A stretch of DNA of 35,595 nt from Clostridia bacterium (GTDB lineage: Bacteria; Bacillota; Clostridia; Oscillospirales; CAG-272): the NCBI GenBank assembly GCA_017468385.1, contig JAFUIQ010000055.1:1-35595 (forward strand). The letters run 5' to 3'. Numbering within the stretch: position 1 is the stretch's first letter; each line of letters begins with the position of its first letter. Below are positions 1-35,595 of the stretch, one piece after another. The notes under the pieces are model-generated. The model was not told the origin of the DNA, searched no databases, and saw only the letters and a list, made by a program, of their open reading frames with translations. A program made the translations under genes and the position numbers.

Positions 1-969
1 CAGAACTACTGCGCCGGCAGCGGCTGCTGCGAGTGCAACTGCAGGAACGATTACGAAATCGAAGGTTGCAGGAGCATCGGGAGCATCAGCGGGCTCAGTT
101 GCAGCGGGCTCAGTTGCAGCGGGCTCGGTTGCAGCGGGCTCAGTTGCAGCGGGCTCGGTTGCAGCGGGCTCGGTTGCAGCGGGCTCGGTTGCAGCAGGCT
201 CAGTTGCAGCGGGCTCGGTTGCAGCGGGCTCGGTAACAGCAGGCTCGGTTGCAGGAGTCTCGGGCTGGTTAGCAGCTTCTACGCCGTATACTTCCCACTC
301 AGAGAAGTTGATCCAGTTACCAGTGGAGAGCAGGTCGGTGGTGGGGCAGGTTGCTGCGTACTTAACGTACTTAGCATCTACTGCTGCGAACTCTGCCTTG
401 TAGATGTAGTAACCGGTGGGGTACTCATCGCAGGGCTCAACGTACTCGTACTGACCGAGATCATCTTCGGGATGCAGGTCCTCAGCCTCGTGAGCTACCT
501 TCCAGGAGCCAGCCTCGCCGGTCTCGCTTACCAGGAGGTGGAAGCCGCGCTGTACCCACTGAATGGGATGAGAGTCACCGATACCGCAGGTGGTCAGGTC
601 CATAACGATAACGGAAGTGCTGTCGATAGTGTAAACCTTATCGAGTTCGAAGGTAACAGTCCACATGTACAGACCGGCTTCGTCTTCTTCATCGTTCTCG
701 TTGTAGTAAACCCACTGGTCGATAACGCGGGTGTTCAGAGTGTCCTGCTTGTTGGTGGGACCTACGCCGTAGATACCGTCAATCAGCTTGGTGGGATCGC
801 TCTTAGTGCCGTCCTCGTTTTCGTTGAACTTGGTGTCATCCAGGTTAGCGTTGGCAACCCAGGTAGCGGTCTTCATTACGTTCACTTTCTCAGCAGCGAA
901 AGCGGGCGCAAAAGAGGCTACAGCCAGCAGAGCAACGAGAGCAACTGCCAAAAGTTTCTTTGCGTTCAT
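1..969 (-). CDS. Secreted discoidin-like surface protein, 3' end beyond window
   Basis: The start ATG at 969 follows AAGGAG at good spacing, and 323 codons are open to the window edge. The first ~25 residues are a signal peptide (MNAKK, a hydrophobic run, then AFA). Residues ~26-236 have the feel of a discoidin/F5-8 type C carbohydrate-binding domain, ending in NWINFSEWEVYG, the usual last strand of that fold. Residues ~239-293 are a TEPAA repeat stalk. The last visible residues (DFVIVPAVALAAAAGAVVL) look like the start of a C-terminal membrane anchor. I infer a surface protein binding glycan through the discoidin domain; the ligand cannot be read. It is monocistronic as far as visible, with its own promoter and a leader of more than 100 nt. 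The domain assignment is by pattern only. Confidence 0.8.
   Translation of the reverse strand, partial: MNAKKLLAVALVALLAVASFAPAFAAEKVNVMKTATWVANANLDDTKFNENEDGTKSDPTKLIDGIYGVGPTNKQDTLNTRVIDQWVYYNENDEEDEAGLYMWTVTFELDKVYTIDSTSVIVMDLTTCGIGDSHPIQWVQRGFHLLVSETGEAGSWKVAHEAEDLHPEDDLGQYEYVEPCDEYPTGYYIYKAEFAAVDAKYVKYAATCPTTDLLSTGNWINFSEWEVYGVEAANQPETPATEPAVTEPAATEPAATEPAATEPAATEPAATEPAATEPAATEPAATEPAATEPADAPDAPATFDFVIVPAVALAAAAAGAVVL
91..255 (-). repeat. 11 tandem 15-bp units encoding TEPAA stalk
   Basis: Eleven head-to-tail 15-bp units (plus-strand form GGGCTCRGTTGCAGC) run without a break and encode Ala-Ala-Thr-Glu-Pro. Most differences are a synonymous A/G at position 7; the two units nearest 255 diverge (GTAACAGC, GTTGCAGG). 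Near identity at DNA level suggests recent slippage expansion, so copy number probably varies between strains. The antisense frames are also open over this repeat but have no independent support. Confidence 0.95.
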
Positions 970-1256
970 GAGAATTCTCCTTAAAAAATAAAATAATTGA
1001 TCAAATATTGTAACGAGGCTAACAATGCGCAATATTAAAAACATTTACAATCCTTTTAACACAGCACATCCATCATCCTCGTAACTGTACCTATTATACA
1101 GTATTGGGAGAAGAAAATCAATAGATTGTTGAAAGTTTTTTTAAAAAAGGTTGAATTTTTATGATTTTTCAAAAAATTCTTTCGTTTTTTGTGATAGATA
1201 TTCCCCAACAAAACAAACTTCATTTCGTCGGATTTGTGAGAATTCGCCAAATTATC
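970..1256 (-). other. Leader and promoter region of the discoidin protein gene
   Basis: This 290-bp AT-rich gap holds the promoter described at 1093-1121, a ~115-nt untranslated leader, and poly-A/poly-T tracts at 1136-1200. I see no conserved riboswitch or small gene in it. Confidence 0.5.
1093..1121 (-). promoter_or_regulatory. Sigma-A promoter for discoidin protein gene
   Basis: On the minus strand TTGATT (1121-1116), a 17-bp spacer and TATAAT (1098-1093) form a near-consensus sigma-A promoter. Transcription would start near 1086, giving an unusually long leader before the ATG at 969. Confidence 0.75.
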
Positions 1257-1287
1257 AAAAAAGGAACCGAAAAGTCGGTTCCTTTTT
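1257..1287 (-). terminator. Rho-independent terminator of nrdD
   Basis: AAGGAACCGA and TCGGTTCCTT form a perfect 10-bp stem with a 4-nt loop, followed on the minus strand by a run of T. It lies 12 bp past the nrdD stop codon. Confidence 0.9.
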
Positions 1288-1298
1288 GCGTTCGGTTA

Positions 1299-3635
1299 TC
1301 AGATTTGTTCCATTTGGCCGTTCATGCCGTGCTTCACGCGGTCTTCCACCTCGGAGCGCTTGGCGTTGTTAAAGTTGTCCAGCGTGCCGACCAGATAGCC
1401 CGTGATGCGGCGGATGCGTTCAAACGCGCCCTGTCCGTCATCTTCGCTGCGTCCGCAGCCCGGGCAGGTGTTGCCGATCAGGCCGGTGTAGCCGCAAACG
1501 GGATCGTGATCCACAGGGTGGTTGATGGCACCGTAGCCGATGCCCGATTCCTTCATGCAGTGCACGATCTGCTCAAAGGCATCCAGATTCTCCAGCGGAT
1601 CGCCGTCCAGCTCGATATAGGTGATGTGGCCGCCGTTGGTCAGTGCGTGGTAGGGGGCCTCGCGCTTCACCTTATCATAAGCGGAAATGTTGTAATGTAC
1701 CGGCACATGGAAGGAGTTGGTGTAATATTCCCGATCGGTGACGCCGGGAATCACGCCGTATTTCTTCTTATCCATACGGACAAATCGGCCGGACAGGCCC
1801 TCGGCGGGGGTAGCAATCAGAGAGAAGTTCAAGCCGTACTTTACGGTAGCCTCGTCGGTCAGGCGGCGCATGAAGCCAACGATCTCCAGGCCCAGGGCCT
1901 GCGCGTCGTCGCTCTCGCCGTGATGCACGCCGATCAGGGATTTCAAAGCCTCGGCCAGGCCGATGAATCCAACGGTCAGCGTACCGTGCTTCAGCACCTC
2001 GCCGACGGTATCGTCCACGCCCAGCTTATCGGAATCCATCCAGATTCCGTTGCCCATCAGGAAGGGATAGTTGCGCACCTTCTTGGCGGCCTGGATCTTG
2101 AAACGCTCCAGCAGCTGGACGATCACCAGCTGTACCTTCCGCTCCAGCTCCTCAAAGAACCAATCCACGTTTCCGCGGGCATTGATGGCGATGCGGGGCA
2201 GGTTCACGGAGGTGAAGCTCAGATTGCCGCGTCCGGTAACGATCTCCCGGGATTTATCGAAATAGTTGGCAACGACGCGGGTACGGCATCCCATGTATGC
2301 TACCTCGGTGTTGATATCGCCTTCCTTGTAATACTGTGCGTTGTAGGGTGCATCCAGGAAGGAGAAATTGGGGAACAGACGCTTGGCGGACACGCGGCAC
2401 GCCAGCTTGAACAGATCGTAGTTGGGATCCTGGGGATTGTAGTTGATGCCCTCTTTAACCTTGAAGATCTGGATGGGGAAGATGGGCGTTTCGCCCTTGC
2501 CCAGGCCGGCTTCGGTGGCCAGCAGGATGCTCTTCATAACCAGACGACCCTCAGGGGAGGTATCCGTACCGTAGTTCAGGGAGGAGAAGGGGATCTGCGC
2601 ACCGGCGCGGGAGTGCATGGTGTTCAGATTGTGCACCAGGGCCTCCATGGCCTGATAGGTAGCGCGCTCCACTTCCTTCTGGGTGAAGGAAACGATGACG
2701 GAAGCCACGCGAGCCGCATCCTCTTTGCAATAATCCGCAAGAGATGCCTGCAGAGCACTCTCCACCTCGCGGGCAGAGCCCAAAGAGGGGGTGATGCCCT
2801 TCCCTGCCAGATCGGCCAGGATGGCGTCCTTGGCAGTTTCCGGTGCGTCCGCACCGATCAGCGCCAGGGCCTTGACAATGCCGTCTGCAAACAGTTTGGT
2901 GTAGGTTTTCTTCACGCCGGGAGCCATAGCGTAGTCGAAAGTGGGGATGGACTGACCGCCGTGCTGGTCGTTCTGATTCGCCTGGATGGCGATGCAGGCC
3001 AGCGCCGCATAGCTGCGGATATCCTTGGGCTCACGGAGATAGCCGTGGCCGGTGGTGAATCCGTTTTCAAACAGCTTCAGGAGGTCGATCTGACAGCAAG
3101 TAGTCGTCAGCGTCAGGAAGTCCAGATCGTGAATATGGATATCTCCCTCCACGTGCGCCTTGGACACCTTGGGATCCAGAATGTACAATTCGTTGAACTG
3201 CTTCGCGCCCTCGGAGCCGTACTTCAGCATGGTACCCATGGCGGTGTCGCCGTCGATGTTGGCGTTCTCGCGCTTGATGTCATTATCCTTGGCGGACTGG
3301 AAGGTCAGATCCTCATACACCTTCATCAGGCGGGTGCTCATCTCGCGGACCTTGGTCCGCTCCGCACGGTACAAAATGTACTCCTTCGCGGTGCGGGCGT
3401 GGCCCCGCTCGATCAGGATATGTTCTACCATATCTTGTATCTGCTCCACCGTGGGAGTCGCACCGGATTCGCGGCTCAACTTGTCCGCTTTCTCCGATAC
3501 TTCGCACGCCAGTGCCATGGCCTGATCGTAATCGCTGCCGCCCACTGCCTGCGCTGCCTTAAAAATCGCGTTGGCGATTTTCTCTATATTGAATGGTACT
3601 TCGCGGCCGTCCCGCTTGATAATTTTGGTAAGCAT
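1299..3635 (-). CDS. nrdD: Anaerobic (class III) ribonucleoside-triphosphate reductase
   Basis: Reduces ribonucleoside triphosphates to deoxy forms by glycyl-radical chemistry in strictly anaerobic metabolism. The protein is 778 aa from the ATG at 3635, chosen because AGGAG lies just upstream; an in-frame start 12 codons earlier has none. The N-terminal ~95 residues are an ATP-cone (KRDGREVPFNIEKI). MGCRTRV holds the expected thiyl cysteine (C450). RRITGYLVG carries the glycyl radical at about G746. A zinc-ribbon segment precedes it (VCGYTG...CPGCG); three Cys are visible there, with Asp where some relatives have the fourth. No nrdG activase gene lies in the window, so it must be elsewhere. 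The leader carries NrdR-like boxes, suggesting control by the NrdR repressor. Confidence 0.97.
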   Translation of the reverse strand: MLTKIIKRDGREVPFNIEKIANAIFKAAQAVGGSDYDQAMALACEVSEKADKLSRESGATPTVEQIQDMVEHILIERGHARTAKEYILYRAERTKVREMSTRLMKVYEDLTFQSAKDNDIKRENANIDGDTAMGTMLKYGSEGAKQFNELYILDPKVSKAHVEGDIHIHDLDFLTLTTTCCQIDLLKLFENGFTTGHGYLREPKDIRSYAALACIAIQANQNDQHGGQSIPTFDYAMAPGVKKTYTKLFADGIVKALALIGADAPETAKDAILADLAGKGITPSLGSAREVESALQASLADYCKEDAARVASVIVSFTQKEVERATYQAMEALVHNLNTMHSRAGAQIPFSSLNYGTDTSPEGRLVMKSILLATEAGLGKGETPIFPIQIFKVKEGINYNPQDPNYDLFKLACRVSAKRLFPNFSFLDAPYNAQYYKEGDINTEVAYMGCRTRVVANYFDKSREIVTGRGNLSFTSVNLPRIAINARGNVDWFFEELERKVQLVIVQLLERFKIQAAKKVRNYPFLMGNGIWMDSDKLGVDDTVGEVLKHGTLTVGFIGLAEALKSLIGVHHGESDDAQALGLEIVGFMRRLTDEATVKYGLNFSLIATPAEGLSGRFVRMDKKKYGVIPGVTDREYYTNSFHVPVHYNISAYDKVKREAPYHALTNGGHITYIELDGDPLENLDAFEQIVHCMKESGIGYGAINHPVDHDPVCGYTGLIGNTCPGCGRSEDDGQGAFERIRRITGYLVGTLDNFNNAKRSEVEDRVKHGMNGQMEQI

Positions 3636-3669
3636 AGCCGTTCTCCTGTAAATATATATTTCGAGAAAC

Positions 3670-3713
3670 ACACGATATTGCGGTTTTCGAATCCAAACCG
3701 CAACATATTGTGT
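3670..3713 (-). promoter_or_regulatory. Pair of NrdR-like boxes in the nrdD leader
   Basis: ACACGATAT (3670-3678, plus) and ACACAATAT (3713-3705, minus) are inward-facing good halves of the NrdR consensus ACACWATATATWGTGT; their inner halves (TGCGG/CCGCA) are poor. They sit just downstream of the nrdD -10 element, a sensible repressor position. Centre spacing is about 28 bp, not the 31-32 bp often seen. The inner halves also pair (TTGCGGTTT with AAACCGCAA), so a leader hairpin is an alternative reading. Confidence 0.5.
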
Positions 3714-3736
3714 TCGCTTGATTAGTGCCGAATCAT

Positions 3737-3765
3737 ATTATATCTTGAAAACAGCCGAATGTCAA
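3737..3765 (-). promoter_or_regulatory. Sigma-A promoter for nrdD
   Basis: On the minus strand TTGACA (3765-3760), 17-bp spacer, TATAAT (3742-3737): full consensus. Transcription start is expected near 3730, about 95 nt before the nrdD ATG. Confidence 0.88.
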
Positions 3766-3898
3766 GCCAATTCCGCATATAATACACAACAAAAAATGAC
3801 ATAATAATTTATATATATTGCCCATATGTAGAAAATACCCGTAAAATTCCCCGCTCTGTTTGGAGATGTTGCACATATTTCCCCATTTTGGGGGAACA

Positions 3899-3914
3899 CC
3901 ACAATATTTTGTGT
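3899..3914. promoter_or_regulatory. Near-consensus NrdR box
   Basis: CCACAATATTTTGTGT matches the palindromic NrdR consensus at nearly every position (CACAAT/ATTGTG-like arms). It lies between the divergent nrdD promoter and the promoter at 3959-3987. The rest of the 3766-3958 stretch is AT-rich with no gene. Whether it acts on nrdD or on the divergent gene is unclear. Confidence 0.5.
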
Positions 3915-3958
3915 TACATCTGTCGCCCGAATTTATAAATTTTTTCCTCCGGTTATCA

Positions 3959-3987
3959 TTGACAACCCCAATAAAATGATCTATAAT
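3959..3987 (+). promoter_or_regulatory. Consensus sigma-A promoter for the 4057 gene
   Basis: TTGACA (3959-3964), 17-bp spacer, TATAAT (3982-3987): perfect hexamers. It predicts a ~65-nt leader before the ATG at 4057 and excludes the upstream in-frame ATG at 3976, which would overlap the -10. Confidence 0.88.
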
Positions 3988-4056
3988 GATCCCGAAAAAA
4001 CAAAAGCAACACGCCCAAAACGGCGTAAATTCCTTTTATTACAAGGAGAATATACT

Positions 4057-4824
4057 ATGAAAATCGGAGCACAGCTTTTCACTGTCCGCGAATCCTGCAC
4101 CACCCTGGACGATTTTGCCCAAACACTGGACCGCGTGGCCGATATGGGCTACACCACTGTACAGGTGTCCGGCACCTGCGCCTATGAGGCGGACTGGCTG
4201 GCAGAGCAGCTGAAGCGCACCGGTCTGACTTGTGACCTCACTCACTTCAATCTGGACCGCATCCGGAACGAGACCGACCTGGTGGTCAAAGAACATAACA
4301 CCTTCGGATGCAAATACATCGGCGTGGGCTCCATGCCGAACGATTACCGCGGCAGCGCCGCCGGCGTGGAGAGGTTCGTGGCAGACACCGCCGCCGCCGC
4401 CAAGCGCATCAAGGAGTTGGGCTCCACCTTCATGTATCACAACCACTCCTTTGAATACGAAAAAGCGGAAGACGGCCGCACCTATATGGAGATGCTGTCC
4501 GATCTCTTCGCCCCCGGTGAGATGGGCTTCACTCTGGACACCTACTGGGTCAAGCACGGCGGATACGATCCCGTGGAGGAAATCAAGCGTCTGAGCGGCC
4601 GCATTCCCTGCGTGCATTTCAAGGATATGGAAATCCTTCCCGACGGCACCAAGCGATTCACCTGGGTGGGCGGCGGTATTCTGGATTTCGAGGCCATCAT
4701 CGCCACGCTGGAGAATACCGGCACGGATTACGCCTTCATCGAGCAGGATAACTGCTGGGGCGAGGATCCCTTCGTTTGCCTGAAGAAGAGCTACGACTAT
4801 CTGAGATCCCTCGGCTTGAACTGA
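4057..4824 (+). CDS. Sugar phosphate isomerase/epimerase-like TIM barrel protein
   Basis: A 255-aa protein starting MKIGAQLFTVR after AAGGAG. It fits the xylose-isomerase-like TIM-barrel superfamily (COG1082, the IolE/hydroxypyruvate isomerase group): MYHNHSFEYE supplies strand-end His/Glu, FTLDTYWVKHGG an Asp and His, VHFKDME another His/Asp, and FIEQDN the terminal metal-binding Glu. These enzymes bind a divalent metal and isomerise or epimerise sugars or inositol derivatives. The precise substrate cannot be called. The next gene is an SGNH esterase 65 bp downstream on the same strand, separated by a hairpin without a T tract; the two may be co-transcribed and act on deacylated sugars, which is inference. 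Confidence 0.88.
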   Translation: MKIGAQLFTVRESCTTLDDFAQTLDRVADMGYTTVQVSGTCAYEADWLAEQLKRTGLTCDLTHFNLDRIRNETDLVVKEHNTFGCKYIGVGSMPNDYRGSAAGVERFVADTAAAAKRIKELGSTFMYHNHSFEYEKAEDGRTYMEMLSDLFAPGEMGFTLDTYWVKHGGYDPVEEIKRLSGRIPCVHFKDMEILPDGTKRFTWVGGGILDFEAIIATLENTGTDYAFIEQDNCWGEDPFVCLKKSYDYLRSLGLN

Positions 4825-4831
4825 ACAAAAG

Positions 4832-4855
4832 CGGGCAGCGGTCACACGCTGCCCG
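4832..4855 (+). terminator. Intergenic 9-bp hairpin, weak terminator or attenuator
   Basis: CGGGCAGCG and CGCTGCCCG pair perfectly around a 6-nt loop, just after the isomerase stop codon. No T tract follows, so it may slow or protect the transcript rather than end it. Confidence 0.45.
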
Positions 4856-4889
4856 TATTGCGTATATCGTTTGGAAAGGAACCATTGGC

Positions 4890-5579
4890 ATGAGAATTCT
4901 CTTTATTGGAAACAGCTATACTTATTACAACCGCATGCCCGAAACGCTGGCGCACATAGCCGAGGCGAAGGGCATGGACTGGGTGGTGGAATCGGTGACG
5001 AAGGGCGGCTGGTCCTTTGCTCATTACATCAATCCGGAAAACGAAATGCACGCCCCGCTGAAGGAAAAACTGGCACAGGCATGGGACTGCATCCTTCTGC
5101 AGGAGCAGAGTCTGCGACCCGTGGATGGACGCGAGACGTTTCTGCGCACCGCCGAGGCGCTGTGCGGGATGATCTCTCCCCGCCCGGCGAAGCTGATCTA
5201 CTACGTTACCTGGGGACGGGATGATGCCAGCCCGCAATTGGAAAAACTGGGGATATCCCGCATCACCATGACGGAGAAGCTCCGCGATGCCTATGCGGAA
5301 GCCGCCGCACGGACGGGCGGAATTCTGTCCGATGTGGGCGGAGCCTTTGCTTACACCCGTGCTCACTTTCCTCATCTGCCCCTGTATCACACCGACGGAT
5401 CCCATCCCTCCCCCGCGGGATCCTATCTGGCGGCGCTGATCCATTTCCACGCCATCACGGGAGCACTACCCAGGGAAATCCGCTATGTCCCCGAAGGAAT
5501 GGATACGGGCGCACTTAAGGAGATCCTCCGTTGTGCCGCGGAATTTCTCGCCGAAAATGAAAAATCGGCAAAAAAATAA
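4890..5579 (+). CDS. SGNH/GDSL-family hydrolase
   Basis: 229 aa starting MRILFIGNSYTYYNRMP, with GGAAAGGAA before the ATG. GNSYT (residues 6-10) is the block I motif with the nucleophile Ser; LLQEQS resembles the block III region, and D169-G-S-H172 followed by PSPAGSYLAA is the block V Asp-x-x-His of SGNH hydrolases. The Asn in place of the GDS aspartate is usual for a clostridial/Bacteroidetes subgroup (DUF4886-like). No signal peptide is visible, so it is probably a cytoplasmic esterase or sugar deacetylase. It is 65 bp downstream of the isomerase-like gene. Substrate unknown. Confidence 0.88.
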   Translation: MRILFIGNSYTYYNRMPETLAHIAEAKGMDWVVESVTKGGWSFAHYINPENEMHAPLKEKLAQAWDCILLQEQSLRPVDGRETFLRTAEALCGMISPRPAKLIYYVTWGRDDASPQLEKLGISRITMTEKLRDAYAEAAARTGGILSDVGGAFAYTRAHFPHLPLYHTDGSHPSPAGSYLAALIHFHAITGALPREIRYVPEGMDTGALKEILRCAAEFLAENEKSAKK

Positions 5580-5605
5580 AAAAACGGATTTTCTGAAAAT
5601 TTCTC

Positions 5606-5634
5606 TTGACAAACCCACTCCATTGTGCTATTAT
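5606..5634 (+). promoter_or_regulatory. Promoter of tRNA-Arg
   Basis: TTGACA (5606-5611), 17-bp spacer, TATTAT (5629-5634), placed ~20 bp before the mature 5' end of the tRNA. Strong -35 and short leader suit a stable RNA gene. Confidence 0.85.
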
Positions 5635-5653
5635 ATATAGGCGCTTAAGCGAT

Positions 5654-5729
5654 GCGCCACTAGCTCAGTGGATAGAGTGCCCGGCTACGAACCGGTAGGT
5701 CGCAGGTTCGAATCCTGCGTGGCGCGCCA
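5654..5729 (+). tRNA. tRNA-Arg, anticodon ACG
   Basis: 76-nt cloverleaf: acceptor GCGCCAC pairs with GTGGCGC, D-arm GCTC/GAGT, anticodon loop CTACGAA (anticodon ACG, read as ICG after deamination), T-arm GCAGG-TTCGAAT-CCTGC, discriminator G and an encoded CCA. One oddity: positions 27 and 43 are C and T, so the outermost anticodon-stem pair is mismatched. It is single, with its own promoter and terminator, and an AT-rich foreign-looking block starts right after it. Confidence 0.97.
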
Positions 5730-5730
5730 T

Positions 5731-5772
5731 AAAGAAACGACAATTTTCGACAGAAGATTGTCGTTTCTTTTG
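5731..5772 (+). terminator. Terminator of tRNA-Arg
   Basis: AAAGAAACGACAAT (5731-5744) and ATTGTCGTTTCTTT (5757-5770) form a perfect 14-bp stem, with T-rich sequence on the 3' side, two bases after the CCA end. Confidence 0.88.
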
Positions 5773-5774
5773 TT

Positions 5775-5880
5775 CTCTTCACTTTTCTCTTTTCGTTCTT
5801 CTCTCTTCACTTAAATTGTCGTTTCCAGATAATAGATAAAAGTGAAAAGTGCAGAGAAAAGGTAGCTTTGCTTCGCAAAG
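5775..5880. repeat. Possible remnant of a short palindromic element
   Basis: CACTTTTCTCTTTTCG near 5779 is roughly repeated inverted as AAGTGAAAAGTGCAGAGAAAAGG near 5840-5862, and a perfect GCTTTGC-TTC-GCAAAGC hairpin closes the stretch at 5864-5880. No protein is encoded. It could be a degenerate MITE-like insertion between the tRNA and the next gene; the call is weak. Confidence 0.35.
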
Positions 5881-5882
5881 CG

Positions 5883-5911
5883 TTGAATTATATAATAATT
5901 TGTGATACAAT
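5883..5911 (+). promoter_or_regulatory. Promoter of the four-helix-bundle/peptidase pair
   Basis: TTGAAT (5883-5888), 17-bp spacer, TACAAT (5906-5911), giving a start ~15 nt before the Shine-Dalgarno of the gene at 5932. Confidence 0.65.
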
Positions 5912-5931
5912 TTAACCAGAGGTGATGATGG

Positions 5932-6279
5932 ATGAACAGCCCTTTGCTCGATAAATCTCTCGACTTTGCAACACAAATCGTATTGTTTTACGAGGAGTTT
6001 TCTAAAACAAGAAAAGATACCACGATCGCAAAACAGTTGCTTCGTTCCGCAACAAGTGTAGGTGCGAATATAAATGAAGCCGTTTATGGTAACAGCAAAG
6101 CCGATTTTATATCAAAACTTCACATTTCACTTAAGGAAACCGGTGAAAGTATATATTGGCTCACACTTCTGAAAAGAACAAATCCAATAGAATACAACTT
6201 TGATGAACTCCTTTCTCTTGCCGAAGAAATCAAGCGAACGCTGATTGCATCACTTAATACCGCAAAAGAAAACAAATGA
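5932..6279 (+). CDS. Four-helix-bundle protein (S23/IVP family)
   Basis: 115 aa, preceded by AGAGGTGATG. QLLRSATSVGANINEA is the signature of the four-helix-bundle family first described from 23S rRNA intervening sequences (PF05635/TIGR02436); members are small, basic, helical and oligomeric and may bind nucleic acid. The first helix is DKSLDFATQIVLFYEEF and the last LAEEIKRTLIASLNTAKEN. Codon and base use are AT-rich, unlike the GC-rich neighbours. It overlaps the next gene by ATGA, so the two are translationally coupled. The same fold is used by Avd of diversity-generating retroelements, but no reverse transcriptase is nearby. The biological role is unknown. Confidence 0.88.
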   Translation: MNSPLLDKSLDFATQIVLFYEEFSKTRKDTTIAKQLLRSATSVGANINEAVYGNSKADFISKLHISLKETGESIYWLTLLKRTNPIEYNFDELLSLAEEIKRTLIASLNTAKENK

Positions 6280-6782
6280 AGATTCTTTTCACTGCCTTCA
6301 AAGGCATTCACAACACTTCTTTTCAGTTAGTAGATCAAACGGCAACGAATTATATTTTATTAACCAATAGCTTTCAAGGCTTGAAAAAAGACATTTCATT
6401 TGTCAGAGGCGATTATAGCACAGTGTATATGTTTGGTGTCGATAAGGAACTGATCGATAAAGTCAGAATCGAAACGTGTGCCAAGTACAATGACGAAACA
6501 GTGTGCACAGATTTTGATGTACATTATTTGGAAACTCTACTGGAAAGCGCAAGCGTCTCTTACACCATATCAGATAAACCGACCCGTTATCTGTGTAATG
6601 CGGCGTATTATCATATGCTCAAGAAAAATTCAAATACAGTTTTCATTCACATTCCATCATTAAAGGGCATGAGTGTTGAATTGATGAATAAATTGATTAA
6701 AATATTCAACGGTATATGTTCCAACGAAAACCATAAGAGTTCAAATTCATACGCAAACTTTTCGAAAATATCTTTTTCGTAG
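6276..6782 (+). CDS. Short pyroglutamyl-peptidase-I-like protein
   Basis: 168 aa, start ATG overlapping the stop of the preceding gene by 4 bp. It resembles peptidase C15 (pyrrolidone-carboxylate peptidase): MKILFTAFKG at the N terminus, FGVDKELIDKVRIET placing E66 where the family has its catalytic Glu, YLCNAAYYHML with C107 as nucleophile, and FIHIPSLKG with H125. All three triad residues are therefore present, although the protein is ~45 residues shorter than typical Pcp (~215 aa) and the Cys-His distance is shorter. It may remove N-terminal pyroglutamate or act on a related amide; the substrate is not provable. It is AT-rich like its partner and ends at a strong terminator. Confidence 0.7.
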   Translation: MKILFTAFKGIHNTSFQLVDQTATNYILLTNSFQGLKKDISFVRGDYSTVYMFGVDKELIDKVRIETCAKYNDETVCTDFDVHYLETLLESASVSYTISDKPTRYLCNAAYYHMLKKNSNTVFIHIPSLKGMSVELMNKLIKIFNGICSNENHKSSNSYANFSKISFS

Positions 6783-6790
6783 TCCATAGC

Positions 6791-6826
6791 CATAAACGGA
6801 TACCGAAAGGTATCCGTTTATGTTTT
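6791..6826 (+). terminator. Terminator of the four-helix-bundle/peptidase unit
   Basis: CATAAACGGATACC and GGTATCCGTTTATG pair perfectly (14 bp) around GAAA and are followed by TTTT. Confidence 0.92.
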
Positions 6827-6834
6827 AATTCATA

Positions 6835-6868
6835 AAACAACCCCCCGGCGCGATTTCGCGCCGGGGGT
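6835..6868 (-). terminator. Terminator of the Cys-rich protein gene
   Basis: CCCCCGGCGCGA and TCGCGCCGGGGG form a 12-bp GC-rich stem; on the minus strand it is followed by TTGTTTT. It faces the terminator at 6791-6826. Confidence 0.85.
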
Positions 6869-6883
6869 ATTGGTTCCTCTATA

Positions 6884-7552
6884 TTATTTTGCCGCATCCC
6901 CCGCGAACTCCGTGCAGACGGTATCCATGGCGCAGTAGGCGCATGCGGGATCTCGCCCGTCTCCGTGCCCGTCGGGCATATGATAGCCGATGTAGTACAC
7001 CATACCGCATCCCGTGCAGGTCTGCGTCAGCCGATGACCGCGGCGGAAGAATCCGCGCCAGATCTGCACCGGCCCCAGCGTACACGCTTCCGTCATCGGA
7101 TTCCCCTCTGCGTCACACTGCACCGCATCGCACACGATATACGGATACGGAACGGTATCCGTACAGCGGGATGTGTGCTGCATGGTGTAAGGATCATGCA
7201 CCCACTTGTATGTATGAATGCCGATTCCCTCCCGGCCGCAGATCACGCAGGGCGCGCTTTCCGTCCCGGGCAGGTAGTTGTAGCAGAAATCCGTCCGGCA
7301 CGGCTCCACCGCAAAGGATGTACAGCCCTTTCCCGCCGTACACATCCATTTGTGGCACGGCACCTCCGTCCCGCCGGGGATGCTCTGGTCCGCTGCCAGG
7401 CGTGTGTAGCGGTGGGCGACTTTTCCCTGCTTCACACAGGGAACGGGGGAATCGTAAACGATCTCACCCGCCCCCGCATCGTATGCGGCCGCGCCTGCCG
7501 TCAACGCCAGAACCGCAAGCAGGCATCCGAGAATCACAAACATCTTTTTCAT
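6884..7552 (-). CDS. Secreted cysteine-rich protein, unknown function
   Basis: 222 aa; ATG at 7552 after GGGAGG. Residues 1-~23 are a signal peptide (MKKMFVILGC... AAAYA-like). The mature part has about 17 cysteines, including three CxxC pairs (CVIC, CTGC, CAYC) and a CxxC...W...H...C arrangement in the middle that resembles zinc-ribbon or treble-clef knuckles. This is odd for an exported protein, where disulfides or metal capture are alternatives. I do not recognise the family. A weak promoter (TTTACT-N17-TACAAT) lies ~45 bp upstream on the minus strand, and a terminator follows, so it is monocistronic. Confidence 0.75.
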   Translation of the reverse strand: MKKMFVILGCLLAVLALTAGAAAYDAGAGEIVYDSPVPCVKQGKVAHRYTRLAADQSIPGGTEVPCHKWMCTAGKGCTSFAVEPCRTDFCYNYLPGTESAPCVICGREGIGIHTYKWVHDPYTMQHTSRCTDTVPYPYIVCDAVQCDAEGNPMTEACTLGPVQIWRGFFRRGHRLTQTCTGCGMVYYIGYHMPDGHGDGRDPACAYCAMDTVCTEFAGDAAK

Positions 7553-7641
7553 AGGTATGTCCTCCCTTTCTATCGTTCTGTCTGTCCGGTTTCATTGTAT
7601 CACATGGCAGAGGGGGAGTAAAGAAAACTTAAGAAACCTTA

Positions 7642-7674
7642 AAGAAAAAGGCTGTTGCTTTGGCAACAGCCTTG
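7642..7674 (-). terminator. Terminator of the murJ envelope operon
   Basis: AAGGCTGTTGC and GCAACAGCCTT form an 11-bp stem with loop TTTG; TTTTTCTTT follows on the minus strand. Confidence 0.9.
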
Positions 7675-7679
7675 TTTTC

Positions 7680-7940
7680 TTATCCCACAAAATACACGAC
7701 CGTACCCACGGTGGCGAACAGTGCCACCAGGATCGCCGCAAGGGATGGCAGAAGCGCGATCACGCCCCGCAGTTTTGCCGCCCGGGCTTCCCGGTACATA
7801 ATCACCGCGATCGCCCAGAAGGCCAGGCTCATCACGGGAAGCACGATGGCCAGCGATGCCGCGCCCCACATACGGTAAGCAAGTCCCGCCAGCACCGCGA
7901 TCCCGGCCGCCGCCAGCGTCATGATCCGATATCGATTCAT
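7680..7940 (-). CDS. Small three-helix membrane protein
   Basis: 86 aa, MNRYRIMTLAAAG, with AAGGAG directly before the ATG. Three hydrophobic stretches (about residues 7-25, 30-52 and 62-85) fill nearly the whole protein; the only loop of note is the basic MYREARAAKLRG. Its start overlaps the stop of the 995-aa gene by 4 bp (ATGA), so it is translationally coupled and probably works with that membrane-anchored protein. No family recognised. Confidence 0.7.
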   Translation of the reverse strand: MNRYRIMTLAAAGIAVLAGLAYRMWGAASLAIVLPVMSLAFWAIAVIMYREARAAKLRGVIALLPSLAAILVALFATVGTVVYFVG

Positions 7941-10924
7941 TCTTTCTCCTTCTCCCGACGGCTGAGCAGCGCAAAGGCCGTCACCGTACCCATGCCCAGA
8001 AGCACGCACACGGCCCACTGGGCCCGCGTCATGCCATCCGAACCGCTTTCCTCCGCGGGATCGTACCGCGTGTCACGGTAGTGGTAAATCTCCGCCAGTT
8101 CCGCATCGGAATACGCGGCACTGAAGCACTCGATCTTCTGGATATCCAGGGATGCGGCGGAATCGCACTGCAGGGTGATGGCGGAGAAATTCACCGCGGA
8201 GGCGGCTGAGAACTCCGACAGATCGCACAGCACCTTCACCGGCACGCCGGTGGACACCAACGTACGATACTCCGCCCGGGTATCCCCGTTTCCGAACACA
8301 AAGGTAAGCTCCGCCGCGGACGCGCTCTCCAATTCCGTTACCACCTGCAAGGTGTATACCACATAGGGCGCATAGCGCATATCCTCCGTCACCGCATTGG
8401 CGCGCAGGATGTTGCCCTGGACGGCGGAGAAGACCTCCCCCTCCGTACCGCCGAACACCGCGTGCAGGGAACGTTCGCCCGAGACAAATCCGCCCGACTG
8501 AGTGATCAGCCGATCGCATCCGCTGCCCGCCATCCAGCCGAGGGTACTGTAGGAGTGGGAGAAATCGCCCCAGACGTATTTCCCCCGATAGCCCTCCGGA
8601 GCGTCCACGAGCATGGCAGAATGTCGGGTAAGCTGGCGGGTGGAATTGCCGCCGTTCATCGTATCTTTCAGTCCCGCGCACACGGCGGCGGGATCTTTCT
8701 GATAGGCCACGGACAAAAACAGCACCCGTGCGCCGGCCCGCTGGGCCGACTGGCAGCGGTCGTTATACTCCGCCAGAAGAATATCCGGCGCGTAATCGGT
8801 AACAGGCTCCCACATGAGCATAAAGGATCGGGGCGCCGCGCTGCCCGCTGTCTTGATCTGGGAGAGGATGTTCTGCATATGCCCGATAGTCTGGCTGGAG
8901 GAATCGGATATATACATCACCATCCACGGCATATCTCCATCCGCACCGATGGCACGGGACAGATAGGCGGCGAACAAAACAGGATCGCAGTACGTCCCCG
9001 CCGGACGGCCCTCGTCCCGGGCAGAATGGCCGATGGGAGCAATCACGGATACACCGGGAATCGCATGCACCGCACTGTTGTAAATCAGCCGCATGGTGAC
9101 GGCGCACTGCGCCGCATAGGCCTCGATGTCCGTCATATCCGCGCCGTTGTATACAGAGGCATCCATTCTCTCACCGGCGATGAATCCGCGCACGGTGGAA
9201 TACCGGGCAGCGATGTATTCGGTCACGGCGCACAAAGCCTGTGCCCCCGCCTCGCTTTCCACATCAAAGGCGAAGAATTCGGCATCCTCCGCTGTATATG
9301 TATAGGACAGTTCACTCAAGTCACCGGAGCTGAACAGGCGCAGATACACCTCCACGTCCGCCGCTGTATAGAAGCGGATGTCCGCATCCAGCTGCTTAAT
9401 GTATGCTGTGTCAAAGTAATAATACTTTCCGCCGCGGACGTACAGTTGTCCGCCGCTCTCCATGCCCTCGCCGCCGAGCAGCCGCATCACATCCACATCC
9501 ACAATGACGGCCGAGGCATTGGCCGCAAACACATCCGCCGTCCGGGCGCCGTACAGGCCCACCACAGACAGATCGCCGGCGTCGCCGGTCGCAGGATGAT
9601 CGGGGAAGTGGGCTGTGCCGATGGGAATTGCCCCATTCTCCGTCAGGATCGCCGCCAGATAGCGGCTGGAGGATGCGTAGGATTTCCACCCGCGCATATC
9701 GACGGCAAAACGGAATTTGGTGGAAATACGAATGGTCTCGATGGGCTCGCCCTTGGCCAGCACCTCCGCCTCATCCATCCACACCGGGATCTCAAACAAT
9801 CCGATGGTCGTATCAATATGGTTAGTCACGATCTCGCCGGGAAGCGTACCGCGGACCGACAGCATTTCCATCCCCGCCGTGAAGGCACATTCCGTGATTT
9901 TGCCCACACCGGCAGTCATCCCTTCCGAAAACTGCTCCAGGGACACCTCCCGCAGACTGACTCCCTCCTGGCCGTCCGCGTACAATCCGCGGAAGCTGAG
10001 TCGGTAGGCCCGGAGCGGGATATCCTCATCAAAGGGGAGCAGATAGGTGTTCTTGCCGTAGTAGATGGGGCAGGTGGACGCAATCGTAAAGGAGGACACC
10101 GAGGACGGGCCGTCCGCCACCGCCAGGGAGATATATCCCCCCACCAGTGCCCGATCGAGCACCACGCGCAAAGCGCAAATGCCCTCTCCCGCCTCATAGG
10201 ACTCCCGGACCGCGTCGGCCACCAGCGTCATGTTGCCGTCATCTCCGGCATCCAGGATGTACATCCCATCCCGATAGGATGCCGTGCCGCCGTCCGCCGT
10301 GTAATCAAAGGTCATAAACTGCCGGGCCACGGACAGATCCGCCTCGCCGTGGGCGTACACGCCGCCCAGGGAGAATCCGTGGAATTCGCCCTCATTCAGC
10401 ACGCTGATTTCCATCATATTGATGCAGGTACGGTATTTCCATTCCCCGATGGGAGCGGAAACCGTATGCCACGCGCCTGCGTGAATCTTCGCCTGCACCG
10501 ACCATGTATTCATGCCGGAATACATCCGGATCAGCACCGTGTGCTCCGTTTCGGAATCCCCCGGCACCAGAATCTGGGCCGTCAGCTCCGATGACGCCAT
10601 CAGATTGGGCTCATCCCCGGCGGGATAATGGCGCATGACGGTGTACTCGCTGCCGTCTGCTCCGAAAGGAATCGTCTGGAGAATGGCAACGCCATCCCGG
10701 GACGTCATCCGCACGGCGGACACCCCCGTGGCGGCAATCCATCCCGCGGCTCCCTCCTCGGCAAAGCCGTCCAGCACCCGGCCATCCGTGACCGTATATG
10801 CCTGAGAAATCTCCACAGTTTCCCCGTCCACTGTCATATTCTCAGCCGCCCGCACCGATACACCCGGCACAAGCAGAAGCAGGCATAACACAGCGCATCC
10901 CATTGCGCGGCGCCACTTTCCCAT
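7937..10924 (-). CDS. Large membrane-anchored extracellular protein, possible glycosidase-like barrel
   Basis: 995 aa; ATG at 10924 after AAGGAGGG. It has an N-terminal signal peptide (cleavage near VRAAEN) and a C-terminal membrane helix followed by RREKEKE, so it sits outside the cell held by its C terminus. Residues ~50-330 look like beta-rich carbohydrate-binding modules (two jelly-roll-like stretches). Residues ~480-760 look alpha/beta with FIAGERMD, VSVIAPIGHS, WMVMYISD, FMLMWEPVTDY and ARVLFLSVAY as successive strand ends, reminiscent of a glycoside-hydrolase TIM barrel such as DUF5722. A further beta domain precedes the anchor. In an operon with murJ and a GT4 glycosyltransferase, it may process or bind a surface polysaccharide. 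Domain calls are from pattern memory. Confidence 0.75.
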   Translation of the reverse strand: MGKWRRAMGCAVLCLLLLVPGVSVRAAENMTVDGETVEISQAYTVTDGRVLDGFAEEGAAGWIAATGVSAVRMTSRDGVAILQTIPFGADGSEYTVMRHYPAGDEPNLMASSELTAQILVPGDSETEHTVLIRMYSGMNTWSVQAKIHAGAWHTVSAPIGEWKYRTCINMMEISVLNEGEFHGFSLGGVYAHGEADLSVARQFMTFDYTADGGTASYRDGMYILDAGDDGNMTLVADAVRESYEAGEGICALRVVLDRALVGGYISLAVADGPSSVSSFTIASTCPIYYGKNTYLLPFDEDIPLRAYRLSFRGLYADGQEGVSLREVSLEQFSEGMTAGVGKITECAFTAGMEMLSVRGTLPGEIVTNHIDTTIGLFEIPVWMDEAEVLAKGEPIETIRISTKFRFAVDMRGWKSYASSSRYLAAILTENGAIPIGTAHFPDHPATGDAGDLSVVGLYGARTADVFAANASAVIVDVDVMRLLGGEGMESGGQLYVRGGKYYYFDTAYIKQLDADIRFYTAADVEVYLRLFSSGDLSELSYTYTAEDAEFFAFDVESEAGAQALCAVTEYIAARYSTVRGFIAGERMDASVYNGADMTDIEAYAAQCAVTMRLIYNSAVHAIPGVSVIAPIGHSARDEGRPAGTYCDPVLFAAYLSRAIGADGDMPWMVMYISDSSSQTIGHMQNILSQIKTAGSAAPRSFMLMWEPVTDYAPDILLAEYNDRCQSAQRAGARVLFLSVAYQKDPAAVCAGLKDTMNGGNSTRQLTRHSAMLVDAPEGYRGKYVWGDFSHSYSTLGWMAGSGCDRLITQSGGFVSGERSLHAVFGGTEGEVFSAVQGNILRANAVTEDMRYAPYVVYTLQVVTELESASAAELTFVFGNGDTRAEYRTLVSTGVPVKVLCDLSEFSAASAVNFSAITLQCDSAASLDIQKIECFSAAYSDAELAEIYHYRDTRYDPAEESGSDGMTRAQWAVCVLLGMGTVTAFALLSRREKEKE

Positions 10925-10947
10925 GGAAATCCCTCCTTATCCTCATT

Positions 10948-12081
10948 TCAGTGAAGGAATCCGCCCCGGCGGGCTTCCTCCTTATATACAGTCTCCAGCT
11001 GCTCCGTCATGGCACGGGCAGTAAATCTCTCGCCGAACCGGGTTTTCGCCCCCGCGGACAGCGTATCATACAACGCCGGATCCTCCATGATCCGCAGAAT
11101 GGCCGCCGCCATGGCGTCGCTGTCCTTCTCCGGCACCAGAAATCCGTTGACCCCGTCCTCGATCACGCCGGGGTTGCCGCCAAAGGAGGTGACCACCGCC
11201 GGCAGGCCCAAGCTCATGGCCTCAATCAGAGCGAGAGACGTGGCCTCCGTGCCCCAGGAGCAGTTCAGGGACAGATTCATGATGCTGTAATAGGGCACCA
11301 CATCGGTGACAAATCCGGTGAACACCATCTTGCCGTCCAATCCCGCCTCGCGGGCCAGCCGCACCGTCTCCTCATAGGTCGTTCCCGTTCCCATCACGAG
11401 GAATTTGGCATCCGGACGCACGGCACAGACCGCTCTCGCCGTTTCCACCAGGTAAGAGTGTCCCTTATACGGCTCCATCCGGGCGGAGATGCCGCAGACG
11501 AAATCCGTGTCGGCAAATCCCAGCTCCCTGCGCAAAGCGACACATTCCTCCGCCGTCGACGGCGTCAGCGGTTCCACGCCGTTGAGGATCACCGTAATTT
11601 TGTCCTCCCTTACGCCGGTGGCGGTCAGGATATCCGCCGCCGCCTGAGCCACGGCAATGATCCGTGTGGCCAGCGTATTGTTCACCGCACCGGCGATCTG
11701 CTTGCCGGGGAAGGTGGTGAGCCGCCGGGGCGGGTCAAACACGCTGTGGCGGGTATAGATGCGGCACTTGACGCCGCAGAGCCAGGCGGCGATTTTGGCA
11801 TCCAGGGAGGAATGAGTATGCACGATGTGAGGCTTCACACGGCGCATAATACCGCACAATTCGGTGATGCCGCCCCGATCGTGGGAGGCATCCCGCCCGT
11901 GCTCCGTCTCGATCACGGGGATACCGCATTCCTCAATCCGCGGCACCAGGGCCGATCCCTTGGGCACCACAGCCGTTACATCAAACACATCTTTATCGAA
12001 ATGGCGAAGCAGATGGAGCAGAAGCCGGCCCGCTCCGCCGATGTTGCTGTCAGAGATACAATGGAGAACACGAATTTTCAT
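10948..12081 (-). CDS. GT4-family glycosyltransferase
   Basis: 377 aa, start ATG after GAGGT, 9 bp downstream of murJ. N-terminal Rossmann domain with the GG loop (SDSNIGGAGRLLLHLL) and VHTHSSLDAKIAAWLCG; C-terminal domain with GISARMEPYKGHSYLVE and the retaining GT-B signature EX7E (E279 and E287 in EATSLALIEAMSLGLP) followed by FGGNPGVIEDGVNGFLV. It transfers a sugar from an NDP-sugar to a lipid-linked or polysaccharide acceptor at the inner membrane face. Next to a MurJ-type flippase this suggests cell-surface glycan synthesis; donor and acceptor are unknown. Confidence 0.92.
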   Translation of the reverse strand: MKIRVLHCISDSNIGGAGRLLLHLLRHFDKDVFDVTAVVPKGSALVPRIEECGIPVIETEHGRDASHDRGGITELCGIMRRVKPHIVHTHSSLDAKIAAWLCGVKCRIYTRHSVFDPPRRLTTFPGKQIAGAVNNTLATRIIAVAQAAADILTATGVREDKITVILNGVEPLTPSTAEECVALRRELGFADTDFVCGISARMEPYKGHSYLVETARAVCAVRPDAKFLVMGTGTTYEETVRLAREAGLDGKMVFTGFVTDVVPYYSIMNLSLNCSWGTEATSLALIEAMSLGLPAVVTSFGGNPGVIEDGVNGFLVPEKDSDAMAAAILRIMEDPALYDTLSAGAKTRFGERFTARAMTEQLETVYKEEARRGGFLH

Positions 12082-12090
12082 GAAGTTACC

Positions 12091-13626
12091 TCATTTTCCG
12101 GTGCGCTTTACGCGCGCAATCACAAAAGATGCTTCCTCCGAGCGGAGAAGCAGTACGCCAGCCGCGTACACAACGGCTCCGATCACAACGGACAAAACCG
12201 TCTGCACAAGATATCCGCCGGGCAGATGGGGCAGGCAAACGTACACCGCGCCGCCCATAATCAGCGCCGCCAGGACGGATTTCCCCAGATCCAACAGATC
12301 CGCCCGGGCGAATCGGGTGCGGAACACGCGGCAGTAGGCGATGGCATTGCCCAGGCACTGCACAGCCACGGCGATGCCGGAGGACAAAGCGATGCCGCCG
12401 ATGCCGAAGCGGGACAGAACCACCACCAGCCCCACGTTGACCACCATGGCAATCAGGGAGGTAATCATGGGAATCTTGGGGCGGTTTTCCGCAAAGAAGG
12501 ATTTGCTCAACACCTCATTGGCCGCCATGAACAGCATACCCACCGCAAAGCACCGCAGAGCGGTGGCGGTCAGAGCCGTATCCGCCGGGGTAAAGGCGCG
12601 CCGCTCGAACAGGATGGCAGTGATAGGCTCTGCCAGCACGGCCAGTCCCGCGGCGATGGGGGCGATGATAAAGGACAAGGTTTTCACCGAGGTGAACATC
12701 AGCCGGCGGGATGTATCCGTATCGCCCGCCGCGGCGGCACGGGAGAAGTGAGGAAAGAGCAGATTGGTGGCCACGAAAGCGAACACGCCCACCAGGATGG
12801 TATAGAGCCGATTGGCGTAGCCGAGGGCCGTGATAGCCCGTCCGCCGTCCATGGCCGACGCGAAATTGGTGTTGATCACGGTGCACAGCGGCTGTGTCCA
12901 TGTGCCCACCAGGATGGGCAAGGCCAGCTTCAGACTGCGCACAATATGGGGCGAGAGAATCCCCGCCGAGGGGACAAGACGGAAGCCGAACTGCCGCAGC
13001 TTCGGCACCTGGATCAGCGCCTGGGCGCCCCATCCGCACAGCATGGCCACCGCCAGGCCGTGCACACCGAAATCATCCAGAAAAAACAGAAGATATCCCA
13101 CCATGATCAGATTGGAAACCAGACTGATCAGCGCGGGGATGCGGAACTCGCCCATGGACTGGAGAATCCCCACAAAGGAGAAGGCCAAGCCGGTGCAGAT
13201 CACCATGGGAAACAGAATCCGTGTCAGCTCCACCGCCAAGGCTTTGACTTCCGGCGCCAGCTCCGGTGCCAGCAAATCCACCAAAGGGGAAGCGAACGCC
13301 ACGCCCGCCACGGTGAGGATGCTTGTCAGAAGAAAAATCAGATTCACATAGGACGCCGCAAAGCGCATGGCGGACTTCTTCCCTTCCCGCACCAGAAGAT
13401 CGCTGAACACGGGGATGAACGCCGCCGACACCACGCCGCCGATGACGAAATCAAAGATCAGAACGGGCAGTCGGCTGGCGGTTTCGTAGGCCACCGCCGG
13501 TGCTGTTGTGCCGTAGGCAGTGCCCACCAGGATATCCCGCAAAAGGCCCAGCGCCTTGGCGGCCAGAATGATCACTGCCATGACCGCCGCGGTTCCCAAA
13601 AGGCCGCCTTTCTTTTCTTTCTGCAC
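12091..13626 (-). CDS. murJ: MurJ/MviN-type lipid flippase
   Basis: 511 aa, GTG start at 13626 with AGGAGGTGA upstream. The protein is almost all membrane helices (about 14), opening with AAKALGLLRDILVGTAYG, the conserved TM1 region with Arg-Asp, then FDFVIGGVVSAAFIPVFSDLL, and LGYANRLYTILVGVFAFVATNLLFPHFSR in TM8, typical of the MOP-superfamily MurJ. MurJ flips lipid II for peptidoglycan synthesis. Because it heads an operon with a GT4 enzyme and a secreted polysaccharide-like protein rather than a mur cluster, it could instead flip another lipid-linked glycan. A consensus promoter lies about 100 bp upstream. Confidence 0.92.
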   Translation of the reverse strand: MQKEKKGGLLGTAAVMAVIILAAKALGLLRDILVGTAYGTTAPAVAYETASRLPVLIFDFVIGGVVSAAFIPVFSDLLVREGKKSAMRFAASYVNLIFLLTSILTVAGVAFASPLVDLLAPELAPEVKALAVELTRILFPMVICTGLAFSFVGILQSMGEFRIPALISLVSNLIMVGYLLFFLDDFGVHGLAVAMLCGWGAQALIQVPKLRQFGFRLVPSAGILSPHIVRSLKLALPILVGTWTQPLCTVINTNFASAMDGGRAITALGYANRLYTILVGVFAFVATNLLFPHFSRAAAAGDTDTSRRLMFTSVKTLSFIIAPIAAGLAVLAEPITAILFERRAFTPADTALTATALRCFAVGMLFMAANEVLSKSFFAENRPKIPMITSLIAMVVNVGLVVVLSRFGIGGIALSSGIAVAVQCLGNAIAYCRVFRTRFARADLLDLGKSVLAALIMGGAVYVCLPHLPGGYLVQTVLSVVIGAVVYAAGVLLLRSEEASFVIARVKRTGK

Positions 13627-13724
13627 AATCTCACCTCCTGTCTGCTGATTGTATCTCCCCGCCAGGAATCTTTCCCTGACATAGGATATCCCACCTGCGC
13701 GAGAATATAGATACCGATGATATC

Positions 13725-13753
13725 ATTATACAATGCCGGGGGTCGATTGTCAA
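13725..13753 (-). promoter_or_regulatory. Promoter of the murJ operon
   Basis: Minus strand TTGACA (13753-13748), 17-bp spacer, TATAAT (13730-13725): full consensus. The ~90-nt leader contains a short in-frame ATG reading (MSGKDSWRGD...) that overlaps the murJ start, which could be a leader peptide but has only a weak ribosome site. Confidence 0.88.
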
Positions 13754-13785
13754 GCAACGGGGCATCTCTGGGGATTTTCGGGAAT

Positions 13786-13812
13786 AAAAAGAAGCATCCC
13801 GTCGGATGCCTC
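13786..13812 (-). terminator. Terminator of the ECF S-component gene
   Basis: GAAGCATCC pairs with GGATGCCTC around CGTC (one G-T wobble); the minus strand continues CTTTTTATT. Confidence 0.8.
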
Positions 13813-13818
13813 TTGAAC

Positions 13819-14346
13819 CTATTGTCCCTCTTTCTTTTGGATGCGAAACGCATCGGTCAGATGATACTTTTCAAACAGTATTGCCAGAACCGCAAACACA
13901 CAGATGCCTGCCGCTCCCTGCACCAGATTGCCCGGCACAGACACGATGGCACCCCATCCCTCTCCGCCCAAGACGGCAGAATAGGCAAAATAACCAGCCA
14001 CCATTTCCACCTCGGCCACAAGTCCCGCGGCTATCCGACGCGAAGGACACTTGGCCAAACCGCGCGTCAGCCAGGCGCACAAGAGCGCACTCGCTCCCTT
14101 GATCATAAAGGTTCCCGGCACATAAAAGGCGTAACCGAGAAACAAATCCGCCAAAGCGGAGCCGAGACCTGCGCTGACAAAGCCGTACCACGGGCCCAGC
14201 AGCCATCCGGCCAGCAGAACAAACCCGTCGCCCAGGTTGAGGAACCCGCCCAAGGGCGAGGGGACAGTGATGATCATGGTGGCCACGCAAATCAGCGCAG
14301 CCAGCATGGCGGACAAAACGATTTTCAAAAGAGATTGATGCTTCAT
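13819..14346 (-). CDS. ECF transporter S component
   Basis: 175 aa, about six hydrophobic segments. MLAALICVATMIITVPSP, then GGFLNLGDGFVLLAGWLLGP and SAGLGSALADLFLGYAFYVPGTFMIKG, is the pattern of energy-coupling-factor substrate-binding subunits of the COG4720-like group. The S component binds a vitamin or related small molecule and docks with a shared EcfAA'T module, which is not in this window. The substrate cannot be named, and the short ~25-nt leader leaves no room for a riboswitch that would reveal it. The Shine-Dalgarno is poor (GGATACC), so translation may be low or the start slightly different. Confidence 0.82.
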   Translation of the reverse strand: MKHQSLLKIVLSAMLAALICVATMIITVPSPLGGFLNLGDGFVLLAGWLLGPWYGFVSAGLGSALADLFLGYAFYVPGTFMIKGASALLCAWLTRGLAKCPSRRIAAGLVAEVEMVAGYFAYSAVLGGEGWGAIVSVPGNLVQGAAGICVFAVLAILFEKYHLTDAFRIQKKEGQ

Positions 14347-14377
14347 GGCGGTATCCGAAAACGTAGAATTTTTCTAT

Positions 14378-14406
14378 ATAGTAGCACGCGCACCACCGTT
14401 TGTCAA
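14378..14406 (-). promoter_or_regulatory. Promoter of the ECF S-component gene
   Basis: Minus strand TTGACA (14406-14401), 17-bp spacer, TACTAT (14383-14378). Confidence 0.8.
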
Positions 14407-14498
14407 TCGGTAAAATTACAAAAGATGTAGGTTTTGAGAGTGTCTTTTTGTCGAAATTCATCGCACCGCCCGACCGATCCGGAAAACGGCCGCGGATA

Positions 14499-14527
14499 TT
14501 GATTTTTCGCGCTCAACGGTGTATAAT
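14499..14527 (+). promoter_or_regulatory. Promoter of lipoprotein and lipase genes
   Basis: TTGATT (14499-14504), 17-bp spacer, TATAAT (14522-14527). It overlaps an upstream in-frame ATG at 14519, so translation must begin at 14561. Confidence 0.78.
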
Positions 14528-14560
14528 ATCAGGGTGAAATATGTAGAAAGTTGTCAGATT

Positions 14561-14932
14561 ATGCGAAAGTATGTACTGCTCGGCCTGCTTTTGTGTATCC
14601 TGCTGGTTGGCTGCGGGACAAACAAGGATGGCGCCGGGATTGAATTTTATACCCTCCGGGAGGAGGAATGGGTGGAGTTGAACACCGGAGCGGAAACGTC
14701 CCCGCACGCCATAACCGACGCGTCCGAAACCGCCGCGCCGGCAGAGACCGACACCGTTGTGGAGGATACGGCGGAAATCACCTACATCCTGAACACCAGC
14801 TCAAAGAAATTCCACGCCCCCGCCTGCTCCAGCGTGGGCAAGATCAAGGACAGCAACCGGGGAGAGTTTACCGGAGAACGGCATGAGCTGCTGGCGCGGG
14901 GATACGACCCGTGCAAAATCTGCAATCCGTAA
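14561..14932 (+). CDS. Lipoprotein with C-terminal Ada-like Cys domain
   Basis: 123 aa. MRKYVLLGLLLCILLVGC ends in a lipobox (LVGC), so the mature protein is lipid-anchored. An acidic/Thr-rich linker (ETSPHAITDASETAAPAETD) leads to a ~48-residue C-terminal module: TYILNTSSKKFHAPACSS...KIKDSNRGEFTGERHELLARGYDPCKICNP. This module, with one Cys after a His-x-Pro-x pattern and a terminal CxxC, recurs at the ends of clostridial nucleases and ComEC-like proteins and resembles the zinc-binding Ada N-terminal fold. Here it is the sole domain, on the outside of the cell. It probably binds metal or DNA; the role is unknown. The lipase-like gene follows after 12 bp. Confidence 0.82.
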   Translation: MRKYVLLGLLLCILLVGCGTNKDGAGIEFYTLREEEWVELNTGAETSPHAITDASETAAPAETDTVVEDTAEITYILNTSSKKFHAPACSSVGKIKDSNRGEFTGERHELLARGYDPCKICNP

Positions 14933-14944
14933 GAAAGGGAAAGT

Positions 14945-16282
14945 GTGTACAGTATGAAAAGATATATCACCCCGGCTTGCATTGTCTGCTTTGTTTTCAT
15001 GAGTTTTTTGCTGAACAGTTATATGCTGGTAAAGGCGTTCCCCCTGATACTTTGGATACTGATTCCTCTCTTTATCCTGCTGAACGCATTGCCCGGCATA
15101 AAACCGGCGGGCACCAAGAGCCTTCGGCTGAAAATATGCAATCACGGCACCTTGCTGCTCACTGTCTTTGTCTGCTCTTTGATCCCCTCCCTCCTCTGGC
15201 ACGCTGTGTTGGCGTTTCTCACCGTTCCCCATGCCTATATGGACCTGGTGTGGAGCATGGTGTACTGCATTGCAGCGTCCGCTGTTCTGTTCTGGAACGG
15301 AATCCTCTGTGTTTACTGCACGTCCACACAGATGGGGATCAAATGGCGCGTGATCGGTGCGCTGTGCGGTATGATCCCCATACTCAATCTTGTGGTACTG
15401 ACCCGCATAATAAACGTCACCTCGGACGAGGTGGAGTTTGAGATCGAAAAAGAAAGCATTTCCACCTCCCCCGCCCTTTCCGAAATCTGCAAAACCAAGT
15501 ATCCGCTTGTGTTGGTTCACGGCGTATTTTTCCGCGACAGCAGAATATTCAACTATTGGGGCAGAATCCCGCGAACACTCCAATTGCACGGCGCAACTAT
15601 CTATTACGGTGAGCATCAGTCCGCATTGACCGTAAAAGAAAGCGCAAGAGAGCTGGCATCCAGGATCAAACTGATCGTAGACCGCTCCGGCTGTGAGAAG
15701 GTGAACATCATCGCCCATTCAAAGGGCGGGCTGGATTGCCGGTATGCCATCTCGGAATTCGGCATGGCTCCGTATGTGGCATCCATAACCACCGTGAATA
15801 CCCCGCACAGAGGATGCCTTTTTGCGGAGCGCCTCATGGATGCCATCCCCGAATCGATGAAAAACAAGGTTGCCACTGTATATAACACGACCCTCACCGC
15901 ACTGGGAGACGAAAACCCCGATTTTTTGGCGGCCATCAATGATCTGACGGCAGAGGCCTGCCAAAAGCGAAATGAACTGCTCACGTTTCCCGACGGTATT
16001 TTTGCCCAAAGCATCGGCTCCGTCATGGAGCATCCGCACAAGGGGCAGTTCCCTCTCAATCTTTCCTATCGCTACGTAAAGAATTTTGACGGGGAAAACG
16101 ACGGCCTTGTGGGAGAGTCCTCCTTTGCCTGGGGAGAAAAATACACTCTCCTCCGCTCCCGGGGAACACGCGGCATTTCCCACGGCGATGTAATCGACCT
16201 CAACCGCGAGAACATCCGGGATTTTGATGTTCGTGCCTTTTATTCCGAGGTTGTCAGCGATCTTCGCCGCCGCGGTCTGTAA
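14945..16282 (+). CDS. Membrane-anchored lipase-like alpha/beta hydrolase
   Basis: 445 aa from GTG 14945 (AAAGGGA four bases before); ATG 14954 is the alternative start. Four to five N-terminal membrane helices cover residues ~1-165. The hydrolase domain begins with YPLVLVHGVFFRD (oxyanion strand), followed by NIIAHSKGGLDCRYAI, where S259 is the nucleophile in an A-H-S-K-G elbow, then TTVNTPHRG typical of triacylglycerol-lipase/PGAP1-like enzymes. Likely acid and base are in NFDGENDGLV and GISHGDVIDL. The hydrolase domain probably faces the cytoplasm or the outer membrane face depending on helix number. Natural substrate is presumably a lipid or acyl ester. Co-transcribed with the lipoprotein upstream. 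Confidence 0.85.
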   Translation: MYSMKRYITPACIVCFVFMSFLLNSYMLVKAFPLILWILIPLFILLNALPGIKPAGTKSLRLKICNHGTLLLTVFVCSLIPSLLWHAVLAFLTVPHAYMDLVWSMVYCIAASAVLFWNGILCVYCTSTQMGIKWRVIGALCGMIPILNLVVLTRIINVTSDEVEFEIEKESISTSPALSEICKTKYPLVLVHGVFFRDSRIFNYWGRIPRTLQLHGATIYYGEHQSALTVKESARELASRIKLIVDRSGCEKVNIIAHSKGGLDCRYAISEFGMAPYVASITTVNTPHRGCLFAERLMDAIPESMKNKVATVYNTTLTALGDENPDFLAAINDLTAEACQKRNELLTFPDGIFAQSIGSVMEHPHKGQFPLNLSYRYVKNFDGENDGLVGESSFAWGEKYTLLRSRGTRGISHGDVIDLNRENIRDFDVRAFYSEVVSDLRRRGL

Positions 16283-16316
16283 TATGTGCGCACGCACAGC
16301 GATGATGTAATGGAAT

Positions 16317-16352
16317 AAAGCCGATATGGAAATTCATCCATATCGGCTTTTT
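16317..16352. terminator. Bidirectional terminator between convergent genes
   Basis: AAAGCCGATATGGA and TCCATATCGGCTTT form a perfect 14-bp stem around a 6-nt loop, with T runs on both strands. It serves the lipase gene (plus) and the lipoprotein gene (minus). Confidence 0.9.
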
Positions 16353-16399
16353 ACTATTCTTCCCTCCCACAGCAAAAAACGCAGGAGATATTTGTTTAG

Positions 16400-17923
16400 T
16401 TAGGACTGTGTCCCATCTGTATAGATTTCCGCCAGAAACGCCCTCTCCCCGGCAAGCGTGGAATTCAGATCCACGGCGTAGTCTTTGTAATGCCCGGCGA
16501 TCAAAACCAGTGAGTTTTCCGTGAGGTAATACGAATGGTACGCAGCATCCTCCGCATATCTCGATGCGGGATCAAAGTGATTCTCAAAATCCTGTTGTAT
16601 TTCGTCTTTGGTATACAGTCGAAACAAGGTGGGGTAGCGGGATTCGTCCAACTCCGCAAAATATGTGCGGATAAACGAAGCAATCTCATCCGCAGAATAC
16701 AGCTCCGTCAGGGAGATTTTCTCGCCGGTTTTTAAGTTGAAGGTGAACGCCGTATCCAGCACATACTGCGGTGCTCCGCCGCCAGCGAAGGTACCAAAGA
16801 AGTGTATGCTGATCACATCCTCGCGGCACCGCGCAATCTCATACTGCATAGAAGAATCCAACGAGTCCGCGGCTGCAGACACATCGCCCGCCGCATAGCG
16901 TTTGTAATGGAAGTCAATGAACTCCCGAATCTGTTCATTGATACGCTCGCTGACCGCCGCATCGGGAACATCTATGATCGGATAGGACGCTTTGATGGAA
17001 ACGGTAGCAGGCTCTGCATAGGATACGATCAGCATAGTATCTATAACCAGTTGTGTGATCTCCCGCTTGGCCAGATCGTAGGTATAGCTGCCGATCTCCA
17101 CGCCGCCGCCCACCACACTGCTCAGCATGATCCGGGCGGTAACGGTATCGGTGCCCCACTCGTCAAAGAGGATATGCACGCAGGAAAACTCCTCGTCGGT
17201 GTCCGCATCGTAATACGTCAGATCTTTTTCCAGCCTCGCTTCCAGTTCCCCTTCACCGGGCAGGCGCACACACTCGCCGCGTCCGATATCGAACACATAC
17301 ACGTCCCGGTAACTGTGGCGGTATCCCACGGACACCGCGGCGTATCGGCTGTCCGGGGACCAGTGAACGGAGGCGGACTCATCCTTGCAAACCTCCGCTT
17401 TAGCCGTGGCGGTTTCGCCGGTTTCCGTATCCAGGGCGCTCACGCTATAGGTGATTCCCCCAAAAGGGTCCACCGCCGTGACGAAGGTGACAACCTCCCA
17501 CACCAGCGCATATTTTCCGTCCGGGGAGGGATAGGAAAGCACATACTGCTCCGGTCGAATCGTATACGCCGCATACATGGCCAGAATCCGCCGATAGTTT
17601 TCCGCGGAATAATCATAGGGCAATATATTTTCTCCCATTTCCGTCAAGTACGGCAAAGCAGCATCGCCGAGCGCGACAATCGCCGAAAATGCTTCCGGCT
17701 GTGCAGTGATATACTCCTTTTCCGAAGAATACACCACATTTTCCTGCACCAAAATCGCCAGATTCGCGTCCACGATGCCGGCGATCTCCTCCTCGCTCGG
17801 GGAAACTTTGTCCCCCGGCACATCCGGGCCGGGAATCAGAGGATCCTCCGGGGATTCCGTGCACGATGACAGCATCACCAATGCAGCAAAAAATACGGCC
17901 AAAACAGAAGCTTTTCTCCACAT
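16400..17923 (-). CDS. RsiV-like lipoprotein (DUF4163/DUF3298 domains)
   Basis: 507 aa from ATG 17923, chosen because MWRKASVLAVFFAALVMLSSC is a complete lipoprotein signal with lipobox LSSC; an in-frame ATG next to the pdp stop codon would bury it. The middle (residues ~130-260) has WSPDSRYAAVSVGYRHSYRDVYVFD, like one blade of a beta-propeller. Residues ~325-500 match the PdaC/RsiV arrangement: ASYPIIDVPDAAVSERINEQIREFIDF, then YVLDTAFTFNLKTGEKISLTELY and an Asp/Glu-rich end (DUF4163 followed by DUF3298). In RsiV this region binds lysozyme, but here there is no sigma factor or membrane helix, so a sensor or carbohydrate-binding role is only a guess. It follows the deo operon by ~90 bp and may be read through from it. 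Confidence 0.85.
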   Translation of the reverse strand: MWRKASVLAVFFAALVMLSSCTESPEDPLIPGPDVPGDKVSPSEEEIAGIVDANLAILVQENVVYSSEKEYITAQPEAFSAIVALGDAALPYLTEMGENILPYDYSAENYRRILAMYAAYTIRPEQYVLSYPSPDGKYALVWEVVTFVTAVDPFGGITYSVSALDTETGETATAKAEVCKDESASVHWSPDSRYAAVSVGYRHSYRDVYVFDIGRGECVRLPGEGELEARLEKDLTYYDADTDEEFSCVHILFDEWGTDTVTARIMLSSVVGGGVEIGSYTYDLAKREITQLVIDTMLIVSYAEPATVSIKASYPIIDVPDAAVSERINEQIREFIDFHYKRYAAGDVSAAADSLDSSMQYEIARCREDVISIHFFGTFAGGGAPQYVLDTAFTFNLKTGEKISLTELYSADEIASFIRTYFAELDESRYPTLFRLYTKDEIQQDFENHFDPASRYAEDAAYHSYYLTENSLVLIAGHYKDYAVDLNSTLAGERAFLAEIYTDGTQS

Positions 17924-18015
17924 AACGTCTCTACCTTCCCGTCTTTCTCTTTGGGAATTCTGTCGGTATAGACGATACGGTTTCAGAGAAAGTTCCCTTT
18001 TGGCCGCATTTTCAT

Positions 18016-19329
18016 TCATTTATTTTCCGCCCGGATCACGCGGGAGATCAGCGGCATGGCCGCGGGGGCATCCTCGCCGAAGGCAATGGCATCCAGATAG
18101 CGGGCGGCGCCGTCCTCAAAGGCATCCTCCCTTTCCGTATGAAGGATGGCAAGCGCATCGCCCTCGTGCACCAGATCGCCGGTCTTTTTCAGAATCCGCA
18201 AGCCGGCGGCAGGATCGATGTCGTCCTCTTTCCGGGCACGACCGGCGCCCAGCACCACGGCGGCTTCGCCGATCTTCTCTGTGTTCATGTGGGTGATGTA
18301 TCCGCTCCGCGGTGCACGGACCTCCCGGATAATGGAGGACTGCTTCATGCGGGACGGGTCCTGGCAGACCAGCGGATCCCCGCCTTGGGCGGTGATCCAG
18401 CGGCAGAAGGTATTCCATGCGTGGCCATTATCCAACGCATCCTCCACACGCACCATGGCCTCATCCACGGTGATGCCGAGGGACAGCGACACCATATGAG
18501 CCGCCAGCACCAGCGATACCCGGCGCAGATCATCTGGGCCTTCGCCGCGAAGCACCTGCATGGCTTCCGCCACCTCCAGCGCATTGCCGATGCCGCATCC
18601 CAGCGGGATGTCCATATTGGTCAGAACGGCGGTGACGTTCCGTCCGCACTCCGTACCGATATCCACCATGGCGCGGGCCAGAGTTGCCGCGTCCTCCTCG
18701 GTTTTCATAAAGGCGCCGCTGCCGAATTTCACATCCAAAACGATGGAATGGGAGCCGGCGGCCAGTTTTTTGCTCATGATGCTGGACGCGATCAGGGGGA
18801 TGGAATCCACCGTAGCGGTCACGTCCCGCAACGCGTACAGCTTTTTATCGGCGGGAGCCAGATTGCCGCTCTGGCCGATGACGGCCACGCCGATCTCGCT
18901 GACCTGGGAGAGGAATTCCTCCCCCGTCAGAGTCGTTTTGTATCCGGGAATGGATTCCAGCTTGTCCACCGTGCCGCCGGTATGGCCCAGGCCGCGGCCG
19001 GACATTTTTGCCACCTTGCATCCGAGGGAGGCGACCAGGGGCGCCACGATCAAGGTAGTCTTATCGCCCACGCCGCCGGTAGAGTGCTTATCCACCGACA
19101 AATCCCCGAAGCAGGACAGATCCACCGTATCCCCGGAGCGGGCCATGGCATCCGTCAGCGCCGCCGTTTCCGCCGGGGTCATGGACTGGAAATACACCGC
19201 CATGGCGAAGGCGGACATCTGGTAATCGGGGATGGTGCCATTCGTGTAGCCCTGCACCAGAAAATCCAGCTCGGCAGGGGTTAACTCCTCCCCGTTTTTC
19301 TTTTTCTGTATCAGATCGTATACGCGCAT
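18016..19329 (-). CDS. pdp: Pyrimidine-nucleoside phosphorylase
   Basis: 437 aa; ATG at 19329 after GGAGG. Phosphorolysis of uridine, thymidine and deoxyuridine to base plus (deoxy)ribose-1-phosphate. SGRGLGHTGGTVDKLESIPG matches the thymidine/pyrimidine phosphorylase signature; DKHSTGGVGDKTTLIVAPL is the phosphate-binding loop, and the C-terminal domain ends with a lipoyl-like GYITHMNTEKIGEAAVVLGAGR. Length is standard for the family. It begins 14 bp after the deoB::cdd stop, so it is the fourth gene of the salvage operon. Its product, deoxyribose-1-phosphate, is the substrate of the adjacent phosphopentomutase. Confidence 0.96.
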   Translation of the reverse strand: MRVYDLIQKKKNGEELTPAELDFLVQGYTNGTIPDYQMSAFAMAVYFQSMTPAETAALTDAMARSGDTVDLSCFGDLSVDKHSTGGVGDKTTLIVAPLVASLGCKVAKMSGRGLGHTGGTVDKLESIPGYKTTLTGEEFLSQVSEIGVAVIGQSGNLAPADKKLYALRDVTATVDSIPLIASSIMSKKLAAGSHSIVLDVKFGSGAFMKTEEDAATLARAMVDIGTECGRNVTAVLTNMDIPLGCGIGNALEVAEAMQVLRGEGPDDLRRVSLVLAAHMVSLSLGITVDEAMVRVEDALDNGHAWNTFCRWITAQGGDPLVCQDPSRMKQSSIIREVRAPRSGYITHMNTEKIGEAAVVLGAGRARKEDDIDPAAGLRILKKTGDLVHEGDALAILHTEREDAFEDGAARYLDAIAFGEDAPAAMPLISRVIRAENK

Positions 19330-19343
19330 AAAATCCTCCGATC

Positions 19344-20936
19344 TCAATCCAGCTTGGACGGTCCAAAGCCCAGCGGAAGCAATTGCGAGAGCGTATAGGA
19401 GCGCACTTCCTTGCCGTTTGTCAGGAGAATGCGGAAGGTATCGGGATCACAGAACTCCATCATCACCTGCCGGCAGATGCCGCAGGGCGGTGCGAAATCG
19501 GTGATAACGCCGTCCTTGCCGCCCACCACAGCGATGGCAAGTGGCTTTTGTCCGCGCATAGCCGCGCCACTCTGTGCCCAATGCATAAAGGCGGTGCGCT
19601 CGGCGCAGATGGTAGCGCCGTAGGAGGCGTTTTCCACGTTGCATCCGCGCCAGATCTGACCGCTTTCGTCCAAAAGGGCCGCGCCTACTTTATAGCCGGA
19701 ATACGGAGTATAGGCCACACTCATACCCAGCTTGGCAATATCCAGCAGTCTTCCCTCGGAAAGTTCCGGAAGGGCACGGTCAATTTTTCCCTCGCACGCA
19801 TAGGCCACGCCCAGCATATCGCACACATGGGCGGCCACATCTGCAAAGGTGGGACGGGTTCCGCCGTTCTTTGCATACCGCAGTTTTTCGCCGTACATCA
19901 TGCAGGGCACGTATTCGCGGGTATGGTCCGTGCTGGTGTCACCCGGATCGCATCCGTGATCGGCGGTGATGATGAGGGCGTCGTCCTCGCCCAGAAGAGG
20001 CAGGAACGTGGCCAGCCACGCATCAAATTCGGCAAATGCCTTTGCATAGCCGGAGATGTCGTTGCGGTGGCCGTACGCCATATCAAAATCCACCAGATTG
20101 ACAAAGCACAGTCCGTGGAAATCTTCCTTCGCCAGCCCTGCAGTCACTTCCATCCCCTCCGTATTGGAGTGGGTATGGAGGGAGCGGGTGATTCCCTGCC
20201 CGGCGAAAATATCGCTGATCTTACCTACGCCGATCACGTCCATGCCGGCATCCTTGATGGCATCCAGCATAGTGGGGGCGGGCGGGGTCAGAGAAAAGTC
20301 CCGCCGGTTGGCGGTGCGGGTAAAATTGGGATATTCTCCCGTAAAGGGACGGGCAATGACACGGCCCACGCCGTGCTCACCCTGCAAAATTTCTCTCGCC
20401 ATACGGCAGTATTCGTACAGCTGCTCCACAGGCACAATGTCCTCATGGGCAGCGATCTGGAACACGCTGTCCGCGGAGGTATAGACGATCAGATCGCCCG
20501 TTTCCAGATGCTGCTTACCGTAATCCCGGATCACTTCCGTGCCGGAATAGGGCTTATTGCAAAGCACGCCCCGGCCGGTAGCCGCGCGGAATTTCGAGAG
20601 CACCTCCTCCGGAAATCCGTCGGGATAGGTAGGCATGGGATGCTCGGACACGATGCCGGCCAGCTCCCAATGGCCCGTGGTAGTATCCTTGCCCCGGGAT
20701 TTTTCCCGCAGGCGCATACCCACCGTTTTGAGAGCGGCACCCTTGCCCAGCCACTCCACACCCTCGATCTCGCCCATGCCCAGACGGCGCACCGTATCGG
20801 CACGGAAAGCGGGATCTGTGGAAATGCGGCGGAGGGTATTGCAGTCCGGCACATCCCCGAATACCTCCGCATCCGGTGCGGCACCGATGCCCAGGGAGTC
20901 CAGAACGATCAAAAATACCCGTTTGATATCAGCCAT
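19344..20936 (-). CDS. deoB: Phosphopentomutase-cytidine deaminase fusion
   Basis: 530 aa in one uninterrupted frame. Residues 1-~385 are a full phosphopentomutase: VFLIVLDSLGIGAAPDA (metal-binding Asp), GKDTTTGHWELAG with the phosphorylated Thr, and IITADHGCDPG...TDHTRE near the C terminus, as in alkaline-phosphatase-fold mutases. After a short linker (ALPELSEG), residues ~395-530 are a complete tetrameric-type cytidine deaminase: YTPYSGYKVGAALL, GCNVENASYGATICAERTAF with zinc ligand C444 and catalytic E446, and PCGICRQVMMEF with ligands C485 and C488. One polypeptide would thus convert (deoxy)cytidine to (deoxy)uridine and (deoxy)ribose-1-P to the 5-P. The start overlaps the deoD stop by 8 bp. 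All key residues are present, so both halves are likely active. Confidence 0.95.
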   Translation of the reverse strand: MADIKRVFLIVLDSLGIGAAPDAEVFGDVPDCNTLRRISTDPAFRADTVRRLGMGEIEGVEWLGKGAALKTVGMRLREKSRGKDTTTGHWELAGIVSEHPMPTYPDGFPEEVLSKFRAATGRGVLCNKPYSGTEVIRDYGKQHLETGDLIVYTSADSVFQIAAHEDIVPVEQLYEYCRMAREILQGEHGVGRVIARPFTGEYPNFTRTANRRDFSLTPPAPTMLDAIKDAGMDVIGVGKISDIFAGQGITRSLHTHSNTEGMEVTAGLAKEDFHGLCFVNLVDFDMAYGHRNDISGYAKAFAEFDAWLATFLPLLGEDDALIITADHGCDPGDTSTDHTREYVPCMMYGEKLRYAKNGGTRPTFADVAAHVCDMLGVAYACEGKIDRALPELSEGRLLDIAKLGMSVAYTPYSGYKVGAALLDESGQIWRGCNVENASYGATICAERTAFMHWAQSGAAMRGQKPLAIAVVGGKDGVITDFAPPCGICRQVMMEFCDPDTFRILLTNGKEVRSYTLSQLLPLGFGPSKLD

Positions 20937-21645
20937 TCAGCTTCACCGCCGTTCTCAGCGCGATCTCCATCATTTGTGTAAAGGTGTTCTGCCGCTCCAG
21001 CGCGGGCAGTGCCTCCCCGGTGATCAGGCTGTCGGAGATGGTACAGATAGCCAGAGCATTCTTCTTCAGCCGTGCCGCGGTCATATACAGGCCGGCGGCT
21101 TCCATTTCCACGGCCAATACACCCATCTTCATCCAGCCGGCGTTGGCATTCTCGTCATCGGAATAGAAGGTGTCGGAGGACAGAAGATTGCCCACATGGT
21201 ACCGCGCGCCCACGGCCTCCGCCGATTCAATGGCGGTACGCATCATGGTGTAGGAGGCGATGGGAGCGAAGGTGCCGGAGAGCTTGTACTGATCCCCAAA
21301 ATGGGAATTGGTGCAGGCGCCCATACCGATGACGATATCCCGGACGTGCACGTCCTCGGACATAGCCCCGGCGGAGCCGATGCGCATGATATTTTCCACA
21401 CCGTACTCGGTGTACAATTCGTAGGAATAGATGCCGATGGAGGGGATGCCCATACCGCTGGCCATAACGGACACGGGGACACCCTGGTAGGTGCCGGTAT
21501 ATCCGTTGATTCCGCGGACGTTATTCACGAGCCGGGCATTTTCCAGAAAATTCTCCGCGATAAATTTGGCGCGGAGGGGATCACCGGGCATAAGGACGGT
21601 TTTGGCAAAATCGCCGAGAGCGGCGCTGTTATGAGGGGTTGCCAT
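20929..21645 (-). CDS. deoD: Purine-nucleoside phosphorylase, DeoD type
   Basis: 238 aa; GGAGAACC before ATG at 21645. MATPHNSAALGDFAKTVLMP, then GDPLRAKFIAE, is the hallmark of hexameric DeoD-type enzymes; VMASGMGIPSIGIYSYELY and RIGSAGAM build the ribose/phosphate site, VEMEAAGLY holds the ribose-binding Met-Glu, and TISDSLITGE has the purine-contacting Asp. It splits purine (deoxy)nucleosides with phosphate to the free base and pentose-1-phosphate. Second gene of the deo operon, 13 bp after deoC, and it overlaps deoB::cdd by 8 bp, implying coupled translation. Confidence 0.95.
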   Translation of the reverse strand: MATPHNSAALGDFAKTVLMPGDPLRAKFIAENFLENARLVNNVRGINGYTGTYQGVPVSVMASGMGIPSIGIYSYELYTEYGVENIMRIGSAGAMSEDVHVRDIVIGMGACTNSHFGDQYKLSGTFAPIASYTMMRTAIESAEAVGARYHVGNLLSSDTFYSDDENANAGWMKMGVLAVEMEAAGLYMTAARLKKNALAICTISDSLITGEALPALERQNTFTQMMEIALRTAVKLNG

Positions 21646-21658
21646 AGTGGTTCTCCTT

Positions 21659-22324
21659 TCAGTAACTTCCCAGTTGTTCGTTCTTTACGATCTTCACGAT
21701 GGAGCTGGTTCCCAGACGGGTCGCACCCAGATTGATGAAATTCTCCGCATCGGCGATGGAACGGATGCCGCCGGCCGCCTTGATCTTCACGTGCGGAGCC
21801 ACATGCTTCGCAAACAATGCGATATCCGCCGGGGTGGCACCGCCGGTGGAGAATCCGGTGGAGGTCTTGATGAAGTCCGCGCCGGACTCGGACACGATCT
21901 CGCACATACGGATCTTCTCTTCCTCGGTGAGCAGGCATGTCTCGATGATCACCTTCAGGAGTTTGCCGCCGCAGGCTTCCTTAACGGCACGGATCTCATT
22001 CAGAACATAGTCGTAATCCTTGTCCTTCAGGCGGCCGATATTGATGACCATATCGATCTCGGACGCGCCGTTTTTCACGGCATCTGCCGTCTCAGCGCAT
22101 TTGACTGCCGTAGTAGCATAGCCGCAGGGGAAACCGATGACGGTGCACACGGGCAGACGTCCGGCCAGATACTCGGCGGCACGGGATACGTAATCCGCCG
22201 GGATGCAGACGGATGCTACTTTATACTTCATGCCGTCGTCGCAGATCTGACGGATTTCCTCCCACGTTGCCGCGGGGGCCAGAAGGGTGTGATCCACATA
22301 GGAGAGTATTTCTTCGATTTTCAT
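21659..22324 (-). CDS. deoC: Deoxyribose-phosphate aldolase
   Basis: 221 aa; ATG 22324 with GGAGG upstream. Cleaves 2-deoxyribose-5-phosphate to acetaldehyde and glyceraldehyde-3-phosphate. [42 protein letters not shown] and [14 protein letters not shown] are the family blocks; K153 in the last is the Schiff-base lysine. It is the first gene of the operon deoC-deoD-deoB::cdd-pdp, which together takes cytidine, uridine, thymidine and purine deoxynucleosides down to central metabolism. A consensus promoter lies 40 bp upstream. No DeoR/CytR-like regulator is present here. Confidence 0.97.
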
Positions 22325-22360
22325 GATAAATCCTCCGTTATTTTTTGTACTTCTGTTTAC

Positions 22361-22389
22361 ATTATACTGGTATATAGGGGAAAAATCAA
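22361..22389 (-). promoter_or_regulatory. Promoter of the deo operon
   Basis: Minus strand TTGATT (22389-22384), 17-bp spacer, TATAAT (22366-22361), giving a ~30-nt leader before deoC. I see no clear operator palindrome. Confidence 0.85.
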
Positions 22390-22433
22390 CGTATTTTCGT
22401 AAATACCCACGAGGAAAATTCCCGCCGCCGCCC

Positions 22434-22462
22434 TTGCACTCCCCGCCGTTTTGTGCTATCAT
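22434..22462 (+). promoter_or_regulatory. Promoter of the PHP phosphatase gene
   Basis: TTGCAC (22434-22439), 17-bp spacer, TATCAT (22457-22462). It diverges from the deo promoter ~50 bp away. Confidence 0.65.
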
Positions 22463-22520
22463 TATACAAGCATATCCGACCGACCTCCGTCGGCACATTT
22501 TATAGAAATCAGGTAACATC

Positions 22521-23294
22521 ATGAAGCACAATTATCATACCCACACCGTCCGCTGCCGTCACGCGCAGAACACGGAACGGGAATACATTGAGGCGGCCAT
22601 CGCCGCCGGCATCGAAACGCTGGGATTTGCGGATCACGCACCGCAGATTTTCCCCGGCGATTACTACTCCCACTTCCGTATGCGGCCGGAGGAGCTTTCG
22701 GACTACTGCAGCACGCTTCGCGCGCTGAAGGAAGAATATAAGGACAAGATCGACATCAAGATCGGTCTGGAGGCGGAATACTATCCCGCTTTGTTCCCCG
22801 CCCTGCTGGCCCTCATCCGCCCCTATGAGCTGGATTATCTGATCCTCGGTCAGCATCTGGACGACAACGAGATCGGTCTGGAACACAACTTCCTGCCCAC
22901 CGACAAGGAGGAGCATCTGATCCGCCACACCTCCCAGGTGCTGGCCGGTCTGCACACGGGCTGCTTCACCTATCTGGCCCATCCCGATCTGGTGAACTTT
23001 ACGGGAGACGACGAAATCTACCGCCGTCATATGCTTCCCTTCTGCCGGGAGATCAAGGAGATGGACATCCCCCTGGAGGTGAACATTCTGGGACTGACCG
23101 CGAAGCGCAACTATCCCTCCGAGCGATTCTACCGCATCGCCGCCGAGGTAGGCAACCGCTTCGTGCTGGGTGTGGATGCCCACACCGCCGGTGCCCTCAC
23201 CGATCCCACAGGCGAGGCCATGGCGCGGGAATTCTGCCGCAAGATCGGCATCACTCCCGAGGAAGACGTAAAGCTGATCCCGCCCACAAGATAA
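22521..23294 (+). CDS. PHP-domain phosphatase, histidinol-phosphatase like
   Basis: 257 aa. [11 protein letters not shown] (metal-binding H6/H8), [47 protein letters not shown] and [10 protein letters not shown] are the successive metal-ligand motifs of a PHP amidohydrolase fold, closest in feel to the HisJ/HisK histidinol phosphate phosphatases. A trinuclear metal site is expected. No other his genes are nearby, so the true substrate may be another small phosphate ester. The Shine-Dalgarno is weak (CAGGTAAC). Confidence 0.88.
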
Positions 23295-23300
23295 CAAAAG

Positions 23301-23330
23301 AACACCCGCATGGATGTCCATGCGGGTGTT
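23301..23330. terminator. Bidirectional terminator
   Basis: AACACCCGCATGGA and TCCATGCGGGTGTT are perfect inverted repeats between convergent genes; T-rich sequence follows on both strands (TTTTGG plus, CTTTTGTT minus). Confidence 0.85.
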
Positions 23331-23352
23331 TTGGTTTGCGTCAGGAGGGAGA

Positions 23353-24603
23353 TCAGCCTCTCTCGCCGCACTGCCACTTACGGCGAACTTCGTCGTAAAC
23401 AGCGTCTTCGATAACCTCATCCTTGTTGGCCTGCATGATATTGCAGGGAACATACTGATCGCCGCCAACCTCAGGGAAGGTACAGAAGGTGTCGTTGCGG
23501 AATGCGTCGCGCTCTTCCTTGTTGCGCAGGTTCGGGATGTCGATACCTACGTTCTTGTTCATGATGGAGCGGAAGCCCAGGATACCGGGGATACACATAT
23601 CCACTGCCTGGTATACATCGATGGTGTAGGGCTTAACGTCGTCGTTGCCCAGCAGTCTGTCGATGAAGTAGTTGGTGGTGAAGTAGTCACCGCCGCCGTG
23701 TCCGGCGCCTCTTGCGCGCTCATCCGTGAACTGAGGAGTGTAGGAGAACCAGTCACCGGTGCAGTTCTGCTCGCCTTCCTGACGAACGTGCAGCATTCTG
23801 GAGTTGAAGCGGTCGGTTTCCATAACACCGCGATCACCGTACAGAATGTAGTTGTTTCCGTGACGGCGCAGGTTCATGTCGATGCTCTTAACGATAGCAC
23901 CGTTCTCCAGGGTCAGAAGCAGGGTACCGGCGGAACCGGAAGGATCACCCAGCTTACGCATGAAGTCCATGTTTCTGGTCTCGAAGCCGCTTACGCGAAC
24001 CGGACGCAGGCCCGTCGCGAAGAGAACGGGACCGATGGAGTGCGTGCAGTAGAATACGGAGGACATGTTGTTGCGCCAGTGATTGCGCTCACCGTATGTA
24101 ATGCTGGGCCAGATGGAAGAGCAGTCGTGCAGATATTCGCACTCAGCCTGCATCAGCTCACCGATATCGCCCTTCTTGTAGCGAATCATCATCTCAAAGG
24201 TGGTGTTGAAGTAGCAGTAGTTCTCGGCGTAGGTGTAAATCTTACCGGTCTCCTCTACAGCCTCGATCAATTCAACCGCTTCCTTCATGGTAGCGCAGGT
24301 CAGGCACTCGCTCATTACGTGACGGCCGCTCTTCATGATGCGAACCGCGTAGGGAGCGTGCTGGTTTGCGTAGTTTGCCAGAACAACCGCATCCATATCG
24401 TGCTGGATGAACTCGTCGAAGTCCTCATACAGAGCAACCTTCAGACCCTTGGCCTCTGCCATCTTGCCGGCAGCGTCCAGAGAGGGACGATACTTGTCGC
24501 AGATAGCAACCAGTTCTGCCTGTCCGTCAGCACGGGCCAGAACCTGACCGATCATGGTCTTACCACGGCCGGCGCCAAACACACCAATCTTAACTTTTCC
24601 CAT
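23353..24603 (-). CDS. Gfo/Idh/MocA-family oxidoreductase (copy 1)
   Basis: 416 aa; GGAGG before ATG 24603. Rossmann N terminus KIGVFGAGRGKTM (NAD(P) binding), ELVAICDKYRP, AVVLANYANQHAPYAVRIMKSGRHVMSECLTCATM: SECLT stands where the family usually has EKP, a change shared with copy 2 at 30745. The C-terminal beta-sheet domain includes RRHGNNYILYGDRGVMETDRF and AGHGGGDYFTTNYFIDRL, matching copy 2 (SGHGGGDYWVAKVFLE), so the two are paralogues. Such enzymes oxidise or reduce sugars and cyclitols, and one branch (GH109-like) uses NAD for glycoside cleavage. Divergent from an AraC regulator, suggesting sugar-inducible expression. Confidence 0.93.
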   Translation of the reverse strand: MGKVKIGVFGAGRGKTMIGQVLARADGQAELVAICDKYRPSLDAAGKMAEAKGLKVALYEDFDEFIQHDMDAVVLANYANQHAPYAVRIMKSGRHVMSECLTCATMKEAVELIEAVEETGKIYTYAENYCYFNTTFEMMIRYKKGDIGELMQAECEYLHDCSSIWPSITYGERNHWRNNMSSVFYCTHSIGPVLFATGLRPVRVSGFETRNMDFMRKLGDPSGSAGTLLLTLENGAIVKSIDMNLRRHGNNYILYGDRGVMETDRFNSRMLHVRQEGEQNCTGDWFSYTPQFTDERARGAGHGGGDYFTTNYFIDRLLGNDDVKPYTIDVYQAVDMCIPGILGFRSIMNKNVGIDIPNLRNKEERDAFRNDTFCTFPEVGGDQYVPCNIMQANKDEVIEDAVYDEVRRKWQCGERG

Positions 24604-24638
24604 TGTGAAAACCTCCTAAAAATAATTTTCGTTCCTAC

Positions 24639-24667
24639 AATATACGCGCGCGCACGCGCGATATATT
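24639..24667 (-). promoter_or_regulatory. Alternating CG palindrome in the gfo-1 leader
   Basis: TATACGCGCG...CGCGCGATATA is an inverted repeat centred on CGCA, with 20 strictly alternating pyrimidine-purine bases (24641-24660). It falls in the predicted 5' leader of the oxidoreductase gene, so it would be a very stable RNA hairpin; as DNA it is prone to the Z form. It could be an operator or an RNA control element. Confidence 0.45.
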
Positions 24668-24708
24668 CCACTTGGGAAGTGTACACAGCGTTTTGCTTGT
24701 ACAGTTCC

Positions 24709-24737
24709 ATTATACACGGAGAAATCGCCAACGTATA
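24709..24737 (-). promoter_or_regulatory. Activator-type promoter of gfo copy 1
   Basis: Minus strand TATAAT (24714-24709) is perfect, but the hexamer 17 bp upstream is TATACG, far from TTGACA. A good -10 without a -35 beside a divergent araC gene suggests dependence on that regulator. Confidence 0.55.
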
Positions 24738-24779
24738 TGGAAAAAATCAACTATAACATGGAATCGTTCCATTTTTTCG

Positions 24780-24808
24780 TTGACGAGCCCCAAACTTTAT
24801 GGTAGAAT
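24780..24808 (+). promoter_or_regulatory. Promoter of araC-type gene 1
   Basis: TTGACG (24780-24785), 17-bp spacer, TAGAAT (24803-24808). Just upstream is the perfect palindrome ATGGAA-TCG-TTCCAT (24758-24772), a possible operator for the divergent pair. Confidence 0.7.
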
Positions 24809-24842
24809 AACTACAGTAAAGCGAGTTTTTGCGGAGGAAGTC

Positions 24843-25691
24843 ATGGACGGCAACATTTGCAAATTTGTCCCGGTGCGGGAAGGCACCGATGTGCGGGTTC
24901 TGAACTTTGTCTACGAAAAGAAGCCGGAAGTACTGGCCATGCACCGGGTCCAGTCCTATGCCGGGCTCTATCTGGTGGTCCGCGGTGAGGGCACACTGCA
25001 CATCAACGGGAGTCATTACCCTATCCGGGGCGGCTCGATCTTTTTGACGTTCCCCCTACAGCAGTATTATATTGAACAGCGAAACGGGCTGGAATATATG
25101 TACATCACCTTCGTCGGTCAGCGGATGCTGTCCATTGCGGAGCGGGTGGGACTGAATGAAAAATCCATGCTGCGCACGGCATCGGAAGAACTGCTTCCCT
25201 TCTGGAAAACCGCTTTGAACAACAGCACCCCCGGCAATATTGATCTGGTGGCGGAGTCGGTTCTGCTCTATTCTCTGGCGCATCTGACCCCCGAAATGCA
25301 TCCCTTCGCCCCCGGCGATGCATCCAAGCACAAAAACATCAGCGTGGCGGGACGGATCCGCGAGTACGCGGATGCCCACTACTGCGATACCTCCCTGACC
25401 CTCTCCTCCCTGGCGGAGCAGATGTCCTACAATCCCAAATATCTCTCCGACTGCTTCTCCCGTGAATTCGGGCTGGGCTTCCGGGAATACGTGCAGTCTC
25501 TGCGGATCCAGCGGGCCTGCGAGCTGATGCAGAGCGGCGTCACCTCCTCCAAGGAGATCGCTTACCTGATCGGCTTCAACGATCCGCTGTACTTCTCCAA
25601 GGTATTCACCCGGGTCATGGGCAAATCCCCCCAGCGGTTTATCGCCGATCTGAAAAAACAGAATCAACATAACGAAACTCCGATCGAATGA
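24843..25691 (+). CDS. AraC-family transcription regulator (copy 1)
   Basis: 282 aa from ATG 24843 (GGAGGAAGTC upstream). The N-terminal cupin-like ligand domain (GLYLVVRGEGTLHINGSHY, PIRGGSIFLTF, the usual G-x-hydrophobic strands) is followed by two helix-turn-helix units at ~190-282: LTLSSLAEQMSYNPKYLSDCFSREFG and SSKEIAYLIGFNDPLYFSKVFTRVMGKSPQRF, the canonical AraC signature. It probably senses a sugar and activates the divergent oxidoreductase gene. Its start NICKFV and overall layout match copy 2 at 29641. The stop codon sits inside its own terminator hairpin, and its last ~20 codons plus terminator are duplicated at 28711-28784. Confidence 0.93.
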   Translation: MDGNICKFVPVREGTDVRVLNFVYEKKPEVLAMHRVQSYAGLYLVVRGEGTLHINGSHYPIRGGSIFLTFPLQQYYIEQRNGLEYMYITFVGQRMLSIAERVGLNEKSMLRTASEELLPFWKTALNNSTPGNIDLVAESVLLYSLAHLTPEMHPFAPGDASKHKNISVAGRIREYADAHYCDTSLTLSSLAEQMSYNPKYLSDCFSREFGLGFREYVQSLRIQRACELMQSGVTSSKEIAYLIGFNDPLYFSKVFTRVMGKSPQRFIADLKKQNQHNETPIE

Positions 25692-25701
25692 TCGGAGTTT
25701 T
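25628..25701 (+). repeat. 74-bp direct repeat, left copy (araC 3' end plus terminator)
   Basis: Identical over 74 bp to 28711-28784. It covers the last ~20 codons of araC copy 1 and the hairpin ACTCCGATC-GAAT-GATCGGAGT with its T run, which is the araC terminator. Together the copies bracket the BlaI-BlaR1 module. The left copy is in its original coding context. Confidence 0.97.
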
Positions 25702-25713
25702 TCATTTTCCCTC

Positions 25714-25767
25714 TTGACAATTCAATTCTAATCTGTTAGAATTATAGTAGATTCTAATCCATTAGAA
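25714..25767 (+). promoter_or_regulatory. blaI promoter with two BlaI-type operators
   Basis: TTGACA (25714-25719), 17-bp spacer, TAGAAT (25737-25742). Two palindromes share arms: TTCTAATCTGTTAGAA (25726-25741), which overlaps the -10, and TTCTAATCCATTAGAA (25752-25767), just downstream of the start site. Their centres are 26 bp apart. This is the usual autoregulatory layout for a BlaI/MecI-family repressor, though the arm sequence differs from the staphylococcal TACA/TGTA type. Confidence 0.8.
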
Positions 25768-25780
25768 AGGGCACATTGTC

Positions 25781-26152
25781 ATGGAAACACCGAAGATTTT
25801 TGAAAAGGAATATCGATTCTGCCTCATTTTATGGGAACACGAGCCAATCAGCCGGGTGGATTTGGCAAAGCTCTGCGAGGAACAGCTTGGGTGGAAGACC
25901 ACCACAACCTACACGGTTGTGAAACGGCTTTGTGACCGGGGAGTACTGAAAAACGATAACAGCATCATCACCTCCCTCATCACCAAGGAGCAAGCGCAGT
26001 CTGCCGAAATCGACGGCTTTGTGGAAGAGAAGTTTGAAGGATCTCTTCCCGCGTTCCTTGCGGCGTTTACAAGAAAACAGAAGTTTTCCGACAACGACTT
26101 GGATGAGCTACAGAAGATGATCGATCGGGCAAGAAAAGGAGGCACGAAATGA
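25781..26152 (+). CDS. BlaI/MecI/CopY-family transcriptional repressor
   Basis: 123 aa, winged helix at the N terminus: ILWEHEPISRVDLAKLCEE, then WKTTTTYTVVKRLCDRGVL, which is the standard recognition helix region of BlaI/MecI. The C-terminal part (FVEEKFEGSLPAFLAAF...LDELQKMIDRARK) is the dimerisation arm, which the partner protease normally causes to be cleaved. AAAGGG precedes the start. It overlaps the blaR1-like gene by ATGA (26149-26152). It likely represses its own operon through the two palindromes upstream. No beta-lactamase gene is in the window, so wider targets are unknown. Confidence 0.93.
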   Translation: METPKIFEKEYRFCLILWEHEPISRVDLAKLCEEQLGWKTTTTYTVVKRLCDRGVLKNDNSIITSLITKEQAQSAEIDGFVEEKFEGSLPAFLAAFTRKQKFSDNDLDELQKMIDRARKGGTK

Positions 26153-28710
26153 CGGAACTGTTTTACACGATCCTGAATATGAGTATTTCCGCCGGTATTC
26201 TCATACTTGTGGTACTGCTTCTTCGTTTGCTTTTCCGTCGGGCACCGAAATGGGTATCCGTCCTGCTTTGGGCACTCGTTGCCGTTCGCCTGATTTTACC
26301 CTTCGTTCCCGAATCCGCCCTCAGTCTGATGCCCAAGGCCGAGTGGGTCACGCCGGACACCCCCTATAATGAAGAAAACATGTATTTTGACAGCGTTCCG
26401 GCAGATCGGATCAAGGTTGTTTCCGGGACCGGCGAGGACGTCGTCGGCTACTATTATGCGGTGGTGGAGCCGCATATCGAAATCCATCGCGGAGTCAGCC
26501 CCAGCTTTGTGCTGAACTGCGTCTGGCTGGCCGGCGTGGCAGTAATGCTTGTCTATATGCTCGTCAGTTATATCCGTGTGATGCGATGCGTACGCGGCGC
26601 AAAGCATTTTCGTGGCAACATTTACACAAGCGAATCGGTTTCCTCTCCCTTCGTTCTCGGAATCATCCGACCGCGCATCTATCTGCCCGAAAATATGGAC
26701 GCGGTCAGCATGAGTTACGTGATCGCCCACGAGGAGGCCCATCTGCGGCGGCTCGACCACCTGTGGAAGCCCTTTGGTTTTCTTCTGCTCGCGGTTCACT
26801 GGTTCAATCCCCTCATCTGGATTGGCTATATCCTGCTCTGCCGGGACATTGAGATGGCATGCGACGAGCGCGTGGTACGCAGCATGAACGAGGAAGAGCG
26901 GGCGGATTATTCCGAGGCTTTGCTGGAATGCAGTGTAAACCGAAAGATAATCTCCGCCTGCCCCCTGGCCTTTGGGGAGATTGGCGCAAAGGCGCGCATC
27001 AAGACCGTACTGAACTACAAGAAGCCCGCATTCTGGATTGTGATACTGGCAGTGATCGCCTGTGCCATCGCGGCGGTGTGCTTTCTGACGAATCCGATGA
27101 ATAAATCTGCCATTTCGATCTACGACCACGACTGGTATTTCGAGCGTGTTTTTATCACAAAGCTCGAAAAAAACACCACCATAGAAGGATACCAGCCCGG
27201 CCTTCAGCCGAAAACGGACAATGCCATGCCCGTAAATGCCGTCCTTTTGCCGGACGGTGAGCCGATGTGGTATCAGCTGATCACGGGAGATTTGAATACT
27301 ACCCGTTTCGGAAATCATTTCATCCTGGAGAAAGCCGATAGCAAATCTGCGCATTATTCGGTTGAACTGTATCGGGATACGGGAGAATTGTACTCCGGGG
27401 TGACTTCAAAGGCGGTAATCGAGCCGATGAAGTACGGCGATGGATACGTACTGACAATCTATGAGTACTCGGTAGGCGCTGAAAAAGAGATCATCTTCAC
27501 CACAAAGAAACAGCCGGGAGCGGCACAAGGGCAAAAGAAACTCACCATGGAAGACGTTTTGACGCTCTCCAAAAAACAGACGGCACTCACGTGGGAGGAT
27601 TTTGCAGAGTACGCCTATACGGACGAAGGAGCCTGCGTATTCAGATGCATTTATGAGATTGATGATAACTTCGGGCTTGAAATCACGGGCGGAAGTATGC
27701 ACGGCACACCGATGCATATATATCTTTGCGCGTACAGAGAAGATGGGGCTGACTATATCGACATCCGAGATCCATATGAAGACATAGAAGAGTTTCTCGA
27801 AAGGCATAGTTACTCTCCTTCTGTGGTGCTTGCATCCCATATTTCCAAAGCGCAGCTTGACCACGAGGTTTTGAAGCAGCAGCTGGAGGAAATTGAGGCC
27901 CATATTCATGCGGTGGTCAATGCAGAAATTATCCTAGAATACCAGAGAAAGTTTTCCTCCGTTGTCTGCCATCCCGAGACAAATTACGTTACGGTTTACG
28001 TGCGGGATTTTACCGAGGATGACATACGCCGATTTGAGAAGGTATTCGAGGACTATTCCTACGTTCTCGTTTCGGCGGATTCCCCGCTCAACGATAACAA
28101 AGAAGTTTTGTTTCCCTTCGGTGAACCGGAGCCTTCGAAACCCAAAACAGACCTGACGCTCCCGCAAAACATTATCGATGCATCATACGAAATGGCAAGC
28201 AGGAATGGATTTGTTGACGTGGAGAAAACAGGTTATGTCATTCGCCGGACGGATAAAGAGGATGCAAATACCGTGGAAATTGTGTTTGCAACACTGGATC
28301 CCGATGTACATATCGGGATTATCTGGACACGCGCCAATTCCGAAACCGAGTGGGAATTGTTTCCGGGGACGCCGATGATGATATATGACAGAGCCCGTTT
28401 TGACCGCACTCTTACCCTCGAGGACGTGATCAAACTCTCCCACAAGGGATACGATCTCACCTGGGAGGATTTCGCCGGATTCCCTTATACCGAAACCGGT
28501 TCTGGGTTGTATATCCGCGTGTATGAGGTTGACGATAACTTCAAAGTGTGGATCGGCGGAGGATCCCCCATCGATACGCCTATGTATATCTATCTGGCTT
28601 TGGCAGACGATCTTGACACCCGCATCGATATCCGCGACGGAGGGGTTGGGGAATTCATTGACAAATACGCCAAGCCCTCCGCATTCCACCAATCCACCGA
28701 TACGGAATAA
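26149..28710 (+). CDS. BlaR1-like M56 membrane metalloprotease sensor
   Basis: 853 aa. Membrane helices at ~10-30, 37-55 and 122-142, then a cytoplasmic zinc protease with H194-E-E-A-H198 (HExxH, in VIAHEEAHLRRLDHLW) and a further ligand in DIEMACDERVV, then a helix at ~297-315 (AFWIVILAVIACAIAAVCFL). The rest is extracellular and is not a penicillin-binding domain: it carries two copies of one module, ~465-557 and ~755-845, each with LT(M/L)EDV, LTWEDFA, EIDDNF/EVDDNF, GGSxxxTPMxIYL and DIRD. By analogy with BlaR1, ligand binding outside triggers cleavage of the repressor. The stop codon abuts the right copy of the 74-bp repeat, which supplies the terminator. Confidence 0.92.
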   Translation: MTELFYTILNMSISAGILILVVLLLRLLFRRAPKWVSVLLWALVAVRLILPFVPESALSLMPKAEWVTPDTPYNEENMYFDSVPADRIKVVSGTGEDVVGYYYAVVEPHIEIHRGVSPSFVLNCVWLAGVAVMLVYMLVSYIRVMRCVRGAKHFRGNIYTSESVSSPFVLGIIRPRIYLPENMDAVSMSYVIAHEEAHLRRLDHLWKPFGFLLLAVHWFNPLIWIGYILLCRDIEMACDERVVRSMNEEERADYSEALLECSVNRKIISACPLAFGEIGAKARIKTVLNYKKPAFWIVILAVIACAIAAVCFLTNPMNKSAISIYDHDWYFERVFITKLEKNTTIEGYQPGLQPKTDNAMPVNAVLLPDGEPMWYQLITGDLNTTRFGNHFILEKADSKSAHYSVELYRDTGELYSGVTSKAVIEPMKYGDGYVLTIYEYSVGAEKEIIFTTKKQPGAAQGQKKLTMEDVLTLSKKQTALTWEDFAEYAYTDEGACVFRCIYEIDDNFGLEITGGSMHGTPMHIYLCAYREDGADYIDIRDPYEDIEEFLERHSYSPSVVLASHISKAQLDHEVLKQQLEEIEAHIHAVVNAEIILEYQRKFSSVVCHPETNYVTVYVRDFTEDDIRRFEKVFEDYSYVLVSADSPLNDNKEVLFPFGEPEPSKPKTDLTLPQNIIDASYEMASRNGFVDVEKTGYVIRRTDKEDANTVEIVFATLDPDVHIGIIWTRANSETEWELFPGTPMMIYDRARFDRTLTLEDVIKLSHKGYDLTWEDFAGFPYTETGSGLYIRVYEVDDNFKVWIGGGSPIDTPMYIYLALADDLDTRIDIRDGGVGEFIDKYAKPSAFHQSTDTE

Positions 28711-28784
28711 CCCCCAGCGGTTTATCGCCGATCTGAAAAAACAGAATCAACATAACGAAACTCCGATCGAATGATCGGAGTTTT
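28711..28784 (+). repeat. 74-bp direct repeat, right copy
   Basis: Exact copy of 25628-25701, beginning at the base after the blaR1 stop codon. It contains the out-of-context araC C-terminal codons (QRFIADLKKQNQHNETPIE) and the terminator hairpin, which now ends the blaI-blaR1 transcript and faces the tepA gene. Distance between copies is 3083 bp. Confidence 0.97.
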
Positions 28785-28791
28785 CCTTATA

Positions 28792-29544
28792 TTATACGGC
28801 GGGGGTCGGACAATCGGCGCTGCTGGGATCCTTCTCGGCCCGGCGGGCGCGGATTTCCTCCCGCAGGGCATCCAGCGCGTCAGACAATCCGCCCACGGAA
28901 TCGATAAGGCCGATCTCCACCGCCTTGTATCCGTCGATGATGGATCCCACATCGGTGGCGATCTCGTCGGTGCGGAGCAGAAGATGGCGGAATTCCTCCT
29001 CGCTGACGCCGGAATGGGAGGTGATAAACCGGATGATGCGATCCTGCATCCGCTCAAAATAATAGTAGGTCTGGGGCACGCCCACCACCGTGCCGCTCAT
29101 GCGGACGGGATGGATGGTCATGGTGGCGGAGGGAACGATAAAGGATCGGCGGGCGGACACCGCCAGGGGCACGCCGATGGAATGACCGCCCCCCAGAACG
29201 ATGGACACGGCGGGCTTTTTCATGCTGGCGATCATCTCCGCGATGGCCAGCCCCGCTTCCACATCGCCGCCCATGGTGTTCAAAACGATGAGCATCCCGT
29301 CGATCTCCTCGCTCTCCTCGATGGAAACCAGCAGGGGAATGATATGCTCGTATTTGGTGGCCTTCTGATCGCCGGGCAGCACATAATGCCCCTCGATCTG
29401 GCCGATGATGGTCAGGCAGTGGATCGTCTCCCCCTGTCCGCGGGAGATCACACCACCGCTTTTGATGATATACTCCAGATCCTGCGTATTATTTTTGCTC
29501 TCGGAATCCCCGGTATCCGTATTCTGCTTGTTTTCGTCTGTCAT
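28792..29544 (-). CDS. tepA: TepA-type ClpP-family serine protease
   Basis: 250 aa from ATG 29544 (CGGAG upstream). ClpP/crotonase fold: LTIIGQIEGHYVL, IDGMLIVLNTMGGDVEAGLAIAEMI, then GGGHSIGVPLAVSARRSFIVPSAT with nucleophile S122, and MTIHPVRMSGTVVGVPQT with H145. The GGHSIG and TIHPVRM blocks are those of Bacillus TepA (translocation-enhancing protein), rather than ClpP itself. The N-terminal ~30 residues are polar and probably disordered (DENKQNTDTGDSESKNNTQD). No Clp ATPase partner is nearby. A role in signal-peptide or membrane protein turnover is reported for the family. Confidence 0.9.
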   Translation of the reverse strand: MTDENKQNTDTGDSESKNNTQDLEYIIKSGGVISRGQGETIHCLTIIGQIEGHYVLPGDQKATKYEHIIPLLVSIEESEEIDGMLIVLNTMGGDVEAGLAIAEMIASMKKPAVSIVLGGGHSIGVPLAVSARRSFIVPSATMTIHPVRMSGTVVGVPQTYYYFERMQDRIIRFITSHSGVSEEEFRHLLLRTDEIATDVGSIIDGYKAVEIGLIDSVGGLSDALDALREEIRARRAEKDPSSADCPTPAV

Positions 29545-29612
29545 GCTGCATCTCCGTTTCTTTTTTGGTAGTATCGGCATGACAGGCAGCCTTTATGCAG
29601 CCGGGCAAAACA

Positions 29613-29636
29613 AAAGGGAGGATCACACCTCCCTTT
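29613..29636 (-). terminator. Terminator of araC-type gene 2
   Basis: AAAGGGAGG and CCTCCCTTT, 9-bp stem with a 6-nt loop; TTTGTTTT follows on the minus strand. Confidence 0.85.
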
Positions 29637-29640
29637 GCCA

Positions 29641-30453
29641 TTATTTGCTTTCGCTCTCGCTTTGCTTGCCGCCGCGGATGTATTCGCTGGGCGACATGCC
29701 CACGATATTTTTGAACACGCTGGAGAAATAGAAGGGATCCTTGTATCCCGTCAGCAGGGCCACATTCTTGATGGCGGTCACGCCCTGATCCAACAGGAAC
29801 ACCGCGTTCTGGATCCGCACATTGGTAAGATAGGACGAAAACGTAACGCCCATGGCATCCTTGAATACCCGGGAGATATACTTACTGCTGTATCCCAGGT
29901 TGTCCGCCATGGTCTGGAGATTCAGATCGCAATCCGTGTAGTTATCCTCCACGTATTTCCGGATGGTAACGATCAGATGCTCCTCCTCGCCGATATCCGC
30001 CGGTGCCATTTCTCCAAAGGTATACAGAAGCACACTTTCGCTGATCAGGTCCAGGTTTTTCTCCCCCGCCTTGGCGATGGCATTTTTCCAGAACGACACG
30101 ACTCCCTCGTGTCCGTCAAATACGCAGTGGATCGGCGAAATACCGAACCGGGAAAACAGCTCCTCACTGCGGTTGCCGTTGAAGGAGATATACATATAGC
30201 GAAGATTTTCCGTGCTCTCGATCTTGTAGGGAAGCTGGGCGAAGGTAAAGAACACATTGCCCGCGCTGATCTCCCGGGTCACAGCCTCCGTACACACGCG
30301 CCCTTTTCCGCTGACGACCAGATACATCACATTATTGGCAGGCAGCGAGCTGGAGGTTCGACATTCCTCCGACTTTTCAAAGACAAACCTGGTGGTATAA
30401 ATTCTGCCTTCGTTTCTGTCCGAAATAAACTTACAGATATTTTGTGTCTCCAT
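29641..30453 (-). CDS. AraC-family transcription regulator (copy 2)
   Basis: 270 aa from ATG 30453 (METQNICKFI); a GTG 12 bp upstream is in frame but sits on the AAAGG ribosome site. Ligand domain with VMYLVVSGKGRVCTEAVTRE and SAGNVFFTFAQLPYKIE, then paired HTH units: LNLQTMADNLGYSSKYISRVFKDAMG and IKNVALLTGYKDPFYFSSVFKNIVGMSPSEY. Layout, the NICKF start and RYMYISFNG/EYMYITFVG show common ancestry with copy 1 at 24843. It is divergent from Gfo/Idh/MocA copy 2, its probable target. Confidence 0.93.
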   Translation of the reverse strand: METQNICKFISDRNEGRIYTTRFVFEKSEECRTSSSLPANNVMYLVVSGKGRVCTEAVTREISAGNVFFTFAQLPYKIESTENLRYMYISFNGNRSEELFSRFGISPIHCVFDGHEGVVSFWKNAIAKAGEKNLDLISESVLLYTFGEMAPADIGEEEHLIVTIRKYVEDNYTDCDLNLQTMADNLGYSSKYISRVFKDAMGVTFSSYLTNVRIQNAVFLLDQGVTAIKNVALLTGYKDPFYFSSVFKNIVGMSPSEYIRGGKQSESESK

Positions 30454-30551
30454 CTGTACAACCACACCTTTCTTTACGTTGCCGGATCCTCCCGGACGAA
30501 AATCCGCCGATCGTGCCGGAAGTTTTGACCTCCGACAATCATTCTATCTCA

Positions 30552-30580
30552 ATTTTACCCGAAAAGTTTTCAATTTGCAA
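30552..30580 (-). promoter_or_regulatory. Promoter of araC-type gene 2
   Basis: Minus strand TTGCAA (30580-30575), 17-bp spacer, TAAAAT (30557-30552). A TGGAAAAAACCAA stretch (30589-30601) lies just upstream and resembles TGGAAAAAATCAA at 24738-24750 in the other divergent pair. Confidence 0.6.
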
Positions 30581-30623
30581 CATCTAAGTGGAAAAAACCA
30601 ATCATTAACAAGAAATTTTCTAT

Positions 30624-30651
30624 TTGACATAATCCAATTCCGTGCTAAAAT
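30624..30651 (+). promoter_or_regulatory. Promoter of gfo copy 2
   Basis: TTGACA (30624-30629), 16-bp spacer, TAAAAT (30646-30651), giving a ~85-nt leader. The leader has a first AAGGAGGAG at 30659-30669 that can pair with CATCCTCC ~20 nt later, and a second GGAGG before the chosen start. Confidence 0.75.
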
Positions 30652-30744
30652 ACCCATGTAAGGAGGAGTATGCGCTTTCTGCATCCTCCCCATCCTATGG
30701 AAACGGATTTCAAAACACTTTTTCATATTTTGGAGGTATTACAC

Positions 30745-32007
30745 ATGAAGAAGATCAGAGTCGGTATCTTCGGTTACTGCCGCGGCTCCCATTATGTGGA
30801 TAATTTTCTCGTAAACGGCGCAGAGGTTGTAGCCGTTTGTGACAAGCGCCCCGAGCGTCTGGAACTGGCGAAAAAGAAGCTGGGCGACATGGTCACCTGC
30901 TATGCAGATTTCGATTCCTTTATCGAGCACGATCTGGATGCCATCTTCATCGCCAACTATTTCCACGAGCACGCTGAATACATCATCCGCTGCCTGGAGA
31001 AGAACATCCACTGCATAACCGAGTGCATTTCCAATGCCACCATGGCCGAGGGTGTCAAGCTGGTAGAAGCAGCGGAAAAGAGCAAGGCCATCTTCATGCT
31101 GGCGGAAAACTATCCCTACATGCTCTTCAACCAGGAAATGAAGAAAATCTACGAGGGCGGTACCCTGGGTAAGATCGTATACGCCGAGGGCGAATACAAC
31201 CACACCGGTAATCTGTACGGCACCACCCCCGATGCATGGAACAACGTCCGTATGCTCTTTGACAGCGACAAGCACTGGCGCTGCTATCTCCCCCGTACTT
31301 ACTACCTGACCCACTCCCTGGCACCTCTTATGTACGCCACCGGCGCCAATCCCGTGCGCGTAACCGCTATGCCCGTGTACCATCCCCAGCCGGCGGACTG
31401 CGACCGTGCTTCCTATGCGGGTGAGAAGGCCGCCATCATTACCACGCTGAATGATGACAACTCCGTATTCAAATTCACCGGACACGCCAGCTTCGGCGCC
31501 AGCAGCAACTCCTACCGTCTCTGCGGTGAGAAGGGCATGGTGGAAAATGTCCGCGGCACCGGCGGCAAGATCATGCTCCGCTACAATCCCTGGCAGATTC
31601 CCGAGGGACAGGTACAGGATCGCATCTACAAGCCCGAATGGGAATGCGAGGACGCTGAGCTCATCAAAAAATCCGGCCACGGCGGCGGTGACTACTGGGT
31701 AGCCAAGGTATTCCTGGAATGCATCCGCGAAAACAAGCAGCCTCCCTTTGATGTATACTTCTCCACCCGTATGTCCAGTGTGGCCATTCTTTCCCACCGG
31801 AGTATGCTGGAGTTCGGTATGCCCTACGATATTCCCGACTTCCGCAAGCAGGAGGATCGCGACAAGTACCGCGACGACTACTCCTCTCCCTTCTACTATT
31901 CCGACGGACGGGAGCCCACCATCGCATGCTGCAGCCATCCCGACTATGCTCCCACCGAGAAGCAGAAGGAGAACTTCCTCAGCATCCTCAACGGCACCAG
32001 AAAATAA
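30745..32007 (+). CDS. Gfo/Idh/MocA-family oxidoreductase (copy 2)
   Basis: 420 aa from ATG 30745, which has GGAGG at ideal spacing and aligns with the usual N terminus; the in-frame ATG at 30670 adds 25 odd residues. MKKIRVGIFGYCRGSHYVDN is the NAD(P)-binding start, EVVAVCDKRPERLELAKKKLG follows, then IFIANYFHEHAEYIIRCLEKNIHCITECISNATM, with TECIS in place of EKP as in copy 1. AENYPYMLFNQEMKKIYEGGTLGKIVYAEGEY begins the substrate domain, and SGHGGGDYWVAKVFLECI is shared with copy 1. Predicted sugar or cyclitol dehydrogenase; substrate unknown. Ends at a strong terminator. Confidence 0.94.
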   Translation: MKKIRVGIFGYCRGSHYVDNFLVNGAEVVAVCDKRPERLELAKKKLGDMVTCYADFDSFIEHDLDAIFIANYFHEHAEYIIRCLEKNIHCITECISNATMAEGVKLVEAAEKSKAIFMLAENYPYMLFNQEMKKIYEGGTLGKIVYAEGEYNHTGNLYGTTPDAWNNVRMLFDSDKHWRCYLPRTYYLTHSLAPLMYATGANPVRVTAMPVYHPQPADCDRASYAGEKAAIITTLNDDNSVFKFTGHASFGASSNSYRLCGEKGMVENVRGTGGKIMLRYNPWQIPEGQVQDRIYKPEWECEDAELIKKSGHGGGDYWVAKVFLECIRENKQPPFDVYFSTRMSSVAILSHRSMLEFGMPYDIPDFRKQEDRDKYRDDYSSPFYYSDGREPTIACCSHPDYAPTEKQKENFLSILNGTRK

Positions 32008-32015
32008 GCATAACA

Positions 32016-32048
32016 AAATTCCCCGGGGTTATCCCGGGGGATTATTTT
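32016..32048 (+). terminator. Terminator of gfo copy 2
   Basis: TTCCCCGGG pairs with CCCGGGGGA around GTTAT, followed by TTATTTTG. Confidence 0.85.
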
Positions 32049-32067
32049 GTCAATGTGCAGTTTTTCC

Positions 32068-32742
32068 TCACAGAATGCCGAACAGAATGAGCCCCACCGT
32101 ATTGATGGCAAAATTCGCAAACATATGCACAATCCAGGAGGGATATATGCTCTCGCTTCTCTCATTGAGGAAATTGAAAATGCATCCGCCGATGGCAAGC
32201 CCCGCCATGGCCAGAAGATAGATCCAGATGTTGAACCATCCGCCTGTCATCCCCACATGATAGAGAGCAAAGGCGGCGGCGCTGAACAGATAGGCAAATC
32301 TCCGTCCCGCCTCCTTTTTCAAGGTAAGAAAGGCAAAGCCGCGGAAAAAGAATTCCTCCAGGAGCGAGTTGACAAAGGATATGTACACGGCCACATAGAT
32401 AAAATTCTCCGCCGTCACTCCCGTGCCCCCCGTCAGGGAATCTCGTATACCGGACAGATCGATATAATCCCCCAGCAAAAAATATACTCCTAACACCACG
32501 GTGAACACGCCCACGCCCAACACAAGAGCAATCAGCCCATCCCTCCCCCGGAAGGAAAACAGTTTTTTGAGATGGACCGCCTTCCCTCTGTACAAAAGGA
32601 AATACAGCATGGGCAAAAGAAGAAACAGCCCGATTTTGATGATGGATTTATACAGATACGGCGGCTGCCATATACCGTCCACCACGCACATCAGCAAAGT
32701 GGACAGCACAACGGACACAATCGCGTAGTTCTTCGCTTTCAT
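32068..32742 (-). CDS. CPBP-family intramembrane protease
   Basis: 224 aa from ATG 32742 (GGGAGGAATTGT upstream). About seven to eight membrane helices with the three Abi/CPBP motifs: SLLEEFFFRGF (EExxxR), FALYHVGM (FxxxH) and IVHMFANFAINT (HxxxN), which make the glutamate-type active site. Relatives process prenylated CAAX proteins or act in bacteriocin immunity. It lies 25 bp after a methyltransferase-like gene of the isoprenylcysteine family, an echo of eukaryotic CAAX processing, where a Rce1 protease and Ste14 methyltransferase work in sequence. Bacterial substrates are unknown. Confidence 0.92.
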   Translation of the reverse strand: MKAKNYAIVSVVLSTLLMCVVDGIWQPPYLYKSIIKIGLFLLLPMLYFLLYRGKAVHLKKLFSFRGRDGLIALVLGVGVFTVVLGVYFLLGDYIDLSGIRDSLTGGTGVTAENFIYVAVYISFVNSLLEEFFFRGFAFLTLKKEAGRRFAYLFSAAAFALYHVGMTGGWFNIWIYLLAMAGLAIGGCIFNFLNERSESIYPSWIVHMFANFAINTVGLILFGIL

Positions 32743-32767
32743 ACAATTCCTCCCATCACGAACCTTG

Positions 32768-33439
32768 TCACCATACATAGGGGATCAGGCGGTATTTTAC
32801 TTTCTCTTTGTACGCCCGGTAGCCCGCCAGCTCCTTCTCCAGAAAGGCTTCCTCGTGCTTGATCCTTTGCGCGATCAGGAAAGGATAGGCGAGGAAAATC
32901 ACCAAGGAAATCAGCGACCCGAGCACCAGGGGCATGGACAAAAACAGAAGCACCGTGGCGCTGTACATGGGATGGCGGACGATGCCGTACAGGCCCGTGT
33001 CGATGACCTTCTGATTTTCCTGCACCTCAATGGTGCGGGACAGATAGGTGTTCTCCCGCAAAACCTCCGCATACAATCCGTAGGCGATCAAAAACGCCGC
33101 GGCGCCAGCGATAGACACAGTTTTGGGCATCGGCAGCCATCCAAAACGGAAATCCAGTCCCGCCAGGATGAATCCGACAAGGAACATAAGCCCGCTCAGC
33201 TTGACCACCAGCTGCTGTTCCCCCTGCTTTTCCCTGGCGTTCAGCCGGGATCTCAGAAGATCGGGATTTCGGCACATCATAACAATGCCGGCCAAAAACA
33301 TGGGCACGAACAAAATGGTCATCAAAAGCCATCCGGCGGGGAATGCAAAGGTACCGGCGGGCAAGAAAATCAACAGTCCCACCAGCACCACGCCCAGCGT
33401 GAATTTCAAAATGGCCTGCACAAACAGTTTTGCGCTCAT
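32768..33439 (-). CDS. Isoprenylcysteine carboxyl methyltransferase-like membrane protein
   Basis: 223 aa from ATG 33439 (AGGAGGACG upstream). Five or so helices; the C-terminal GLYGIVRHPMYSATVLLFLSMPLVLGS and RIKHEEAFLEKELAGYRAYKEKVKYRLIPYVW are the SAM-binding signature of the ICMT/PEMT (Ste14) family. Such bacterial proteins methylate lipids or unknown small molecules. It is the first gene of a two-gene operon with the CPBP protease, with its own promoter. Confidence 0.9.
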   Translation of the reverse strand: MSAKLFVQAILKFTLGVVLVGLLIFLPAGTFAFPAGWLLMTILFVPMFLAGIVMMCRNPDLLRSRLNAREKQGEQQLVVKLSGLMFLVGFILAGLDFRFGWLPMPKTVSIAGAAAFLIAYGLYAEVLRENTYLSRTIEVQENQKVIDTGLYGIVRHPMYSATVLLFLSMPLVLGSLISLVIFLAYPFLIAQRIKHEEAFLEKELAGYRAYKEKVKYRLIPYVW

Positions 33440-33475
33440 ACTTCGTCCTCCTTCGGATGCGGTTTTCTTAATTAC

Positions 33476-33504
33476 AGTATACCATATACCGATGGGAACG
33501 TAAA
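33476..33504 (-). promoter_or_regulatory. Promoter of the ICMT-like/CPBP operon
   Basis: Minus strand TTTACG (33504-33499), 17-bp spacer, TATACT (33481-33476), ~35 nt before the ATG. Confidence 0.65.
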
Positions 33505-33523
33505 TAGATAAGCAAAATTCAGC

Positions 33524-33625
33524 AAAAAACAGCACCCGCAAAGGGGTGCTGGTTGGGTGAGATGCTCGACCGAAATCACACCGACATCCAACGCTTGTTC
33601 TGTACGACAAATTGGAATTTATCTA
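33524..33625 (-). repeat. Cassette-end element C1
   Basis: First of three related elements. Read on the minus strand: GTTAGATAAA, a 33-nt core (33618-33586) starting ATTCCAAT and ending GTTGGAT, a 27-nt spacer, ACCCAAC (33558-33552), then the terminator stem CAGCACCC/GGGTGCTG with TTTTTT. Within the core, ATTCCAA pairs with TTGGAT (one bulged base) and TTTGT with ACAAG. It lies just after the stop codon of the remnant at 33632. Confidence 0.85.
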
Positions 33626-33631
33626 ACTGTT

Positions 33632-33715
33632 TTATAATTTAATAACTGCATCAAGACCAAGCGTAAGGGCGTCTCTTTTTTTTAATTCAAGTTTGTCTAT
33701 CTCTTGATTATCTTT
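33632..33715 (-). pseudogene. 3' remnant of another cassette gene
   Basis: Past the VanZ stop codon the minus strand keeps coding in a different frame: CEKDNQEIDKLELKKRDAL then TLGLDAVIKL and TAA at 33634-33632. The segment has normal protein character (amphipathic Lys/Glu/Leu), ends just before element C1 exactly as the kinase-like genes end before C2 and C3, and has no start codon of its own. I read it as the tail of a gene whose front was replaced when the vanZ-like gene arrived. It could also be chance coding; it is only ~28 codons. Confidence 0.45.
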
Positions 33716-34263
33716 TTCGCACCCAAAAGAATTGTTGTGGAAATCACAATGCCCACTGAGTTCAAAATAACATCGTTCATATCAAATGCTCTGCCGAATA
33801 TAGGTTGTAAAACCTCAATAACAGCAACAGCAACAAGTCCTCTGATAACACATTTCTCCCATGTAGGGGCTTTCTGCGATAACGGATACAAGATACCAAA
33901 GGGCAGGAACATCAAAAAGTTTCCGATTGTTTCGCCGCTGATATTGTTGACGAAATCTAATGCAAAGTCAAATACTCCACCAAACCAATTTATCGTAATA
34001 CCGGAATTCCAAGGATAGAAAAGGTTATACCAAAAAATGTGCATCAAGTCCAGACCAATAACCAAACAAACAAGCCCCGTGATATAGCAAACAAAAGCAC
34101 ATGAGAACAATTGTCTGCTGATAGGGGTTTCCTTGTCTTTTCTAAATCGGATAATACCGTAAATCGCACCCACAATCAATGCAATAGGTAGTGCTTGCAG
34201 GAAGAAACCTATGTATGTGTCAAAAAAGAAATATTGAAAATTCATATCTTCTGGGAAATACAT
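33697..34263 (-). CDS. VanZ-like membrane protein
   Basis: 188 aa from ATG 34263 (AAGGTGA at good spacing; a GTG three codons earlier overlaps it). Four to five membrane helices with the VanZ family pattern: ETIGNFLMFLPFGILYPL, then IEVLQPIFGRAFDMNDVILNSVG, where the Glu, Arg and Asp/Asn positions are conserved. VanZ confers low-level teicoplanin resistance in Tn1546; chromosomal homologues are of unknown role in the envelope. Base composition is AT-rich, unlike the window's core genes. It has its own promoter and is the first complete gene of the cassette-like region. Confidence 0.9.
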   Translation of the reverse strand: MYFPEDMNFQYFFFDTYIGFFLQALPIALIVGAIYGIIRFRKDKETPISRQLFSCAFVCYITGLVCLVIGLDLMHIFWYNLFYPWNSGITINWFGGVFDFALDFVNNISGETIGNFLMFLPFGILYPLSQKAPTWEKCVIRGLVAVAVIEVLQPIFGRAFDMNDVILNSVGIVISTTILLGAKKIIKR

Positions 34264-34302
34264 AATGCTCACCTTGTCATATTTTTGTTATTTAACACTT
34301 CT

Positions 34303-34330
34303 ATTATACCATATTTTTCGCCGAAATCAA
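34303..34330 (-). promoter_or_regulatory. Promoter of the VanZ-like gene
   Basis: Minus strand TTGATT (34330-34325), 16-bp spacer, TATAAT (34308-34303). Confidence 0.7.
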
Positions 34331-34363
34331 CCGCCTCTTTTTCACAGATCGCCGCAAAAAAGC

Positions 34364-34428
34364 GGGAGGCGAAACGCCTCCCCTACAAAAATAATATGGT
34401 CTATCGTAGGGGAGGGGTCTCCCCTCCC
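34364..34428. repeat. REP-like paired palindrome 1
   Basis: GGGAGGCG-AAA-CGCCTCCC plus CTAC, a 19-bp AT-rich centre, then GTAG plus GGGAGGGG-TCT-CCCCTCCC: two hairpins in mirror orientation. The GTAGGGG/CCCCTAC ends match the second element at 35222. Non-coding, dispersed-repeat type. Confidence 0.75.
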
Positions 34429-34434
34429 GAAAAC

Positions 34435-34514
34435 AAAAACCAGCACCCGCAAAGGGGTGCTGGTTGGGTGGGTTGTCCAAAATCTGCCCCGTTCGGCAAA
34501 TTGGAATTTATCAA
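34435..34514 (-). repeat. Cassette-end element C2
   Basis: Same order as C1 on the minus strand: GATAAATTCCAATTTG start, 33-nt core (34507-34475), only 5 nt of spacer (22 nt fewer than C1 and C3), ACCCAAC (34469-34463), terminator stem CAGCACCC/GGGTGCTG. The core folds as CCAATTTGCC with GGCAGATTTTGG, so the inner stem TGCC/GGCA differs from C1 (TGT/ACA) by paired changes. The distal box is TTTGGAC instead of GTTRRRY. Confidence 0.85.
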
Positions 34515-34518
34515 ACAC

Positions 34519-34540
34519 AAGGAGAAAGTGTTTTCTCCTT
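34519..34540 (-). terminator. Hairpin directly after the kinase-like gene
   Basis: AAGGAGAAA and TTTCTCCTT pair around a 4-nt loop immediately past the stop codon; only a weak T-rich tail (TTGTGTTTG) follows on the minus strand, and the stronger C2 terminator lies further on. Confidence 0.6.
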
Positions 34541-35091
34541 CATAAATTAAATTTTTCTTGAATCATTTTGGCAACCACATTGGGCGGAAGTTTTGAATTA
34601 TCAATTTTTATATAGTTATCAAACGGAATTTCACCATCAAAACTTTCAAGTCGGTATTTGGTATCCTCGTTGATAAGCCTTTGGTTCGACACTTCAATGT
34701 CCCTTTTCGATGCTTTGTTTTGTAAGCGATTTTCGGTGACATTTCGTTCTAATCTAATTTCACGAGGAGCAACAAGTTCCACATAGTAAAACTCTGTATT
34801 ATAGGGTTCGAAAATGCTTTTCACATATTCAATGTAATCCCAATCCGCTTGTTGGTCAAAAGCCCACATATATGTAAAAATCATTCCGTAGCAATCTGAC
34901 TTCGCAAATTCCTCAAAAACCACCTGACGAAGTCTGTTAATTGCTTTTCCATTATACTGACCAAAGATTTCTATTACGGGTTCGATAGTCATATGATTGT
35001 GAAACAATCTCAATCCCGTGAGTTTCATAAGTTCCTGCCCAACAGTCATTTTACCGACAGCGGCATTACCTATCATAAATAATAATTTCAT
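34540..35091 (-). CDS. P-loop nucleoside/shikimate-kinase-like protein
   Basis: 183 aa from ATG 35091 (AAAGGGCGATAATA upstream). MKLLFMIGNAAVGKMTVGQEL is a Walker A loop (GxxxxGK), and LFHNHMTIEPVIEIFG, YYVELVAPREIRLERNVTENR form the lid and base-contacting regions of small AAA_33/shikimate-kinase-like ATPases. These are common accessory proteins that phosphorylate small molecules, including some antibiotics, but the substrate is not readable. AT-rich, own promoter, and followed by element C2. Confidence 0.82.
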   Translation of the reverse strand: MKLLFMIGNAAVGKMTVGQELMKLTGLRLFHNHMTIEPVIEIFGQYNGKAINRLRQVVFEEFAKSDCYGMIFTYMWAFDQQADWDYIEYVKSIFEPYNTEFYYVELVAPREIRLERNVTENRLQNKASKRDIEVSNQRLINEDTKYRLESFDGEIPFDNYIKIDNSKLPPNVVAKMIQEKFNL

Positions 35092-35153
35092 TATTATCGC
35101 CCTTTTTCTGCAATAAGATGTGTGCAAAAAATTCAAGTTTATCTAACAATTAC

Positions 35154-35181
35154 ATTATATCATAAAAATCCCAAAAAGCAA
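35154..35181 (-). promoter_or_regulatory. Promoter of the kinase-like gene
   Basis: Minus strand TTGCTT (35181-35176), 16-bp spacer, TATAAT (35159-35154). The leader then contains GTTAGATAAACTTGAATTTT (35152-35133), close to the GTTAGATAAATTCCAATTTG that begins element C1. Confidence 0.65.
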
Positions 35182-35221
35182 CCGGGACGGCGGGGTTCTT
35201 TGCAAATGGAACCGCACTTAC

Positions 35222-35271
35222 CGTAGGGGCGAACTGCGTTCGCCCGCGGGAGACCACAGGTCTCCCCTACG
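35222..35271. repeat. REP-like paired palindrome 2
   Basis: CGTAGGGGCGAAC...GTTCGCCC joined to GGGAGACC-ACA-GGTCTCCC with CCTACG at the end: two hairpins bounded by inverted GTAGGGG/CCCCTAC. Related to 34364-34428 but with the hairpins in the opposite order. Confidence 0.75.
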
Positions 35272-35277
35272 AAAAGG

Positions 35278-35378
35278 AAAAACAGCACCCACCGAAATGA
35301 GTGCTGGTTGGGTATGATATAGCAGCAAATTTACACCAACATTCAACGCCTATTCAGCTCGACCTATTGGAATTGGTC
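35278..35378 (-). repeat. Cassette-end element C3
   Basis: Aligns with C1 without gaps over the core and spacer: 33-nt core (35373-35341) from ATTCCAAT to GTTGAAT, 27-nt spacer, ACCCAAC (35313-35307), stem CAGCACYC/GRGTGCTG and a T run. Lies ten bases past the stop codon of the last gene. Confidence 0.85.
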
Positions 35379-35382
35379 AGTA

Positions 35383-35595
35383 TTACAACAGCTTTATCTC
35401 ATTTGCAATCATAGCCACGTTTTTGGCGTTGGTATCAATTTTAATGGTACCCAATGCTTGATACATCGGTATTCTTGCTATGCTTCGCTCAATTATATCT
35501 TCAGAACGGATACCTCTTTCTACATCCATTGCCAATCTTTCACACAGAGTCTTTTCATCCGCTACAAGCGAGACGCATTTCACCTCACAGTTCTG
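35383..35595 (-). CDS. Kinase-like protein, C-terminal part only
   Basis: The frame is open from the window edge (35595) to TAA at 35383, 70 codons: NCEVKCVSLVADEKTLCERL, then ERSIARIPMYQALGTIKIDT and VAMIANEIKLL. The VSLVADEKTL...ERS...KIDT order is that of the C-terminal half of small P-loop kinases (AAA_17/AAA_33 type), where a lid Arg and a final IDT strand occur. The Walker A part must lie beyond the window. AT-rich and followed by element C3, so it is the third unit of the cassette-like array. Confidence 0.7.
   Translation of the reverse strand, partial: QNCEVKCVSLVADEKTLCERLAMDVERGIRSEDIIERSIARIPMYQALGTIKIDTNAKNVAMIANEIKLL

Follow-up and report, generated by a model that had tools for sequence, protein, structure and literature searches.

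A probable site-specific, integron-like gene-cassette system in Clostridia

Introduction

The closest described counterparts of the locus reported here are integrons (IntI, attI, attC), the dif modules (pdif) of Acinetobacter and the integrative elements found at the 3' ends of ribosomal genes. With integrons the locus shares mostly single-ORF cassettes in the same orientation, a promoter-like sequence ahead of them, a fixed junction and, in three elements, the placing of an integrase gene next to the first site. It differs from them in the site, the integrase family and the host range, and also in having the integrase gene upstream and pointing at the array, and many platform copies per array. 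In the dif modules, short sites surround single genes that are possibly moved by a trans-acting recombinase; the same description applies here, except that our cassettes stand head to tail behind the promoter-like sequence of a platform. Finally, one host element (in genome G124) resembles the integrative elements in its place behind rpsI and in carrying an excisionase-like gene, a tyrosine integrase and ArdA, whereas its cargo is an exchangeable cassette array directly 3' of the integrase gene.

Integrons are almost missing from Firmicutes according to the available text of the IntegronFinder 2.0 survey (PMC9024848), so how these bacteria gain single accessory genes has been unclear. The array studied here suggests a second, so far unrecognised way for bacteria to trade single genes, and searches of the open PMC literature, judged by titles and the openings of abstracts, brought up no description of such cassettes in Clostridia. 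We propose, with a probability of about 0.72, a site-specific, integron-like gene-cassette system of Clostridia.

Results and discussion

Three cassette-type units at a contig end

The window, i.e., the whole stretch of DNA analysed, is the entire contig C55 (35,595 bases) of a 2.2-Mb genome in 62 contigs. Three related elements that had been predicted at its right end (33524-33625, 34435-34514, and 35278-35378) were confirmed, all on the minus strand, as was their position 3' of the stop of three different AT-rich genes, each with a terminator-like stem. They belong to three cassette-type units laid out as a gene, a copy of GATAAATTCCAATTTGTCG (the cassette-end site, D) and the stem. The unit had been taken to be a 33-nt "attC-like" fold; the core actually shared is GATAAATTCCAATTTGTCG, at the gene-proximal end, and a partner site before the next gene (U2, read 35143-35128) was absent from the original prediction. 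The features are as follows, a slash marking the junction.

33530..33551, minus strand: terminator-like stem behind D1 (from the sequence)
33605..33623, minus strand: D1, cassette-end site GATAAATTCC/AATTTGTCG (pattern search and script)
33683..33697, minus strand: U-like remnant GACAAACTTGAATTA with 2 mismatches, directly 3' of the VanZ-like gene and before D1
33697..34272, minus strand: VanZ-like gene of unit 1 (PF04892, E 8.2e-15)
34441..34462, minus strand: terminator-like stem behind D2 (from the sequence)
34494..34512, minus strand: D2, cassette-end site GATAAATTCC/AATTTGCCG (pattern search and script)
34503..35133, minus strand: cassette 2, both ends present, 631 bp, with a single ORF (34540-35091) making up 93% (script)
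35128..35143, minus strand: U2, platform half-site and cassette start GATAAACTTG/AATTTT, before the unit 2 gene (pattern search and script)
35154..35181, minus strand: promoter-like part of the platform, TTGCTT-16-TATAAT, 10 nt ahead of U2 (recognised by eye, coordinates by script)
35283..35306, minus strand: terminator-like stem behind D3 (from the sequence)
35360..35378, minus strand: D3, degenerate cassette-end site GACCAATTCC/AATAGGTCG, with AATAGG for AATTTG (pattern search and script)
35369..35595, minus strand: cassette 3, the 3' part of a P-loop kinase-like gene broken off at the contig end (homology)

Between 33401 and 35595, two copies of the D core (at most 2 mismatches, a threshold that fails to pick up the degenerate D3 at 35360-35378) and one of the U core were observed, where 500 shuffles for each core gave means of 0.016 and 0.010, respectively. 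The ORF product of cassette 2 matched no Pfam family, cassette 3 is homologous to the AAA_18 cassette of locus L041 and others, and no U site is recognisable in the sequence upstream of the VanZ-like gene. In the source genome, contigs C28 and C7 carry more copies of the site close to their left ends, and others are found in C22; thus C55, C28, and C7 terminate in or beside such repeats. A contig end likewise falls within 1.5 kb in 14 of the 30 site loci examined, and the repeats may help explain broken assemblies. The window array has no neighbouring recombinase and is best seen as an orphan copy in partial decay.

Adjoining the array, at 32068-33439 of the window, are a CAAX-protease-like gene (PF02517) and an isoprenylcysteine-methyltransferase-like gene (PF04140). 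G-rich repeats resembling dispersed intergenic repeats lie between the cassettes at 34370-34432 and 35220-35275 (GTAGGGGAGG... / GGGAGACC...).

The conserved site and its distribution

What is conserved is a near-palindromic site of 16 to 18 bp, RAYAAATTCC/AATTTGTC, whose junction is fixed ahead of AATTTG. The logo of 96 D sites has its information in RAYAAATTCC/AATTTGTCGA and that of 75 U sites in GATAAACTTG (or GATAAATAAG) followed by AATTTG, partly by construction, the sites having been chosen by these same motifs. Many other D sites have only AATTTGTCG in common.

The D pattern GATAAATTCCAATTTGTCG (at most 2 mismatches) matched 128 of 295 family genomes, an upper figure for arrays, some matches lying inside ordinary genes or standing without other features; the reversed control matched 3. 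A stricter pattern matched 11 of 147 class genomes, the window's own counted. Most of the genomes are fragmentary MAGs. Scanning genome contigs yielded 58 stretches, 54 of them in records titled Clostridia, Clostridiales or Oscillospiraceae bacterium (many ruminant-gut by title) and one each in Butyricicoccus pullicaecorum ET57, a Syntrophomonadaceae MAG, Calditrichales, and Symbiothrix; the last two matches (L104 and L127) may be due to chance. Viral contigs scanned for D and for promoter plus U gave 0 matches.

Platforms and cassettes

Read by eye, the order of a platform is terminator, promoter-like sequence, and half-site (GATAAACTTG/ or GATAAATAAG/), and the cassettes are located behind it; the promoter-like layout seen in the window recurs before many other U sites. 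An exact search for empty platforms matched 3 of 295 genomes and gave no clean empty site: two of the matches are cassette starts, and the other comes after the stop codon of a gene. In L180 (G352), L196 (G732), and L204 and L208 (G817), a third kind of platform was noticed (TTTTACAATCTATATAGATA..., GACAAATAAG/), which is seemingly common to more than one family, with different cassettes.

A cassette extends from AATTTG, ribosome-binding site, and ATG to the stop codon and RAYAAATTCC. The 48 cassettes with both ends have a median length of 539 bp; the distance from AATTTG to the start codon is 20 nt and that from the stop to the junction 16 nt (medians), and a single ORF fills more than 80% of the cassette in 40. 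Pfam assigned the cassette proteins (n = 47) to GNAT (PF00583; 8), HTH_3 (3), DUF3784 (3), AAA_18 (2), and NTP_transf_2 (2), with single cases such as a beta-lactamase-like hydrolase and VanZ. At least one cassette, with an XRE-type gene, has its own promoter-like sequence. Bare cassette-cassette junctions without a platform occur in L122 and G124, and those in L036 and L208 resemble them. The original prediction gave every gene its own promoter and terminator: a promoter-like sequence is indeed present in the window, where each gene has one because the platform is repeated, and elsewhere cassettes adjoin at bare junctions. As far as sequence can tell, the cassette anatomy, the promoter-like layout, and the fixed boundary considered below are real features of these arrays.

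A fixed junction between changing flanks

Dropping sites with fewer than 70 left or 76 right bases, together with identical copies, reduced 200 sites to 171 distinct ones, and their flanks were classed as shared at 80% or more and as not shared below 60%. The left flank was shared and the right was not in 254 U-U pairs, the right was shared and the left was not in 675 D-D pairs, both were shared in 10 pairs and 13,576 pairs fell into no class, these pairs being not independent events but mostly constant flanks around different genes. More directly, one cassette was found in different places in 14 D-D, 5 U-U, and 1 D-U pairs, which derive from kinase, GNAT, nucleotidyltransferase, and XRE-type cassettes and thus, with so few cassette families, from few events. 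The window closes on the 3' part of the kinase cassette, which stands behind both platform types (unlike each other as far as the half-site) and is followed on the right by several different neighbours.

BLAST centred on the sites gave 7 left and 12 right boundaries once duplicates were removed, a few of them repeats of a single comparison. Every boundary fell at the site or farther out, in platform DNA that both sides share, although ends as much as 40 nt inside the cassette would have passed the filter, to which exchanges deeper within the cassette are invisible. Of the 24 left pairs, 17 had turned out to be one stretch of DNA paired with itself, as had 16 of the 28 right ones, and L071 with L107 and L047 with L135 are such cases among the remainder. 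Moreover, G043, from the window's genus, and G124, from another, have the same platform, with agreement running through the 3' flank of the integrase gene, the promoter-like sequence, and GATAAACTTG/AATTTG, followed by different cassettes. Exchange of units with constant breakpoints, as originally predicted, found support in comparisons between species and genera, where the same cassette has different flanks and the change falls at the site; the boundary itself lies at the palindrome ATTCC/AATTTG instead of at GTTRRRY.

One could also see here repeated promoter and terminator modules, the genes between them being swapped by homologous recombination across long flanks and the 16-bp site being the inner edge of the homology. 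The long conserved platform flanks in the 254 U-U and 675 D-D pairs would suit such a process, as would several shared cassettes that also have platform in common (62-85 bp on their left side or, on their right, as much as 162 bp). It is, however, difficult to reconcile with the kinase cassette, whose two platform types are unlike as far as the half-site, with bare junctions without a platform, and with a lincosamide cassette whose start stays at AATTTG in four contexts that differ in their left flanks (see below). We regard this account as unlikely and keep site-specific exchange as the preferred reading.

Candidate recombinases and host elements

A platform lies directly 3' of a tyrosine integrase gene in three related elements (L130, G043, and G124), those of G043 and G124 being near-identical (integrase-to-half-site segment, in two genera). 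Judged by sequence, platforms are placed directly behind integrase genes of integrated elements and cassettes are shared between genomes. Close relatives of the L130 integrase were found in 2 of 146 family genomes. The G124 element, 3' of rpsI, carries ArdA, the excisionase-like gene, the tyrosine integrase, a 334-aa gene without a Pfam family, and, besides that integrase, another tyrosine recombinase of divergent sequence (TyrRec1); the annotated part of the element showed no relaxase.

The catalytic residues of TyrRec1 (R151, K179, H224-R227, H291, and Y301) are invariant and in order in four sequences, one of them partial. Its SAM-like domain scored 27.4 bits in G133 (cut-off, 22.3) and 21.6, just below, in G124, and a PDB profile search was weak, with Cre as the best match (E 0.059). 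Searches for TyrRec1 with E cut-offs of 1e-8 or 1e-10 gave matches in 4 of 146 family, 15 of 394 order, and 5 of 48 array-bearing genomes, and none in the window's genome. A cassette lies directly before a TyrRec1-like gene in G133, where the end site, read by eye, is degenerate, and in G352, from another family. TyrRec1 relatives were also seen in one viral contig, with no sites there, and on five small plasmids, three of which were examined and lack sites; none were found in phages. Such plasmids include the tiny pRGI00233 and Caldicellulosiruptor pATHE02 (L177 and L179), whose TyrRec1-like recombinases are accompanied by no cassette sites. Large serine recombinases lie near other sites in G133 (Pfam), L072 (similarity), and L123 and L202 (by eye). 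The six tyrosine recombinases of the window's genome, which by eye are Xer-like, Tn916-like pairs, and a phage-like one, offered no obvious partner for the array.

Arrays are common and mostly without TyrRec1, so an enzyme present in every host would explain their spread, and the window's genome does encode a Xer-like recombinase. The host's own Xer recombinases might act on a dif-like site and so shift the cassettes, in the manner of the Acinetobacter modules. Yet D was unmatched in 167 of 295 family genomes and is thus not the family's dif, and the cassettes stand head to tail; a search with a degenerate form of the Bacillota dif matched 4 of 29 genomes. We find a role of host Xer proteins doubtful, and favour a tyrosine recombinase borne by the elements themselves.

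Comparison with integrons

The original prediction proposed a mobile cassette array, either integron-like or a new family of recombination sites. The second branch fits our results, and the integron branch fails on boxes and integrase and gains no support from the fold. The RYYYAAC and GTTRRRY boxes are not conserved, the GTTGGAT of the window being GTTGAAT, GTTAAGC, GTTTAAT or GTTAAAC in relatives, and the junction in the logos (96 D, 75 U) is CC, TG or AG before AATTTG, without either box. The paired changes claimed for the 33-nt stem found no support: among 16 distinct variants, in an alignment without element 2 and its shorter spacer, 84.3% of cells pair, no pair is changed on both sides, and the proposed pair 4-31 forms in 1. 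The attC fold was set aside as unsupported, for want of compensatory changes. No Rfam family reached its threshold, the only sub-threshold match being sau-6072 at 35278-35330 (24.1 bits versus 50). With the IntI model TIGR02249, the platform-side integrases scored 43.2 bits (G124) and 64.5 bits (L130), far under the cut-off of 265, so that IntI identity was rejected as well; TyrRec1 gave no match.

A genuine integron remnant (CALIN), its attC sites having diverged strongly, could also account for cassettes that mostly hold one gene, have accessory functions, stand head to tail and follow a promoter-like sequence. Such a remnant is highly improbable in view of these integrase scores, a junction motif of AATTTG instead of GTTRRRY, and a stem without compensatory change. 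The system proposed here works like an integron, with mostly single-ORF cassettes in one orientation, yet fails the tests of integron membership on integrase and site boxes.

Proposed mechanism

In our model, the platform would supply a terminator, a promoter-like sequence, and the left half-site (GATAAACTTG or GATAAATAAG), followed by AATTTG. Mostly single-gene cassettes would sit at /AATTTG behind the platform promoter, which would be active, and could stack with bare junctions. Exchange would pass through a circular cassette and would be the work of a tyrosine recombinase, probably an enzyme that these elements themselves carry. With a defined 16-bp site and a platform, cassettes can be listed, their gene content read, and the enzyme searched for.

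A lincosamide-nucleotidyltransferase cassette shared with phages

A nucleotidyltransferase cassette, annotated as Lnu(D) in a phage record (MN270276.1), was seen in four contexts in which the left flanks differ: two Clostridia genomes, one phage of Streptococcus suis, and one of Erysipelothrix. The four copies agree with one another starting at the first base of AATTTG. The right-hand D-like sequence is kept in three of the four and absent in the Erysipelothrix copy. For three S. suis phages the left end of the BLAST alignment falls at that AATTTG base, and for the Erysipelothrix phage it falls 9 bases before it. Distant lnu(C) relatives in plasmids were rejected as support for the junction, their alignment beginning at query base 112, inside the cassette, and the kinase cassette had no match in plasmids.

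The shared cassette suggests a possible route for a resistance gene into streptococcal and Erysipelothrix phages. We lean, by a little, towards the broader view that an independent Bacillota cassette-capture system, unrelated to IntI and attC, moves single genes between Clostridia, integrated elements, and Streptococcus and Erysipelothrix phages, and has already taken up a lincosamide-resistance gene.

Four enterococcal plasmid records listed (H17 to H20) match only the start of the lincosamide cassette (query 10-138, 82%), including the left site, in unannotated DNA, and are perhaps cassette remnants. In Erysipelothrix phage phi1605 (L211, MF172979.1), the lincosamide-type cassette lies at 4501-5031, between the terminase and portal genes, a place taken by other genes in many related gut phages.
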